Origin: Rhizobiales bacterium 62-17
GTDB taxonomy: Bacteria; Pseudomonadota; Alphaproteobacteria; Rhizobiales; Beijerinckiaceae
DNA: 64,000 bases
NCBI GenBank assembly: GCA_001898965.1
Contig: MKVW01000005.1
Span: forward strand, 186,001-250,000
Reading direction: 5' to 3'
Every line of letters begins with the position of its first letter. The stretch's first letter is position 1. The notes under the pieces are model-generated. The model did no database searches, was not told where the DNA came from, and saw nothing but the letters and a program-made list of their open reading frames with translations. This document shows positions 1-64,000 of the stretch, piece by piece. The translations under genes and the position numbers were made by a program.

Positions 1-668
1 ACGTTCTCGTGGCGGGCGCGTTCGCGGGTGACGTCGGCGACGGTCCACAAAGTGGCGCGCTTCTGGCCGAAGCGTTCGAGGGGGCGCACGCGAATGCGAT
101 ACCAGCCGACGGCGCCTTCGCCCGACAGCGGCGGGCTCAGACGCAGTTCCTCCGAACCGCGTTTGCCGTCACGCGCGGCTTGCGCCAGGCGATAGATCGC
201 CTCGGAGACTTCAGGGGTGCCGGAGAACAGGCGCTCCACGGTGCGCAGGTCGGCCAGGTCGTTGGCGCCGGCGAGCGCCATATAGGCTTCATTGGCATAG
301 AGGACGCGGGTGTCGCCCTCGGTCACCAGCATGCCCTCGACGCCGGTATCGGAGACGAGCTTGGTGATGTCGTTCTTGGCCGCCTGTCCCGACAATTGCA
401 GGAAGCCGACCGCATAGGCGAACAGGCCGATGACGCCGATGATCGCCAGGAGCGCCAGCAGGCCGAGGGTCAGCCGGCCAGCGTCTTCCGGGCTCAGAAA
501 GGAGAAGGAGGCGGCGGTGCCGACCAGCACCAAGGCCAGGACGAGGACCATGCCGGGGCTGCCGGTCCGTTCTGTCCGGTCGACGACGCTGCTCGAAGCG
601 TTCGGCGCGGCATTGGCCGTGGGGCTCGGCGAAGCGCTTGGGGTGGATCCCTGGCTAACCTGGGTCAT
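1..668 (-). CDS. cckA: Sensor histidine kinase CckA, N-terminal part (cut by window start)
   Basis: Reading the minus strand from ATG at 668 gives 222 codons with no stop, so the rest lies outside the window. The N-terminus is a Ser/Pro/Ala-rich cytoplasmic stretch (residues 1-35), then two hydrophobic segments (about 37-55 and 66-90), then a PAS-like region with the signatures VLYANEAYMALAGA and ATLWTVADVTRERAR. This matches CckA, the membrane hybrid kinase that feeds the ChpT-CtrA phosphorelay controlling cell cycle and flagella in alphaproteobacteria. The kinase core and receiver domain are not visible. It is transcribed divergently from fliO, and a perfect CtrA-type box lies between them. 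No good Shine-Dalgarno sequence precedes 668, so the start is provisional. The alternative is another PAS histidine kinase. Confidence 0.8.
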   Translation of the reverse strand, partial: MTQVSQGSTPSASPSPTANAAPNASSSVVDRTERTGSPGMVLVLALVLVGTAASFSFLSPEDAGRLTLGLLALLAIIGVIGLFAYAVGFLQLSGQAAKNDITKLVSDTGVEGMLVTEGDTRVLYANEAYMALAGANDLADLRTVERLFSGTPEVSEAIYRLAQAARDGKRGSEELRLSPPLSGEGAVGWYRIRVRPLERFGQKRATLWTVADVTRERARHEN

Positions 669-833
669 GGAGGCTCGATCTGGCGCAGCCCGTTCGCCGG
701 GATGACAGTTGGAGAATCAGGCCGGAATAGTGCGAATTCAAGTTAATTGCACGAAAATCGAATGAAATCATCAGGGCGTTGTTTCCGTCGGCCGTCTACG
801 GTTCTATGAGACCTCAGCCAACGGTCATCGTGG

Positions 834-848
834 TTAACCATTTCTTAA
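834..848. promoter_or_regulatory. CtrA-type binding site TTAA-N7-TTAA
   Basis: TTAACCATTTCTTAA is a perfect match to the full CtrA consensus (TTAA, seven bases, TTAA). It sits in the 295-bp region between divergent cckA and fliO, 116 bp before the fliO start and 166 bp before the cckA start. CtrA is known to control flagellar genes in Caulobacter and relatives, and CckA is its upstream kinase, so either gene could be the target. The rest of the region is AT-richer than its surroundings and holds no convincing ORF. Confidence 0.6.
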
Positions 849-963
849 CGTCACGAAATATCGCGTTGTCAGCCGTGCTACAGTATTGGCAGATGATAAG
901 GCATATGGCTTTGGTTGGTTGTTTGCTTTTGGTTTGCTTGGGGCGAGCGGAGTGTAGGCGGCG

Positions 964-1920
964 ATGCAGTATCTGACCACTCTTTTGGGCGACGGAAAGC
1001 CGTTGCTGCAAATCGTATTGGGGCTCGCTGCCGCGCTTCTGGTGCTGCTGATCGCCGTGGCGCTCTATCGCGCGATCCTGGGGCGTCGCATTCGTGGAAC
1101 CGCTGGTGGACGGGCGCGGCAGCCGCGTCTGGGCGTCGTCGATGCCTATGACCTCGACCGGCAGCGTCAGCTCGTGCTGATCCGGCGCGACAATGTCGAA
1201 CATCTGGTGATGATCGGCGGTCCCAACGACATTCTGATCGAATCGACCATTTCCCGTGTGCCGGTGGCCGCCGATCTGCGCCAGCCGAAGGACTTCGCCA
1301 CCGCCGAGCCGGTGGGGGATCTGCCGGCCCCGCCGATGACGCCGCCGGTGATCGCCGTGGCGCCGTCCGCGCCTGCGCCAGCCCCCGTGGCTCCGCCGCC
1401 ACCCGCGCCGCCGCCCGTCGTCCACGCGCCGCCGCCTCCGCCCGCGCGTCCGGCTCCGGCCGCTCCCGCGGTGACGCCGCAGGCTCCCGCGCCGCAGGCC
1501 TCGGCCGCGCCCGCCGTCGCACCGCCGCCGACCCGTCCGGGCCCCTTCGTGCCGCCGCCACCGCCGCAGCCGCGCCCATTGACCCCGCGTCCGCTGACAC
1601 CGTCATCCGTATCGCGCGCCGGCCCGACCTTGCCGCCGCGGGTCGATCCCGCCGCCAAGCCCGCTCCGGCGCCGGCCCCGGCTCCCGCCCCCAAGCCCGC
1701 GCCTGCGCCTGCGCCCACCGTGCCGCCGCCGCCTAAGCCTGAGGCGAAGGCCGAGCCGAAACCGGTTCCGCCGCCCGAAAACAAGCCCGCTGCTCCGCCG
1801 CCGGCGGAGCCGAAGCCCGCGCCGCCGCCGGCGCAGGCGGCGCAGAACGAGCCCGATCCGCTCGATGCGCTGGAAGAGGAAATGGCGAAGCTGCTTGGCC
1901 GGCCGACGGAAAAGAGCTGA
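964..1920 (+). CDS. fliO: Flagellar biosynthetic protein FliO with long Pro/Ala-rich tail
   Basis: 318 residues. An N-terminal hydrophobic segment (about 14-40) is followed by a basic stretch and a compact soluble region whose core is RRDNVEHLVMIGGPNDILIE, the FliO signature. FliO is an accessory membrane protein of the flagellar type III export gate, where it helps assemble FliP. Residues from about 120 on are an extreme Pro/Ala/Lys tail with PAPAP and KPAP runs, ending in an acidic helix DPLDALEEEMAKLLGR. Ordinary FliO proteins are near 100-150 residues, so the tail more than doubles the length. The gene stands alone, far from fliP, between cckA and dksA. Function of the tail is unknown. 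Confidence 0.8.
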   Translation: MQYLTTLLGDGKPLLQIVLGLAAALLVLLIAVALYRAILGRRIRGTAGGRARQPRLGVVDAYDLDRQRQLVLIRRDNVEHLVMIGGPNDILIESTISRVPVAADLRQPKDFATAEPVGDLPAPPMTPPVIAVAPSAPAPAPVAPPPPAPPPVVHAPPPPPARPAPAAPAVTPQAPAPQASAAPAVAPPPTRPGPFVPPPPPQPRPLTPRPLTPSSVSRAGPTLPPRVDPAAKPAPAPAPAPAPKPAPAPAPTVPPPPKPEAKAEPKPVPPPENKPAAPPPAEPKPAPPPAQAAQNEPDPLDALEEEMAKLLGRPTEKS

Positions 1921-1953
1921 GCCCAGCGTTTCAAAACACCGCAACGAACATTA

Positions 1954-1980
1954 AAAAAGGCCCGGATGACGGGCCTTTTT
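1954..1980. terminator. Bidirectional intrinsic terminator between fliO and dksA
   Basis: Perfect 11-bp stem AAAAAGGCCCG / CGGGCCTTTTT with a five-base loop (GATGA). It has a T run on the plus strand and, by symmetry, one on the minus strand. It lies between the convergent ends of fliO and dksA and probably serves both. Confidence 0.85.
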
Positions 1981-2003
1981 CTATTTCGTGATCGCTTCTG
2001 GCT

Positions 2004-2426
2004 TCAGTCGTCGCGATAGACTTTTTCGCGCTTTTCGTGACGTTCCTGGGCTTCGATCGACAAAGTGGCGATCGGCCGTGCGTCGAGCCGCTTCAAGGAA
2101 ATCGGCTCGCCGGTCTCCTCGCAATAGCCGTAGGTGCCGTCCTCGATCCGGGCGATGGCCGCATCGATCTTGGCGATCAGCTTGCGCTGGCGATCGCGAG
2201 CCCGCAACTCGATGGCGCGATCGGTCTCTGACGAGGCCCGGTCGGCGATATCGGGATGGTTTTCGCTCTCGGTCTGTAAGGTGGCCAGCGTTTCGCGCGC
2301 CTCCTTCAGGATGTCGTCTTTCCAGTTGAGGAGTTTGCGGCGGAAATATTCACGCTGGCGCTCGTTCATGAACGCCTCGTCGTCACTCGGACGATAGTCC
2401 CCGTCGATGATGTCCGCTGAAGCCAT
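2004..2426 (-). CDS. dksA: RNA polymerase-binding factor DksA (zinc finger reduced to one Cys)
   Basis: 140 residues from ATG at 2426; an upstream ATG at 2489 would add 21 residues, but 2426 gives the usual family length. DksA binds the secondary channel of RNA polymerase and works with ppGpp in the stringent response. The coiled-coil tip keeps the DxxDxA motif (D59, D62, A64). The zinc-finger region reads YCEETGEP...TLSIEAQ: only C102 remains of the four ligands seen in E. coli, the other positions being T105, S123 and A126. Alphaproteobacterial DksA proteins with reduced zinc ligands are known, so this is probably a functional non-zinc form. It is convergent with fliO and precedes icd on the same strand with a terminator between them. 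Confidence 0.9.
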   Translation of the reverse strand: MASADIIDGDYRPSDDEAFMNERQREYFRRKLLNWKDDILKEARETLATLQTESENHPDIADRASSETDRAIELRARDRQRKLIAKIDAAIARIEDGTYGYCEETGEPISLKRLDARPIATLSIEAQERHEKREKVYRDD

Positions 2427-2517
2427 GCGTATCACACTGTCTCCGATTGGATCGGAGCGGCTTATAGCGAAACGGTCTAGCCTGGACAATGGCGCCGTTG
2501 GGGCTATCCCACACCAA

Positions 2518-2546
2518 ATAAAACGGGCGCGAAGATCGCGCCCGTT
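2518..2546 (-). terminator. Intrinsic terminator of icd
   Basis: Ten-bp perfect stem AACGGGCGCG / CGCGCCCGTT with a five-base loop. On the minus strand it is followed by TTTTATTT. It lies 42 bp after the icd stop codon. Confidence 0.8.
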
Positions 2547-2587
2547 ACTTTATTACCGTCCTGGACGGCCTTGCGGCCCATCGGAAA

Positions 2588-3802
2588 TCAGGCCGACATG
2601 GCCTTCTTCAGGTTTTCGTCGATCTTGTCGAGGAAACCGGTGGTCGACAGCCACTTCTGATCGGCGCTCACCAGGATGGCCAAATCCTTGGTCATGAAGC
2701 CCGATTCGACCGTGTCGACGCAGACCTTTTCGAGGGTCTGGGCGAACTTCATCAGCTCGTTGTTGCCGTCAAGCTTGGCGCGGTGCATCAGGCCGCGGGT
2801 CCAGGCGAAGATCGAGGCCATCGAATTGGTCGAGGTCTCCTTGCCCTGCTGGTGCTGGCGATAGTGGCGGGTGACGGTGCCATGCGCCGCTTCCGCTTCC
2901 ACCGTCTTGCCATCGGGCGTGGCCAGAACCGAGGTCATCAGGCCGAGCGAGCCGTAGCCCTGGGCGACCGTGTCGGACTGGACGTCGCCGTCGTAGTTCT
3001 TACAGGCCCAGACGTAGCCGCCCGACCACTTCAGCGCGGCCGCGACCATGTCGTCGATCAGGCGGTGTTCGTAGGTGAGGCCGGCGGCCTTGAACTTGTC
3101 GGCGAATTCCTTGTCGAACACTTCCTGGAAGATGTCCTTGAAGCGGCCGTCGTAGACTTTCAGGATGGTGTTCTTGGTCGACAGGTAGACCGGATAGTTG
3201 CGGGCCAGGCCGTAGTTCAGCGAGGCGCGGGCGAAATCACGGATCGAATCGTCGAGGTTGTACATCGACATGGCGACACCGGCGCCCGGGAACTTGAACA
3301 CTTCCTTCTCGATGACCGTGCCGTCTTCGCCTTCGAACTTGATCGTCAGGCGGCCCTTGCCGGGGATTTTCAGATCGGTGGCGCGATACTGGTCGCCATA
3401 GGCGTGGCGGCCGACGACGATCGGCTGCGTCCAGCCCGGCACGAGGCGGGGAATGTTCTTGCAGATGATCGGCTCACGGAAAATCGTGCCGCCGAGGATG
3501 TTGCGGATCGTGCCGTTCGGCGACTTCCACATTTCCTTGAGGTTGAATTCCTTCACGCGCGCTTCGTCGGGGGTGATCGTGGCGCACTTCACGGCGACGC
3601 CGTATTTCTTCGTCGCTTCGGCGGCGTCGATGGTGATCTGGTCGTTGGTCTCGTCGCGCTTCTCAACCGACAGATCGTAATATTTCAGGTCGATGTCGAG
3701 ATAGGGATGGATAAGCTTGTCTTTGATGAGCTGCCAAATGATGCGGGTCATTTCGTCGCCGTCCATTTCGACGACCGGATTGGCGACCTTGATCTTCTGC
3801 AT
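2588..3802 (-). CDS. icd: Isocitrate dehydrogenase, NADP-dependent
   Basis: 404 residues, starting [20 protein letters not shown]. It converts isocitrate to 2-oxoglutarate and CO2 in the TCA cycle, with reduction of NADP. The sequence is of the homodimeric eukaryote-like type (IDH subfamily II) common in alphaproteobacteria: [19 protein letters not shown] gives the substrate-binding Ser/Asn/Arg cluster, and [17 protein letters not shown] lies in the cofactor-binding region. It is a single gene with its own terminator and a 286-bp upstream gap shared with the divergent binding-protein cluster. Length and motifs are complete. Confidence 0.95.
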
Positions 3803-4088
3803 GAGGCGCGACCTTTCAAATTCAGGACAGCTATGGGATGGGCCGGAACGGCCAGATGAATTCCTGTGCCGGGCGGCCTGTCCCTAAAAGAGGGCCACCC
3901 GGTCGGCGCGCCCCCTTAGCATGGGTGGCCGAAAGGGCAAATATGGCGTTTTCGACAGGCCCAGCAAAAATTCGCAGGGACTGGCGGGAAGCAAAAACCT
4001 GCAATATCGTGCAAATCCTAGGGAGAGCGCCCAAACGTCCGGATTCTTAGCCGGCTCATCCATTCGCGCTCTGAGAGGGAGGGAAAGC
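3803..4088. other. Divergent intergenic region icd / substrate-binding protein 1
   Basis: No credible gene. It holds a small hairpin GGCCG-GAA-CGGCC (3841-3853) and an inverted pair GGCCACCC (3893-3900) / GGGTGGCC (3923-3930). It should carry the icd promoter and the promoter of the binding-protein cluster; I could not assign -35/-10 boxes with confidence. Confidence 0.4.
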
Positions 4089-5663
4089 ATGCACGCCAAG
4101 CGTGGCTTCGAACGTCGATTCATGCGTCGATTTGGACTGGCCGCCGTTACAGCCGCGGGGCTTTTGCCGCTGCCGGCCCTGGCCCAAAAGGCCCAGGACA
4201 CGTTGCGCATCGGTGTCTATCAGCCCATTTCGATCATCGATGCCCTGTATGACCCGCAGCCGCAGACCAATCTGATGGACCGGGTCGTCTTCGATACGCT
4301 GGTCCAATACGATTCCGACAAGCGCGAAGTGGTACCGGGCCTGGCCGAATCGTGGAAGTTCATCAACGACACGACGGTCGAGTTCAAACTGCGCCAGGGG
4401 GTTAAATTCCACGACGGTTCGGACTTCGATGCCGACGACGTGGTCTATACGGTGAATTTCGTCATCGATCCGTCGAGCAAGTTCCGCTTCAAGGAAACCC
4501 GGTTCGGCCTGTTCGATTCGATCGAGAAGGTTGATCAATATACCGTTCGCCTGAAGATCAAATCGCCCTATGCGTCGCTGTTGACGCGCATGGCCTCGAC
4601 CCTGCCGATCTATCCGTCGGATGTGCATGGCAAACTCGCCGACAAATCGACCTTCGGGCGCAATCCCGTCGGCACCGGCCCCTATAAGGCGACCTTGGTC
4701 GATCCGAGCCGGGGTGTCGTCCTGGAGAAGAACCCGTTCTTCAAACAGGTCAATGCCGGTCAGCCGGCGGGCAAGATCGGCAAGATCGTCATCAGCCCGA
4801 TTCCCGATCAGCAGACCCAGCTCGCCAAGATGATGATCGGCGAACAGGATCTGATGTATGACGTGCCCACCGACATCGCCGAGATGATGAAGGGCAATCC
4901 GAACGTTCAGATTTCGGTTCGCCCCAGCATTTCCTTCACCTATCTGGCGCTCGATGCCGCCAACCGTTCCGGCTTCGACAAGTTCAAGGACATTCGCGTA
5001 CGCGAAGCGATGTTCCGCGCCATCGACCGCAAGGCCCTGGTCAATGCCTTGCAGCCGAAGGAAATCGCGGCGCAGCCGTTGCAGCAGGCGATGTGCCATC
5101 CCTGGCACTATGCCTGCGCCTCGTCGATCGATCCGCCGTCCTATGATCCGGCCAAGGCCAAACAACTGCTGAAGGAGGCGGGGCTTGCCGACGGCTTCAA
5201 TGTGACGATCGCCACCTGGGGCGCGGCACGGCCTGTCGCCGAGGCGGTCGCCGGTCAGTTGCGCAAGGTCGGCATCAACGCCGCCCTCGACAGTCTGACG
5301 TCGACCGGTTTCGTCACCAAGCGCGCCGCCGGCCAGCTGCAAGCCTATATTGTGCTGTGGGACAATGGCGGCGGTACGCCGGACGTCGAGTCGACGGTCA
5401 ATTTCTTCTACGAGAAGGGCGATCGCAACTACAACCAAGACCCGATGCTGGAAGATTTGCAGAAGAAAGCTTTGTCGGAAATGGACCCGAAGAAGCGCGA
5501 GGCGATCCACAAGCAGATCTTCGATCGCGCGACGACGCAGCGTTATTCGATGCCGATTACGCCGCTCGCCGCCGTGATCGCGCATAGCAAGGACGTGAAA
5601 ATTCCGGTGAGCGGCACCAAGAAGCCGGAAGGCTTCATGTTCAATCTGCTCGAGTGGAAATGA
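4089..5663 (+). CDS. ABC transporter substrate-binding protein, family 5 (copy 1 of 3)
   Basis: 524 residues from ATG 4089, which has a strong GAGGGAGGG ribosome-binding site; a longer reading from 3921 has none. Residues 1-37 form a signal peptide ending PLPALAQ, so the protein is periplasmic. The family-5 (SBP_bac_5; peptide/nickel type) features are GLAESWKF, LRQGVKFHDGSDFDADDVVY and NPVGTGPY. These proteins bind peptides, sugars or other solutes for an ABC importer. Two close paralogs follow directly. No permease or ATPase gene is present anywhere in the window, so ligand and transporter are unknown. It ends in FNLLEWK, as do its neighbours with small changes. Confidence 0.9.
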   Translation: MHAKRGFERRFMRRFGLAAVTAAGLLPLPALAQKAQDTLRIGVYQPISIIDALYDPQPQTNLMDRVVFDTLVQYDSDKREVVPGLAESWKFINDTTVEFKLRQGVKFHDGSDFDADDVVYTVNFVIDPSSKFRFKETRFGLFDSIEKVDQYTVRLKIKSPYASLLTRMASTLPIYPSDVHGKLADKSTFGRNPVGTGPYKATLVDPSRGVVLEKNPFFKQVNAGQPAGKIGKIVISPIPDQQTQLAKMMIGEQDLMYDVPTDIAEMMKGNPNVQISVRPSISFTYLALDAANRSGFDKFKDIRVREAMFRAIDRKALVNALQPKEIAAQPLQQAMCHPWHYACASSIDPPSYDPAKAKQLLKEAGLADGFNVTIATWGAARPVAEAVAGQLRKVGINAALDSLTSTGFVTKRAAGQLQAYIVLWDNGGGTPDVESTVNFFYEKGDRNYNQDPMLEDLQKKALSEMDPKKREAIHKQIFDRATTQRYSMPITPLAAVIAHSKDVKIPVSGTKKPEGFMFNLLEWK

Positions 5664-5685
5664 TCCTGCTTTTCTAGCGGGTGAG

Positions 5686-5716
5686 GAGGCGGTGTCCGGA
5701 TTGGGCACCGCCTCTT
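5686..5716 (+). terminator. Hairpin after binding protein 1
   Basis: Twelve-bp stem GAGGCGGTGTCC / GGGCACCGCCTC (one wobble) with a five-base loop, followed by TTGCATTT, a weak T run. It starts 22 bp after the stop and separates copy 1 from copy 2, so it may only attenuate read-through. Confidence 0.6.
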
Positions 5717-5776
5717 GCATTTGTAGCCTTCATCAACAGGCGCATCGATCAGCGCCGTGCCGCGTGGGAGGACAGG

Positions 5777-7321
5777 GTGCGCGTCAAACGCCGATTGGGA
5801 TGGGCTTTCATCGTCTGCCTATTGCCCTTGCCAGCCCTGGCGCAAAAGGCTCAGGATACGGTGCGTATCGGTGTCTATCAGCCGATTTCGGTGATCGATG
5901 CGTTTTACGATCCGCAGCCGCAGACGGCGCTGATGGATCGCATGGTGTTCGATACTTTGGTGCAATACGATTCCGACCGGCGCGAGGTGGTGCCGGGGCT
6001 GGCCGAATCCTGGACATTCGTCGACGACAGGACGATCGAGTTCAAACTGCGTCAGGGCGTCAAATTCCACGATGGTTCGGAATTCGATGCGGACGACGTG
6101 GTCTATACGGTCAATTTCATCCTCGATCCGTCGAGCAAGTTCCGCTTCAAGGAAAGCCGCTATGGCTTGTTCGAATCGATCGAGAAGATCGACAAGTTCA
6201 CGGTGCGCTTGAAAATCAAAATGCCCTACGGGCCGATCCTGTCGCGTCTGTCGACGAGTTTGACGATCTATCCTTCGGACGTTCATGGCAAGCTGGCGGA
6301 TAAGGCGACTTTCGGTCGCAATCCGATCGGCACCGGGCCTTACAAGGCGACGATGGTCGATCCGGCGCGGGGCGTCGTTCTGGAGAAGAATCCCGCCTTC
6401 CAGGAAATCAATGCCGGGCAGCGGGCGGCGAAGATCGGCAAGATCATCGTCATGCCGATCCCCGATCACCAAACGCAACTCGCCAAGATGATGATCGGCG
6501 AGCAGGACATCATGTATGACGTGCCCAGCGAAGTCGCAGATCTCATGCGCAGCAATCCGAATATTCAGATATCGGTGCGCCCGAGTGTTGCCTTCACCTA
6601 TCTGATGCTGGATGCGGCCAACCGCTCCGGCTTCGATCGGTTCAAGGACAAGCGGGTGCGCGAGGCCGTGTTCCGCGCCATCGATCGCCAGGCTCTCGTC
6701 AATGCGCTGCAACCCAAGGAGATCGCGGCGGAGCCGTTGCAGCCGGCGATGTGTCATGCCTGGCACTATGGATGCGTCACGACGCTGACGCCTCCGGCCT
6801 TCGATCTCAGCCGCTCGAAACAATTGCTGCAAGAGGCGGGGGTGCCGAATGGATTCAGTCTGACGATCGCCACGTGGGGGGCGGCCCGTCCGGTGGCGGA
6901 GGCGGTGGCGGGGCAATTGCGGCGCATCGGCATCACGGCGGGGATCGAAAGCCTGACATCGACGGGCTTCGTCACCAAGCGGGCCAGCGGCCAGCTCGCC
7001 GCTTACCTGGTGGCCTGGGACAATGGCGGCGGCAACCCGGATGTGGAATCGACGGTGAACTTTTTCTACGAAAAGGGCGATCGCAACTATAATCAGGACG
7101 CGGAACTGGAGCGTCTACAGAAGGAGGCTCTGGCGGAAACCGATCTGCAAAAGCGTGACGCGATTCACAAGATCATTTTCGACAAGGCAACGGCCGAACG
7201 CTATTCGATGCCGATCACGCCGCTGGCGTCCGTGATCGCGCACAACAAGGATCTGAAGATCCCGGTCGGCGGCACCAAGAAGCCGGAGGGCTTTTCCTTC
7301 AATCTGCTGGAGTGGCGCTGA
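5777..7321 (+). CDS. ABC transporter substrate-binding protein, family 5 (copy 2 of 3)
   Basis: 514 residues from GTG 5777, chosen because GGAGG lies five bases upstream and because it gives a proper signal peptide (VRVKRRLGWAFIVCLLPLPA, cleaved near ALAQ). An ATG at 5681 would add 32 unrelated residues. It is highly similar to copies 1 and 3 throughout: RIGVYQPISVIDAFYDPQPQ, LRQGVKFHDGSEFDADDVVY and NPIGTGPY. It is predicted periplasmic. Differences cluster at surface-like positions (for example MRSNPNIQ versus MKGNPNVQ), which could alter ligand range. No transporter partner is nearby. Confidence 0.88.
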   Translation: MRVKRRLGWAFIVCLLPLPALAQKAQDTVRIGVYQPISVIDAFYDPQPQTALMDRMVFDTLVQYDSDRREVVPGLAESWTFVDDRTIEFKLRQGVKFHDGSEFDADDVVYTVNFILDPSSKFRFKESRYGLFESIEKIDKFTVRLKIKMPYGPILSRLSTSLTIYPSDVHGKLADKATFGRNPIGTGPYKATMVDPARGVVLEKNPAFQEINAGQRAAKIGKIIVMPIPDHQTQLAKMMIGEQDIMYDVPSEVADLMRSNPNIQISVRPSVAFTYLMLDAANRSGFDRFKDKRVREAVFRAIDRQALVNALQPKEIAAEPLQPAMCHAWHYGCVTTLTPPAFDLSRSKQLLQEAGVPNGFSLTIATWGAARPVAEAVAGQLRRIGITAGIESLTSTGFVTKRASGQLAAYLVAWDNGGGNPDVESTVNFFYEKGDRNYNQDAELERLQKEALAETDLQKRDAIHKIIFDKATAERYSMPITPLASVIAHNKDLKIPVGGTKKPEGFSFNLLEWR

Positions 7322-7443
7322 GAGCGCGGCAATTTGCGGCGGTCTACGATCGGCTCTGTGCTGGCGGGATGGTCAAGGTTGCCATATCGTGCGCGTAGGA
7401 AACGTCCGTTCGCCAACAGGATTGGCGGCCGAGGGAGAGCGTC

Positions 7444-8997
7444 ATGCGCGCGAGATCATTTTTCAGTTTGGGTTTTGTCGCGCTGGCTGTTGGCCTGTCG
7501 CCGTTGCCGGCCCTGGCGCAGAAGGCCAAGGACACATTGCGCATCGGCGTCTATCAGCCGATCTCGATCGTCGATTCGATCTATGATCCGCAGCCGCAAA
7601 CCGATCTGATCACGCGCTCGGTCTTCGATACGCTCGTTCAATATGATGCCGACAAACGCCAGATCCTGCCGGGGCTGGCGGAATCGTGGACTTTCGTCGA
7701 CGACAAGACGATCGAATTCAAATTGCGCCAGGGCGTCAAATTCCAGGACGGTTCGGATTTCGATGCCGACGACGTGGTCTATACGATCAATTTCGTCATG
7801 GATCCAGCGAGCAAGTTCCGCTTCAAGGAAGCGCGTTTCGGCTTGTTCGAAGCGGTCGAGAAGGTCGACCAATATACGGTGCGTTTGAAGCTGAAGCAGC
7901 CGTTCGCCCCGATCCTGGCGCGCCTGACCACGACCTTGCCGATCTATCCTTCCGACGTGCATGGCAAGCTGGCCGACAAAGCGCTCTTCGGCCGCAATCC
8001 CGTCGGCACCGGTCCCTATAAGGTGACGATGGTCGATCCGAGCAGGGGCGTCGTTCTCGAAAAGAATCCTTACTTCAAGGAAGTGAATCTCGGTCAGCCC
8101 GCCGCGAAGATCGGCAAGATCGTGATCGCGCCGGTGCCCGATCAGCAGACCCAGCTCGCCAAAATGATGATCGGCGATCAGGACTTGATGTATGACGTGC
8201 CCAGCGACATCGCCGGCATGATGCAGAGCAATCCGGCCATCGAGATTTCGGTGCGCCCCAGCGTGTCCTTCACCTATCTGATGCTGGACGCGGCCGACCG
8301 CTCAGGGTTCGGCAAGTTCAAGGACGTTCGCGTGCGCGAGGCGATGTTCCGCGCCATCGACCGCAAGGTCTTGGTCAATGCGTTGCAGCCCAAGGAGATC
8401 GCGGCCCTGCCGTTGCAACAGGCGATGTGCCCGCCGCAGATCATGGGCTGCGCCTCCTCGATCGATCCGCCGGGCTATGATCTCGCCAAGGCGAAGCAAT
8501 TGCTGAAAGAGGCGGGGCAGCCGGACGGTTTCAACCTGACGATCACCACCTGGGGCGCGGCGCAGCCGGTCGCCGAGGCGGTGGCCGGTCAGTTGCGCAA
8601 GGTCGGCATCAACGCCAGCATCGACACGCTGACCTCGACCGGTTTCGTCACCAAGCGGGCGGCCGGGCAACTGCAGGCCTTCATCGTGTTGTGGGACAAC
8701 GGCGGCGGTTCGCCCGACGTCGAGTCGACGGTCAATTTCATGTATGAAAAGGGCGACCGGAACTACAACCAGGATCCGCAGTTGGAGGACCTGCAAAAGC
8801 GGTCCCAGACGGAAATGGACCCGAAAAAGCGCGAGGAACTGCTGAAGCGCATTTTCGACCGGGCAACCAGCGAGCGCTATTCCATGCCGATCACGCCGCT
8901 GGCCTCCGTCATCGCCCATAGCGCCGAGGTGAAGATCCCGACGGGCGGTACGCTGAAGCCGGAAGGCTTTCTGTTCAATCTGTTGGCGTGGAAATAA
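7444..8997 (+). CDS. ABC transporter substrate-binding protein, family 5 (copy 3 of 3)
   Basis: 517 residues from ATG 7444, preceded by GAGGGAGAG. The signal peptide ends PLPALAQKA. It has the same domain as copies 1 and 2, closer to copy 1 in several blocks (for example PLQQAMCPPQ versus PLQQAMCHPW). Family-5 marks are LRQGVKFQDGSDFDADDVVY and NPVGTGPY. The 122-bp gap from copy 2 could hold its own promoter, but none is clear. With its siblings it forms a tandem triplet without membrane or ATPase components. Confidence 0.9.
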   Translation: MRARSFFSLGFVALAVGLSPLPALAQKAKDTLRIGVYQPISIVDSIYDPQPQTDLITRSVFDTLVQYDADKRQILPGLAESWTFVDDKTIEFKLRQGVKFQDGSDFDADDVVYTINFVMDPASKFRFKEARFGLFEAVEKVDQYTVRLKLKQPFAPILARLTTTLPIYPSDVHGKLADKALFGRNPVGTGPYKVTMVDPSRGVVLEKNPYFKEVNLGQPAAKIGKIVIAPVPDQQTQLAKMMIGDQDLMYDVPSDIAGMMQSNPAIEISVRPSVSFTYLMLDAADRSGFGKFKDVRVREAMFRAIDRKVLVNALQPKEIAALPLQQAMCPPQIMGCASSIDPPGYDLAKAKQLLKEAGQPDGFNLTITTWGAAQPVAEAVAGQLRKVGINASIDTLTSTGFVTKRAAGQLQAFIVLWDNGGGSPDVESTVNFMYEKGDRNYNQDPQLEDLQKRSQTEMDPKKREELLKRIFDRATSERYSMPITPLASVIAHSAEVKIPTGGTLKPEGFLFNLLAWK

Positions 8998-9070
8998 GGC
9001 TTCCGCTGCGACGATTTCGACGGTGGGGCTGGACGGAATTCCTTGACGGGACGGCGATTTCTGCCTATTT

Positions 9071-9220
9071 GGAGCACGCTGCATCGCAGCAAAGGGTGCT
9101 CCGGTCGCGTTAAGCCGTCTTTTCGGCTCCTCCGTTGAGCGCCCCATCTGAAACCCCACGACAGCCCGGATACGCGGGGCGCGTCCCCCAAACCAGCCTT
9201 TGAACGGCTTGAAAAGCCGT
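9071..9220 (+). promoter_or_regulatory. Structured 5' leader of the RNA helicase gene
   Basis: Several consecutive hairpins: a nested one GGAGCA...TGCTCC (9071-9076/9097-9102) enclosing GCTGC-ATC-GCAGC; AGCCG-N6-CGGCT (9113-9128); GGGG/CCCC (9176-9188); and ACGGCTT-GAA-AAGCCGT (9204-9220). The last one ends 25 bp before the preferred helicase start and would bury the alternative GTG at 9219. Leaders of DEAD-box helicase and cold-shock genes often regulate their own expression; that role here is inference. Confidence 0.4.
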
Positions 9221-9245
9221 GTCCGGGGCTAATGAAAGATTCATC

Positions 9246-10724
9246 GTGACCGATTTTGCGGCTCTTGGCGTTGCCGAGACCATCCTCCGCGCTCTGCGTA
9301 AGGAGGGCTATGAAACGCCGACGCCGATCCAGGCGCAGGCCATTCCCCATCTCATCAAAGGCCATGACTTGCTCGGTATCGCCCAGACGGGCACCGGCAA
9401 GACGGCGGCTTTTGCCTTGCCGATCCTCACCCGCTTCGCCGGCGAGCGGAAAGTTCCCGAACCGCGCCGGGCCCGCGCGCTGGTGCTGGCGCCGACGCGC
9501 GAACTGGTGGCGCAGATCGCCGAAAGTTTCCGCGCCTATAGCCGTTTCATGGGCATCCAGGTGGCGGCCGTGGTCGGCGGCGTCTCCTATGGCGGCCAGG
9601 TGAAGGCGTTGTCACGCGGCGTCGACGTGCTCGTCGCCACGCCGGGCCGTCTGCTCGACCATATGGACTCGGGCAATATCAGCCTGGCGACCACGGATAT
9701 CGTCGTGCTCGACGAGGCCGATCACATGTTCGACCTCGGTTTCATCGTGCCGATCCGTAAAATCCTGGCCAAACTGCCGAAGCAGCGCCAGAGCCTGTTC
9801 TTCTCGGCCACCATGCCGAAGGAGATTGCCACTCTGGCCGCCGAATTCCTCAAGAATCCGGTTCAGGTGGCGGTGACGCCCGTGGCGACCACCGCCGAGC
9901 GGGTGCGCCAGGAAGTCATCATGGTCGATGGCGGCGCCAAGCAGAGCATCCTCATCGAGCTTTTGAAGAACGAAGAGTTCCAGCGCACCATCGTTTTCAC
10001 CCGCACCAAGCGCGGCGCCGATCGCGTCAGCAAAGCGTTGGACATCTCAAAAATTCCGTCGGCCGCGATCCATGGCAATAAGAGCCAGGGGCAGCGGGTG
10101 CGGGCGCTCGACGATTTCAAACAGGGTCGTATTCGCGTTCTGGTCGCCACTGACATCGCGGCGCGCGGCATCGACGTGTCGGGCGTCAGCCATGTGATCA
10201 ACTTCGAACTGCCGGAAGTGCCGGAAAGCTATGTGCACCGCATCGGCCGCACGGCGCGCGCCGGCGCCGAGGGTGTGGCCGTCTCGCTGTGCGAGAACAG
10301 CGAGCGCGCTCTGTTGCGCGGCATCGAGAAGCTGACGCGCATGACGATTCCGGCGATCGAGCGGCGCTCGTCGCCGCCGCCGTCGGGCACGCCTTATGCC
10401 GAGCGTCAGGCCAAGAAGCCGCACCGCAAGGGACAGAATGCCGGCCCGCGCGGCGGACAACACCCGCAAGGTCATCGTCAGGATCAGCGTCAAGACCAGC
10501 GTTCTGCCGGTCCGCGTGGGCCCGCGCCGGTTCGGGGCGAACCGGGCGTGCAGGCCACCCATGCGCCGGGCGGCAAGCCCTATGCGAACCCTCATGCCGG
10601 CAAGCGCCATTTTGGCAAACCGGGTTCGGGCAAGCCGGGCTTCGGCAAGCCGAATGGCGGCCAACAGGGGCAAAAGCGCTGGGCCGGCGGCGATCGCGGC
10701 CGGGGCCAGACGGCGGCGCCGTAA
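9246..10724 (+). CDS. rhlE: DEAD-box ATP-dependent RNA helicase, RhlE type
   Basis: 492 residues. Core motifs are all visible: Q motif TPTPIQAQAIP, Walker A AQTGTGKT, PTRELVAQI, TPGRLLD, DEAD in VLDEADHMFD, SAT, and C-terminal ATDIAARGID and YVHRIGRTARAG. The core is followed by about 120 residues of basic Gly/Pro/Lys/His-rich tail with GKPGSGKPGFGKPNGG-type repeats, probably for RNA contact. It unwinds RNA in ribosome assembly or mRNA decay. Start: GTG 9246 matches the family's usual N-terminus (VTDFAALG); a GTG at 9219 lies inside a hairpin. A short frame ATG 9232 (five codons) overlaps the start. Confidence 0.92.
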   Translation: MTDFAALGVAETILRALRKEGYETPTPIQAQAIPHLIKGHDLLGIAQTGTGKTAAFALPILTRFAGERKVPEPRRARALVLAPTRELVAQIAESFRAYSRFMGIQVAAVVGGVSYGGQVKALSRGVDVLVATPGRLLDHMDSGNISLATTDIVVLDEADHMFDLGFIVPIRKILAKLPKQRQSLFFSATMPKEIATLAAEFLKNPVQVAVTPVATTAERVRQEVIMVDGGAKQSILIELLKNEEFQRTIVFTRTKRGADRVSKALDISKIPSAAIHGNKSQGQRVRALDDFKQGRIRVLVATDIAARGIDVSGVSHVINFELPEVPESYVHRIGRTARAGAEGVAVSLCENSERALLRGIEKLTRMTIPAIERRSSPPPSGTPYAERQAKKPHRKGQNAGPRGGQHPQGHRQDQRQDQRSAGPRGPAPVRGEPGVQATHAPGGKPYANPHAGKRHFGKPGSGKPGFGKPNGGQQGQKRWAGGDRGRGQTAAP

Positions 10725-10743
10725 TCCGAGACAGATTTTTGGC

Positions 10744-10771
10744 ACGGGCGGCTTTGGCCGCCCGTTTGCTT
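10744..10771 (+). terminator. Intrinsic terminator of rhlE
   Basis: Perfect nine-bp stem ACGGGCGGC / GCCGCCCGT with a four-base loop TTTG, followed by TTTGCTTTT. It lies 20 bp after the helicase stop codon. Confidence 0.75.
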
Positions 10772-10838
10772 TTGTGGCGCTTGCCGTTGCCCGAGCAAGG
10801 ACTATGGTGCGCCGCCTTGAGAGGTAGCGGAGTTTTGG

Positions 10839-11714
10839 GTGGTCGGCGCAGGCACGAATAAAACGCAAACCAATATCGCCGGCGGCCCGGCCGTCATCCT
10901 GGTGCGACCGCAGCTTGCGGTGAACATCGGCATGTGCGCGCGGGCGATGGCCAATTTCGGCCTCGACGATCTGCGCCTGGTCAATCCGCGTGAGGGCTGG
11001 CCGCGCACGGGCGCTTTGCGCAAGGGCGCCAATGCGGCCGCCGCTGGCGCGGTGCATCTGCTGGAAGGCGCGAAACTCTACGACAGCCTGGAAGAGGCGG
11101 TCGCCGATCTTAATTTTGTCTGGGCGACGACCGCGCGCGAACGTGGCCAGGGCAAGCGGGTCGAAGCGCCTGAGGTCGCCATGCGCGAGACCCAGGCGGG
11201 TGTCGTCACGGGCGCCAAGCACGGCATTCTCTTCGGCCCCGAGCGCACCGGGCTCGACAGCGACGAGGTGGCGCTCGCCGATGCCATCATCACCTTCCCG
11301 GTCAATCCGGCCTATGCATCGCTGAATCTGGCGCAGGCGGTGTTGCTCACCGGCTATGAGTGGTTCCGCGCCGCCCATGGCAGCGCGATGCCTTTCGCCA
11401 CGCCGGAACGCTCGCATCCAGCAACGCGCGAGATGATCGTGTCCTTCTTCGCCTATTTCGAGAGCAAGCTCGAAGAGGGCGGCTTCTTCCGGCCGGCGAG
11501 CAAAAGGCCGAGCATGCAGCGCAATCTGCGCAACATGTTCCACCGCATGCAATTGACCGAACAGGACGTGCGCACCCTGTGGGGCGCCATCGTGCGCATC
11601 GCCGAAGGGCCGCGGCTCGAAGCCAAGACGCGGCGGCGACAGAAACAGAAACAAGAAGAGGCCGAGACTGGTCAAGAAGGCGAGAGCGCGCTAGGCAAGC
11701 CGGGAGACGAATAA
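10839..11714 (+). CDS. trmJ: tRNA/rRNA 2'-O-methyltransferase, TrmJ type (SpoU family)
   Basis: 291 residues from GTG 10839. The SPOUT (trefoil-knot) SAM-dependent fold is indicated by the three family motifs: NIGMCARAMANFGL, HGILFGPERTGLDSDE and PVNPAYASLNLAQAVLLTGYE. TrmJ methylates the ribose at position 32 of certain tRNAs. A C-terminal extension of about 90 residues, ending in a very basic and acidic tail (RRRQKQKQEEAE), follows the domain, as in other TrmJ proteins. It lies 26 bp before the hydrolase gene on the same strand, so they may be co-transcribed. Confidence 0.88.
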   Translation: MVGAGTNKTQTNIAGGPAVILVRPQLAVNIGMCARAMANFGLDDLRLVNPREGWPRTGALRKGANAAAAGAVHLLEGAKLYDSLEEAVADLNFVWATTARERGQGKRVEAPEVAMRETQAGVVTGAKHGILFGPERTGLDSDEVALADAIITFPVNPAYASLNLAQAVLLTGYEWFRAAHGSAMPFATPERSHPATREMIVSFFAYFESKLEEGGFFRPASKRPSMQRNLRNMFHRMQLTEQDVRTLWGAIVRIAEGPRLEAKTRRRQKQKQEEAETGQEGESALGKPGDE

Positions 11715-11740
11715 ACGGCAAAGCCGCAGGGAGGAAACGG

Positions 11741-12466
11741 ATGACCATTCTCTTGGTGCATGGCGCGTGGGCAGGCGCGTGGTCGTGGCGCGATACGGCG
11801 CGGCTGTTGCGTAAACAGGGCTTCGATGTCTATGCGCCGTCGATGACCGGCATCGCCGAGCGTTCCCATGTCGATCCCCGTCAGGTGACGTTGTCGACGC
11901 ATATCGCCGATATTTCAGGCCTGATGCGTTATGAGGAATTGGAGAACGTTCTGGTCGTCGGGCACAGCTACGGCGGCATGGTGATCACCGGCGCGGTCGA
12001 TCGCGAACCGCAGCGTGTCGCCGGCATGGTTTATCTCGATGCCTTCCTGCCCAAGAGTGGGCAATCGCTGTGGGACATCGCCGGTCCCGAACGTGTCGAA
12101 ATGCAGAAGAAGGGGGCGATGGCGCATGACGGCGGTTTTTCGGTGCCGCGCCCCAACGTGCCGCCGATGCCGCCGGAACTGGCGGCCAAATGGGGGCCTC
12201 TTTTCACGCCGCAGCCCATCGGCACCATGTCGGAAAAATGGACCTCGGTGCGGCCGGAGGCTGAGCGCATCTGGCCGCGTCGCCACTACATTCTCTGCAC
12301 GGCCTACAAGGGCTCGCCCTTCTATCAATTCGCCGATGAAGTGAAGGGCAAGCCCGATTGGGACTACAGCGAATTCGATGCGTTGCACGACGTGGTGCGT
12401 TCGCATCCGGAGATGACGGCCAACCGCATCGCCGAGATCGCGCGAGGGTGGGGCGTCAAAGAGTAG
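11741..12466 (+). CDS. Alpha/beta hydrolase (small esterase type)
   Basis: 241 residues from ATG 11741 with GGGAGGAAACGG upstream. It starts TILLVHGAWAGAWSW (oxyanion region HGAW). The nucleophile elbow is VVGHSYGGMV with the catalytic Ser, and a C-terminal His (DVVRSHPEM) is the likely base. The sequence resembles the salicylate esterase/hydroxynitrile lyase-like group of cytoplasmic alpha/beta hydrolases. No signal peptide. The substrate cannot be told. Its 3' end overlaps the 3' end of convergent murD2 by 11 bp. Confidence 0.82.
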   Translation: MTILLVHGAWAGAWSWRDTARLLRKQGFDVYAPSMTGIAERSHVDPRQVTLSTHIADISGLMRYEELENVLVVGHSYGGMVITGAVDREPQRVAGMVYLDAFLPKSGQSLWDIAGPERVEMQKKGAMAHDGGFSVPRPNVPPMPPELAAKWGPLFTPQPIGTMSEKWTSVRPEAERIWPRRHYILCTAYKGSPFYQFADEVKGKPDWDYSEFDALHDVVRSHPEMTANRIAEIARGWGVKE

Positions 12467-13763
12467 TCGCCAGCTCCTTGAAGCGGTCGCCGCGTTCCTC
12501 GAAATTGCGGAACTGGCCGAAGCTCGGTGCCGCCGGGGAGAGCATGATGACGCCATCTTGCGGCGCGCGCGCCATGGCTTCGCGCACGGCCTGCTGAAGA
12601 TCGTCGACCGGCACGATGGGGAAGGGCCAGGTGCGATCCTGCATCTCCTCGGCAATGCGCCGGCCGGTGTCGGGCAGCAGCAGTAATGCCGAAAGGCCGG
12701 CGCCCGGCAGATAATCGAGCAGCGCCGCGTGGTTCTGGCCGCGATCGTTGCCACCGAGAATGAGCACGCAGGGCAGACCGCGATAGGCTTCGAGCGCGAC
12801 GAGGGTGGCCTCCGGCACAGTCGAGATCGAATCGTTGACGCAGAGCACGCCATTGCTGGCGCGGAACTCTTCCTGGCGATGACGCAATTGCGCGAAGTCG
12901 GGAATGGCGACGCGTTCGCGCAATCCCGTCACGCCGAGATCGTCGGCCACCGCGCAGGCGGCGGCGAGATTTTCCAGATTGTGATTGCCGCGCAGCGGGA
13001 ACTGGCTGGTGTCGACTTTCTGCTGCCGGAAGAACAGCGCACCGTCGCGCACATGGAAGCCGTCGTCGCGATTGTACCACAGCACGTTGGCGCGCTGAGC
13101 CGCATGCGTGCGCAGGCCTTCGTTGCCGTGATTGAGGACGGCGCGCGTTTTAGCGTCGGCGATCAAACGCAGTTTATCGGCATGATATTGCGCGATCGAG
13201 CCGTGCCAGGGCACGTGATCGACATAGAGATTGGTGATCACCGCGATGGAGGGCGCGTGGGCAAGGTCGGCGATCTGGTAGGACGACAGTTCCAGCACCG
13301 TGTGATCGCGGCCAGCCTTCTGGCCCAGGGCTGCAACACCGACATTGCCGAGCAGCGCCACGTCGCGTCCCGCCTGGCGCAGGATGTGATCGATGAGCCG
13401 CGAAGTCGTGCTCTTGCCCTTGGTGCCGGTCACGGCAATGGTGTGGGCCTTGGCGTTTTCCTCGAACCACAGATTGGTGGCCGAAGTGATCGTCGCGCCG
13501 CGTGCGCGGGCGGCTGTCGCTTCCTCACGATAAAGGCTGATGCCGGGGCTTTTGACGATCAAGTCGAAAGCCTCGCTGCGCAGCGCCTGTCCTGCCGCCT
13601 CGCCGGTGACGGTACGAACGTCAGCCGGTGGCGGGATATCGAGGGGCGTGTCGTTCAAGACCGCGAATGTGTCGGCCGGATGCAGCGCCTGCAGGTGGGC
13701 AAGCGCCGCCTGGCCTTCGCGGCCATAGCCCCAGATGGCGATGGTGCGCGGCTTAGCGGACAT
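12456..13763 (-). CDS. murD2: UDP-N-acetylmuramoyl-L-alanine--L-glutamate ligase MurD2
   Basis: 435 residues from ATG 13763; in-frame ATGs at 13769 and 13784 are possible, and all lie inside the 3' end of murL, so translation is probably coupled. It is a Mur ligase with N-terminal nucleotide-sugar motif IAIWGYGREGQA, P-loop VTGTKGKSTT (about 111-120), central NLYVDHVPWHG and C-terminal CVNDSISTVPEATL, LILGGNDRG and MLSPAAPSFGQF. These follow Xanthomonas MurD2 as I remember it (WGYGREG, NDSIST, GG.DRG, LSP.APSFG) more than housekeeping MurD. MurD2 adds L-Glu, not D-Glu, to UDP-MurNAc-L-Ala. The tight pairing with murL supports this; ordinary MurD is the alternative. Confidence 0.82.
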   Translation of the reverse strand: MSAKPRTIAIWGYGREGQAALAHLQALHPADTFAVLNDTPLDIPPPADVRTVTGEAAGQALRSEAFDLIVKSPGISLYREEATAARARGATITSATNLWFEENAKAHTIAVTGTKGKSTTSRLIDHILRQAGRDVALLGNVGVAALGQKAGRDHTVLELSSYQIADLAHAPSIAVITNLYVDHVPWHGSIAQYHADKLRLIADAKTRAVLNHGNEGLRTHAAQRANVLWYNRDDGFHVRDGALFFRQQKVDTSQFPLRGNHNLENLAAACAVADDLGVTGLRERVAIPDFAQLRHRQEEFRASNGVLCVNDSISTVPEATLVALEAYRGLPCVLILGGNDRGQNHAALLDYLPGAGLSALLLLPDTGRRIAEEMQDRTWPFPIVPVDDLQQAVREAMARAPQDGVIMLSPAAPSFGQFRNFEERGDRFKELATTL

Positions 13764-15117
13764 AGGCATCGAGCATGGCGGCATAGCGCGGTGGCAAGGC
13801 GTGATCGGGCGACGGCGTCATCAACTCGTCCCAGATCTCCTGCCAGTTCGGCATCAAGGGCTTGAGGCGTGGCGCCAGCGCGCGAATGATCGCGGCGTCC
13901 TGCCATTCGGGTCGTTCGGCGAGACGCAGCAGCGCGGCGCCGGATTCGGCGATCTCGCCGACGCATTCCCATGGCTTGTGGCCGGAGAGGCCCATCAATT
14001 CCTCATAGCCCTGGATCTGCGATGGATCGTCGAGCATGTTCTTGCCGAGGATGCCTTCGATGCGCGGCTTCTCCATCGCATTGGCGAGGATGAGGAAGGT
14101 GAAGCGGCACTTCGGGCAATCGCCGCACCAGCGCTTCGGCTCCTCTTTCGGATTGATCTGGAAGGCGCGGTTGCAGGAGGTGAAGGCGTGGTCGTAGCGG
14201 CTGACGCGTGCCATCAACTGGCCGATATGGGCTTCCGATAAAGGCCGCAGCAGCGAGAAATAGATGAGGCCTTTGTCGATGTGGCTTCTCACATAGGCTG
14301 ACAGATCGCGCTCGGCGCCGGTGGTCTTGGAGAACTGGTGATTGATGTCGCGGCCATCGACATTGACATTGCCTTGGTCGGCGGAGCGCTCGTTCGACAG
14401 GATCACCGTATCGAAGCCGTAAACAAAACTCGCCGCCAGCGCGATGAAACTGACGATGGCGGTGATCGGCACATGGCCGTTGAGCGCGCCCTTCTCGTTC
14501 AGTTCGAACAGCAGCGGATCGAGCTTGCGTGTTACCTTGGCGAAGGGCAGGCCGCTGGCGGCGGCGGATTCGAGAATGGGCTTTTTCGGATTGACGGCGA
14601 ACAGGCTCATCGGTTCGCCGCCGGCACGCAGCATTTCGACCGAGACGAGCGAATCCTTGCCGCCGCCGATCAGCACGGCGGCGCGGCGTGTCAGCGGCGC
14701 GGTGCCGGCGCTGCGCACCGGGCGGGTATTGTCAAAACGGGCGTTGAGGAAATCGACGCGCGCCGCGACGTCGAGCTTGTTGCGCACGCCGAATTCGCCG
14801 AGCCCGTCGACATAGAGGGTCTGGAAGAAGCGGCGCTGTTCGTCATCAAGGCTGGCGCCGCGAATGATGAGATGCCGGGGCAGGCAGGTCTTGTAATAGG
14901 AGACACCGGCCAGGATGTGCAGGGCCTCGAGCGCCGCCTCGAAACCCGGACGCAGCGGCGAGCCGGCTGAGGGTAGCGGTGTCTCGAAGGTCAGGCGCTC
15001 GGTGAAGGCGATCGTGTCGCCCAGCCGATAGTTCAGCGCCACTTCGCGCGCCGTCTCGTCGATGGCGAAACCGTCGAAAGTGAATGTGTCGGGCCAGTCA
15101 ATCATGGGATCTTGCAT
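13753..15117 (-). CDS. murL: UDP-MurNAc-L-Ala-L-Glu epimerase MurL
   Basis: 454 residues from ATG 15117 (450 from 15105); a reading from 15324 would overrun the divergent DsrE gene. MurL inverts the terminal L-Glu of UDP-MurNAc-L-Ala-L-Glu to D-Glu, replacing glutamate racemase in Xanthomonas. Visible features: a PP-loop-like IGGGKDSLVSVEML near residues 150-163, VILSNERSADQGN, and a cysteine cluster RWCGDCPKCRFTFLIL near 330. The gene overlaps murD2 by 11 bp in the order epimerase-ligase, a pairing that fits the two consecutive steps. Assignment is from recognition of the family; a biochemical test is lacking. Confidence 0.82.
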   Translation of the reverse strand: MQDPMIDWPDTFTFDGFAIDETAREVALNYRLGDTIAFTERLTFETPLPSAGSPLRPGFEAALEALHILAGVSYYKTCLPRHLIIRGASLDDEQRRFFQTLYVDGLGEFGVRNKLDVAARVDFLNARFDNTRPVRSAGTAPLTRRAAVLIGGGKDSLVSVEMLRAGGEPMSLFAVNPKKPILESAAASGLPFAKVTRKLDPLLFELNEKGALNGHVPITAIVSFIALAASFVYGFDTVILSNERSADQGNVNVDGRDINHQFSKTTGAERDLSAYVRSHIDKGLIYFSLLRPLSEAHIGQLMARVSRYDHAFTSCNRAFQINPKEEPKRWCGDCPKCRFTFLILANAMEKPRIEGILGKNMLDDPSQIQGYEELMGLSGHKPWECVGEIAESGAALLRLAERPEWQDAAIIRALAPRLKPLMPNWQEIWDELMTPSPDHALPPRYAAMLDAYVR

Positions 15118-15256
15118 GAGGGCTGTTGGGTGGCCCGCTTCGGCCGCGCCGTCAAGTCCGGTCTCCAGGGGCCCGGTTTGGCCGTCGGGAACAGGCTGCG
15201 CTCGGCTGGATGAAGTGCTAGCCTGTCGGTCGATCGATCGACGCAGGGAGCGCGAC

Positions 15257-15718
15257 ATGGACAGGCGCAATATTTTCAAGGCCGCGGTAGCCGCCGTCGG
15301 CGGCGTTTTCGCCACCAAAGCCATTGTAACCCAAGCTTCGGCTCAAGGTGCCGGTGGCGCAGCGAAAGTCTCCGCCAATAAAGTGGCCTATCATCTGTCG
15401 GATGCCGACAAGGTGGTCTTCGTTCTCGGTAATATCCAGAACCATCTCGATGGCGGCCCGAAGGGCGTCGAAATCGTGCTGGTGGTGCACGGGCCGGCCC
15501 TGAAGGGCTTTCATGCCATGTCGGCCGATCCGGCCGTGTCGCAGAAGGTCGAGAATTTCTCCAAGGCCGGCGTCAAATTCGATGCCTGCGGCAATACGTT
15601 GAAGGCGCAGAAGGTGGAACTCGCCGATCTGGTGCCGGGCTTCAAAGTGGTGGAAGAGGGCGGCGTCGTGCGCCTCGCCGAATTGCAATCCCTCGGCTAC
15701 GCCTATCTGAGGCCGTAA
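15257..15718 (+). CDS. DsrE-family protein with twin-arginine-like signal
   Basis: 153 residues from ATG 15257, with AGGGAG nine bases upstream. The N-terminus MDRRNIFKAAVAAVGG resembles a twin-arginine (Tat) signal and ends near QASAQGAG, so export to the periplasm is likely. The rest (about 35-153) has DsrE-like features: VVFVLGNIQNHLDG, VEIVLVVHGPALKGF and FDACGNTLKA with one conserved-type Cys. DsrE-family proteins include sulfur-relay carriers, but many periplasmic members have no known role. It starts 140 bp from divergent murL and is followed after 3 bp by an oxidoreductase gene. Confidence 0.72.
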   Translation: MDRRNIFKAAVAAVGGVFATKAIVTQASAQGAGGAAKVSANKVAYHLSDADKVVFVLGNIQNHLDGGPKGVEIVLVVHGPALKGFHAMSADPAVSQKVENFSKAGVKFDACGNTLKAQKVELADLVPGFKVVEEGGVVRLAELQSLGYAYLRP

Positions 15719-15721
15719 TCC

Positions 15722-16723
15722 ATGCCGCAGAACAAGGCGTTCATTCTGGCTTCGCGGCCGTCGCGCGAGGTGCCGGCGGGGCCGCATAATTTTCAGCTCG
15801 TCGAGAGTGAAACCGCTGCGCCCGGCGAGGGCGAGGTGCTGGTGCGCCATCATTATCTGTCGCTCGATCCCTACATGCGCGGGCGGATGAACGACGGCAA
15901 ATCCTATGCGCAGCCGCAGCCCCTGGGCGAGGTGATGATCGGCGGCACGGTGGGCGAGGTGGTGGCCTCGCGCAATCCGCGCTTCGCCGTCGGCGATCGC
16001 GTGGTCGGCACCGGCGGCTGGCAGCTTTATGGCCTCAGCGACGGCAAGGGCCTGCGCAAGATCGAGCCGGGCACGCCGATCCAGGCGTGGCTTGGGCCGG
16101 TCGGCATGCCCGGTGTCACCGCCTGGTATGGGGTCACGAAGATCATCGCGCCGAAGGCCGGAGAGACCGTTCTGGTGTCGGCGGCGACCGGTGCCGTTGG
16201 CTCGGTCGTCGGGCAATTGGTGAAACTGGCGGGCGCACGCGCCGTCGGTATCGCCGGTGGGCCGGAGAAGTGCGCCTTCGCGGTCAGCGATCTTGGCTAT
16301 GACGCCTGCGTCGATCATCGCGATGCGGATTTTCCGGCGCGGCTGAAAGAAGCGCTGCCGGGCGGGATCAACGGCCTGTTCGAGAATGTCGGCGGCGAAC
16401 CGTTTCGCCAGGCGATGCGGCGGCTCAATCCGTTCTCGCGCATCGCGCTCTGCGGTCTCGTCTCATCTGGCTATGACGGCACGCCGACGCCATTGCCCGA
16501 CGTGCGCGTGCTGCTCGATACGCGTTCGCGCCTCGAAGGTTTCATCGTCTCCGATCATCTGTCCGTGTGGCCGCAGGCACTGTCGGAACTCGCCGGCCAC
16601 GTGGCCGCCGGGCGCCTACGTTGGCGCGAAACCGTGGCCGAGGGACTTGAGGCTGCGCCGCAGGCGTTTTTCGCCATGCTGAAGGGCGGCAATTTCGGCA
16701 AGCAATTGGTGAAGCTGGTCTGA
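15722..16723 (+). CDS. NADP-dependent oxidoreductase, zinc-free MDR family
   Basis: 333 residues. It is a medium-chain dehydrogenase/reductase of the prostaglandin/leukotriene reductase (CurA/YncB-like) group, which reduces alkenal or enone double bonds with NADPH. Evidence: YLSLDPYMRGRMND near the N-terminus; the Rossmann glycine motif SAATGAVGSVVGQ; GPEKC and DYDACVDHRD-like cofactor region; and FENVGGEPFR. It has no zinc-binding cysteines. It follows the DsrE gene by 3 bp and is convergent with the HxlR regulator, whose stop is 1 bp away. Confidence 0.88.
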   Translation: MPQNKAFILASRPSREVPAGPHNFQLVESETAAPGEGEVLVRHHYLSLDPYMRGRMNDGKSYAQPQPLGEVMIGGTVGEVVASRNPRFAVGDRVVGTGGWQLYGLSDGKGLRKIEPGTPIQAWLGPVGMPGVTAWYGVTKIIAPKAGETVLVSAATGAVGSVVGQLVKLAGARAVGIAGGPEKCAFAVSDLGYDACVDHRDADFPARLKEALPGGINGLFENVGGEPFRQAMRRLNPFSRIALCGLVSSGYDGTPTPLPDVRVLLDTRSRLEGFIVSDHLSVWPQALSELAGHVAAGRLRWRETVAEGLEAAPQAFFAMLKGGNFGKQLVKLV

Positions 16724-16724
16724 G

Positions 16725-17237
16725 CTATTTGGCTGCGGTGGTTTGCGCGTCGCGTTGCGCCACCGCATCCAGATAAGCGGCCTGCAATTGCCCGAAGACC
16801 GAGCGTTCGGGCTTGGGCGCATCCAGATGCAGATGGCGCAATTCATCCATGAAAGCCCGCCACAGCGGCGGGCCGCCTTTTTCTAGAATTTCGGCGCGGA
16901 TCGACAGTTCCGGTGACACGGGCGTGTGCCGGCGGCCCCAGGCGCCCATCTGCGCCAGCAAAGGCACCAGTTCGATCGACGGCTCGGTGAGGCTGTAGAT
17001 CGCCTTCTGCTTATGGCTGGGGTCGTCGCGGCGCGACAGCAGGCCCGAGGCGACCAGCCGTTTCAGCCGGTCGGCCAGGATGTTCGAGGCGATGCCCTCG
17101 TCTGACTGGTTGAGCAGTTCGCGGTAATGCCGCCGATTGCCGAACATGACGTCGCGAATGACGATCAGACTCCAGCGATCCCCCAGCATTTCCAGGGTCA
17201 AATTGATCGGGCAACCGGAGCGAGGACCGGGTTCCAT
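16725..17237 (-). CDS. HxlR-family winged-helix transcriptional regulator
   Basis: 170 residues. The N-terminal HxlR domain includes CPINLTLEMLGDRWSLIVIR (Cys9 and the winged-helix start), FGNRRHYRELLNQSDEGI, ILADRLKRLVASGLL and the wing AIYSLTEPSIELVPLL. HxlR proteins bind DNA as dimers and often respond to aldehydes or reactive electrophiles through the N-terminal Cys. The C-terminal 60 residues are an extension of unknown role. It is divergent from the RibD-like reductase and GST genes, with a direct repeat between them that is a candidate operator. Confidence 0.88.
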   Translation of the reverse strand: MEPGPRSGCPINLTLEMLGDRWSLIVIRDVMFGNRRHYRELLNQSDEGIASNILADRLKRLVASGLLSRRDDPSHKQKAIYSLTEPSIELVPLLAQMGAWGRRHTPVSPELSIRAEILEKGGPPLWRAFMDELRHLHLDAPKPERSVFGQLQAAYLDAVAQRDAQTTAAK

Positions 17238-17251
17238 GACAGGCTCTCCAA

Positions 17252-17303
17252 AACTGCTTGCAATATAGGATCAGTTATGGCATTTCACAACTGCTTGCTA
17301 TTT
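17252..17303. promoter_or_regulatory. Direct repeat AACTGCTTGC, candidate HxlR operator
   Basis: AACTGCTTGC occurs at 17252-17261 and 17289-17298, 37 bp apart start to start, with similar flanks (AATAT and TATTT). It lies between the divergent HxlR-family gene and the reductase/GST pair. HxlR-type regulators often act from the shared divergent promoter; binding here is inferred. Confidence 0.5.
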
Positions 17304-17331
17304 GAAAGCGGTTTTGATGAAGGAGGCACTC

Positions 17332-17904
17332 ATGGCCAAGTTGATCGTATCGATGGTGACGAGCGTGGACGGCTATATCGAGAAGCCGGGCGGGGAGTTC
17401 GTGCCGCCGCCATGGTCGGACGAGGTCGAGCGCCATTGGTCGCGCTATGCCCTCGATCGGGCCGGGCATCTGGTCTATGGGCGGGTGAATTTCTTCAAGA
17501 TGAAGGATTTTTGGGCTCCCGCCGCCACCGATCCGACGAGCATCGCCGCTAGCATTTCCTATGCGCCGACGATGAACCGTCTGCCGAAGACGCTGGTCTC
17601 GCGGTCCTTCACCGGCGATCCCGGCTGGAACGGCACGCTCGCCAATGGCGATCTCGCCGGCACGATCGCGGCGCTGAAAGCGGATGTGAAGGGGGATGTC
17701 TTTTGCTTCGGCGGAGCCGGTCTCATCAACAGCCTGGTGGCGCTCGACCTGCCCGACGAATATCGATTGATGGTCGCGCCGGTGTTGTTCGGTTCTGGCA
17801 AGAAACTGTTCGAAGAGGGGCGGCCGGACCTGCCGCTGACGCGCACCGAATGTATCGCGCTCGGCACTGGATCGGTCATTCTGCACTATCGCCGCGACCG
17901 TTGA
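17332..17904 (+). CDS. Dihydrofolate reductase-like (RibD C-terminal family) protein
   Basis: 190 residues from ATG 17332, which has a strong AAGGAGG; ATG 17302 lacks one and lies in the operator. The fold is the RibD_C/DHFR-like NADPH-binding domain: LIVSMVTSVDGYI at the start, HLVYGRVNFFKM in the middle, and VFCFGGAGLINSLVALDL followed by APVLFGSGKKLFEEG. Members are NADPH-dependent reductases of mostly unknown substrate. It lies 10 bp before the GST gene and divergently from the HxlR regulator, suggesting an inducible detoxification pair. Confidence 0.82.
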   Translation: MAKLIVSMVTSVDGYIEKPGGEFVPPPWSDEVERHWSRYALDRAGHLVYGRVNFFKMKDFWAPAATDPTSIAASISYAPTMNRLPKTLVSRSFTGDPGWNGTLANGDLAGTIAALKADVKGDVFCFGGAGLINSLVALDLPDEYRLMVAPVLFGSGKKLFEEGRPDLPLTRTECIALGTGSVILHYRRDR

Positions 17905-17914
17905 GGAGAGACCG

Positions 17915-18568
17915 ATGTCGTTGACGCTCTATGGCCACCCGTTCTCGTCCTATTGTCAGAAGGTGTTCATTGCCTTGGACCTGAACGAGACGCCGTTCGA
18001 TCTGCGTATCCTCGAGGATAAGGTTGCCCTGGCGGAATTTTCCGCGCTCTGGCCGCTGAAGCGCATGCCGGCCTTGGTCGATGGCGACAAGACCGTGGTC
18101 GAGTCGACTGTCATCATCGAATATCTCGACGTGCATCACAGAGGCCGCGTGCGCCTCGTGCCCGAGGATCCCGCGGCGGCGCTCGACGTGCGCATGCTCG
18201 ATCGCTTCTTCGACAATTACATCATGACGCCGATGCAGAAGATCGTTCTCAACCAGTTGCGGCCGGTCGAGGTGCGGGATGGCTATGGCGTCGAGGAAGC
18301 GCGTGGCATGCTCGACACGGCCTATGGCTGGCTTGAGGCGCATCTCAAGGGACGGTCGTGGGCGGCCGGTGGCGATTTCACCTTGGCCGATTGTGCCGCC
18401 GCGCCCAGCCTGTTCTATGCCGATTGGGCGCATGAAATCGCGCCGCATTTTGCGCAGGTGCGGGCCTATCGTGCGCGCCTGCTCCAGCATCCCGCCGTCA
18501 AACAGGCTGTCGATGGCGGGCGGCCGTATCGCTCCTACTTTCCGTTGGGAGCGCCGGACCGAGATTAA
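17915..18568 (+). CDS. Glutathione S-transferase family protein
   Basis: 217 residues, ATG preceded by GAGGAGAG. The N-terminal thioredoxin-like domain reads LTLYGHPFSSYCQKVFIALD, with Ser11/Ser12/Cys14 at the catalytic helix start, and cis-Pro plus ESTVIIEYLD form the glutathione-binding part. The C-terminal helical domain includes WAAGGDFTLADCAAAPSLFY. GSTs conjugate glutathione to electrophiles or reduce them. It is in one unit with the RibD-like gene and under the presumed control of the divergent HxlR regulator. Confidence 0.88.
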   Translation: MSLTLYGHPFSSYCQKVFIALDLNETPFDLRILEDKVALAEFSALWPLKRMPALVDGDKTVVESTVIIEYLDVHHRGRVRLVPEDPAAALDVRMLDRFFDNYIMTPMQKIVLNQLRPVEVRDGYGVEEARGMLDTAYGWLEAHLKGRSWAAGGDFTLADCAAAPSLFYADWAHEIAPHFAQVRAYRARLLQHPAVKQAVDGGRPYRSYFPLGAPDRD

Positions 18569-18573
18569 GAGCC

Positions 18574-18715
18574 TCATCGTCATTGCGAGAAGCGCAGCGA
18601 CGAAGCAATCCATGGGCGCGTGGTAGAATGTGAAGAAATGACTGTGGTACAGGCATATTCTCGTCTGTCTCTACACCTTGATCCCTGGGTTGCTTCGCTA
18701 CGCTCGCAATGACGG
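18574..18715. repeat. Inverted pair of dispersed intergenic repeat
   Basis: The left arm begins CATCGTCATTGCGAGAAGCG (18574) and runs to GCAATCCATGGG; the right arm (18681-18715) is its approximate reverse complement, ending CTCGCAATGACGG. About 65 bp separate them. This resembles the very common CGTCATTGCGAGCG...GCAATCC intergenic repeat of Hyphomicrobiales genomes. It sits between the GST gene and a convergent Bug-family gene and could fold as a terminator. Confidence 0.75.
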
Positions 18716-18718
18716 TTC

Positions 18719-19771
18719 CTACTTCGCGTTCAGCGCTTCCTTGAGCTGGCCGATGAGCTGCGGCGAGGTGGTGTAGAGCGTGTCGACGATCTGTTGTAGT
18801 TCTTCGCCGGTTTGCGGCACCGCGTCGGTGCGCTGCTTGGCGGCGTCGGCCTGCAATTCGCGATCGCGCATCGTGTCGATGAACGCCTTGCGCAGGGCGG
18901 CAACGCGCTCCTGCGGCACGCCTGGCGGCAGCGCGAAGGGCCGCGTGATGACGCCTTGGGTGTAGAACAGATTCAGGATCTGGCGTTGTTCCGGCGTCTT
19001 GGCGAAATCGACGGTGAGTGGAATGTTCTTGCTGGCTAGTTCCGGATGCGGCTTCACGTCCTCCAGAGCCAGTACTTTGACGAGGCTGCTCGGCTCGAAC
19101 AGATCGGGATATTGCAGTTTTGCCGATGACCAGCCGAGGCCGCAGATGCCCTGCAATTCGCCTTGCTGAACGGCGAGGTTCACCTCGCGCGAGCCCTTGT
19201 AACCCGAGATGATCTTCAGCTTCGCGCCGAGCAGATTGCGGATGACGACGGGATAATCGACCAGCGTGCTGCCGGGGCCAGTGGCGCCGATGACGAGTTC
19301 CTTCTGGAAGACATCGCCATAGGTCTGCACCGGTGCATCGCGACGGGTGATGCAGACCACCGCTTCGGAATTGCCGTTGCCGATGAAGTTGAGCTTGGTC
19401 GGATCGAAACTGGCGCGCTCGGTGGTGCCAAACAGCGGTTCGAAAATCGCGCCCGGCAGGAAGATGGCGATATGGGTGCCGTCCTTCGGGGCGACCGTAT
19501 AAAGATGTTTGGCAGCGATCAGCGAGCCGGCGCCGGGCATATTGGTCGCCACCACGGCGGGATTGCCGGGGATGAAACGTTGCAGATGGCGGGCGAGCAG
19601 GCGGGCATAGACATCCAGTCCGCCGCCGACCGACGAGCCGGCGACGATGGTGACGGTCTTGCCGCGATAAAAATCGGCGATCGGGTCTTTGTTATTTTGC
19701 GCCATGGCTGGCGCGGTGAAAGCCAACAGAGCCGACAGGGCTGCGATGCGCCGGGCGCGCGAGACGATCAT
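18719..19771 (-). CDS. Bug/TctC-family extracytoplasmic substrate-binding protein (orphan)
   Basis: 350 residues, signal peptide residues 1-24 (LLAFTAPAMAQ). The Bug family (tripartite tricarboxylate transporter receptors) is indicated by FYRGKTVTIVAGSSVGGGLD near the mature N-terminus, the ligand loop NMPGAGSLIAAKHLY, and LVIGATGPGSTLVDYP. Bug proteins bind carboxylates or other small solutes in the periplasm. The TctA/TctB membrane partners are absent from the window. A second, divergent member lies at 24652. Ligand unknown. Confidence 0.86.
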   Translation of the reverse strand: MIVSRARRIAALSALLAFTAPAMAQNNKDPIADFYRGKTVTIVAGSSVGGGLDVYARLLARHLQRFIPGNPAVVATNMPGAGSLIAAKHLYTVAPKDGTHIAIFLPGAIFEPLFGTTERASFDPTKLNFIGNGNSEAVVCITRRDAPVQTYGDVFQKELVIGATGPGSTLVDYPVVIRNLLGAKLKIISGYKGSREVNLAVQQGELQGICGLGWSSAKLQYPDLFEPSSLVKVLALEDVKPHPELASKNIPLTVDFAKTPEQRQILNLFYTQGVITRPFALPPGVPQERVAALRKAFIDTMRDRELQADAAKQRTDAVPQTGEELQQIVDTLYTTSPQLIGQLKEALNAK

Positions 19772-19881
19772 GTATTTCCTCCCTTGTTTTTCCTCGATTT
19801 TCCCCGGGATGCGTGACCGCTCCCGTTTTCCCTGGTGTCCTTCCTAGAGGATTGATCGGCGGCCATAAAGCCGGAAGGGAT

Positions 19882-19910
19882 TTGACTTTTAGGGGCGTCG
19901 CCCCTACAGA
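19882..19910 (+). promoter_or_regulatory. Putative sigma-70 promoter of rpsD
   Basis: TTGACT (19882-19887), a 17-bp spacer and TACAGA (19905-19910) make a good housekeeping promoter. The spacer is itself an inverted repeat AGGGGC-GTC-GCCCCT (19891-19905). It lies 234 bp before the rpsD start, leaving a long leader with several small hairpins (for example GCCGGA-TTT-TCCGGC near 19972 and CCTCTT-AAAGAGG near 20000). Nothing else is seen in the gap 19772-20143. Confidence 0.45.
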
Positions 19911-20143
19911 GCCCCGGTCCGGGCGCCTTTGGGTGCCGGGATCATGCACCCGTGGCCGTTCCCAGGCCGGATTTTCCGGCGCGGTGAGCAGCCTGTCGGC
20001 CTCTTAAAGAGGCAGAGGAGGGCGCTTTCCTTCCCATGGCGGAAGGATCGCGGACGAGCGATGCGCCGGAAGTCCTTTCAGACTCCAGCGCGGGCGCTGG
20101 CCTTGGTCCTTTTGCCGATATGACACGGTTTTTGAGGACTAAG

Positions 20144-20761
20144 ATGACCAAACGCGCAGAATCCAAGTACAAAATCGACCGCCGCATGGGCGAGAACATC
20201 TGGGGTCGCCCGAAGAGCCCGGTGAACCGCCGCGAATACGGCCCGGGCCAGCACGGCCAGCGCCGCAAGGGCAAGCTCTCCGACTACGGCACCCAGCTCA
20301 AGGCCAAGCAGAAGGTCAAGGGCTACTACGGCAACATCTCCGAGAAGCAGTTCCGCAAGTACTATCAGGAAGCGGTGCGCATGAAGGGCGACTCGGGCGA
20401 CAACCTGATCGCGTTGCTCGAGCGTCGTCTCGACGCGGTGGTCTATCGCGCCAAGTTCGTGCCGACCGTTTTCGCGGCCCGCCAGTTCGTCAACCACGGC
20501 CACGTCAAGGTCAATGGCCGCAAGGTCAACATCGCTTCGTACCTGGTGAAGGTCGGTGACGTGATCGAAGTGAAGGAAGCTTCTCGCCAGCTCACCATCG
20601 TTCTGGAAGCGAGCCAGCTCGCCGAGCGCGACGTGCCGGATTATTACGAAGTCGATCACGGCAAGATGACCGCCAAGGTCACCCGCATTCCGCTGCCGTC
20701 GGAGGTTCCCTATCCGACCGTGATGGAACCGAACCTGGTCATCGAATTCTATTCGCGCTGA
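20144..20761 (+). CDS. rpsD: 30S ribosomal protein S4
   Basis: 205 residues from ATG 20144 (GAGGACTAAG upstream); longer readings add unrelated sequence. It is a primary 16S rRNA-binding protein of the small subunit. Evidence: [40 protein letters not shown], and the S4 RNA-binding domain [20 protein letters not shown] followed by [16 protein letters not shown]. The usual zinc cysteines of some S4 types are absent, as in many alphaproteobacteria. It stands alone, outside any ribosomal operon, with its own promoter and terminator. S4 represses its own synthesis in some bacteria; the long leader here would allow that. Confidence 0.97.
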
Positions 20762-20791
20762 TTTAAACTCAGTCGCACAATCGAACTCGTC

Positions 20792-20824
20792 AGGCCGTCG
20801 CACTTTGTGCGGCGGCCTTTCTCA
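20792..20824 (+). terminator. Intrinsic terminator of rpsD
   Basis: Twelve-bp stem AGGCCGTCGCAC / GTGCGGCGGCCT (one wobble), three-base loop, then TTTCTC. It lies 30 bp after the rpsD stop. Confidence 0.8.
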
Positions 20825-20914
20825 TTGCGGCTTGTCTCATTACGGTTTGCGTTTCGCCGGTGCGCAGAAAAAGGGGATGTTTCAGCATCCCTCTTTATGC
20901 GGCCAAGCGCGCGT

Positions 20915-21370
20915 TTATTTCCAGGGCGTCGGCGCCGGCACTTCGGCGGGGCCTTCCTCGACATCGATACTGGCGAAATCGGCGGGGCCGACGATTTCAA
21001 GATATTCCATGTCGGGCGAGTAATCGTAGAGATAGTGCACGATGCCGGGGCGCTGGTGGACGCAGTCACCCGCTTCGACGAGGGTGATCTTGTCCTCGTA
21101 CATGAATTTCGCCCAGCCCTTGGTCATCAACACGATCTGGAAATCGGCGACGTGAATGTGCCAGCCGGTGCCTTTCTCCGGCGGCAGATTGGCCTTCACC
21201 AGATGGGCGATGACCTTGCCATTGGTCGCCTTGGCGATGCCAAGGTCCTTATAGAGAAAGAAGTCGCGCAGGCCTTCGCCACGCCATTGCGTGTCGGCGG
21301 GCTTGGTGTGGGAGAACTCCGTCGCAGAGGCGGAAGTGGTGTCAGGCTCGGTAGTGGGCTTGTCCAACAT
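20915..21370 (-). CDS. Cupin-domain protein
   Basis: 151 residues from ATG 21370, preceded by AAAGGAG; an ATG at 21400 in the same frame has no site. The single cupin barrel is marked by GTGWHIHVADFQIVLMTKGW (His-x-His metal ligands) and AGDCVHQRPGIVHYLYDY (third His). The N-terminal 25 residues are Thr/Ser-rich and probably disordered. No catalytic function can be assigned; such small cupins act as dioxygenases, isomerases or sensors. It stands alone between convergent rpsD and a GST gene on the same strand. Confidence 0.8.
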   Translation of the reverse strand: MLDKPTTEPDTTSASATEFSHTKPADTQWRGEGLRDFFLYKDLGIAKATNGKVIAHLVKANLPPEKGTGWHIHVADFQIVLMTKGWAKFMYEDKITLVEAGDCVHQRPGIVHYLYDYSPDMEYLEIVGPADFASIDVEEGPAEVPAPTPWK

Positions 21371-21451
21371 GGCATGCTCCTTTCGCCACGCTTCAAACAC
21401 GGCTGACCTTCGTCGCTTGCCTTGGCCCCGGGATCTTCCCTTCGCGCTTTT

Positions 21452-22105
21452 TTAAAATTCGACTTCGAGTTCCTCGATTTCTTCCGGTTCCTCCAAGGCG
21501 GTATCGGTCCATTCCTGCATCGCCGGCCAGGCGAGAACGCGATCGCGATAGCCGGCGCAGGCGGCATCCAGTTTGACGTCATAGGTGACGAAACGGGTGG
21601 CGACGGGCGCATACATGGCATCGGCCATGGAGAATTCGCCGAACAGGAACGGTCCGCCATAGGCGCGCAGGCATTCGTTCCAGATGGTGGCGATGCGCGC
21701 GATATCGGCATCGGCTTTCGACCAGACTTTGAAATTCGGGAACCGTGCCCGCAAATTCATCGGCAGGGCCGAGCGCAGCGCGCTGAAGCCGGAATGCATT
21801 TCGCCGGAGATGGAGCGGCAATGGGCACGCTTCGCCCGATCTTTGGGCAGAAGGCCCGACTTTGGGGCGATCTCGTTGAGAAACTCACCAATCGCCAACG
21901 TGTCCCAAATCTTGATGCCTTCATATTCCAGACAGGGCACCAGGATCGATGGCGAGAGCAGCAAAATCTCGGCGCGGGCATCGAGATCGTCAGGCGCCAC
22001 CATGATTTCCGTGAACGGCACGCCCGACTGCTTGGCCATCAGCCAGCCGCGCAGGGACCAGGATGAATAATTCCGACTGCTCAAGGTAATGGTGGTACGC
22101 GCCAT
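21452..22105 (-). CDS. Glutathione S-transferase family protein (NYSSWSLR type)
   Basis: 217 residues from ATG 22105, which has GGGGAG; upstream in-frame ATGs lie within the divergent phaZ region. The N-terminal thioredoxin-like domain starts ITLSSRNYSSWSLRGWLMAK, typical of a GST subgroup in which a Ser replaces the catalytic Tyr. The C-terminal helical domain includes GPFLFGEFSMADAMYAPVAT. The last 20 residues are strongly acidic (LEEPEEIEELEVEF). It is probably a glutathione-dependent enzyme of unknown substrate. Confidence 0.85.
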   Translation of the reverse strand: MARTTITLSSRNYSSWSLRGWLMAKQSGVPFTEIMVAPDDLDARAEILLLSPSILVPCLEYEGIKIWDTLAIGEFLNEIAPKSGLLPKDRAKRAHCRSISGEMHSGFSALRSALPMNLRARFPNFKVWSKADADIARIATIWNECLRAYGGPFLFGEFSMADAMYAPVATRFVTYDVKLDAACAGYRDRVLAWPAMQEWTDTALEEPEEIEELEVEF

Positions 22106-22207
22106 GCTCCCCGCCTGTTGGGCCGCGATCATTTGCAATATCAATGCAATCGCTATGCCATGGCATATGCCTTGCTTCGGTCTTTCGCGTAACCGGGTGC
22201 CGTGGCG

Positions 22208-23419
22208 ATGTATCAATATTATCAAGCCTACGCCGATCTCACCGATCCGGTCCGGATGCTGGCGGCGAATGCCGAGCGCATCCTCACGGTCTGGGGCAGC
22301 GATGTCACCGCGTCGCCGATCAAGCGGATGGCCGCCTATTACGAGCTTGTCGCGCTCGCCGGCTTCACCCACACGCGGCCCGACTACGGCATCAAAACGG
22401 TGGAGGTGCGCGGCGAGACCAAGCCGGTCACCGAGACAGTCGCGCTCGATACGGATTTCTGTTCGCTGCTGCGCTTCACCCGCAAGGGCGGCGAGGACGC
22501 GCCGAAAGTGCTGCTGCTGGCGCCGATGTCCGGCCATTTCGCCACGCTGTTGCGCGGCACGGTGCGCACGCTGCTGAAGGACTATCAGGTTTATATTTCC
22601 GACTGGAAGAACGTGCGCGACATTCCGCTGTCGGCGGGGCCGTTCGACCTCGATGATTTCATCGACCACGTGATCCGCTTCATCAAATTTCTCGGGCCGC
22701 AATCGCATGTGATGGCGGTCTGTCAGCCGACGGTGCCGACATTAGCCGCCGTCGCTTTGATGGCGCAGGACAAGGATCCTGATCAGCCCGCCAGCCTGAC
22801 CTTGATGGCGGGGCCGATCGACACGCGCATTTCGCCGACCGTGGTCAACAAACTGGCGACCGACCATCCGTTGGAATGGTTTCGCGACAAGCTCGTCGGC
22901 ATCGTGCCGGGCACGCTCAAAGGCAGCGGCCGCCTGGTCTATCCGGGCTTCCTGCAGCTCGCCGCCTTCATGAGCATGAATCTCGAACGGCATGCGAAAT
23001 CCTTCGCCGATCTGTTCAAGCACCGTCTCGAAGGCGAGTTCGAGAAGGCCGATACGATCCGCGATTTCTACAAGGAATATTTCGCCATCATGGATTTGAG
23101 CGGCGAGTTCTATTTGCAGACGATCAAGAGCGTGTTTCAGGATGCGGCGTTGGCGCAGGGGCAGCTTACCTATCGCGGTCGTCTTATCGAGCCCAAGGCG
23201 ATCAAACGCACTTTTCTGCTCACCGTCGAAGGCGAGCGCGACGACATTTGCGCCATCGGCCAGACGTTGGCGGCGCATGATCTGTGTTCCGGTCTGCGGC
23301 CCTATATGAAATCGCATCATATGGAGCCGGGCGCCGGGCACTATGGCGTATTCAACGGCAAGCGGTGGGACAATCGCATCTATCCGAAGGTGCGCGACCA
23401 CATTCAGGCGAGCGTTTAA
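22208..23419 (+). CDS. phaZ: Intracellular polyhydroxyalkanoate depolymerase PhaZ
   Basis: 403 residues from ATG 22208 (a GTG lies two codons earlier). It degrades intracellular polyhydroxybutyrate granules. The nucleophile is a Cys, C172 in VMAVCQPTVPTLAA, as in Ralstonia PhaZ1-type enzymes, rather than Ser. Other marks are YQAYADLTDPVRMLA at the N-terminus, VYISDWKNVRDIPL, and a catalytic His in the C-terminal GAGHYGVFNGKRW. This implies that the organism stores PHA. No phaC, phaR or phasin gene is nearby. Its stop overlaps the stop of convergent ccdA in the sequence TTAA. Confidence 0.93.
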   Translation: MYQYYQAYADLTDPVRMLAANAERILTVWGSDVTASPIKRMAAYYELVALAGFTHTRPDYGIKTVEVRGETKPVTETVALDTDFCSLLRFTRKGGEDAPKVLLLAPMSGHFATLLRGTVRTLLKDYQVYISDWKNVRDIPLSAGPFDLDDFIDHVIRFIKFLGPQSHVMAVCQPTVPTLAAVALMAQDKDPDQPASLTLMAGPIDTRISPTVVNKLATDHPLEWFRDKLVGIVPGTLKGSGRLVYPGFLQLAAFMSMNLERHAKSFADLFKHRLEGEFEKADTIRDFYKEYFAIMDLSGEFYLQTIKSVFQDAALAQGQLTYRGRLIEPKAIKRTFLLTVEGERDDICAIGQTLAAHDLCSGLRPYMKSHHMEPGAGHYGVFNGKRWDNRIYPKVRDHIQASV

Positions 23420-24132
23420 AAGCGCGTCGTCAGGTCGGTCAGCCATTGCGGCGAGACGTTGACGAGGAATGTCTCGAGGCGCTTGTCGATGCCGGTCAGG
23501 ACGGCGAGGCCGGCCGCGATCAGCAGCAGACCGAAACCGATCTTAAGGGGCGTGCCGCTGCCGCGCAGGCGATCACGCCACGCCAGCAGCGACTGGCGCG
23601 AGGCGAAGCCGAGCAGGGCCAGCGGCAGGCCGGCGCCGATCCCAAACACGATCATGGTGAGCGTCACCATGCCAAGATTCTCGCCGCGTGCGGCAAGAAT
23701 GCTGGCGGCACCCAAGGTCGGGCCGACGCAGGGCGACCAGACCGCGCCGAGCAGCAGGCCGACGCCGAACTGACCGCCGAGGCCGGACGTGGAAAAGCCG
23801 CCAAAGCGGTTTTCGGCCCAAGTGGAGATGGGGCCTGCCGCGGTGGCAAGCCGCATCTGCGCCGCCGGCAGCATCAAGATGACACCGATCAGGATGAGGA
23901 GGATCGCGGCGACCTTGCGGAAGAATTCGGCATCGATGTCGAGCGCGAAACCGAACAGCGCGACGAACAGGCCAATTACGGTGAAGGACAGGGCCAGCCC
24001 GGTCGCAAGCGCCAACGGTCCCCATCGATGTTGCGACGTAGCGGCGCCAAGCACGATCGGCAGCAGCGGCAACACGCAAGGCGAGAGAAGGGTCAGCAGG
24101 CCGGCGATGAAAGCGAGCGCGAGCGTGGTCAC
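23416..24132 (-). CDS. ccdA: Cytochrome c-type biogenesis protein CcdA
   Basis: 238 residues with six predicted membrane segments. CcdA passes electrons from cytoplasmic thioredoxin across the membrane to periplasmic thioredoxin-like proteins. The two redox cysteines are in LLSPCVLPLLPIVLG (helix 1) and AVWSPCVGPTLGAAS (helix 4), with the typical Pro-flanked contexts. The gene follows the thioredoxin-like gene at 24146-24544 by 13 bp on the same strand, so the two probably form a dedicated reductant-relay pair. It overlaps the end of convergent phaZ by 4 bp. Confidence 0.9.
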   Translation of the reverse strand: MTTLALAFIAGLLTLLSPCVLPLLPIVLGAATSQHRWGPLALATGLALSFTVIGLFVALFGFALDIDAEFFRKVAAILLILIGVILMLPAAQMRLATAAGPISTWAENRFGGFSTSGLGGQFGVGLLLGAVWSPCVGPTLGAASILAARGENLGMVTLTMIVFGIGAGLPLALLGFASRQSLLAWRDRLRGSGTPLKIGFGLLLIAAGLAVLTGIDKRLETFLVNVSPQWLTDLTTRF

Positions 24133-24145
24133 CCTGTCCCCTCGT

Positions 24146-24544
24146 TCAGAGCGCGGTCTGGAGCAGAGCCTCCAACGACATCGGATCGGTGATGCCGGTG
24201 GAACGCTGCATCTCGTCCGTGCCGGTGAAACTAATATAGGTCGATTGGCGGGTGACGCGGAATTTCTTCAGCACGTCTTTCTGCGTGTCGAAGTCGACGG
24301 CGAAGATCAGCAGTTTGTCGAACTCGGGCTTCTTCTCCAATTGCTCCATGACGACTTTCTGCTTGGCGCAGATCGGGCACCAGGGCGCGTGGACTTCGAC
24401 GACGATCGATCGCCCGGCTTTCTGGGCGGCGAGAAAAGCCGCTTCCGTATAGGGTTGACGCTCCGTCGCCCAGGCGGGCATGACACTGGCGAGGAGGCCG
24501 CAGGCGGCCGTGGCGATGAGAATGCGGCGTGACAGGACGATCAT
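24146..24544 (-). CDS. Periplasmic thioredoxin-like protein
   Basis: 132 residues with an N-terminal signal sequence (about 1-27, ending MPAWA). The thioredoxin fold has the active site VHAPWCPICAKQKVVMEQL (CPIC) and the cis-Pro region is replaced by VTRQSTYISF. It is likely exported and kept reduced by CcdA, encoded directly downstream. The substrate could be an apocytochrome or another periplasmic disulfide. CPIC is less usual than CGPC or CPTC. The start is ATG 24544, preceded by GAGGAAAC. Confidence 0.85.
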   Translation of the reverse strand: MIVLSRRILIATAACGLLASVMPAWATERQPYTEAAFLAAQKAGRSIVVEVHAPWCPICAKQKVVMEQLEKKPEFDKLLIFAVDFDTQKDVLKKFRVTRQSTYISFTGTDEMQRSTGITDPMSLEALLQTAL

Positions 24545-24651
24545 GTTTCCTCGCTTGATCCTCTCAAGATAAGCAGGCGGCCGTGGCCCGTCCAGGATGC
24601 GCAGGCTCCGTTCAAGCGATGTTGAATGATGCGGTTGGCGACGCTCCGGCC

Positions 24652-25671
24652 TTATTCGACCAGTTTTTTCAACCGTTCGGCCAAGGGCTTGGGTGTGGCG
24701 AGCGCCGATGTCACGATGGCTTGCAGGTCCTGGCCGATGATCGGATCGATTTCGATCTTGAGGTTCTGGGCTTCGTGACGGAAGTCCTCATCCTTGAAAA
24801 GCGCGCGATAGGCGTTGATCAAAGCCGCTAGCCGCTCAGGCGGAATGCCGGGCGAACCGACGAGAGGACGGCCGAGTTCGGAGCCGGTGGCGAGCAAAGC
24901 GAAAATCTTGCGATCGTCGTCATTGCGGGCAAGCTCGGTGAGGAGCGGCGCATCGGTCACACCATTGGATGTCTTCAGCGCCGATTGTACGAGGAAGACG
25001 ATGTTCTTGTTGGCGATCCAATTGGGATTGGTCACCTTCCACGAGGACAGGGTGTTCCAGCGGCCCATGGATTCGCCGCGCTCCATGGCCAGATTAATCT
25101 GCGCGCCGCCGGGATAGCCGGGCACGATCTTGATCTTGGTGCCGAGCAGCGCGTTCATCACCGTCGGCACCATGACGCTCGGTGAGCCCGCGCCGCTGGC
25201 GCCGAGAACGAATTCGCGCTTCGTCATCTCGTCCCAGGTTTTGACGCCGGTGGTGTGCCAGGCGACGAGACATTCCTGCGTCGGCGCGATCGTGCCAATC
25301 CAATTGAAGCGGCCGGCATCGAAACGCACGGCGGCATCGCCCAGCACCTGTGAGAGCGGCAGGCTCGACACCATGATGCCGAGTGTCGTGCCGTCCTTCG
25401 GCGCAACGTTGTAGAGATAGTTGGCGGCGACGAGACCGCCGCCGCCGGTCATCGTCTGATGCAGCACCGTTGGCTGGCCAGGCAGATGGCGGCCGAGAAA
25501 GCGGCTCACCAGCTTGCCGTGAATGTCGTATTCGCCGCCCGCCGATGCCCAATTGATGATGCGGATGGTGTTGCCGCGATAGAAATCGGCAATGGGATCG
25601 GCAATGGGATCGGCTTGCACCGCCGTTGCCGTCATCGCAGCCAAAAGCATGGCTCCGCCGTGAAGACGCAT
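24652..25671 (-). CDS. Bug/TctC-family substrate-binding protein (orphan, second copy)
   Basis: 339 residues with a signal peptide of about 20. Bug-family marks: FYRGNTIRIINWASAGGEYD, MTGGGGLVAANYLYNVAPKD and VLGASGAGSPS. It is periplasmic and expected to bind a small organic solute for a tripartite transporter, but no TctA or TctB gene is present. The mature N-terminus carries a 12-bp tandem duplication (25591-25614) that doubles the residues DPIA. It is only distantly similar to the member at 18719. Ligand unknown. Confidence 0.84.
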   Translation of the reverse strand: MRLHGGAMLLAAMTATAVQADPIADPIADFYRGNTIRIINWASAGGEYDIHGKLVSRFLGRHLPGQPTVLHQTMTGGGGLVAANYLYNVAPKDGTTLGIMVSSLPLSQVLGDAAVRFDAGRFNWIGTIAPTQECLVAWHTTGVKTWDEMTKREFVLGASGAGSPSVMVPTVMNALLGTKIKIVPGYPGGAQINLAMERGESMGRWNTLSSWKVTNPNWIANKNIVFLVQSALKTSNGVTDAPLLTELARNDDDRKIFALLATGSELGRPLVGSPGIPPERLAALINAYRALFKDEDFRHEAQNLKIEIDPIIGQDLQAIVTSALATPKPLAERLKKLVE

Positions 25672-25704
25672 AGTTTCCTCCCAACTTTATCGTTGGGGGA
25701 GAGC

Positions 25705-26256
25705 TTAGAGAGTCTTCAGAAAGCCGGCAAACCGCATCAGGCCCTCGGGCCAGGGGCCATGGCCGGATTCGTTGTTGATGTGTCCGGCATTGCCCGCATC
25801 GGCGATGGTTGAGCCCCAGTCGCGCGCCATCGCTTCGCTTTCCTCATAGGTTGCGTAGGGGTCGTCGCGGCTGGCGACGAGGACGGAAGGAAAGGGCAGT
25901 GGCGTGGAGGGAATGTCGCTGAAACGGGGATCGATTTCGGGCATGGTGGCGAGGACGCGCTGCGACGGCGGCGCGACGAGAAAGGCCGCGCGCGCGCCCA
26001 TATCCGCAAGCAGAGGCGCGGCGTGGACGATCGACAGCGCGCCAAGCGAATGGCCAACCAGAACGATGGGCCGCTCGGTCTTACGCGCATGGTCTGCGAT
26101 CTGGGCGATCCAATCGTCATAATTGGGCTCGTTCCAATCGGCCTGTTCGATGCGCCGCGCCGTGGAGAGTTTGTCCACCCAACGCGCATACCAGTGGTCG
26201 GGGCTGCCGCCGCCGTGGCCGGGGGCAATCAGGATATCGAGATCGGAGACTTTCAT
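25705..26256 (-). CDS. RBBP9/YdeN-family alpha/beta hydrolase
   Basis: 183 residues from ATG 26256; the longer frame to 26292 lacks a ribosome-binding site. It is a compact serine hydrolase: N-terminal LIAPGHGGGSPDHWYARWV, nucleophile VLVGHSLGALSIVHAA, acid region VASRDDPYATYE and His in NNESGHGPWPEG. This pattern is that of the RBBP9/YdeN family. The cellular substrate is unknown in bacteria. It lies 33 bp before the Bug-family gene on the same strand. Confidence 0.87.
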   Translation of the reverse strand: MKVSDLDILIAPGHGGGSPDHWYARWVDKLSTARRIEQADWNEPNYDDWIAQIADHARKTERPIVLVGHSLGALSIVHAAPLLADMGARAAFLVAPPSQRVLATMPEIDPRFSDIPSTPLPFPSVLVASRDDPYATYEESEAMARDWGSTIADAGNAGHINNESGHGPWPEGLMRFAGFLKTL

Positions 26257-26338
26257 GGGCCTATATCTGGGCGCGCGGTGGCCGTGGGTCAACCATAACC
26301 CTGATGACCGATCAGGCGCGCTTCTTGTATGAGGCGTT

Positions 26339-26818
26339 ATGGTCGCTCTCTCGGCCGAGGTTCAGGATTGTCCAGAGATGCGCAAGATCTTGGTGGCGGC
26401 GGTCGGCGGCGGGCTCGGCATTCTGGTCATGATCCTGCTCGGCCATGAAGTCGGGCTGGAGCTGGCCCTGGTGCCGTTCACCACTTCCATCGTTCTGGTC
26501 ATGTCGGCGCCGGAAACGCCGTTCGCCAAGCCGCTCAATATTTTCGGCGGCCATGTGATCTCGGCCCTGTGCGGGCTCCTGGTGGTGAAACTGTGCGGCC
26601 AGAATGCCTGGTTTGCCGCGCTGGCGGTGGGGCTTGCCATCGCCGCCATGCTGGCGACGGATACGATGCATCCGCCGGCCGGCATCAATGCCTTGCTGAT
26701 GGTGGTGGCGCACCCGCCCTGGACCTTCGTGCTGATGCCGGTGGCCTCGGGTGCGCTGATCCTCGTCGCCTTCAGTTGGGCTTATCAGAAGGCGGCGAAG
26801 GCGGTCGCTGGCGGCTAG
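26339..26818 (+). CDS. HPP-family membrane protein
   Basis: 159 residues with four hydrophobic segments. The family-defining sequence is DTMHPPAGINALLMV, which contains the HPP motif, preceded by APETPFAKPLNIFGGHVISA. HPP proteins are inner-membrane proteins; some plant and cyanobacterial members transport nitrite, but bacterial roles are mostly open. ATG 26378 is an alternative start, giving MRKILVAAVGGGLG and a shorter N-terminus. It is convergent with purB. Confidence 0.83.
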   Translation: MVALSAEVQDCPEMRKILVAAVGGGLGILVMILLGHEVGLELALVPFTTSIVLVMSAPETPFAKPLNIFGGHVISALCGLLVVKLCGQNAWFAALAVGLAIAAMLATDTMHPPAGINALLMVVAHPPWTFVLMPVASGALILVAFSWAYQKAAKAVAGG

Positions 26819-26839
26819 GCCGCCAGCAGCGTCTCTCTT

Positions 26840-28147
26840 TTAAACGGTGCCGAACACGCGCTTGAAGATCGTGTCGACGTGCTTGAGGTGGTAGCCGAGG
26901 TCGAACAGTTCCTCGAGCTCCTTGGCGCTCAGCTTCGCCGCCACGTCCTTGTCGGCTTTGAGCAGGGTGAGGAAATCGCCCTCGCCGCGCCACACCGGCA
27001 TGGCGTTGCGCTGGACATAGGCATAGGCGTCTTCGCGCGACACGCCCTTCTGGGTCAGTGCCAACAGCACGCGCTGCGAATGGATCAGGCCGCCGAGGCG
27101 GTCGAGATTTTTCTGCATGTTCTGCGGATAGACGATCAGCTTGTCGACCACGCCGGTGAGGCGCGCCAAGGCAAAGTCGAGCGTCACCGTGGCGTCCGGG
27201 CCGATCATGCGCTCGACCGAGGAATGCGAAATATCGCGCTCATGCCACAGCGCGACGTTTTCCAGCGCCGGGGTGACCATGCCGCGCACCAGCCGGGCGA
27301 GGCCGGTGAGGTTTTCGGTGAGCACCGGATTACGCTTGTGCGGCATGGCCGAAGAGCCCTTCTGGCCCTCGGAGAAGAATTCCTCAGCTTCCAGCACTTC
27401 GGTGCGCTGCATATGGCGGATCTCGATCGCCAGCCGCTCGATGCAGGAGGCGACGACGCCGAGCGTGGCGAAGAACATGGCGTGCCGGTCGCGGGGGATC
27501 ACCTGGGTCGACACCGGCTCGGGGACGAGGCCCATTTTCGCGGCGACATGCTCTTCGACGCGCGGGTCGATGTTGGCGAAGGTGCCGACGGCGCCGGAAA
27601 TGGCGCAAGTCGCCACTTCCTTGCGGGCGGCAACGAGACGCTCGCGGCAGCGGGAGAATTCCGCATAGGCCTGGGCCAGTTTCAGGCCGAATGTCACCGG
27701 TTCGGCATGGATGCCGTGCGAGCGGCCGATGGTCGGCGTCATCTTGTGCTCGAAGGCACGCTTCTTGATGGCGGCGAGCAGAGCGTCGACATCGGCGATC
27801 AACAGGTCGGCCGACCGCACGAGCTGGACGTTCAGGCAGGTGTCGAGCACGTCGGAGGAGGTCATGCCCTGGTGGACGAAGCGCGAATCGGGGCCGATGA
27901 ATTCGGCCAGATGGGTGAGGAAGGCGATGACGTCGTGCTTCGTCACCCGCTCGATTTCGTCGATCCGGGCGACGTCGAAGGTGACGTTGCCGGCCCGGTC
28001 CCAGATCGCCTTTGCGCTCTCCTTGGGGATAACGCCGAGGTCGGCGAGGGCGTCGCAGGCATGGGCCTCGATCTCAAACCAGATGCGGAACCGGGTCTGC
28101 GGGTCCCAGATTTTTACCATTTCGGGGCGCGAATAGCGGGGGATCAT
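26840..28147 (-). CDS. purB: Adenylosuccinate lyase
   Basis: 435 residues from ATG 28147; the family's N-terminus MIPRYSRPEMVKIW starts there. PurB releases fumarate in two purine steps: SAICAR to AICAR and adenylosuccinate to AMP. The fumarase/aspartase superfamily signature is GSSAMPHKRNPV, and TSSDVLDTCLN and GRSHGIHAEP hold active-site residues. Full length. It faces carB across a 389-bp gap. No other purine gene is beside it. Confidence 0.95.
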   Translation of the reverse strand: MIPRYSRPEMVKIWDPQTRFRIWFEIEAHACDALADLGVIPKESAKAIWDRAGNVTFDVARIDEIERVTKHDVIAFLTHLAEFIGPDSRFVHQGMTSSDVLDTCLNVQLVRSADLLIADVDALLAAIKKRAFEHKMTPTIGRSHGIHAEPVTFGLKLAQAYAEFSRCRERLVAARKEVATCAISGAVGTFANIDPRVEEHVAAKMGLVPEPVSTQVIPRDRHAMFFATLGVVASCIERLAIEIRHMQRTEVLEAEEFFSEGQKGSSAMPHKRNPVLTENLTGLARLVRGMVTPALENVALWHERDISHSSVERMIGPDATVTLDFALARLTGVVDKLIVYPQNMQKNLDRLGGLIHSQRVLLALTQKGVSREDAYAYVQRNAMPVWRGEGDFLTLLKADKDVAAKLSAKELEELFDLGYHLKHVDTIFKRVFGTV

Positions 28148-28536
28148 GTCGAAAGGCCAGCCTTGGCTAGGGGCGTCACCGGGACGCGGAAGGGGCAAAA
28201 AAGGTCGCCTAACACGGTCCAAAGGCCGGCGAAACCCCGTTGGACTGGGCGGCGCGGGTCAAAGGCTTGCCGCGAGGCGAAAGAACCACCACCTTTCCGT
28301 GGCAAAACGCCTCGCAAGGCTTCCCCCGGCGCCGATATTGGGCTAATCAACCGCCACTTTCGAGCCGGGCGGCCCTGCTCGAAGCCCCCATCAGGGTTCA
28401 CGCCCATAGCGGGATTTCGCGAGGACGCGCTCCGGTCATTTGGCCGATAGCGCGGCCTTTTTTTGTGTGTGCAGATTTGGCCCCCAGGGGCCACCCAGGG
28501 CGCCGCGGGCGGCGCACGGGAGCCAGACGGACGGAC
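28148..28536. other. Divergent region purB / carB with hairpin
   Basis: No credible gene. Notable is GGCCG-N6-CGGCC followed by seven T (28442-28464), a short terminator-like hairpin 73 bp before carB. It could be an attenuator or the end of an upstream leader. The 28300-28440 part has no clear promoter that I could recognise. Confidence 0.4.
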
Positions 28537-32037
<3,501 letters not shown>

Positions 32038-32271
32038 CGGCGGAAAACGCAACTTTTCGTTCCGCTTGACGTTCAGCCCGCAAGAGGTTCCCATAAGCAG
32101 GAACTGAGCGGATTTGCGGGTGGCGTGGCCGTTGAACTGGCCACGCCTCCGCCATATCGTATTGCCATGATCTCATTGCCGGATTTCACGGCCGGATTTC
32201 ATGGCTGATATGGCAGAACTAACCAGGGAAATGTCTGTCCCGCACAGCGGGGGAATTGAAAGAGAAGCATG

Positions 32272-32745
32272 ATGGAAAAGATTCCGATGACCGAGGTCGG
32301 TTACCAGTCGCTGGAAACGGAGCTGAAGCGCCGCCAGCAGGAGGATCGTCCGCGCATCATCCAGCAGATCGCCGAAGCGCGTTCGCATGGCGATCTGTCC
32401 GAAAATGCCGAATATCACGCGGCCAAGGAAGCGCAGTCGCTCAACGAAGGCCGGATCGCCGAGCTTGAGGACAAGCTGTCGCGCGCCGAGGTCATCGACC
32501 TGACCAAGCTGTCGGGCAATACGATCAAATTCGGCGCCACGGTGACGCTCATCGACGAAGATACCGACGAAGAGAAGAAGTATCAGATCGTCGGCGAGCC
32601 GGAAGCCGACGTGAAGTCGGGCCGCGTCTCGATCACCTCGCCGATCGCGCGCGCGCTGATCGGCAAGAAAGTTGGCGACACCGTCGAGGTGAACACGCCG
32701 GGCGGTGGCAAGAGCTACGAAATTTTGAAGATCAAATTCGGCTGA
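32272..32745 (+). CDS. greA: Transcription elongation factor GreA
   Basis: 157 residues from ATG 32272 (ATG 32269 adds one Met). GreA enters the RNA polymerase secondary channel and stimulates cleavage of backtracked RNA. The N-terminal coiled coil has the acidic tip [18 protein letters not shown], and the C-terminal FKBP-like domain has [23 protein letters not shown] and [16 protein letters not shown]. Full-length and typical. It lies 234 bp after carB and has its own terminator. Confidence 0.96.
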
Positions 32746-32762
32746 TCAGCCAATTGCGATCC

Positions 32763-32800
32763 GAAAGCCGCGCACGAGCTTAACTTGGCGCGGCTTTCTT
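32763..32800 (+). terminator. Intrinsic terminator of greA
   Basis: Perfect 11-bp stem GAAAGCCGCGC (32763-32773) / GCGCGGCTTTC (32788-32798) with a 14-base loop, then TTCCTC. It lies 17 bp after the greA stop. Confidence 0.75.
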
Positions 32801-32824
32801 CCTCTCACCGACAGAGTACGGGCA

Positions 32825-33790
32825 ATGCAGGCGCCGCTGCTGTCACCTGCGACACGGGTGCTGGTTTTTGGCTCTGGCCTTGCCGGCCATGAGGCCAATG
32901 CCATCGGCGTCGCCAATGCCTTGGTGCCGGGCTATGCGACCTTGCGCGTTGAGCCGCGGACGTTGTTCGCGGCAGCGGCGCCCTGGGGCCTCGCCGATCC
33001 CAGCGATTTCGCCCGCGTGCCGGAAGTCGACATCGCCATCGCCTGCGGCCGCATCACGGTGCCTTATCTGCGCACCGTCAAAAGGCGTTCGGGCGGACGC
33101 ACCTTTACCGTCTTCTTGCAGGATCCGCGCGCCTGGCGCGGTTCGTTCGATCTGATCTGGGTGCCCGAGCACGACAAGCTGCGTGGCGCCAATGTGATGA
33201 CGACGGCGGTTTCGCCGCATGCGGTCTCGCCCGGCATTCTAGCTTACGCGCGTGGCAACCCAGATCCACGCCTGGCTGCCTTGCCGACGCCGCGCGTCGC
33301 CATGATTTTGGGCGGCGACAGCGCCGCGCATCGCTTCGCGCCGAAGGATATCGCGACGCTGGCCGAGATCGCCGGCGAGATCGCCGCATCCGGTGCTGGC
33401 CTGATGGTGACGCCGTCGCGGCGCACGCCGCAGGCCTTGATCGCTGCCATCCGCGCCGCCGTGGGCGAAGCCGACAATGTTTTCGTCTGGGACGGTTCGG
33501 GCGAAAATCCCTATCGCGCCATGCTGGCCTTGGCGCAGTCGATCATCGTCACCGGCGACAGCGCCAACATGTGCGGCGAAGCCTGCGCGACCGGCGTGCC
33601 GGTGCACATCTACGAGCCATCGGGCGGTTCGCCGAAGTTCACCCGCTTCATCGACGGTCTCGTCGCCCACGGCGCGGCGCGCCGTTGGGCCGGGCAATTG
33701 GAAAGCTGGTCCTATACGCCGCTCGATGCGACTGGCGATATCGCATCGGAGGTGGCGCGGCGCTATCGCGAGCAAATCGCGCGGCGATAG
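32825..33790 (+). CDS. Mitochondrial fission ELM1-like family protein (DUF1022)
   Basis: 321 residues from ATG 32825. The bacterial homologs of plant ELM1 look like GT-B-type nucleotide-sugar-dependent transferases. Seen here: GSGLAGHEANAIGVANAL near the N-terminus, CGRITVPYLRTVKRRSGG, VFLQDPRAWRGSFDLIWVPE, VAMILGGDSAAHRFAP starting the second half, and IIVTGDSANMCGEACATGVP. Function in bacteria is unproven; a role in the envelope is possible. It follows greA, but a terminator lies between. Confidence 0.82.
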   Translation: MQAPLLSPATRVLVFGSGLAGHEANAIGVANALVPGYATLRVEPRTLFAAAAPWGLADPSDFARVPEVDIAIACGRITVPYLRTVKRRSGGRTFTVFLQDPRAWRGSFDLIWVPEHDKLRGANVMTTAVSPHAVSPGILAYARGNPDPRLAALPTPRVAMILGGDSAAHRFAPKDIATLAEIAGEIAASGAGLMVTPSRRTPQALIAAIRAAVGEADNVFVWDGSGENPYRAMLALAQSIIVTGDSANMCGEACATGVPVHIYEPSGGSPKFTRFIDGLVAHGAARRWAGQLESWSYTPLDATGDIASEVARRYREQIARR

Positions 33791-33828
33791 AAGCGCGATT
33801 TGCTCTGGAGCGCCGGCCGTAACAAGCT

Positions 33829-34503
33829 CTACAGGCGGATCGGCTGGTCGGCGAAGGACAGTTGTTCGCGGGCCCGCCAGTCGTGCGTCACATAGTTGAG
33901 AATGACCGACTTGCGCACGCCATGGATCGGGCGGCGCACGAAGCCGTGGTAGGTGTTGTCGCCCGGCACGAAGACCATCGCCGTATTGGGGATGAAGGGC
34001 GAGCGGCTGTGGTGGGTCTTCTCGTCGACATAGATGTCGGTGCCGAGATCTTCATGTCCCTCTTCGTGCGACAGATAGATCAGGCAGGTGAATTTCTTCA
34101 CGCCGAGATCGGTGTGCGGTTGCAGCCAGAAACCGTCGATGTCGAGGGCATATTCGAGGCGCAGCAACGTGTCGTCGATCGGCGCGCCGAATTTTTGCGC
34201 GATGGCGCGTGTCACGTCCGGGCCGTGCAACGCCTTGGCCACTTCCTTCATCACCGGGAAGCGAGCCATGTTGGCGTCGTCGAAATAGGAGCGTGTGTCG
34301 TTGTGCAGTTCGCGCTTGCCGGAAACGCCTTCCACGGAAGGCGCCTTGAAGGGCAGGGTGTTCAGCGCTTCGGAGACGCCAGCCGGAAACAGCTCGTCCA
34401 TCAGGAAATGCCGATAGGGGGCGTCGAACGGACGTGCAGCATCCACCGATGCGCAGAACGTCTTGACGATTTGGTCGGCCGAAGCCGGAGAAGCTGCTGT
34501 CAT
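33829..34503 (-). CDS. 2-oxoglutarate/Fe(II)-dependent oxygenase family protein
   Basis: 224 residues from ATG 34503 (AAGG upstream). The double-stranded beta-helix iron site is visible: FWLQPHTDLGVKKFTCLIYL gives His-x-Asp, and NTYHGFVRRPIHGVRKSVIL gives a distal His with a following Arg expected to bind 2-oxoglutarate. Such enzymes hydroxylate small molecules, lipids or proteins; the substrate cannot be inferred. It is convergent with the ELM1-like gene and divergent from the esterase at 34706. Confidence 0.8.
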   Translation of the reverse strand: MTAASPASADQIVKTFCASVDAARPFDAPYRHFLMDELFPAGVSEALNTLPFKAPSVEGVSGKRELHNDTRSYFDDANMARFPVMKEVAKALHGPDVTRAIAQKFGAPIDDTLLRLEYALDIDGFWLQPHTDLGVKKFTCLIYLSHEEGHEDLGTDIYVDEKTHHSRSPFIPNTAMVFVPGDNTYHGFVRRPIHGVRKSVILNYVTHDWRAREQLSFADQPIRL

Positions 34504-34705
34504 CAACCTTGCTTTCTAAAACGCGCGTCGCGCGTTCGTTTCTGCATGTGCCCCGAAGCGCCGGCACCATAAAGCCCGGGGGCAGGTGCCGCAAGGAAAT
34601 GCTTGGCAAATCCATTTGCACGTGGTTGGCGGCTTGGCGAAACCATGTTCGAATTGGTCTTTCTCCAGTTGGGACTGGAAGACGAGGGAAAACAGGGAGG
34701 CTGCG

Positions 34706-35638
34706 ATGGGGAAGGTGGGAAAAGCCGCGATGTTGGTGGCGGTGGGGCTGCTGTTTGTGGCTGTGCACGCCAGCGCCCAAGTGCCGCAGGATATCGCCGC
34801 CAAACTGAAAGAGATCGGCCGGGTGGTGGCGCCGCCGCCGACCGCCGCGCTCTATGTGCCGCTGCAAGGCAGTGATCCCTATCCCGGCATGGAGGTGAAG
34901 CGCGACGTCAAATACGGCGCGGATGCACGGCAGATTCTCGACGTGATCACCGCGCCCGGTGTCAGCGGGGCGCGGCCCGTTCTCGTCTTTGTTCACGGCG
35001 GTGGTTTCATCGGCGGCAACAAGACGGTGCCGAATTCGCCCTTCTACGGCAATGTGGCGACTTGGGCGGTGAAGAACGGTTTCGTCGGCGTCAACATGAC
35101 CTATCGATTGGCGCCGCAAAATCCCTGGCCGGCGGGGCGCAATGACGTCGCATCGGCGATCCAATGGGTGCGCGAGAATATCGCTGCATCCGGCGGCGAT
35201 CCGCAGCGCATTTTCTTGATGGGCCATTCAGCCGGCGCCATCCATGTGGCGAGTTATGTCGCCGATGTGGCGCAGAAGGGCGAAAGCCCGATCGCGGGCG
35301 CGCTGATGGTGTCGGCGCTGTATGACTTCACGCCCGAAAACATCAGCAATGCGGAGCGTGCCTATTTCGGCGATGATCGCGCGCGGCTGGCGGAGGGTTC
35401 TTCGCTATCGCATTTGGCGAAAGCGAAGTTTCCTCTGTTCGTGGCTTATGCGGAACTTGATCCGCCGAATTTCGTCGCGCAATCGGAATTGGCCAACAAG
35501 ACGCTCTGCGCAGCGCAGAAATGCCCGCGCTTCGTGCACCTCGCCGATCACAGCCATATCTCCGAGGTCTATGCGATCGGCACAGCCGATACGTCGTTGA
35601 GCAAGGAGATATTGGCGTTTACGCGCGGTGTTCAGTAG
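34706..35638 (+). CDS. Exported alpha/beta hydrolase, HGGG (hormone-sensitive lipase-like) type
   Basis: 310 residues from ATG 34706 (AGGGAGG upstream). A signal peptide (about 1-24, ending VHASAQ) indicates export. The oxyanion motif is VFVHGGGFIGG, the nucleophile is LMGHSAGAIHVAS, and Asp in AELDPPNF and His in LADHSHISE complete the triad. This fits carboxylesterases of the HSL/BD-FAE group. The natural substrate is unknown. It is a single gene. Confidence 0.85.
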   Translation: MGKVGKAAMLVAVGLLFVAVHASAQVPQDIAAKLKEIGRVVAPPPTAALYVPLQGSDPYPGMEVKRDVKYGADARQILDVITAPGVSGARPVLVFVHGGGFIGGNKTVPNSPFYGNVATWAVKNGFVGVNMTYRLAPQNPWPAGRNDVASAIQWVRENIAASGGDPQRIFLMGHSAGAIHVASYVADVAQKGESPIAGALMVSALYDFTPENISNAERAYFGDDRARLAEGSSLSHLAKAKFPLFVAYAELDPPNFVAQSELANKTLCAAQKCPRFVHLADHSHISEVYAIGTADTSLSKEILAFTRGVQ

Positions 35639-35982
35639 AGCGATTACGCCGCAGCGTTCGTATCATCCCGGACACTTGCTACCGCCGCTTCACCGCTGGA
35701 TTGCAGGCTCTACGGCTCGCCTCTGGTTCCCGGATCGCCTGCGGCGTCCAGGATGACACCAAGATGCTGGACTATGCTTCAGCGTCCAATCTCGCTACCA
35801 CCTCGCCAGAAAGTCTCGACGCGGAAACATAAATCCGCCGCCCTCCTTTCCTATTTTAAACCGAATCCACTGCGGCAGGTGCCGTGGCGTACAGGGGGGT
35901 AGCGCGATTCTGAGGAACAACCCCATGCAAGGGACTTTTAGAGCACCTCGCTTCGCCACTCGCGAGGCGAAAGTGTGACGCA
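35639..35982. other. Intergenic region with degenerate repeats
   Basis: No credible gene. ATCATCCCGGACA (35659) and GCGTCCAGGATGACA (35745) look like remnants of an inverted intergenic repeat of the type common in alphaproteobacteria. Nearer the TPP gene, TTCGCC-ACTCGCGA-GGCGAA (35954-35973) can form a hairpin just past its stop and may be its terminator. Confidence 0.4.
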
Positions 35983-37638
35983 TCAATAACGCTGGTCGGT
36001 CGCCTTCAACGGATAGCGTGAGACAGCGGTCTCCAGCGAGGTGATGAATTCGAGCAGGACAGGCGTGCCTTCCTTCGTCTTCTCGATGCCGCGTTTGATC
36101 GCCGGAATGATTTGCGTGGGATCGGTGATGCGCTCGCCATGGCCGCCGAGCGCCCGGGCGAAGTCGGCATAGTGGCCGGAGATGTCGGTGGCGCGATAGT
36201 CGCGGGTCGACACCGGCATGATGTCGAGTTCGCAGGCCATGGAGAAATTGTTGAACAGGATCGACAGGATAGGAATTTTGTAGCGAGCGGCGGTTTCGAA
36301 ATCCATGCCGGTGAAGCCGATGGCGGCGTCGCCCCAGACGTTGATGCAGAGCTTGTCGGGCGCGGCGAGCTTGGCACCCATGGCGAGGCCCAGGCCATAG
36401 CCGAGTTGCGTGGTCTTGCCCCAGCCAAGATAGGACAAAGGCGTCGTCGACACCCAGAAGGGCGAGAGCTGATCGCGCGGCGAGCCGGCGTCATGGGTGA
36501 TGATCGTATTGGCGACGTCGACGGTGTTCATCAGGTCATTGATGACGCGATAGGGCGTGATCGGCGTTTCGTTCGAAGTCAGCTTGGCGCGCCAATGTGC
36601 CAGCCAAGGATCGCGCACGGCGGCGATCGCCTCAGCCGTCGCCTTTTGATCGCGCGGCGTGCGCACGCGATCGGCAAGTTCTTCGAGCAAAGCGTCGAGG
36701 CTCAGTGCCGCATCGCCGATGAGGCCGCAGACAACCTCCACATCCTTGTTGAGATGTTTGGGATCGAGTGTGGCGTGAATGAAGGTCTTGCCCTTCGGCA
36801 TGGCAACGCCGAAAGCCGTTTCGCCGAACGAACAGCCGATGCCGAAGATGACATCGGCATTGTCGAGAAATTCGCGCACGGCTTTGGGCACGGCGGCACC
36901 GCCCGAGCCCAGGGCCAGCGGATGATTTTCCGGAAAGGCGCTCTTGCCTTCAAGCGAAGTGCAGACGGGTGCCGCCAGCAGTTCGGCCAGTTGGCGCACC
37001 TGCGGCCACGCCTGCGCATAATGCACGCCCTGGCCGACATAGAGCACCGGCCGCTTGGCGTTGACGAGCAGTTCGGCGGCTTGCGTGACGGCGGCGGGAT
37101 CGGGGCCGTAGCGGGTTGAGATCACCGGCTTGTAGTCGAAATTCTCCGGTACGCTTTCATCCCACACGTCCTTGGGAATTTCGACGACGCAGGGACCGCC
37201 ACGGCCGTTGCGCAATTGCGTGAAGGCGCGGCGGAAGACGGCGTTGATGTCGCTGCCGGAGGTGAGCTGTTCCACCGATTTGGTGATGTGCGCCATGCCT
37301 TTCGGCGCGCTGAAGTTCGGATCGACATGGGCGAGGCGGCGATCGTAGCCGCCGGGCAGAATGAGGACGGGCACGGATTCACTGTAGCATTGGGCGATGG
37401 CGCCGAGCGTGTTCTCGGTGCCGGGGCCGTGCTGCATGGCGAAGACGCCGATCTTCTTGCCGGAGGTGACGCGGGCGACGGCATCGGCCATATGCACGCC
37501 GATGCGTTCTTGGCGTACGGTGATCGGCCTGATCTTCGCGGCGGCGGCGCATTCGAACATGCGGTTCACTGGATAGCCAAACAGCGTATCCACGCCTTCG
37601 CGCTTCAGGATTTCCGCGATTGCGTCGCCAACCTTCAT
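35983..37638 (-). CDS. Thiamine pyrophosphate-requiring enzyme (acetolactate synthase-like)
   Basis: 551 residues. It has the three-domain layout of the POX/AHAS superfamily. The PYR domain carries the catalytic Glu in TVRQERIGVHMADAVAR; a central nucleotide-binding-like domain starts near residue 185 (AAELLVNAKRPVLYVGQG); and the PP domain has the GDG-type motif GDAAIGFTGMDFETA ending FNN. Members decarboxylate 2-oxo acids or ligate the product. It is not clearly AHAS, glyoxylate carboligase or oxalyl-CoA decarboxylase, so the reaction is left open. It lies 54 bp after carA on the same strand, with a hairpin GGGCCGCC/GGCGGCCC (37659-37679) between that lacks a T run, so read-through from carA is possible. 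Confidence 0.82.
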   Translation of the reverse strand: MKVGDAIAEILKREGVDTLFGYPVNRMFECAAAAKIRPITVRQERIGVHMADAVARVTSGKKIGVFAMQHGPGTENTLGAIAQCYSESVPVLILPGGYDRRLAHVDPNFSAPKGMAHITKSVEQLTSGSDINAVFRRAFTQLRNGRGGPCVVEIPKDVWDESVPENFDYKPVISTRYGPDPAAVTQAAELLVNAKRPVLYVGQGVHYAQAWPQVRQLAELLAAPVCTSLEGKSAFPENHPLALGSGGAAVPKAVREFLDNADVIFGIGCSFGETAFGVAMPKGKTFIHATLDPKHLNKDVEVVCGLIGDAALSLDALLEELADRVRTPRDQKATAEAIAAVRDPWLAHWRAKLTSNETPITPYRVINDLMNTVDVANTIITHDAGSPRDQLSPFWVSTTPLSYLGWGKTTQLGYGLGLAMGAKLAAPDKLCINVWGDAAIGFTGMDFETAARYKIPILSILFNNFSMACELDIMPVSTRDYRATDISGHYADFARALGGHGERITDPTQIIPAIKRGIEKTKEGTPVLLEFITSLETAVSRYPLKATDQRY

Positions 37639-37692
37639 GAGCCGTCCTCCGCTATGCCGGGCCGCCTGTGTGGCGGCCCTTCGGAGGTCTAT

Positions 37693-38895
37693 TTAAGCGG
37701 CTTTTTTCGACTTCTGCATCAGCTCGACGAAACGCTTGAACAAATAGTGCGAATCCTGCGGGCCGGGGCTGGCTTCGGGATGGTGCTGCACCGAGAAGGC
37801 CGGGCGGTCATCGAGCGCAATGCCGCAGTTCGAGCCGTCGAACAGGGAACGATGGGTTTCCTTGGCGTTTTTCGGCAGCGTCTTGGTGTCGACGGCGAAA
37901 CCGTGATTCATTGAGACGATTTCGACCTTGCCGGTGGTGTAGTCCATCACCGGATGGTTGGCGCCATGGTGGCCCTGATGCATTTTCTCGGTCTTGGCGC
38001 CGACGGCGAGCGCCATCATCTGATGGCCGAGGCAGATGCCGAAGGTCGGCACTTTCGCATTCAGCAGCGACTTGATCACCGGCACGGCATATTTGCCGGT
38101 TTCGGCCGGATCGCCCGGGCCGTTCGACAGGAAGACACCGTCCGGCTTCATGGCGAGAATGTTTTCCGCCGGGGTCGTCGCCGGCACGACGGTGACGGCG
38201 CAGCCCGCCTTGGCGAGCAGGCGCAGGATGTTGCGCTTGACGCCATAGTCGATGGCGACGACGCGATAGTGCGGATCGGTCTGGCGGCCGTAGCCTTTGC
38301 CGAGTTCCCAGGTCGTCTCGTCCCAGTCGTAGCGCTGGGCGGTGGTGACGTCGGGCACCAGATCCATGCCGTCGATGCCGGGCCAGGCCGCCGCTTCCTT
38401 CTTCAGGGCGGCGAGGTCGAACTTGCCATCGGGCGCATGGGCGATGACCGCGTTGGGCATGCCCTTTTCGCGGATGAGCGCGGTCAGCGCGCGGGTGTCG
38501 ATGCCGCTGAGGCCGATGATGTTGCGGGCCTTCAGCCACTGGTCGAGATGGCGGGTGGCGCGGAAATTCGACGGATCGGTCACCGGCGCGTGGACGATGA
38601 CGCCGCGGGCGCCGGAGGAGGCCGCCATGTTGACGGTCTCGATATCCTCTTCGTTGGTGCCGACATTGCCGATGTGCGGGAAGGTGAAGGTGATGATCTG
38701 GCCGGCGTAGGAGGGATCGGTGAGGATTTCCTGGTAGCCGGTCATGGCGGTGTTGAAACAGACTTCGCCAATGGCCTGGCCAGGGGCGCCCAGGCCGTAG
38801 CCCTCGATCACCGTGCCATCGGCGAGCACCAGGAGGGCGGTCGGCGCAGGTTTGGTCCAGCCGGTCGTCTCCGGCTTTGCTTGAACGTTGGTCAT
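37693..38895 (-). CDS. carA: Carbamoyl-phosphate synthase, small (glutaminase) subunit
   Basis: 400 residues from ATG 38895; an upstream reading to 39039 has no similarity and overlaps the divergent promoter. CarA hydrolyses glutamine and channels ammonia to CarB. The N-terminal domain contains CFNTAMTGYQEILTDPSYAGQ; the C-terminal class-I amidotransferase has the catalytic Cys in FGICLGHQMMALAVG and the His/Glu pair in VQHHPEASPGP. carB is 5.7 kb away on the other strand, so the subunits are not in one operon. Divergent from yqeY. Confidence 0.96.
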   Translation of the reverse strand: MTNVQAKPETTGWTKPAPTALLVLADGTVIEGYGLGAPGQAIGEVCFNTAMTGYQEILTDPSYAGQIITFTFPHIGNVGTNEEDIETVNMAASSGARGVIVHAPVTDPSNFRATRHLDQWLKARNIIGLSGIDTRALTALIREKGMPNAVIAHAPDGKFDLAALKKEAAAWPGIDGMDLVPDVTTAQRYDWDETTWELGKGYGRQTDPHYRVVAIDYGVKRNILRLLAKAGCAVTVVPATTPAENILAMKPDGVFLSNGPGDPAETGKYAVPVIKSLLNAKVPTFGICLGHQMMALAVGAKTEKMHQGHHGANHPVMDYTTGKVEIVSMNHGFAVDTKTLPKNAKETHRSLFDGSNCGIALDDRPAFSVQHHPEASPGPQDSHYLFKRFVELMQKSKKAA

Positions 38896-39053
38896 GGTCG
38901 CTTTACACCGTTCGCGCGTGCCTGTGGGCGCGCTGACGCGCCGATCTGGCCGCGGACATGGGATTGAATTGGCGCGCACGCTAGCGCATGAGCCGCGAAA
39001 ACGGAAGCGGCCGCGTGAGAAGTTCGCCAGATTACACAAGACAGGAGCAGGGC

Positions 39054-39503
39054 ATGCGCGAACAGTTCACCACGGTCATGAAAGAGGCGTTGAAGGCCGG
39101 AGACAAGCGCCGCCTGGCCACGGTGCGCCTGATCCAGGCCGCTCTGAAAGACAAGGACATTGAGGCGCGCGGGGCCGGAAAGACCGTCTCCGACGACGAT
39201 ATCCTGGCGCTTTTGCAGAAAATGGTGAAAAGCCGGCAGGAATCGGCCGATATCTATGCCAAGGCGGGCCGTCCGGAGCTGGAAACCCAGGAGCGTGAGG
39301 AAATCGCCATTATCAGCGAATTCCTGCCCAAACAGCTCGGCGAGGACGAAGTGAAGGCGGCGATCGCGGCGGCGATCAGCGAAACCGGTGCCACGTCGAT
39401 GAAGGACATGGGCAAGGTCGTGGGCGCGCTCAAAGCCAAATACACCGGCCAGCTCGATTTCGCGAAGGCCAGTGCCTTGGTCAAGGGGATGCTGGGCGGC
39501 TGA
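39054..39503 (+). CDS. yqeY: GatB/YqeY-domain protein
   Basis: 149 residues from ATG 39054 (GGAGCAGGGC upstream). It is made of a YqeY domain alone, related to the tail domain of the GatB amidotransferase subunit. Marks: ATVRLIQAALKDKDIEARG, LLQKMVKSRQESADIYAKAGR, EIAIISEFLPKQL and DMGKVVGALKAKYTGQLD. Its role is unclear; it may aid tRNA-dependent amidation. A yqeY gene between carA and dnaG is a familiar arrangement in Hyphomicrobiales. Confidence 0.9.
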   Translation: MREQFTTVMKEALKAGDKRRLATVRLIQAALKDKDIEARGAGKTVSDDDILALLQKMVKSRQESADIYAKAGRPELETQEREEIAIISEFLPKQLGEDEVKAAIAAAISETGATSMKDMGKVVGALKAKYTGQLDFAKASALVKGMLGG

Positions 39504-39533
39504 TCACCGCCGCCCAGAGGCTTGGGGACGCGA

Positions 39534-39833
39534 TCAGGCTTTCTTGGTGGCGTTCATGATCATGCCGACGATCGCGGTGACGATGGCGCCGGAAACGCCG
39601 CCGCCGACCAGCTGACCCGCTGCGGCGGCGAGATCGAAGCCGCCGGCTCCGCCCGCCAAGGCCGGAATCAGCGACGACAACAGGCTGCCGCCGGCCAAAC
39701 CGCCGATGGCGCCGGCAATGGTATTGCCGGTTGAGCCAAGGCTGGCATTTTTCATCGCGCCGGCAATACCATTGCCGCCGATCACACCACCCACGATTTG
39801 CAGGATGAGGTTGATTAACATTGCGCCGGTCAT
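39534..39833 (-). CDS. Small glycine-rich membrane protein, function unknown
   Basis: 99 residues from ATG 39833, which has a strong AAGGGGG. The whole protein is hydrophobic and Gly/Ala-rich: ILQIVGGVIGGNGIAGAM, GNTIAGAIGGLAGGSLLSSL and QLVGGGVSGAIVTAIVGMIM, with only a short KNASLGSTG polar link and a KK end. Glycine-zipper-like spacing suggests packed membrane helices. I recognise it as a type of hypothetical protein common in rhizobia, without known function. It runs against yqeY and dnaG. Confidence 0.7.
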   Translation of the reverse strand: MTGAMLINLILQIVGGVIGGNGIAGAMKNASLGSTGNTIAGAIGGLAGGSLLSSLIPALAGGAGGFDLAAAAGQLVGGGVSGAIVTAIVGMIMNATKKA

Positions 39834-40083
39834 AAAAACCCCCTTCGCAAATGCCGTTTCGCTTCGCCTAGAAGCGAAAGCGGGAACGAAGCCAAATGGC
39901 CCCACGTTGATTTGACACGCAAATTTGGCTTTACCGCAAGTATTTCCGTCGCCGCTGCTTAATATCGCAGGGGAAAGAAACTTCCCGATGACGGATTTGC
40001 ACCGCTGGAAAGCGGGGAAAAGCGCACAATATGAGGACTCTGCGGATGCAAGGCTTTATCCTGGCCAGGCGAGACCAGCGCTG

Positions 40084-42024
40084 ATGCGATTCACACCGTC
40101 CCTGCTCGAGGAGATCAAGGCGCGGCTTCCTGTATCGGAAGTCGTGCGTAAACGCGTGCAGTTGAAGAAATCTGGCCGTGAATTCAGCGGCTTGTCGCCG
40201 TTCACCCAGGAAAAATCGCCGTCCTTTTTCGTCAATGACCAGAAAATGGCCTGGTTCGATTTCTCGTCGGGCCAGAACGGCAATATTTTCGACTTCGTCA
40301 TGCGCACCGAGGGGCTGACCTTTCCCGAGGCGGTGGAGCGGCTGGCGGCGGAAGCAGGCGTAGCGCTGCCGAAATCGACGCCGGAAAATATCGAGCGCGA
40401 GAAGAAAAGGGCTACGCTGCAGGAGGTTCTGGAGCTTTCGGCGAAATTCTTCGAGGAACAGTTGCAGGCGCGCGGCGGCGCCAAGGCGCGTGGCTATCTG
40501 GCCGGGCGCGGCATGGGCGCGGCGGTGCAGAAACAGTTCCGGCTCGGCTATGCGCCGGACGAAAAATTCGCCCTGCGCGACTATCTGGCCGGTAAGGGCG
40601 CCACCGCCGAGACGATGATCGAGGCGGGCATGCTGATTCACGGCGAGGATATCGCCGTACCCTACGACCGTTTCCGCGACCGGGTGATGTTCCCGATCTG
40701 CGATCGCTCCGGCAAGGTGATCGCCTTCGGCGGCCGGGCGCTGGAAAAGGATGTTCCGGCCAAATATCTGAATTCGCCGGAAACACCGCTCTTTCACAAG
40801 GGGTCGGTGCTCTACAACCATCACAATGCCCGCAAGGCCGCCCATGACGCCAATGGCCAGGTGATCGCGGTGGAGGGCTATGTCGACGTCATCGCCATGA
40901 CCGGCGTCGGCTTCGGCAATGTGGTGGCGTCCTGCGGCACGGCGCTGACGACTGACCAGTGCGAACTGCTGTGGCGCATGGCCGAGGAGCCGATCCTCTG
41001 TTTCGACGGCGACCGCGCCGGCCGCAAGGCGGCCTACCGGGCCATCGATACGGCGCTGCCCTTGATCGGGCCGGGCAAGAGCCTGCGCTTCGCTTTTCTG
41101 CCCGACGGACAGGATCCGGATGATCTGGCCCGCAGCGGCGGCCAGGAGGCGGTCGCCGCCGTTTTGACGGCGGCGCGGCCTTTGGCCGAAGTGCTGTGGA
41201 CGCGCGAGAGCGAGGCAGGGCCGCTTGACACGCCCGAGCGCCGTGCGGCGCTTGAACGCAGGCTTGAGACGATCGTCCGCTCGATCGCCGATGAAACCCT
41301 GCGGCGCTACTATCTCGACGAAATGCGGGCGCGGCTGAACGATTTGCTCGGGCCGCGCCGTGGCGGCGGGCGGGCACCGTTCCAGCCGGGCCAGCGCCGT
41401 GGCGGGGCCGGACGGCCGCAGGGCGGGCGGTTCCAGCCGCCGGGAACGCCCCAAGGCTATCGCTTTCAATCGCCCGGTGTCAGTTCCGGCATCGCAAAAT
41501 CAGTGCTTTTTACTCGAACCGGGGGGATTCCGGCGCGGGAAGCGACCATTTTGCTGCTGTTTGCCAATCATCCGGACTTGCTCGCCCGGCATATCGAGGA
41601 TTTGGCGGGCCTGGAATGCACCAATAAGGACGCCGGGCGCCTGCGCGACGCGCTGGCGGCGCTCGCCGCCGACCGGCTGGAGAGCGATATTGAGGTGCGG
41701 GCCGCCCTCAATGACATGGGCTTGGCAGGAGATCTCCATAAGGCCGAGGCCATGGTTGGCGTCTCCTCCGTCTGGGTGTTGAAGCCGGAAGCGGCCTTAG
41801 AGGACGCGGAAGTGGCTCTGCAGCAGGCGCTGGTCTTGCATCGGCGGGCCTTAGCGTTAAATAGAGAGCTGAAATCGGCTGAATTAGCGCTTGCCGAGGA
41901 CGCCACCGAAGAGAACGTCGCCCGCCTCAGGGAAATTCAGTCGGAGCTTTCAACCATCGACGGCCGCGAGGCCGCATTGGAAGGGTTCGGTTTCATGTCC
42001 GGGCGATTGGGCCGGGCCGTGTGA
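40084..42024 (+). CDS. dnaG: DNA primase DnaG with degenerate zinc finger
   Basis: 646 residues from ATG 40084, where the family's MRFTPSLLEEIKARLPVSEVV begins; the frame opens at 39925. DnaG makes RNA primers for replication. The N-terminal CHC2 zinc domain is present in outline (SGLSPFTQEKSPSFFVNDQK), but all four ligands are replaced: S38, T41, D59, S62. The TOPRIM core is intact (VIAVEGYVDVIAMTG, CFDGDRAGRKAA). A Gly/Arg/Pro-rich linker (about 420-465) joins it to the C-terminal helicase-binding domain. It stands before rpoD, in the old dnaG-rpoD order. Degenerate ligands are, as I recall, also seen in some related rhizobia. Confidence 0.95.
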   Translation: MRFTPSLLEEIKARLPVSEVVRKRVQLKKSGREFSGLSPFTQEKSPSFFVNDQKMAWFDFSSGQNGNIFDFVMRTEGLTFPEAVERLAAEAGVALPKSTPENIEREKKRATLQEVLELSAKFFEEQLQARGGAKARGYLAGRGMGAAVQKQFRLGYAPDEKFALRDYLAGKGATAETMIEAGMLIHGEDIAVPYDRFRDRVMFPICDRSGKVIAFGGRALEKDVPAKYLNSPETPLFHKGSVLYNHHNARKAAHDANGQVIAVEGYVDVIAMTGVGFGNVVASCGTALTTDQCELLWRMAEEPILCFDGDRAGRKAAYRAIDTALPLIGPGKSLRFAFLPDGQDPDDLARSGGQEAVAAVLTAARPLAEVLWTRESEAGPLDTPERRAALERRLETIVRSIADETLRRYYLDEMRARLNDLLGPRRGGGRAPFQPGQRRGGAGRPQGGRFQPPGTPQGYRFQSPGVSSGIAKSVLFTRTGGIPAREATILLLFANHPDLLARHIEDLAGLECTNKDAGRLRDALAALAADRLESDIEVRAALNDMGLAGDLHKAEAMVGVSSVWVLKPEAALEDAEVALQQALVLHRRALALNRELKSAELALAEDATEENVARLREIQSELSTIDGREAALEGFGFMSGRLGRAV

Positions 42025-42068
42025 TTTGCGTCGTAATTTACGCTTCGGGACGGGGCGCGGTGTTGTGG

Positions 42069-42089
42069 TTAAGGCGGGCTTAAGCCCGC
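42069..42089. promoter_or_regulatory. Perfect TTAA-N7-TTAA site overlapping a palindrome, before rpoD
   Basis: TTAAGGCGGGCTTAA (42069-42083) matches the full CtrA consensus. The last eight bases are shared with a 16-bp perfect palindrome GCGGGCTTAAGCCCGC (42074-42089). It lies about 110 bp before the rpoD start, between dnaG and rpoD. Either CtrA binding or a hairpin/operator could explain it. I found no other perfect TTAA-N7-TTAA in intergenic DNA of the window except at 834. Confidence 0.4.
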
Positions 42090-42197
42090 ATCAGGAATGG
42101 TGAATGAAGCGAATCGCTCGCAAGGGCGGTGTCAGTGTTTCCGGTTGAGATGTCCCGCGCGCATGTGAATGCGGAAGCGGTGTGATTGGAGTGCGAG

Positions 42198-44252
<2,055 letters not shown>

Positions 44253-44277
44253 AGCAAGTCGCGAAACGCGATTTGCT
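44253..44277 (+). terminator. Hairpin directly after rpoD
   Basis: Eleven-bp stem AGCAAGTCGCG / CGCGATTTGCT (one G-T pair) with loop AAA, beginning at the base after the rpoD stop. No T run follows, so termination may be factor-dependent or the element may be a dispersed repeat; the arm GCGATTTGCT also occurs at 33794. Confidence 0.5.
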
Positions 44278-44324
44278 GTCGTGAACCGGTGGTCTGTCGA
44301 ACGAGTTAGCGTGAGGCTCTTCCC

Positions 44325-44600
44325 ATGTCGCTTTTGAAAAAGCTCTTCGGCATCGGCGGCGCCAGCGAGCAGCCGCCGGCGCTGGCTCAGGAGATCGAGC
44401 ACAACGGCTTCACCATTCGCGCCACGCCGTTCCAGAATGGCGGGCGCTATCAATTGTGCGGCGTCATCGTCAGCGCGGATGGCACGGAGGAAAAATTCAT
44501 CCGCGCCGATGCCTTCGGTTCGATGGAAGAAGCGATCGAAATGACCTTCTTCAAGGGCAAGCAGATCATCGATCTGCGCAATGCCCGGATGCCACTCTAA
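44325..44600 (+). CDS. HlyU-family protein
   Basis: 91 residues. It matches the HlyU domain family: MSLLKKLFGIGG at the start, then HNGFTIRATPFQNGGRYQLC, ADGTEEKFIRADAFGSMEEA and FFKGKQIIDL. The domain was named for a Vibrio haemolysin regulator family, but the small alphaproteobacterial members have no shown DNA-binding role. A hairpin AGGCTTTC-ACC-GAAAGCCT (44601-44619) follows the stop directly and is a probable terminator. Confidence 0.75.
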   Translation: MSLLKKLFGIGGASEQPPALAQEIEHNGFTIRATPFQNGGRYQLCGVIVSADGTEEKFIRADAFGSMEEAIEMTFFKGKQIIDLRNARMPL

Positions 44601-44630
44601 AGGCTTTCACCGAAAGCCTTTCGGTTCCTG

Positions 44631-44686
44631 TTTTGACGCGTTTTCTTCACGCGAACCGGTATCCACTTCGCTCGAAAACGCTCTAA
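44631..44686. repeat. Dispersed intergenic element (rhizobial type)
   Basis: Runs from TTTTGACGCGTTTTCTTCAC through GAACCGGTATCCACTTCG to AAAACGCTCT. This phrase is common in intergenic DNA of Hyphomicrobiales. A diverged copy with the same start (TTTTGATGCGTCTTTGTG) and end (CAAAACGCTA) lies at 63251-63300. Confidence 0.6.
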
Positions 44687-44783
44687 GTCCAGTGACGTTT
44701 TACCGCTTGCTGTTTTCTTGCGCTTGATCGGCTGGCGCCGATCGGCACAATTGCTTTTTGGCGATTTCCGCCCGGAGCAGACC

Positions 44784-45200
44784 ATGACGGCCCCCACCTC
44801 CTCCAGACAGCCGAAGCAGACAGCGCCAACCGGGCAGCTCACCGTTCGCACCATCGCCATGCCAGCCGACACCAATGCCAATGGCGACATTTTCGGCGGC
44901 TGGGTCATGTCGCGGATGGACCAGGCCGGCGGCATCGCCGGGGTCGAGCGGGCGCAGGGCCGCGTCGTTACCGTCAAGGTCGATTCGATGGTCTTCATCG
45001 CGCCGATGAAGGTCGGCGACGTGCTCGAAATCTATCACGAGATCGAGAGCATCGGCCGCACGTCGATGAAAATCCGCATGGAGGCCTGGGCGCAGCGCTT
45101 CCAGACCACGCAGCGCGACAAGGTGACGGAAGCAACTTTCACCTTCGTGGCCGTCGACGACAATGGCCGGCCCCGCCCGATCCCCAAGCATGATGTCTGA
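44784..45200 (+). CDS. Acyl-CoA thioesterase, hotdog fold (YciA-like)
   Basis: 138 residues from ATG 44784. It hydrolyses acyl-CoA to free acid and CoA. Hotdog signature: TNANGDIFGGWVMSRMDQAG with the catalytic Asp, then VTVKVDSMVFIAPMKVGDVL and ATFTFVAVDDNGRPRPIP. It is close to the YciA/BACH-type thioesterases. The 15-residue N-terminal Thr/Gln/Pro-rich part is likely disordered. It is a single gene, followed by a tRNA 111 bp later on the same strand. Confidence 0.88.
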   Translation: MTAPTSSRQPKQTAPTGQLTVRTIAMPADTNANGDIFGGWVMSRMDQAGGIAGVERAQGRVVTVKVDSMVFIAPMKVGDVLEIYHEIESIGRTSMKIRMEAWAQRFQTTQRDKVTEATFTFVAVDDNGRPRPIPKHDV

Positions 45201-45311
45201 GGCATCGACCACCTGATTTATACGGATGATTTACAAGATAATTTGCTTGCCGCGCGCAATCGAATATACCTGCGGCGCACCCGCAGGCGCGGTTTGATCG
45301 CCGTGCTTTCC

Positions 45312-45387
45312 GGGCCGATAGCTCAATGGTTAGAGCCGGCCGCTCATAACGGTCTGGTTGCAGGTTCGAGTCCTGCTCGGCCCACCA
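45312..45387 (+). tRNA. tRNA with anticodon CAT, probably tRNA-Ile2 (lysidine type)
   Basis: 76 bases with encoded CCA. Acceptor GGGCCGA pairs with TCGGCCC; D-stem GCTC/GAGC; anticodon stem GGCCG/CGGTC around loop CTCATAA with CAT at 45345-45347; T-arm ends GTTCGAGTC. CAT could mean elongator Met or Ile2. The short D-loop (AATGGTTA) and CTCATAA context resemble Ile2, whose C34 is changed to lysidine by TilS. The formyl-Met initiator is unlikely because the first acceptor base pair is a normal G-C. Confidence 0.9.
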
Positions 45388-45740
45388 CTCACCGCTTCAG
45401 TGATTCTGGTTAGCGCTCGATTTGGATTTGTCGGCCTCCGAGCAGAGCGCCGTCGGAGGGTCAGAATCCGCCCATTTGGCGCGCATCTTTTGCCAACACT
45501 TCCACGAGCTTAGGATAGGGAGACAAAACCTGCCTGATGATTGCGCTTGATACGCGTGGCTCCGGCTGGTCAAATCGTTCTCAGAAGAGGTGAAAACGTG
45601 GAGCGGGCGAATTTGTTAACGTGGCTTGCGCGGTGCCGGGTTGGTGGCGTTCATTGTTAATTTTTATTATACGGAAGGCCTGAACTTTTCCTATTGCCCG
45701 TTGTTTATATACTAATTTGATTGCAGAGGGGCCTATCTAT
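45388..45740. other. Intergenic region after the tRNA
   Basis: No gene seen. A hairpin CCTCCGA-N11-TCGGAGG lies at 45435-45459. The last 90 bp are clearly AT-rich for this genome (TTAATTTTTATTATAC, GTTTATATACTAATTTG) and probably hold the promoter of the small gene at 45741. I found no second copy of the tRNA 3' end that would mark an integrated element. Confidence 0.45.
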
Positions 45741-46052
45741 ATGCCATTCGCTTGTATCTCTGATTTGCAATCTATAAAGGGCCCAGAGCGCGAGCATCTG
45801 CAGCATATCGACGATGCGCTGACCAATGTCGTACGCGAGAATGCCCTTTTGGCTCGCGATGGCGCCCTCAATCTGGATGTGATTTCCAATGCGACGGTAA
45901 CGTTGCTGCTGACGGTGGCGGCGCGTGAAGCGCTTGTTGTCGCCGAGCAAACCGGCCAACGCATCGACAGCGCGACCTTCGAGCGGCTGGCAAAGGAAGC
46001 CTTGAGCTGGGCGATCCGCCGGAGCGGCGCTAGCGAGAAAGAAGTCCACTAA
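45741..46052 (+). CDS. Hypothetical protein beside the flagellar block
   Basis: 103 residues from ATG 45741 (AGAGGGG nine bases upstream; a TTG at 45717 is less likely). Not recognised. The sequence is mostly predicted helix: LQHIDDALTNVVRENALLAR, then LDVISNATVTLLLTVAAREA, then FERLAKEALSWAIRRSG, with one N-terminal Cys and no membrane segment. It has an AT-rich upstream region and a strong terminator of its own, and is convergent with a flagellin gene. A regulatory or chaperone role in motility is possible from position alone. Confidence 0.6.
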   Translation: MPFACISDLQSIKGPEREHLQHIDDALTNVVRENALLARDGALNLDVISNATVTLLLTVAAREALVVAEQTGQRIDSATFERLAKEALSWAIRRSGASEKEVH

Positions 46053-46093
46053 AAAGAAAATCGCGTTTCTCTCGAAACGCGATCATGGTCTCA

Positions 46094-46130
46094 CCCATTG
46101 GCACCAGTCGGGCCAATGGGTTTTATTTTA
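46094..46130 (+). terminator. Terminator of the small gene at 45741
   Basis: Nine-bp perfect stem CCCATTGGC / GCCAATGGG with a nine-base loop, then TTTTATTTTA. A second hairpin ATCGCGTTT...AAACGCGAT (46060-46083) precedes it, and AGCGC-CAG-GCGCT (46131-46143) lies next to the convergent flagellin stop. Confidence 0.85.
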
Positions 46131-46144
46131 AGCGCCAGGCGCTC

Positions 46145-47080
46145 TTAGCCGTTGCCGAACAGTCTCAGGATCAGCTGCGTGCTCTGGTTGGCAAGCGACA
46201 GCGACTGAACGCCCAATTGCTGCTGCACCTGCAGGGCCTGCAGCTTGGTCGATTCCTTGTTCATGTCCGCATCGACCAGCGAGCCGACGCCGCTGGTGAT
46301 GGCATCCGACAATTGCGAGATGAAGGTCTGCTGCGCCGAGATGCGCGACTTGACCGATCCGAGATTCGAAGCGGCGGTCGTGACATCGTTCAGCGTCTCA
46401 TCGGCGATCTGGATATAGTCCGCCAGGGTCGCGCTATCGGCGGCGGAATCGGTCAGCGCCGAGACGTCGAGGGTGGCGAGGTTGGCGGTGGTCGTGCCGA
46501 CGGTGCGTTCCTTGTCGAGAATGCCGCCGGTCGCGCCGGTGGCGGCGGCATCGAAGAGCGCGATCTTCGAAACGTCGATGTCGATCGTACCGAGTGTCAG
46601 CGTCCCGCTTGTGTCGCGTGACATCGAGGCCAGCGTGCTCTTGATCGGATTGTAGCCGGTGGCGCCGGAATCGACGGAAACCCAGTTCTGTCCGGAGACG
46701 GCGGCGGAGTCCGAGACGCTCTTCAACTGCTTCTGCAGCTGCGCGATATCGGCCTGCACGGCGGTACGGTCGACGCCCGGCTGAGCAGCGGTGGTGAGCT
46801 TCGCCTTGATCTGCGCAATCAGATCCTTCGATGAATTCATCGCGGCAATGGCGACATCGATCGTCGAGCTGCCCAGATTGAGTGCGTCCGTGATCGACGA
46901 ATTCACGTCGTTGTCGGACTTCATCTTGGTGGCGATCGTCCAATAGGCGGCATTATCGGCGGCGCTGGTGACGCGCAGGCCCGTCGAAATGTGCGATTGC
47001 GTCGTGGTCATGTCCTTGGACGTTTGCGTCAACGTCTGCAAGGCGATCATCGCGGCATTGTTGGTCAGTATGCTGCTCAT
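46145..47080 (-). CDS. Flagellin (first copy)
   Basis: 311 residues from ATG 47080 (ATG 47086 is also possible). It has the conserved D0/D1 helices at both ends: SILTNNAAMIALQTLTQTSK and STGLRVTSAADNAAYWTIAT, then QQLGVQSLSLANQSTQLIL. The centre is short, with no large D2/D3 domain. Flagellin forms the filament. It is strongly similar to the second copy at 53967, including the rare-looking block ATGATGGILDKERT. It is read against flgB, so its promoter faces that of the rod operon. Codon choice is less uniform than in the second copy, hinting at lower expression. Confidence 0.92.
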   Translation of the reverse strand: MSSILTNNAAMIALQTLTQTSKDMTTTQSHISTGLRVTSAADNAAYWTIATKMKSDNDVNSSITDALNLGSSTIDVAIAAMNSSKDLIAQIKAKLTTAAQPGVDRTAVQADIAQLQKQLKSVSDSAAVSGQNWVSVDSGATGYNPIKSTLASMSRDTSGTLTLGTIDIDVSKIALFDAAATGATGGILDKERTVGTTTANLATLDVSALTDSAADSATLADYIQIADETLNDVTTAASNLGSVKSRISAQQTFISQLSDAITSGVGSLVDADMNKESTKLQALQVQQQLGVQSLSLANQSTQLILRLFGNG

Positions 47081-47189
47081 GGTCATATTCTTTCGTTTCT
47101 GGCGCGATCACCGAAGCGCCCTGGCCCAACTAGGGCTGGAAGGCGCGCCTCCACGACGGCCTGACAATGAGGTGTCCAAACACGCCCCA

Positions 47190-47201
47190 GCCTAGTTAGG
47201 C
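47190..47201. promoter_or_regulatory. Palindrome GCCTAGTTAGGC between flagellin and flgB
   Basis: GCCTA and TAGGC are exact reverse complements around GT. The site is in the 253-bp divergent region between the flagellin and flgB starts, 110 bp and 133 bp from them. A candidate operator only; no known flagellar regulator motif was recognised. Confidence 0.3.
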
Positions 47202-47333
47202 GATTCAAGCTTTCGTGGAGCTTGCGTCGGCTCTGCCACGCAGTGCGGGGAGTGGGGCAGGCGCCAGCCTCGGGCAAGTTTGAGCGGACATGCTCATGGT
47301 GCTGACATGGAAGAGGCGCGAGGCTCGTACGGT

Positions 47334-47720
47334 ATGACAACGGAGGCACTCCAGTTATTTGCGCTGGCTTCGCGGCGCAACGAATGGTTGACCGCCCGCC
47401 AGGCCACGATCTCGACGAATATCGCAAATGCCAATTCGCCCGGCTATCGGGCGGTCGACGTGCAGCCGTTCTCGGACATTCTCGAGAAAATGGACGTCGC
47501 CGTCGCCACCACCAAGCCTGGGCATATGTCGACCGGCTCGTTCGCGACGCAGGCATCGACGGCAAGAGCGTCATCGGGAGCGGACGTCACGGTCTCGGGC
47601 AATTCGGTCAATATCGAAGACGAGATGGTCAAGGCCGGCGCCGTGAACCGCGATTTCGCGCTGAACACCAACATTGTGAAGGCATTCCACAAAATGCTGC
47701 TCACCTCGATGAAGGCATAA
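47334..47720 (+). CDS. flgB: Flagellar basal-body rod protein FlgB
   Basis: 128 residues from ATG 47334. A proximal rod subunit, exported by the flagellar type III system without a cleaved signal. The rod-family N-terminus is [25 protein letters not shown], here with the ANxxSPGY consensus; the C-terminus [20 protein letters not shown] is the second helix. It starts a long run of flagellar genes in which flgC follows after 2 bp. Upstream sequence has no strong ribosome-binding site. Confidence 0.93.
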
Positions 47721-47722
47721 TC

Positions 47723-48145
47723 ATGATCGATCCGTTGCAGGCGTCTTTCAAAATCGCATCGAGCGGTTTGCAGGCGCAATCGAACCGGCTGCGTGTCATT
47801 TCCGAGAACGTGGCGAATGCGGAATCGACCGGAAACACCCCGGGCGCCGATCCCTACGCCCGCAAGACCATCACCTTCGAAAGCGAACTGGATAGGGCTT
47901 CCGGCGCATCGCTGCTGCGGACCAAGAGCATCGGCGTCGACACTTCGCCGTTCCGGCTGGAGCGCAATCCAGGCCATCCAGCGGCCGATGCGGATGGCTA
48001 TGTGAAGCTTCCCAATGTCGATCCGCTGATCGAAATGGCCGACATGCGTGAAGCCAACCGCTCCTATCAGGCCAATCTGCAAACCTACAAACAGTCACGG
48101 GAGTTGTTCTCGATGACGATCGATCTTCTGAAGAGCGGGGCGTAA
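47723..48145 (+). CDS. flgC: Flagellar basal-body rod protein FlgC
   Basis: 140 residues. Proximal rod subunit. The N-terminal motif [19 protein letters not shown] and C-terminal [20 protein letters not shown] are typical of FlgC. It lies 2 bp after flgB and 2 bp before fliE, so translation is probably coupled across the three. Full length. Confidence 0.95.
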
Positions 48146-48147
48146 TC

Positions 48148-48480
48148 GTGGCTGTCGGTACTCCTTTTGTGAATTCGGTAACGGGCTTCGGCAGCGTCGC
48201 AACGCCGAACGCGTTGGGCGGCGCCAATGCCGCCAGCAAAGTGACGGAAGGGCAGGCAGGCGTTTCCGATTTCGGCCAATTGTTGACGCAGCTTTCCGGC
48301 GAGGCGGTGCAAACCCTGAAATCGGCGGAGCAAGTGTCGGTGGCCGCCATCGGCAATAAAATCTCGGCTCAGCAAGCGGTCGAATCCATTCTTGCCGCAG
48401 AGCGGACGCTGCAGACGACGGTCGCCGTGCGCGACAAGCTTGTGAGCGCCTACCAAGAAATTAGCCGCCTCTCGATCTAG
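48148..48480 (+). CDS. fliE: Flagellar hook-basal body complex protein FliE
   Basis: 110 residues from GTG 48148, 2 bp after flgC. FliE joins the MS ring to the rod. The conserved C-terminal helices are visible: [20 protein letters not shown] and [17 protein letters not shown]. The N-terminal 40 residues are low-complexity Gly/Ala/Asn. Confidence 0.92.
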
Positions 48481-48488
48481 GAGTTTTC

Positions 48489-49277
48489 ATGCGATCCCTC
48501 GCCATTGCCGCCACCGGCATGAATGCGCAGCAACTGAATGTCGACGTCATCGCCAACAATATGGCGAACATCAATACGACCGGCTTCAAGCGTGCCCGCG
48601 CCGAATTCACCGATCTGCTTTATCAGACCGAGCGCTTGCAGGGCGTTTCCAGCCGGGGCCGGGACAATATCGTTCCCGAAGGCGCTTCGGTCGGTTTGGG
48701 CGTTCGCACCGCCGCCATCCGTAATCTGCATGTGCAGGGAAGCCTGGCGGCGACCGGCAACAAGTTGGATCTTGCCTTGACCGGGCGCGGCTTTTTCCAG
48801 ATCACCGGCCCTGACGGCGAAATCCTCTACACGCGATCGGGTGCTTTCAACACCAATGCGACCGGTCAGCTCGTGACCCTGGACGGCTATACGGTCTCGC
48901 CGACGATGGTCATTCCGACCGATGCGGTCGACGTCACCGTTTCCGATTCCGGCATCGTCAACGTGACGCTCAGCGGCCAGACGGCGCCGCAGCAATTGGG
49001 CCAATTGACGCTGGCCAATTTCGCCAACGAATCCGGTTTGGCGCCGCTCGGCGGCAATCTCTACCGCCAGACGGTGGCGTCCGGCCAGCCGGTGACCGGC
49101 GTGCCTGGCGATCCGGGCTTCGCGACCATCAAGCAAGGCTATCTCGAAGGCTCCAACGTCGATCCGGTGCGCGAGATCACCGAACTGATCTCGGCGCAGC
49201 GCGCCTATGAAATGAACTCGAAGGTCATTCAGGCTTCGGACGAAATGGCCTCGACCGTCTCCAAGGGCATGAGGTAA
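48489..49277 (+). CDS. flgG: Flagellar distal rod protein FlgG
   Basis: 262 residues. Distal rod subunit. N-terminus [20 protein letters not shown] and [18 protein letters not shown] are typical; the central domain includes [20 protein letters not shown]; the C-terminus [19 protein letters not shown] is the closing helix. It follows fliE by 8 bp (AGGAG lies in the gap). Full length and close to consensus. Confidence 0.97.
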
Positions 49278-49281
49278 GCGG

Positions 49282-49764
49282 ATGTCTGTTGGACGCTCCC
49301 GCGCGACCCGTCGGATCGGAGCGGCGGCTTTGCTCGCCGCGTTTCTTGCCGCCGGCGTTCAAGTTTGCGCGGCGGACGATATCAGCGTTCCGGTTCCGAC
49401 GATCGTGATCTATCCGCGCGACGTCATCAAAGAGAACATGCTCGAGGACCGCTCCATTTCCCATCGGCCGCAATCGGGCGCGATCGCGGAAACGCGGGCT
49501 CAGCTTGTCGGCAAGGTGGCGCGGCAAACCTTGCTGCCGGGGAATTTGATTCCGACCGCCGCGGTTGAAGAGCCGCGGTTGGTGACCATCGGGCATCAGG
49601 TGCGGCTGGTCTATAATTCCGGCGGCATCGTCATCGTCGCCTATGGCCTTTCGCTGCAGTCGGGTACGGCTGGCGAACTGGTCAGGGCGCGCAATATCGA
49701 CAGCGGCGTCAATGTCTCCGGGGTCGTGCAATCGGACGGATCGCTGCTGGTCGGGGGGCTTTGA
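49282..49764 (+). CDS. flgA: Flagellar P-ring chaperone FlgA
   Basis: 160 residues with a Sec signal (about 1-30, ending QVCAAD). FlgA helps FlgI assemble the P ring in the periplasm. The SAF domain is seen in IVIYPRDVIKENMLEDRSI and KVARQTLLPGNLIPTAAVE, and the C-terminal part VRLVYNSGGIVIVAYG and SGVNVSGVVQSDGSLLV. The stop TGA overlaps the start of flgI by one base. Order flgA-flgI fits their joint role. Confidence 0.93.
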   Translation: MSVGRSRATRRIGAAALLAAFLAAGVQVCAADDISVPVPTIVIYPRDVIKENMLEDRSISHRPQSGAIAETRAQLVGKVARQTLLPGNLIPTAAVEEPRLVTIGHQVRLVYNSGGIVIVAYGLSLQSGTAGELVRARNIDSGVNVSGVVQSDGSLLVGGL

Positions 49765-50861
49765 TGCGGCTGTTCCTCATGGTGCTGGGGTTCTGCCTGT
49801 TCGCCATGCCGAGCCAAGCGTTGGTTCGCATCAAGGATGTGACTGCGCCGCAGGGCTTACGTGACAATCAGCTCGTCGGTTACGGTTTGGTCGTCGGCCT
49901 GCAAAGCAGCGGCGATACGCTGCGCAATTCGGTGTTCACCGAGCAGTCGCTGCAATCCATGCTCGACAGGATGGGCATCAACATTCGTGGCTCGGTGCTG
50001 CGCACCCGCAACGTCGCCGCCGTGATCGTGACGGCCGATCTGCCGCCGGCCATCGGGCGGGGCGGGCGTGTCGATGTCACGGTGTCCTCGCTAGGCGATG
50101 CGACGTCGCTGATGGGCGGAACGCTGATCATGACGCCGTTGAACGGTCCGGACGGCCAGACTTATGCGGTTGCCCAAGGTGCGCTGATCGTCACCGGTAT
50201 GGCTGCTGTCGGCCAGGCCGAAACCGTCACGCAGGGCGTGCCGACAGCGGGGCGCATTCCCAATGGCGCCACCATCGAGCGCGAAGTGCCGGGCCAGCTC
50301 GGAGATTTTTCGCAGTTGAACCTGACATTGAAGAATCCCGATTACGCCACATCGGTGCGGGTCGCCGATGCCATCAACGCTTATTCCTTGCAGCGCTATG
50401 GCAAACGCACGGCGCGCGAGAAAGATTTCCGCACGGTCACGCTGGTCCGTCCGCCACGCACCAGCACCACCCGCTATCTCGCCGAAATCGGCGATCTGGT
50501 GATCGAGCCCGATACGGTTGCCCGCATCGTGGTGGATGCCCGTTCCGGCACCATCGTGATCGGCCAGGATGTGCAGATTTCGACGGTCGCGGTCACGCAC
50601 GGCAATCTGTCGGTGCGCATCACGGAGACGCCGGTCGCCTCGCAGCCGGCCCCGCTGTCTCGCGGGCAGACTGTGGTGACGCCGCAGACCAACATCGATG
50701 TCAATGAATCAGGCGGCCAGATCGCTCTGGTTGGCGGTGCCACTCTGAAGACGCTGGTGCGCGGACTCAATCAGATCGGCGTCAAACCCACCGGCGTCAT
50801 CGCCATCCTGCAAGCGATCAAATCTTCGGGCGCGTTGCAGGCTGAACTCGTCGTTCAGTGA
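49764..50861 (+). CDS. flgI: Flagellar P-ring protein FlgI
   Basis: 365 residues from ATG 49764, overlapping the flgA stop (TGATG). Signal peptide of about 20 (FCLFAMPSQA). It forms the P ring in the peptidoglycan layer. Marks: VRIKDVTAPQGLRDNQLVGY, GYGLVVGLQSSGDTLRNSVF, LRTRNVAAVIVTADLPP, and the C-terminal LGGATLKTLVRGLN-type helix VGGATLKTLVRGLNQIGVKP. Full length. Confidence 0.97.
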   Translation: MRLFLMVLGFCLFAMPSQALVRIKDVTAPQGLRDNQLVGYGLVVGLQSSGDTLRNSVFTEQSLQSMLDRMGINIRGSVLRTRNVAAVIVTADLPPAIGRGGRVDVTVSSLGDATSLMGGTLIMTPLNGPDGQTYAVAQGALIVTGMAAVGQAETVTQGVPTAGRIPNGATIEREVPGQLGDFSQLNLTLKNPDYATSVRVADAINAYSLQRYGKRTAREKDFRTVTLVRPPRTSTTRYLAEIGDLVIEPDTVARIVVDARSGTIVIGQDVQISTVAVTHGNLSVRITETPVASQPAPLSRGQTVVTPQTNIDVNESGGQIALVGGATLKTLVRGLNQIGVKPTGVIAILQAIKSSGALQAELVVQ

Positions 50862-50973
50862 CGTCACGGGGTCTTGGTTCGGAACTTCCATCCCGAGAGT
50901 TTGAGCAGCGATGTTCGTTCGACCGTCTTGCATTCGACAGTCTTGCACAAGCTTGAAACGCGATACCTTCGAT

Positions 50974-51792
50974 ATGACGCTGCCGCATTCCAGTCCAACG
51001 CCTTCTCGTTCACGATGGATCGCCGTGTTCTCCGGGGCGTGCCTGCTCGCCGGCGGACTCTATGGACCCGCCCCGGCTTTAGCGCAGGACCAGGCGCGTG
51101 TATCGGCTGGCCGGCCTATGGATCTGCTGCGTGGGGGAAAGCCGGCGATCAGCGCCGCGCAGGCGCGCGCAAGGGCCGTTCAGAGAGCGGAAGCTGCCGC
51201 CAATCGCCGAGTGACGCGCCAGCCGAAAGCTGTCGCGAACGGCGTTCAGCCCGTGCCGGTGCCGCAGGAGCAGTCGGCGACCCTCGTTGAGCCAGTTGCG
51301 AAAGCAACGGTGCCGGCACCCGCGCCGGGCCCGGTCGCCGCAGCGCCAGAGCCGCGTGCCGCGGCGATAGAACCGGTTGCCGTCAAGCCGGCGCGGCCGT
51401 CGTTGGCGCAAGATTATTGCGCCAACGTTTCCAATGCGGCGTCCGAATTCAGATTTGCCTGGCAGATGCAGCAGCTCACCGAGCTCGAGGCGCAGATCAA
51501 TAAGCGCATCGCCGAGTTGAACGCCCGCCGCGCGGAACTGGCGCAATGGCAGGAAAAGCACGACGAGTATCGCCGCCGGGCCGAGGAAGGCGTCGTGGCG
51601 ATCTATTCGCGGATGCGGCCGGACGCGGCTTCGTCCCAGCTCGCCGTCATGGAGGAAGCTGGCGCAGCCGCCATCCTGTCCAAGCTCAGCCCGAAGACGG
51701 CGAGCCTGCTGTTGAATGAAATGAATGCCACGAAGGCTGCCAAGCTCGCGGATTTGATGACGACAGGATCGATCGATGCCAGCAGGAAGTGA
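50974..51792 (+). CDS. motE: MotE-like flagellar motor chaperone
   Basis: 272 residues from ATG 50974; the frame opens at 50911. Signal peptide of about 37 (ending APALAQ), then a Pro/Ala-rich spacer, then a coiled coil (QMQQLTELEAQINKRIAELN, ELAQWQEKHDEYRRRAEE) and a C-terminal MgtE-N-like domain (MRPDAASSQLAVMEEAGAAA, KLSPKTASLLLNEMNATKAA). This order fits MotE, the rhizobial periplasmic protein that guides MotC. Its last 17 bp overlap flgH. Confidence 0.85.
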   Translation: MTLPHSSPTPSRSRWIAVFSGACLLAGGLYGPAPALAQDQARVSAGRPMDLLRGGKPAISAAQARARAVQRAEAAANRRVTRQPKAVANGVQPVPVPQEQSATLVEPVAKATVPAPAPGPVAAAPEPRAAAIEPVAVKPARPSLAQDYCANVSNAASEFRFAWQMQQLTELEAQINKRIAELNARRAELAQWQEKHDEYRRRAEEGVVAIYSRMRPDAASSQLAVMEEAGAAAILSKLSPKTASLLLNEMNATKAAKLADLMTTGSIDASRK

Positions 51793-52513
51793 GTGCGCGC
51801 TTGTGAAAGGCTCGTTTCTGGCGCTTGCGCTGGCGATGCTGGGCGGTTGCGCGACTGATGTTCACGATTTTGGTCGCGAGCCGCGGATGACGGCGGTCGG
51901 CACCGGGCTTGAACAGGATATCGCGACGTCTTCCATTTACACGGTGCCATATCCGCAGCCCTCGCTCGCTTATGGCAGCCGGTCGTTGTGGGGCAGCGGA
52001 CGGGGCGATCTGTTCCGCGATCAGCGCGCCATGCGCGCCGGCGACGTTCTGACCGTCAATATCTCCATCAACGACAAGGCGACGCTCGGCAATACAACCG
52101 ATCGCTCCAAGGAAGCCAAGATTTCCAACAATATGGCGGCGCTGTTCAGCCTGTTCGGTTGGACGAAGGCCGGGACGTTGGATGTCGAAGTCGACTCGAA
52201 GTCGTCGACGAAGGGGCAGGGCAATATCGACCGCTCCGAAAAGATCCAGCTTTCGGTCGCCGCGATCGTCACCCAGGTTCTGCCCAATGGCAATCTGCTG
52301 ATTTCCGGATCGCAGGAAATCCGCGTCAATTATGAACTGCGCCTGCTCAACCTGGCGGGCATCGTGCGGCCGACCGACATCGCCCGCGACAATACGATCT
52401 CCTACGACAAGATCGCCGAAGCGCGCGTGTCCTATGGCGGGCGCGGGCGTGTGATGGAAGTGCAGCAGCCCAATTGGGGGCAGCAGATCTACGATCTGGC
52501 GCGCCCGTTTTAA
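51776..52513 (+). CDS. flgH: Flagellar L-ring lipoprotein FlgH
   Basis: 245 residues from ATG 51776, overlapping motE by 17 bp; GTG 51803 is an alternative. The lipobox LAMLGGC puts the lipidated Cys at about residue 25, as expected for the outer-membrane L ring. Marks: SLWGSGRGDLFRDQRAMRAG, VLTVNISINDKATLGN, LPNGNLLISGSQEIRVNYE and GIVRPTDIARDNTISYDKIA. Confidence 0.96.
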   Translation: MPAGSECALVKGSFLALALAMLGGCATDVHDFGREPRMTAVGTGLEQDIATSSIYTVPYPQPSLAYGSRSLWGSGRGDLFRDQRAMRAGDVLTVNISINDKATLGNTTDRSKEAKISNNMAALFSLFGWTKAGTLDVEVDSKSSTKGQGNIDRSEKIQLSVAAIVTQVLPNGNLLISGSQEIRVNYELRLLNLAGIVRPTDIARDNTISYDKIAEARVSYGGRGRVMEVQQPNWGQQIYDLARPF

Positions 52514-52527
52514 GTGATGACCGGCTC

Positions 52528-53034
52528 ATGGCCAAGAATGTCGCGAAAGTAACGGTCAAGGAAGCGGAGCCCAAACGCGGCCCCTCCGCTATCATGTTCA
52601 TTCTCGGATTGCTTGTCGTCACCTTGGCGGCCTTGGGCGGCGGATGGCTCATCAGCTCGCAGATCCAGGCGATGGCCAGCCATGAAGTGGCGAAATCGCC
52701 GAAGGCGGAAGACGCCAAACCGAAACCTGTCAATCGGGCGCTTTCGAACCTGGTGGAACTGGCGCCGATGGTGACCAATTTGGGCGCGCCGGAGGATGCC
52801 TGGATCCGCCTCGAGGCCGCCGTGGTGATGGACAATCCGAGCCAGCCGGAGACGGACGTGCTGGCGCGCGAAATCACCGGCGATTTCCTGGCCTATCTGC
52901 GCACCATTTCCGTTGCCCAGATCCAAGGCGCCATCGGATTGCAGCATTTGCGACAGGATCTGGCGGAGCGCGCGGTCATTCGATCCAAGGGGCGCGTCCG
53001 CGAACTCATCATTCACACCATGGTCATCCAATGA
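52528..53034 (+). CDS. fliL: Flagellar basal body-associated protein FliL
   Basis: 168 residues from ATG 52528. A single N-terminal membrane segment (about 19-42, IMFILGLLVVTLAALGGGWL) is followed by a periplasmic domain with the FliL end DLAERAVIRSKGRVRELIIH. FliL surrounds the stator and steadies it. It overlaps fliP by 4 bp (ATGA), so the two are likely translated together. Confidence 0.93.
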   Translation: MAKNVAKVTVKEAEPKRGPSAIMFILGLLVVTLAALGGGWLISSQIQAMASHEVAKSPKAEDAKPKPVNRALSNLVELAPMVTNLGAPEDAWIRLEAAVVMDNPSQPETDVLAREITGDFLAYLRTISVAQIQGAIGLQHLRQDLAERAVIRSKGRVRELIIHTMVIQ

Positions 53035-53774
53035 AGCGTCTTGTCGCGCCGCTCCTCCTGTTGACGGTTGTCCTGCTGTATGCGGGAGATGCGCAGGCGC
53101 AAACGCTCGATCTCGATAAGCTGCTGCCGGGTGCCGGTAGTTCGGTCAGCGGGCGGATGATCCAGATCTTCGCGGTGCTGACGGTTCTGTCGGTGGCGCC
53201 GGGCCTGCTCATCATGGTGACCAGCTTCACGCGCTTCGTCGTCGCGCTGTCGTTTCTGCGATCGGGGATTGGCCTGCAAAGCACGCCGTCCAATATCATC
53301 CTCATCAGCCTTGCCCTCTTCATGACCTTCTATGTCATGACGCCGACATTCGACCGCGCCTGGGAGAATGGCGTGCGTCCGCTGATGGAAAACAGCATCA
53401 CGGAACAGGAGGCGATGGTTCGCATCTCGACGCCGTTCCGCGAATTCATGCTGGCGCAGGTGCGCGAAAAGGATCTCAAGTTGTTTTCCGAACTTGCGCG
53501 CGAAAAGTTCAAGGTCAATAGCGAGGACGTGGTCGATTTCCGCATTCTGATTCCGGCCTTCATGATCTCGGAATTGCGCCGCGGATTCGAGATCGGCTTT
53601 CTCATCGCCATTCCATTTTTGGTCATCGATATGATCGTGGCCACGCTCACCATGTCGATGGGCATGATGATGATGCCGCCCTCGGTGATCGCCTTGCCGG
53701 TGAAAGTCCTGTTCTTCGTCCTGATCGACGGCTGGAACATGCTTGTGGGCAGCCTGGTCCGATCGGTCGTATAA
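53031..53774 (+). CDS. fliP: Flagellar type III export gate protein FliP
   Basis: 247 residues with a cleavable signal (about 1-23, AGDAQAQ) and four further membrane helices. FliP makes most of the export gate pore. Marks: LSVAPGLLIMVTSFTRFVVA, LRSGIGLQSTPSNIILISLA, and the Met-rich loop TLTMSMGMMMMPPSVIALP, with FVLIDGWNMLVGSLV at the end. FliQ and FliR do not follow; the next gene is a flagellin. FliO is about 50 kb away. Confidence 0.97.
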   Translation: MKRLVAPLLLLTVVLLYAGDAQAQTLDLDKLLPGAGSSVSGRMIQIFAVLTVLSVAPGLLIMVTSFTRFVVALSFLRSGIGLQSTPSNIILISLALFMTFYVMTPTFDRAWENGVRPLMENSITEQEAMVRISTPFREFMLAQVREKDLKLFSELAREKFKVNSEDVVDFRILIPAFMISELRRGFEIGFLIAIPFLVIDMIVATLTMSMGMMMMPPSVIALPVKVLFFVLIDGWNMLVGSLVRSVV

Positions 53775-53966
53775 AAAATTTCCCAGAACGCGGCCGCCGC
53801 GCCGGATCCGCGTTGAGGACTTATTAAGACTCTGATACGTACTGTGCGCAGATAGCAGGTTGTGGCCCCTGGATGAATCCGGGCCCAAAGGCATGATGTC
53901 GCCCTGCTATACCGGTGCAAGTCCGGAATGTCCCCCATGTTAGTTCAGTTCAAAGGGACATCAGTT
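53775..53966 (+). promoter_or_regulatory. Flagellin upstream region and structured leader
   Basis: 192 bp between fliP and the second flagellin. It contains two small hairpins: CCTGGA-TGAA-TCCGGG near 53869-53884 and CCGG-TGCAAGT-CCGG near 53912-53926. A good ribosome-binding site AAAGGGA follows. I could not fix a promoter. Flagellin leaders in alphaproteobacteria can be targets of FlbT, which controls mRNA decay; that is a possibility here, by analogy only. Confidence 0.35.
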
Positions 53967-54896
53967 ATGGCTAGCCTTCTCACCAACAATTCCGCGATGA
54001 TCGCCTTGCAGACGTTGACGCAGACGTCCAAGGACTTGGCCACGACCCAATCGCACATTTCGACCGGTCTGCGCGTCACCAGCGCCGCTGATAACGCCGC
54101 CTACTGGACGATCGCCACCAAGATGAAGTCCGACAACGACGCGAATTCGTCGGTTACGGACGCCTTGAACCTCGGCGCCGCGACTGTCGACGTCGGCATG
54201 GCGGCTCTGAATTCCTCGAAGGACCTGGTTTCGCAGATCAAGGCGAAGCTCGTCACCGCTTCTCAGGCTGGCGTTGATCGCACCGCCGTGCAGGCCGATA
54301 TCGCGCAGCTCCAGAAGCAGCTCAAGAGCGTTGCCGACTCCGCCGCCGTTTCCGGCCAGAACTGGGTTTCTGTCGATTCCAGCGCGACCGACTACAACGC
54401 GACCAAGAAGACCGTCGCTTCCTTCACGAAGGATGCGGCTGGCGCCGTGTCGATCGGCACGATCGATCTCGACGCTTCGAAGACCGCGCTTTATGACGCC
54501 GCCGCCACCGGCGCGACCGGCGGCATTCTCGATAAAGAGCGGACCATCGGCACCGACACGACCTCGATCGCCACGATGGACATCTCGGCTCTGACCGATT
54601 CGGCTGCCGACCAGGCGACAATGGCCAACTACATCAAGATGGCCGACACCGCGTTCGGTGACATCACGGCCGCCGCTTCGACCATGGGTTCGGTCAAGAC
54701 CCGTATGTCGATCCAGCAGACCTTCGTGTCGCAGCTGTCGGACGCCATCACCAGCGGCATCGGCTCGCTCGTGGACGCCGACATGAACAAGGAATCGACC
54801 CGTCTGCAGGCCCTCCAGGTCCAGCAGCAGCTCGGCGTTCAGTCGATGTCGATCGCGAATCAGAACACCCAGATGATCCTGAGCCTCTTCCGCTAA
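53967..54896 (+). CDS. Flagellin (second copy)
   Basis: 309 residues from ATG 53967 with AAAGGGA eleven bases upstream. D0/D1 regions: SLLTNNSAMIALQTLTQTSK, THE same STGLRVTSAADNAAYWTIAT as copy 1, and QQLGVQSMSIANQNTQMILS at the end. The middle is short, so the filament surface should be thin. Codon use is strongly biased to C-ending and AAG codons, as expected for a highly expressed gene. It has its own leader and terminator and so is a separate unit inside the flagellar block. Confidence 0.95.
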   Translation: MASLLTNNSAMIALQTLTQTSKDLATTQSHISTGLRVTSAADNAAYWTIATKMKSDNDANSSVTDALNLGAATVDVGMAALNSSKDLVSQIKAKLVTASQAGVDRTAVQADIAQLQKQLKSVADSAAVSGQNWVSVDSSATDYNATKKTVASFTKDAAGAVSIGTIDLDASKTALYDAAATGATGGILDKERTIGTDTTSIATMDISALTDSAADQATMANYIKMADTAFGDITAAASTMGSVKTRMSIQQTFVSQLSDAITSGIGSLVDADMNKESTRLQALQVQQQLGVQSMSIANQNTQMILSLFR

Positions 54897-54920
54897 GATC
54901 GCTGATTAAACCAATCGTAG

Positions 54921-54950
54921 GCCGCGCTGGAAACAGCGCGGCTTTTTCTG
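54921..54950 (+). terminator. Intrinsic terminator of flagellin copy 2
   Basis: Perfect nine-bp stem GCCGCGCTG / CAGCGCGGC with a GAAA tetraloop, then TTTTTCTGTTT. It lies 24 bp after the flagellin stop. Confidence 0.9.
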
Positions 54951-55021
54951 TTTCAATCCTCGCACAAGCTTCAGCGTGAACTGTTCAACAGGATCGTTTT
55001 ACCAGCAGGTGGAATCGGCTT

Positions 55022-56674
55022 GTGAATGGGGTCACGGAACAGGTTGAACGGCTGTGGAACAGCCTTTTGGGGCTCGGCCGCCGCCGGTTGATCGCGCTGG
55101 CCATGGTCGGCGCGACGGTTTTCATCGCCACAGGTCTGGTCGGCTACCAAATGAGCCGCCCTTCGTTCGAGGTGCTCTATGCCGGTCTCGACCGGCAGGA
55201 CGTCACCCGAATCAGCTCCGCGCTCACGGAAGCGGGGATCAACTTCGACATCGGCTCCGATGGGACGACCGTCTACGCGCGGTACGGCCAGACGGCCCGG
55301 GCGCGCATGCTGCTGGCCGAAAAGGGCCTGCCGAGCGGAGCCAACGCCGGTTATGAGCTGTTCGACAAGGTCGGTTCCTTCGGCCTGACGTCGTTCATGC
55401 AGGAAGTCACCCGCGTGCGCGCGGCCGAGGGTGAACTCGCCCGAACGATCCAGTTCATGCGCGGGGTCAAGGCGGCCCGGGTGCATATCGTCATGGGCGA
55501 CGAAGGTACGTTCCGGCGCGGCCGGCAGACGCCGTCCGCTTCCGTGGCAATCCGCACCGACGCGACCAATGACGCGGCCATCGCCGCCGCGATCCGTCAT
55601 CTGGTGGCGGCCGCCGTTCCGGGCATGCTGACCGAGCATGTCACGGTCATCGACAGCGACGGCACGGTGTTGACGTCGTCGGAGAGTGAAACCGATGCGG
55701 CGCCAGGCCGCCTGCGCGGCCTGGAACGGTCGGTCTCGAAGGAAATTCAGGACAACATCCGCAAGACGTTGTCGCCTTATCTGAGCCCGAAGAACTTCCA
55801 GATCAGCGTCTCGACACGGTTGAACACCGATCGGCGCCAGACCAACGAAACGGTCTATAACCCGGAATCGCGGGTGGAGCGCTCGGTCCGCGTCATCAAG
55901 GAAAATCAGCAGTCGCAGAATTCCACCAGCCAGCAGCAGGCGACCAGCGTTGATCGCAACCTGCCGCAACAGCAGCAGGATCGCGGCCGGAACGGCGACA
56001 ACAAGCAGTCGAATGAAGAAAATCAGAAGCGCGAGGAGCTCACCAATTATGAGATTTCCTCGAAGACGACCACCACGGTCAGCGGCGGCTATACGGTCGA
56101 TGCTCTGTCGGTCGCCGTCGTCATCAACCGCGCCAGTCTGGCGGGCGATGGCAAGCTGACGGCGGAGCAAATTGCCGCCCGGGCGGCGGAGATCGAACAG
56201 ATCGTTGCCACGGCTTCCGGTGCGCGGCGGGATCGCGGCGACACGGTGAAGGTGAGCGTCGTCGATTTCGTTGCCACCGATCGGGATCTCGATCCTGGAA
56301 CTGGCGGCCAGGGTGTGATGGATCTCCTGGGCCGATATGCCGGTACGCTCATCAATTCGCTCGTCACGCTGCTGGCGATTGGCCTGGTTCTGTTCTTTGG
56401 CGTGCGCCCGGCGACCCGTGCCTTGCTGGCGGTCGCCGAGCCGGCGGAAGAGCCGCAGACGCCGCTTCTGACCAACGAAGCGGGCCAGATGCGGATCGAG
56501 GATCGAACGATGGCCTCACCGATGCCGACGTTGGATCTGGCGCCGCCTCTGCCCGATCCGATGGCCCAGCCGATCCATGCGGCCCGCGCGCGGCTGGAAC
56601 AAATCATCGCGCTCGATGAAACCCAGTCCGTGGCGGTTCTCAAACAATGGATGAACCATAGGGTGGCGGCGTGA
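55022..56674 (+). CDS. fliF: Flagellar MS-ring protein FliF
   Basis: 550 residues from GTG 55022 (AGGTGG upstream). It forms the MS ring in the inner membrane. N-terminal membrane helix about 22-42; ring-building motifs SFEVLYAGLDRQDVTRI, LLAEKGLPSGANAGYELFD and VKAARVHIVMGDEGTFRR; a Gln/Asn-rich middle (QQSQNSTSQQQATSVDRN); a second membrane helix (TLINSLVTLLAIGLVLFFGV); and a C-terminal tail that should bind FliG (RARLEQIIALDETQSVAVLK). It begins the run fliF-fliH-motB-motC-fliK. Its stop overlaps the fliH start. Confidence 0.96.
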   Translation: MNGVTEQVERLWNSLLGLGRRRLIALAMVGATVFIATGLVGYQMSRPSFEVLYAGLDRQDVTRISSALTEAGINFDIGSDGTTVYARYGQTARARMLLAEKGLPSGANAGYELFDKVGSFGLTSFMQEVTRVRAAEGELARTIQFMRGVKAARVHIVMGDEGTFRRGRQTPSASVAIRTDATNDAAIAAAIRHLVAAAVPGMLTEHVTVIDSDGTVLTSSESETDAAPGRLRGLERSVSKEIQDNIRKTLSPYLSPKNFQISVSTRLNTDRRQTNETVYNPESRVERSVRVIKENQQSQNSTSQQQATSVDRNLPQQQQDRGRNGDNKQSNEENQKREELTNYEISSKTTTTVSGGYTVDALSVAVVINRASLAGDGKLTAEQIAARAAEIEQIVATASGARRDRGDTVKVSVVDFVATDRDLDPGTGGQGVMDLLGRYAGTLINSLVTLLAIGLVLFFGVRPATRALLAVAEPAEEPQTPLLTNEAGQMRIEDRTMASPMPTLDLAPPLPDPMAQPIHAARARLEQIIALDETQSVAVLKQWMNHRVAA

Positions 56675-57294
56675 AAACCGTTCCGGTGGCGCTCTATCTC
56701 AGTCGAATGGAATCCGTGCCCGCCCGTCCAAGTCTCGTCGACCTGGCGATGGCCTTGAAAGAAACGGCGGTGGGAATTTCCGAGCAGGACTGCGCCTTGC
56801 GCGTCGCCGAAAGCCGCGAGCAGGGTCTGCTGGAAGGGCGCTCTTCGGCCTTGCAGGAAGGCGAACAGCTTCTTGCCGCTGAGCGGGCGCATTTCGAAGA
56901 ACGATTGGCAGACGAGCGTCGGCGCTGGGTCGAGGAAGAGGCCGTGGCGATGCGAACAGCCATTTTAGGTGGGCTCGACCGGATGTCGGGGCATATTTCG
57001 TCGAAAGTGGCGGACGCGCTGAAGCCCGTCATCGTCGATGCGGTTCGCGCCAATATGCAGGCTGCTCTGGTCGACAAGCTGACCCAGTTGATGGGAACCG
57101 ATGGCACGACGCGGATCGAGATCAGTGGACCCGCTGACCTTGTCGCGGCCATCTGCACCGCGCTGCCCGAGCATTTGAACGTGGTGCGTGGCGACGCTCA
57201 TGATGGAGTCGACGTCCGGGTTGCGGTTCAGGATACGGAGCTGCAAACGAGCATCGGGGCCTGGATTTCGGCTTTTCAGCATTCGGGTTCGTGA
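56671..57294 (+). CDS. fliH: FliH-like flagellar export regulator
   Basis: 207 residues from GTG 56671, overlapping the fliF stop. The centre is a charged helix (LLAAERAHFEERLADERRRW) and the C-terminus a small alpha/beta domain (RIEISGPADLVAAICTALPE, VDVRVAVQDTELQTSIGAWI), the pattern of FliH, which regulates the export ATPase FliI. Similarity is weak and the call leans on position between fliF and motB. FliI is not in the window. Confidence 0.6.
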   Translation: MKTVPVALYLSRMESVPARPSLVDLAMALKETAVGISEQDCALRVAESREQGLLEGRSSALQEGEQLLAAERAHFEERLADERRRWVEEEAVAMRTAILGGLDRMSGHISSKVADALKPVIVDAVRANMQAALVDKLTQLMGTDGTTRIEISGPADLVAAICTALPEHLNVVRGDAHDGVDVRVAVQDTELQTSIGAWISAFQHSGS

Positions 57295-57302
57295 GCTTCT
57301 CC

Positions 57303-58634
57303 ATGGCGGAACAGGAAAGACCTCACGAAATCGTCATCATCCGGCGCGGCCGGCACGACGATGACGATCATCATCACGGTGGCGTCTGGAAGATCGCCTT
57401 TGCCGACTTCATGACCGCCATGATGGCGTTCTTTCTCGTTCTTTGGATCGTCAATTCCTCCAGCAAGGAGACGCGCTCTTCCATCGCGCTCTATTTCAAT
57501 CCGGTGCAGCTTTCCAACAGCACGCCGGCGCGCAAAGGCCTGCAAGATGCCAAGCGGCTGGATTCCGATGCGGACCATACGACGGAAAATAACGCGCCGG
57601 GGGATGTGAAGGGCGATGACAAGAATGTCGGCGTCCCGGCGGCGGGCGGCGGTCCGCATCAAATGCAGCGGCTCGATGCCGAGCCGGAGCCCAGCGACGC
57701 CAAAAAGCCGAAAAACGCTTCGGAAGTGAAAGAGAAAATGCCGGCCCGGGCTGGCGTCGAGGCAAGCGGTGCCGCGCAAGTCGCACCCCGGCAAGGGGCT
57801 CTTAACGACACGGCTTTGTTTCGCGACCCTTACGCCGTTCTCTCCGAGATCGCGGCGTCGCGGGACGAGGGCGGGTTGAAAAAGGAAACGCGGGAACGGC
57901 CGCCGGAAGCCACCAGCGGCCGGCCGGGCCTCAATGCCACCGAGATCTTCCGCGATCCGTTCGAGCCGGTGCTTCCGGTCGTGCGGCCGCAGCCATTGGA
58001 TACGTCGACCGCCAATCGGATTGCCAACACGCCGGATGTGTCGGCCCAGCCGCCGCAATCGATTGCCGGAGAGGGAAGCGTTCCTGTCAATGCTGCCAAT
58101 CCGCCGCAAGCCAGTCCGCCTCCGGCGAGAGCGGCATCGGCCGAAGAGACGGCAGGAGAGAATGCGGATCCGACGGCGAAATTGAAGACGTTGCTCGATC
58201 AAGCGCTGCGAGACGAAGTGGATGTCAAGAAGTCGCCGCGGATCGAACTCAAGACGACGCCGGAAGGCACACTGATCAGCCTGACCGACGATCTCGAATT
58301 CGGCATGTTCAAGATCGGATCGGCGGAACCGGATCCAAAGACCGTCCGCGTGATGGCGAAAATCGGCACGATCTTGAAGTCGGTACCCGGCTCCGTGGTG
58401 GTGCGCGGTCACACCGACGCGCGTTCCTATCGCAGCGGCGGATCGGGCGACAATTGGCGTCTGTCATCGTCTCGGGCGCAGATGGCTTTCTATATGCTGG
58501 TGCGGGGCGGATTTGACGAGAAGCGGTTTGATCGCGTCGAAGGCCATGCGGACCGGCATTTGAAGAACGCCGCCGCTCCCTTCGCGGCGGAAAACCGCAG
58601 AATTGAAATTCTGATCAGGAAAGACAAATCGTGA
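57303..58634 (+). CDS. motB: Flagellar stator protein MotB
   Basis: 443 residues from ATG 57303 (GTG 57291 is in frame and overlaps fliH). One membrane helix holds the proton-binding Asp in IAFADFMTAMMAFFLVLWIV. The C-terminal OmpA-like domain (VRGHTDARSYRSG, RVEGHADRHLKN, ENRRIEILI) anchors it to peptidoglycan. Between them is an unusually long Pro/Ala/Glu-rich linker of about 230 residues with two similar blocks, LNDTALFRDPY and LNATEIFRDPF. This is the long rhizobial MotB type. motA is not in the window. Confidence 0.93.
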   Translation: MAEQERPHEIVIIRRGRHDDDDHHHGGVWKIAFADFMTAMMAFFLVLWIVNSSSKETRSSIALYFNPVQLSNSTPARKGLQDAKRLDSDADHTTENNAPGDVKGDDKNVGVPAAGGGPHQMQRLDAEPEPSDAKKPKNASEVKEKMPARAGVEASGAAQVAPRQGALNDTALFRDPYAVLSEIAASRDEGGLKKETRERPPEATSGRPGLNATEIFRDPFEPVLPVVRPQPLDTSTANRIANTPDVSAQPPQSIAGEGSVPVNAANPPQASPPPARAASAEETAGENADPTAKLKTLLDQALRDEVDVKKSPRIELKTTPEGTLISLTDDLEFGMFKIGSAEPDPKTVRVMAKIGTILKSVPGSVVVRGHTDARSYRSGGSGDNWRLSSSRAQMAFYMLVRGGFDEKRFDRVEGHADRHLKNAAAPFAAENRRIEILIRKDKS

Positions 58635-59794
58635 GGGCCGCGGCGATCAGCTTTGCCCTCTCGGTGTCGGTTCTGACGAGCGCTTTCGCACAGGCGCCGG
58701 AGAGCCCCGAACCGTTCCAATTGATCCGTTCGCTGCAGATGATTCAGTCGCAGATCGCCGCCGGTAGCCAGGCCGCTTACATGGCGCAGCCAAAGCTGAT
58801 GAGCCAGATCGCCGACGATTTTCTGCGGGTGCCGATGAGCGTCTGGCAGGAGGAACGTAACGCCCAAGCCGCCGCGACCTATCTTTTCAGTGGCGGCTCG
58901 GCCAGCGTCATCCGGCCCCTGGTGCAATCGAATGCGATTCAAGAGCAGAGCCGGGCCCTGGTGCGCGGTGCGCTGGCCTATGTCGAGGGGCGCGCGCAGG
59001 AAGCGATGACGCTGCTGATGAGCATCGATGCGCGGTCCGTCAATCCCAACCTCGGCGGTCACCTCGCTCTGGTGCAGGCCGCTTTGGTCGGCCCGAAGGA
59101 TCCGGTTGCGGCAAGCGGCTTTCTGGATACGGCCCGTTTGCTGATGCCGGGATCTCTCGTCGAGGAAGCTGCCCTGCGACGGCAGATCTTCATGACGGAT
59201 GCCAATACCAGCCTCGATAAATTCTTCCTCATGTCGCGGCAGTATTTTCAGCGCTACCGCAATTCCGTCTACGCCTCCAATTATTGGCCGCGTTTCACCC
59301 ATCTCCTTTCGCATTCGACGCTATTGGCGCAGGAAGGGGATTTCGAAAAGATCGAAACGTTCCTCGCCGATTTCAAACCTGTCGAACAGCGCGATCTCTA
59401 TCTGAACATGGCCCAATCGGCGATCCGACAGGGATATGCCAAAAACGCACAACGCTGGGCGCGCAATGCGCGGGATCTGTCAACGACGGGCGGCACGGAG
59501 GCGACCCGGGCCGAACTCTATCAAGGCGCGGCGATGATCGCCGACAATCAGCTAGCCGAGGGGCTACGAAAGCTGCAGGCGTTGCCGGAGAAGGATCTTG
59601 CTGGCGAGGACCGGGAACTGAGCATCGCGGCGCGCGCTTTGGCGACGAAACTGCGCGCGCCAGTTGCGCCATTGAATCAGGCATCGATCGATCGTTTGGC
59701 GCGGACGCTGATTGAGCCGCGTCCGGTCTTTCTGGCGGCGCAACAGGCGATCAGTGAAGCCGATAAGCTTCTCAATAAGGACGCGCAGAAATGA
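58631..59794 (+). CDS. motC: Motility protein MotC
   Basis: 387 residues from GTG 58631, 4-bp overlap with motB. Signal peptide of about 21 (SVLTSAFAQAPE), so periplasmic. MotC is a rhizobial motor protein that works with MotB, and needs MotE for stability. Seen here: PFQLIRSLQMIQSQIAAGSQ, RNAQAAATYLFSGG and FFLMSRQYFQRYRNSVYASN, in a helical-repeat-like protein. It overlaps fliK by 4 bp. Confidence 0.9.
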   Translation: MRAAAISFALSVSVLTSAFAQAPESPEPFQLIRSLQMIQSQIAAGSQAAYMAQPKLMSQIADDFLRVPMSVWQEERNAQAAATYLFSGGSASVIRPLVQSNAIQEQSRALVRGALAYVEGRAQEAMTLLMSIDARSVNPNLGGHLALVQAALVGPKDPVAASGFLDTARLLMPGSLVEEAALRRQIFMTDANTSLDKFFLMSRQYFQRYRNSVYASNYWPRFTHLLSHSTLLAQEGDFEKIETFLADFKPVEQRDLYLNMAQSAIRQGYAKNAQRWARNARDLSTTGGTEATRAELYQGAAMIADNQLAEGLRKLQALPEKDLAGEDRELSIAARALATKLRAPVAPLNQASIDRLARTLIEPRPVFLAAQQAISEADKLLNKDAQK

Positions 59795-61335
59795 CCGATA
59801 TGTCCATCGCTTCCTTTGCTGCCCAGACGCCTTATGCACCGCGCGAGCGGACGGCTGATGCATCGGCGGCAGGACGGGAAGACGGGAAGACCGGCTCTTT
59901 CGCCGAGATGCAGGAGCGGTTCGAAAGAGGCCGAGGCGCGAAGCCGGATCAAAAGCCGGGGCAGCCTCATTCGCCAGCAAGCGCTGGGCCTAGCGGACGC
60001 TGGGAGCCGCGCGATGTCGCTTCAACGCAGCCAGATGGGATACGGCAGACGACCGGTCAGGAAGCGAAACCAAAGACCGACATAAAGAGCAGTCCGCTGG
60101 ACTTGTTCGTCGGTCTTGCGACGCCTGTTTCCTCCCCGACCGACGATCGGCGCGGCGAGCAAGCGTCCGAACAGGAAAATATTGATATGACCGACCTTCC
60201 TCTCGCCGCTCGCGTTCCGCAGGCGCCCGCGACGCCGCGCGATCGCACGGTCGATGTCGATGGCAAGGGTGATGCCGGCGCTTATGCCGAGATGGTGGAG
60301 CGGCCCGAAAAGACCAGCGTCAAACCGGAGCAGACGGCCGAGCGCTTGGTTCTGTCCGCCCGCGAACTGATGATCGCCGTGGCCGGCGGACGGCGGGAGA
60401 TGCGTGACGCTGGCGTCACGGAGCCGGACGACACGCGTCCAACGGACGGCCAGGAGGCCGCGCCGGTGATCCCCGCGAAGAGCGATCCGATCGCTCAGCT
60501 TATCAGTGTCGTGGCGGCGCCGGTGTTGCCGGTCGAGCCGCAACGCGCTGCCTCTTCTCTCACATCTTCCCCCGCGTCGTCGCGTCCGGCCGGGCTGTCG
60601 GACGCCTTGTCATCCGAGGCGCCCGTGCTGCCGGACGTTCACCCGGCAACAACGAAGCCGGTGGACCAGGGGCCGCGCGAAGGTCAGCAGGGACGGCAGG
60701 CCTCGATGCCTGCCAACGCCGAAGGGGCAGGGATCGGCTTGAAAGTCAGCGAAATCGTCGACGTGGACAGTGCGTCGCATTTCGCGCCGGCGGGTTCCGC
60801 GTTCCAGCAGGTGGCCACGGCGGTGCGCGAAAGCCTTGGTCCGGCACCCGGCATGCCGGTGAGACCAGGACCGGAGGTCGCCGCCGCGCGGGAGACGACA
60901 GCACCTCTGCAAGTGCTGAATCTGAAACTGCAGCCGGAATCTCTCGGCAATGTCGCCGTTCATATGCGCCTGTCGGGTGAGGCGTTGACCATGCATATCA
61001 AGGTCTCCGACGCCGCGACCTTGGCCTCCTTCCAATCGGGTTCGAACAAGCTCGAGGATCTCCTAAAAGCTTCCGGATATCAGGTCGACAAATTGACGAT
61101 CGTGGCGGCGGCGCCAACTCCCGCCACGGATCAGGCGCCATCAGGCGATGCCGGGGCGCGACGCGACGGCAGTGCCTCGACCATGACGCAGTCGGGGGAA
61201 CATTCGCAAGAGCGCAGTGGACAAGCACAGGACGGGCAAAGGGGTGGAGAAAGGCAAGGCGGGTTTAAGGGAAATGGTGGTCAATCGCATGAAGCTTCGG
61301 CTCCTCGTACCACTCGCGCTGGCGTTTATCTTTAG
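59791..61335 (+). CDS. fliK: Flagellar hook-length control protein FliK (MotD)
   Basis: 514 residues from ATG 59791, overlapping motC (ATGA). The N-terminal 370 residues are disordered and rich in Pro, Ala, Glu and Thr. The C-terminal Flg_hook domain is LQVLNLKLQPESLGNVAVHM followed by LTMHIKVSDAATLASFQ and LEDLLKASGYQVDKLTIVA. FliK measures hook length and switches the export specificity; rhizobia formerly called it MotD. The last 47 bp overlap the next gene in another frame. Confidence 0.92.
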   Translation: MTDMSIASFAAQTPYAPRERTADASAAGREDGKTGSFAEMQERFERGRGAKPDQKPGQPHSPASAGPSGRWEPRDVASTQPDGIRQTTGQEAKPKTDIKSSPLDLFVGLATPVSSPTDDRRGEQASEQENIDMTDLPLAARVPQAPATPRDRTVDVDGKGDAGAYAEMVERPEKTSVKPEQTAERLVLSARELMIAVAGGRREMRDAGVTEPDDTRPTDGQEAAPVIPAKSDPIAQLISVVAAPVLPVEPQRAASSLTSSPASSRPAGLSDALSSEAPVLPDVHPATTKPVDQGPREGQQGRQASMPANAEGAGIGLKVSEIVDVDSASHFAPAGSAFQQVATAVRESLGPAPGMPVRPGPEVAAARETTAPLQVLNLKLQPESLGNVAVHMRLSGEALTMHIKVSDAATLASFQSGSNKLEDLLKASGYQVDKLTIVAAAPTPATDQAPSGDAGARRDGSASTMTQSGEHSQERSGQAQDGQRGGERQGGFKGNGGQSHEASAPRTTRAGVYL

Positions 61336-61879
61336 CTCAAGCGCGGCCCTGCAGGCGCAGATCAACGCACCCGCGACGGCGGCGACCTGCGAACGGGAAA
61401 TGCTGCGCGCGTCGCAAAAATATAAAGTGCCGTTGGCCGTTCTTTATGCGGTGGGGCTGACGGAGACCGGCAAAAAGGGCTCCATGCAGCCCTATGCGAT
61501 GAATGTCGATGGCAAGGCGATCTTCTCCCGCTCCCTGGTGGAAGCGCAGAGTAAATTTCAGGGCTTTCTGAACAGCGGCGCGAAATTCATCGACGTTGGC
61601 TGCATGCAGATCAATCACCGCTTTCACGGCAAGCAGTTCCGGTCCCTGGCGCATATGTTCAACCCGCCCGACAATGTCGACTATGCGGCGCGTTTCCTCG
61701 TCGAGCTGAAGGCGCGCGAGCAAACCTGGACGATGGCCGTGGCGCGTTACAATGCCGGTCCCAACAACAATCCGGCACAGAAACGGTATGTCTGCGCCGT
61801 CATCACCAACATGGTCGCCAGTGGGTTCGGAACCTGGACTCCAGCGGCCAAAAGCTTCTGCTCAAGCGGGGCCGGGTAA
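61289..61879 (+). CDS. Lytic transglycosylase (flagellar SltF-like)
   Basis: 196 residues from ATG 61289 (GGTGG upstream); ATG 61274 is an alternative with its site too close. A signal peptide (about 1-25, SSSAALQAQ) sends it to the periplasm. SLT-type motifs: catalytic Glu in AVLYAVGLTETGKKG, then FIDVGCMQINHRFHG and AVARYNAGPNNN. It should cut peptidoglycan to let the rod through, the role of SltF in Rhodobacter. FlgJ is not seen nearby. It overlaps fliK by 47 bp, within the fliK C-terminal codons. Confidence 0.88.
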   Translation: MKLRLLVPLALAFIFSSSAALQAQINAPATAATCEREMLRASQKYKVPLAVLYAVGLTETGKKGSMQPYAMNVDGKAIFSRSLVEAQSKFQGFLNSGAKFIDVGCMQINHRFHGKQFRSLAHMFNPPDNVDYAARFLVELKAREQTWTMAVARYNAGPNNNPAQKRYVCAVITNMVASGFGTWTPAAKSFCSSGAG

Positions 61880-61934
61880 GCCTCGCACAAGCCGTAGCCA
61901 GTCCAATAGAGAAGGTTGATCAGGAGCCTGCGAC

Positions 61935-63188
61935 ATGAGTCTATTCGGAACAATGCGGACTAGTATCTCCGGCATGGACGGGCAATCGACCCGCATGAGC
62001 ACGGTCGCCGACAACATCGCCAATGTCAGCACCACGGGCTATAAGAGGGCGTCGACCGAGTTCGAAACGATCATCGGCAGCAATAACGTCAGAAGCTATA
62101 CGTCTGGCGGCGTTTCGAGCCTGGTGCGCTACAATATCAGCGAACAGGGTGGGTTGACGGGCACGACGAGCACGACCGACCTCGCTATCCGCGGCGAAGG
62201 ATATTTCCTGGTCTCCCGGGACAATGGCCCGGCCTATCTCACCCGTGCCGGATCGTTCGTGCCCGATGCCGCGGGCTATCTGGTCAATACGGCCGGCTAC
62301 TCCCTGATGGGCTATGATCTGTCCAATGCGAGCGCCTCTTCGGCAAACGGGTTGTCAGGCCTGACGAGAATCAACATCAACCAGACCGCGCTCGTCGCAA
62401 GCCCGACGACGTCAGGCTCCATCTCGGCCAATCTTTCTTCCACCGCCACGGCGGTCACCGATCCCGACAAGCTTCCCTCGGCGAACCAGGCGGATGCGAC
62501 CTTTACCAGCAAGACGTCGCGGGTGACCTACGACAATCTCGGCGGCAAGGTCGAGCTCGATATCTATTTCACGAAAACCGCTGACAACACTTGGGAAATG
62601 TCGGTCTATAACAAGGCCGACGCGGCGGCAGGCGGCGGCTTTCCTTATTCGTCAGGCCCTCTCGCGACGGAAACCCTGGAATTCAGCCCAACCAATGGCG
62701 CGCTGACGAGCGGTTCTCCCGTGTCGATTCCCATTCCCGGTGGGCAAACGATGAGCTACGACATGAGCAACTCGACGCAGCTCTCCTCGCCGTTCCTCAT
62801 CAGCAATGCGACGGAAAACGGCAATGCGCCGAGCGCGCTGGACCATATCGAGATCAGCAACGACGGCATTCTGTCGGCTGTCTATCAGGACGGTACTCGG
62901 ATCGCGAAATTCCTGATCCCGCTGGCGACGGTGGCGAGCCCTGACAATCTGCGGCCGATCGACGGCAATGCCTTTGCCGATACGGCGGCATCCGGTTCGA
63001 TCCTGGTCGGCAACGCGCGGCAGGGCACATTCGGGTCCATCGCCTCCTCATCGCTCGAGAATTCGACGGTCGACCTTGGTTCCGAGTTGACGACGATGAT
63101 TGAGGCGCAGCGTTCCTATGCGGCGAATTCGAAAGTCTTTCAGGGCGCGTCCGAGATGATGGACGTGCTCATGAATCTGAAAACCTAA
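61935..63188 (+). CDS. flgE: Flagellar hook protein FlgE
   Basis: 417 residues from ATG 61935 (AGGAG upstream). Hook subunit. N-terminus MSLFGTMRTSISGMDGQSTR and NIANVSTTGYKRASTEFE are typical; inner motif EGYFLVSRDNGPAYLTRAGS; the D2 domain is rich in Ser/Thr; the C-terminus AQRSYAANSKVFQGASEMMD is the closing helix. The size is that of rhizobial FlgE. flgK follows 127 bp later. Confidence 0.96.
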   Translation: MSLFGTMRTSISGMDGQSTRMSTVADNIANVSTTGYKRASTEFETIIGSNNVRSYTSGGVSSLVRYNISEQGGLTGTTSTTDLAIRGEGYFLVSRDNGPAYLTRAGSFVPDAAGYLVNTAGYSLMGYDLSNASASSANGLSGLTRININQTALVASPTTSGSISANLSSTATAVTDPDKLPSANQADATFTSKTSRVTYDNLGGKVELDIYFTKTADNTWEMSVYNKADAAAGGGFPYSSGPLATETLEFSPTNGALTSGSPVSIPIPGGQTMSYDMSNSTQLSSPFLISNATENGNAPSALDHIEISNDGILSAVYQDGTRIAKFLIPLATVASPDNLRPIDGNAFADTAASGSILVGNARQGTFGSIASSSLENSTVDLGSELTTMIEAQRSYAANSKVFQGASEMMDVLMNLKT

Positions 63189-63206
63189 AGTTCCCGTTCA
63201 ATCCAG

Positions 63207-63300
63207 GGGCAATAGCGCTTCGGTCTAAACGCAATTGCCCTGAGTTCCCATTTTGATGCGTCTTTGTGAGGTTTGACGGGGTCAGGCCGCAAAACGCTAT
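63207..63300. repeat. Hairpin plus dispersed element between flgE and flgK
   Basis: GGGCAAT (63207-63213) and ATTGCCC (63234-63240) can pair and may end flgE transcripts. It is followed at 63251-63300 by a diverged copy of the intergenic element at 44631-44686 (shared TTTTGA.GCGT start and AAAACGCT end). Confidence 0.45.
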
Positions 63301-63315
63301 AGTTGAGGATATGGG

Positions 63316-64000
63316 ATGACGCTCACAAGCGCTCTCAATAGTGCGAAATCGTCGCTTGCCACCGCCGCTCTCCAAACCAATGTCACCTCGCGAAATATCG
63401 CGGGGGCTTATGATTCGTCCTATTCGCGCAAGATCGCCAATGTCGTCACCAATCTCGACGGCACTGGCTATGTCGCCTCCGTCACCCGCGCGACGAATTC
63501 GGCCTTGCAGACCAAGGTGTGGGGCGCGACTTCCAGTGCCGCGGCCAGTTCCGCTTTGTCGACGGGGCTCGATCAGATTTCGCAAACGATCGGCAAGTCC
63601 ACGGACGCCCGTTCGGTGTCGTCACAGATCGCTGGCCTGAATACCGCGTTGTTGACCGCTGCTGCCAGCCCGAACTCGCCGAGCAGTTTGCAGGACGTTT
63701 TGCGGGCGGCGCAGGATCTGGCCTCGGCGCTGAATGACGCGACCACCTCCGTTCAGGGGATCCGCAAGGAGGCGGATTCCAACATGGCGGCGTCGGTGGC
63801 CAAGATCAACGACCTCTTGGCGCAATTCAAGAGCGTCAACGATGCGATCGTTCGGGGCAGCACCTCCAACACCGATATCACCGACCAGCTCGACGCGCGT
63901 GACCGCATTCTGACGTCGCTTTCGCAGGAAGTCGGCATTTCCGTCGTGGTCGGCCCAGATAATGGCATGTCCATCTATACGGATAGCGGCGTTGCTCTGT
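63316..64000 (+). CDS. flgK: Flagellar hook-associated protein FlgK, N-terminal part (cut by window end)
   Basis: 228 codons are visible from ATG 63316 (GAGGATATGGG upstream), with no stop before the window ends. FlgK joins hook to filament. The N-terminus MTLTSALNSAKSSLATAALQ and NVTSRNIAGAYDSSYSRKIA match rod/hook-family proteins, and DQLDARDRILTSLSQEVGIS is the FlgK-type segment. FlgL would be expected downstream. Confidence 0.9.
   Translation, partial: MTLTSALNSAKSSLATAALQTNVTSRNIAGAYDSSYSRKIANVVTNLDGTGYVASVTRATNSALQTKVWGATSSAAASSALSTGLDQISQTIGKSTDARSVSSQIAGLNTALLTAAASPNSPSSLQDVLRAAQDLASALNDATTSVQGIRKEADSNMAASVAKINDLLAQFKSVNDAIVRGSTSNTDITDQLDARDRILTSLSQEVGISVVVGPDNGMSIYTDSGVAL

Follow-up and report, generated by a model that had tools for sequence, protein, structure and literature searches.

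The 64,000-nucleotide stretch of Rhizobiales bacterium 62-17 analyzed here (the window) carries two adjacent genes that we assign with high confidence to the MurD2-MurL pathway of cell-wall synthesis; this pathway is very likely the sole source of D-Glu in the cell. The direct basis consists of homology, the lack of a murI match and of a dcw murD, a chromosomal neighbourhood shared by roughly half of the MurL congeners, and the mutual exclusion of the two routes within the genus. From these we infer both enzyme activities, an adenylate step and the absence of any other D-Glu-supplying enzyme.

In the proposed pathway the window ligase (MurD2) would attach L-Glu, and MurL would then invert it to D-Glu. 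This inversion would be unidirectional, consume ATP with release of AMP, and probably proceed through adenylation of the alpha-carboxylate; MurE would then act as usual. The pair occupies the neighbourhood of murI in congeners, the canonical murD having gone from the dcw cluster. The pathway itself is already published, and what the window encodes is very likely this Xanthomonas-type route. In Xanthomonas oryzae, MurD2 is XOO_1320 and MurL is XOO_1319; Devosia, Pelagibacterium, Micromonospora and others have orthologues (PMC8788868, PMC5808125). The biochemistry of the MurD2-MurL family is likewise published (PMC8788868).

The gene pair and its products

The MurL homologue (13753..15117, minus strand, 454 aa) matches model NF041275 with 426 bits (E 1.2e-127) over its full length, residues 11-451 aligning with model positions 9-445 of 447. 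This score lies below the cut-off of 700 bits set for the model, which bears the name of the Xanthomonadales; that cut-off is reached in 0 of 397 genomes of the window's order. The ligase gene (12456..13763, minus strand) has two possible starts, ATG 13784 (442 aa) and ATG 13763 (435 aa). With the latter, the ligase gene overlaps the MurL gene, whose stop is at 13753, by 11 bp, and since the same overlap recurs in seven other loci, with mechanically chosen starts, 13763 is the better choice. With this start the coordinates bear out the preliminary description of two minus-strand genes overlapping by 11 bp, and the motifs it named in the ligase and its partner protein are present in the translations.

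GGGKDS and WC..CPKC are kept in all 41 MurL sequences aligned from a set of 88, and 32 of these 41 have CGDCPKC letter for letter. A MurD-type ligase adjoins MurL or is fused with it at 79 of the 88 loci examined (39 on the same strand, 38 on the opposite strand, one fused and one at 170 bp); a further locus with a cut MurL was excluded from this count. Of the others, eight lacked a complete ligase ORF within the stretch covered, although tblastn located a ligase in one of these, and one had its ligase 3.3 kb away. The GGGKDS of MurL resembles the SGGKDS/SGGxDS loop of PP-loop ATP pyrophosphatases (TtuA, TtcA, QueC), a likeness that would agree with the published conversion of ATP to AMP by MurL. 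The match spans only about 40 residues, with E 0.012 for TtuA in the PDB, and hhalign gave 70% for E. coli TtcA against 1.5% for a Mur-ligase control. A QueC-like enzyme was considered on account of a similar CGxCxxC motif, but profile comparison gave about 5%, and the likeness stays a motif-level lead. A close kinship of the window MurL with that of Devosia is also unsupported: MurL of the genus and of the Devosiaceae-like family form separate starred clades, 41-46% identical, in a tree that carries long-branch warnings.

The ligase matches TIGR01087 (murD) with 304 bits (cut-off 211.95). In the MurD/MurD2 tree, an analysis proposed by the preliminary description, the 57 rows of MurL-linked ligases separate from the 21 rows of dcw MurD by a single change, with an SH-aLRT of 100. 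The window ligase falls within the MurL-linked group; it does not join dcw MurD, a grouping that the preliminary description had named as contrary to its reading. R341 of the window ligase occupies the E. coli K348/Xoo R358 position, which holds R in 57/57 MurL-linked ligases and K in 41/41 dcw ligases. At the E. coli D182/Xoo E197 position, by contrast, the window ligase has D182 in place of the E of Xoo MurD2, as do the other ligases of its sub-clade (MurL sub-clade B). Since 42 of the 57 MurL-linked ligases have E here and the other 15 have D, E is not family-defining. An E197D mutant of Xanthomonas MurD2 is reported to have had changed stereospecificity (PMC8788868); one of the two published determinants of L-Glu use thus does not point to L-Glu in the window ligase. 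The D/R ligases of this sub-clade are natural test cases for the choice between L- and D-Glu.

The pair thus resembles the X. oryzae system in its adjacent genes of the same families, in the lack of a murI match and in R at the Xoo R358 position. It differs in the D that its sub-clade has at the position of E197, in being known from sequence, and in its location, a neighbourhood that holds murI in other members of its genus. Kinship to the Xanthomonas pair was judged from the NCBIfam model and Lysobacterales bins.

Supply of D-glutamate in the genome of strain 62-17

The preliminary description asked whether murI and a second murD are still present, and the answer is negative: the genome, 99.3% complete, has 0 matches to TIGR00067 and no second MurD-type ligase over the cut-off, the one in the window being the sole one. 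TIGR00067 found matches in 10 of 14 control genomes and, with E 2.5e-42 or better, in all 19 other sampled genomes of the family. No murD lies between mraY and ftsW, and no D-amino-acid transaminase passes the TIGR01121 cut-off, a strict one that just 1 of the 14 controls passed; the suggested search of the genome for murI, dat and a dcw murD thus found none. Two genes fall below the TIGR01121 cut-off and were rejected as D-amino-acid transaminases: one passes ilvE-type cut-offs, and the other is pabC-like, remaining under all cut-offs shown and neighbouring a pabB-like gene. Together with the profile matches and the ligase tree, this gene content supports the identification as MurD2 and MurL.

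There is one Asp/Glu-racemase-family gene in the genome (contig C9), which matches TIGR00035 with 102 bits (cut-off 93.1). Its product reads TAVTAH at the site of a catalytic Cys in this family, although a Cys is retained in LACTEL. This gene, or a broad-spectrum racemase, might feed D-Glu to a ligase that is a canonical MurD, MurL having some other function. The D182 of the window ligase would agree with such an arrangement, and the overexpressed aspartate racemase RacD is reported to be able to supply D-Glu in Vibrio fischeri (PMC12502697). We consider this very improbable: the ligase belongs to the MurL-linked cluster and carries R where the E. coli enzyme has K348, the C9 product has no Cys in TAVTAH, and across the genus murI and dcw murD are missing where MurL is present.

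Replacement of murI within the genus

Among 397 genomes of the order searched, MurL was found in just two families, that of the window and a Devosiaceae-like family. The earlier suggestion that finding the route in a rhizobial-type bacterium widens its range does not hold as worded, in that Devosia and Pelagibacterium (Hyphomicrobiales) are already in the published list (PMC8788868). The known range is extended at the family level, not to rhizobia as such.

Among 51 genomes of the genus, 24 have MurL and no murI over the cut-off (one, G459, with a weak TIGR00067 match, E 4.3e-4), 23 have murI and no intact MurL, four have neither, and none has both routes intact. The MraY-FtsW gap is 5-52 bp in all 16 of the 24 MurL genomes measured, indicating a missing dcw murD, compared to 1385-1485 bp in all 18 of the 23 MurI genomes measured and 1394-1465 bp in 8/8 outgroups. 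Of the four with neither route, G494 is without dcw murD and carries part of a MurD2 at the end of a contig, G448 groups with MurL genomes, and G469 and G476 have a canonical-type murD. In G466, 98 positions at the start of a contig match MurL (E 1.3e-5); a tblastn search with the window MurL gave no hit there at E 1e-8. A bin called Enterovirga (G504) has murI over the cut-off, a MurL cut by a contig end, a whole murD (359 bits) and a partial one (188 bits); it was read as a mixed bin rather than a two-route genome, though this is not proven.

In congeners, murI follows icd and an RNA methyltransferase gene. Both landmarks are in the window: icd (NADP isocitrate dehydrogenase, 2588..3802, minus strand; PRK08299, 785 bits) and a TrmJ/YjtD-like SpoU RNA methyltransferase gene (RNAMT; 10839..11714, plus strand; SpoU_methylase, 84 bits; TIGR00050, 145 bits, under its cut-off of 167). 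In 12 of 24 MurL genomes the pair is turned towards the gene found ahead of murI in congeners. The flanking alpha/beta hydrolase gene (EST; 11741..12466, plus strand; Abhydrolase_6, 68.5 bits) is also near murI in several congeners, and the right-hand neighbour, a curcumin-reductase-like oxidoreductase gene (OXR; 15722..16723, plus strand; NF058644, 372 bits, missing the cut-off of 440), in some. Among the closest relatives, MurL and the usual route replace each other within the genus, often at the same chromosomal spot. Canonical congeners such as G418 share the icd-RNA methyltransferase neighbourhood, but there a racemase makes free D-Glu, a D182/K348 ligase joins it, and MurL is missing.

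The value of these genomes lies in the comparison set of murI and MurL congeners, in which the routes are swapped within one neighbourhood and dcw murD is lost in connection with the swap, a natural experiment on the exchange of an essential cell-wall step. The presence of MurL also serves to predict which of them should be able to do without MurI. Searches of PMC returned no account of such a split within one genus.

Origin of the split

Host-gene trees require at least three changes and reject a single MurL clade. In single-gene tests, five of six genes reject one MurL clade at p < 0.05 (MurB 0.011), while Ddl does not (0.11); these tests left out G447 and took G494 and G448 as MurL and G476 as MurI. 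One host-gene comparison covered 46 of the 51 genomes, the other five having no murC place listed; other host-gene trees left out G447 and G476, which have short contigs, and counted G494 and G448 as MurL by inference. MurL and MurD2 of the genus each form one clade.

We give slightly less than an even chance to an ancestor of the genus that had both routes, murI with murD and MurD2-MurL near the icd slot, from which lineages lost one or the other. The single clades of MurL and MurD2 favour this, as do the neighbourhood and orientation shared by MurL sub-clades A and B. The ratio of MurL to dcw divergence, calculated from means, is also nearly constant (A-A 1.45, B-B 1.43, A-B 1.41, G461 1.51-1.59), and the divergence of dcw MurD in MurI congeners roughly keeps pace too (ratios 1.36-2.09 within the genus). 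G447 departs from this pattern (0.97 to A, 2.1 to B). Redundancy would also have had to persist across several splits. Both routes are intact in none of the 51 genomes. Among 25 MurL and 26 MurI stretches, two of each show marginal matches (E 0.007-0.05) to the route they lack, and none shows a clear trace of it.

Repeated transfer of MurD2-MurL between lineages, displacing murI in place through flank recombination with later loss of dcw murD, is plausible, if somewhat doubtful. It would account for the three or more changes and the rejected MurL clade, for G461, which stands among MurI genomes with a MurL without landmarks, and for G447, which combines a sub-clade A MurL with sub-clade B dcw genes, although the dcw contig of G447 is just 3 kb of a bin. 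Against it, MurL and the dcw genes have diverged in proportion between A and B, which would place any transfer between the two far back in time.

Tentatively, and with more doubt than trust, we suggest that the D-Glu route is an either/or module in this genus, whether from a two-route ancestor or passed around, with one route left per lineage. Unlinked genes would be lost together, murI at icd with dcw murD, or else the MurD2-MurL pair, and the D/R ligases of the window's sub-clade would be natural half-switched enzymes. If so, the two routes would be incompatible in one cell over time. Sub-clade B itself appears as one group in one host-gene tree, with a support of only 44.

The MurD2–MurL pair and the D-glutamate supply

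Two minus-strand genes of the window, one for a MurD-type ligase (12456-13763; MurD model, 304 bits) and one for MurL (13753-15117; MurL model, E 1.2e-127), overlap by 11 bp as the preliminary description had it, given a ligase start at 13763. The same ligase/MurL overlap recurs at loci L010, L092, L093, L094, L095, L097 and L100. No Pfam family matched the window MurL at E 1; with 41 MurLs, nine families matched one member each at chance level (E 0.04 to 0.33). The MurD2–MurL pathway, in which a ligase attaches L-Glu and an epimerase converts the residue to D-Glu, had been recognised correctly. Judged from sequence, the window pathway is of this type and ordinary in kind.

The usual route requires the racemase MurI and a MurD encoded in the dcw cell-wall cluster. 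In the bacterium's own genome, which is 99.3% complete with 5.66 Mb in 9 contigs, the glutamate racemase model gave zero matches; among 14 control genomes it matched in 10, in 8 above the cut-off. The window ligase is the only MurD-type ligase above cut-off in this genome, and six further matches fall below it, four of them inside the dcw cluster. That cluster, ftsI-murE-murF-mraY-ftsW-murG-murC-murB-ddl-ftsQ-ftsA (most names assigned by eye), has no murD. D-Glu from an Asp/Glu-racemase-family gene or from two class IV aminotransferases would be an imperfect rival. The genome has one such racemase-family gene, on contig C9 (L007:1465-2214, minus strand), which reads TAVTAH where a catalytic Cys is expected in this family; the aminotransferases are one ilvE-type and one pabC-like. 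The C9 gene adjoins a probable permease gene, judged by eye.

Ligase specificity and MurL chemistry

A quick tree of 78 ligases, 57 MurL-linked and 21 out of 41 dcw MurD, which drew long-branch warnings, placed all MurL-linked ligases on one side of a branch (SH-aLRT 100) and the MurD2 of the window's genus in one group (support 97). When residues were mapped via an aligned E. coli chain, the position of E. coli K348 and Xanthomonas R358 was R in 57/57 MurL-linked and K in 41/41 dcw ligases. The position of D182 and E197, respectively, was D in all 41 dcw ligases; among the MurL-linked it was E in 42/57 and D in 15/57, including 10/10 of the window's own sub-clade. In Xanthomonas MurD2, the substitutions E197D and R358K are each reported to alter stereospecificity, and an enzyme carrying both to have gone over completely to D-Glu (PMC8788868). 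Compared with that enzyme, the window ligase keeps the R358-type determinant but lacks the E197-type. With one of the two missing, its preference for L-Glu is predicted from kinship and context.

The same study describes MurL as using one ATP, forming AMP and acting only from L to D, and proposes adenylation of the alpha-carboxylate (PMC8788868). GGGKDS, NGH, SCN and WC..CPKC are invariant across 41 aligned MurLs. A PDB search up to E 10 yielded only four sequences, all of TtuA type, with E 0.012 at best and the match always at GGGKDS. In profile comparisons, hhalign gave 70% over 38 columns for E. coli TtcA, about 5% for QueC and 1.5% for a Mur-ligase control. Together these comparisons give a motif-level hint that MurL may be an AMP-forming PP-loop-like enzyme.

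MurL in the order and beyond

MurL was found in 21/397 genomes of the order, namely this genome and 20 of a Devosiaceae-like family. An extended range, as had been suggested for a rhizobial-type bacterium, is already in print. The MurL of Devosia faecipullorum clusters with those of the Devosiaceae-like family; relatives of the window MurL include that of Roseiarcaceae bacterium H3SJ34-1 (79% identical). Each of the 20 Devosiaceae-like genomes has exactly one MurD-type ligase above cut-off, adjoining MurL; TIGR00067 matched weakly in ten (best E 2.1e-11) and not in the other ten. MurL was absent from the 19 other sampled genomes of the bacterium's own family, all of which matched murI at E 2.5e-42 or better. 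In some genomes of the order, e.g. genera g66 (family f18), g29 (f22) and g61 (f4), the murI match is absent or weak and MurL is absent too.

Several loci are unusual. A Devosiaceae-like MurL match (G093:C1:13140-14456) has one TAA inside the reading frame. A Dormiibacterota bin has a single 869-aa open frame, MurL then MurD-type ligase (L085:1999-4608, plus strand), possibly a natural fusion. At most Actinoplanes-type loci within L024-L089 the ligase adjoins MurL on the opposite strand, not in an operon.

Exchange of routes within the genus

The part worth following is the exchange of routes within the genus, sampled as 51 genomes, many incomplete. MurL matches were found in 25/51, 22 of them whole, two cut by contig ends (G485, G491) and one a 98-position fragment (G466). 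MurI was above cut-off in 23/51. Only G466, with its MurL fragment, matched both, and four had neither (2x2 table, Fisher p 1.3e-10, scoring G466 as MurI and ignoring relatedness). One MurD-type ligase above cut-off was present in each of 45/51, scoring 224-304 bits in 24 MurL genomes vs 329-374 bits in 21 others. Between MraY and FtsW there are 5-52 bp in 16/16 MurL genomes with both on the stretch, the other 8/24 having stretches that do not span the two genes or were not fetched. The distance is 1385-1485 bp in 18/18 MurI genomes and 1394-1465 bp in 8/8 outgroups; this gap is the room of a murD.

The two routes share a neighbourhood. At 10 of the 14 MurI loci fetched from the 23 MurI congeners, an RNA methyltransferase of the window type precedes murI in the same orientation, and at least one of methyltransferase, alpha/beta hydrolase and curcumin-reductase-like oxidoreductase is nearby in 14/14. 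The same methyltransferase is convergent with the MurD2–MurL pair in 12/24 MurL genomes, the window included. Two more have the hydrolase alone, in G458 in the other orientation. The remaining 10/24 have neither, and most of these stop at a contig or stretch end; G451, G453 and G461 continue >3 kb beyond the ligase with no methyltransferase or hydrolase. The methyltransferase is also near murI in 3/12 fetched loci outside the genus, two with icd, which points to murI as the older occupant. The genus landmarks are missing from 8/8 Devosiaceae-like MurL loci, which argues against a single MurL acquisition common to that family and the genus.

The dcw tree needs three changes of MurL state. One MurL clade was rejected on it (p 3.6e-73; p 2.8e-15 without G461) and by five of six single-gene trees, Ddl being the exception. 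The genus MurLs themselves form one clade (support 100/99), and mean MurL and dcw identities fall together, from 0.81/0.87 within sub-clade A and 0.73/0.81 within B, that of the window, to 0.63/0.74 between them. The dcw MurD of MurI congeners, by inspection, is roughly in step with dcw. Three changes alongside a single MurL clade, with identities in step, fit both an ancestor with two routes followed by reciprocal loss and several old transfers of MurD2–MurL. Remnants of the missing route were limited to marginal matches in 2/25 MurL and 2/26 MurI stretches.

The genus pattern does not rest on G461 or G447, single genomes to be read with caution because many congeners look like metagenome bins of hundreds of contigs. 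G461 (L184, L276, L277) has a deep-branching MurL–MurD2, no genus landmarks and no dcw murD, and the dcw tree places it amid MurI congeners. G447 (L263, L233) departs from the identity relation; its sub-clade A MurL occurs with sub-clade B dcw genes, reflecting either transfer or a misbinned contig.
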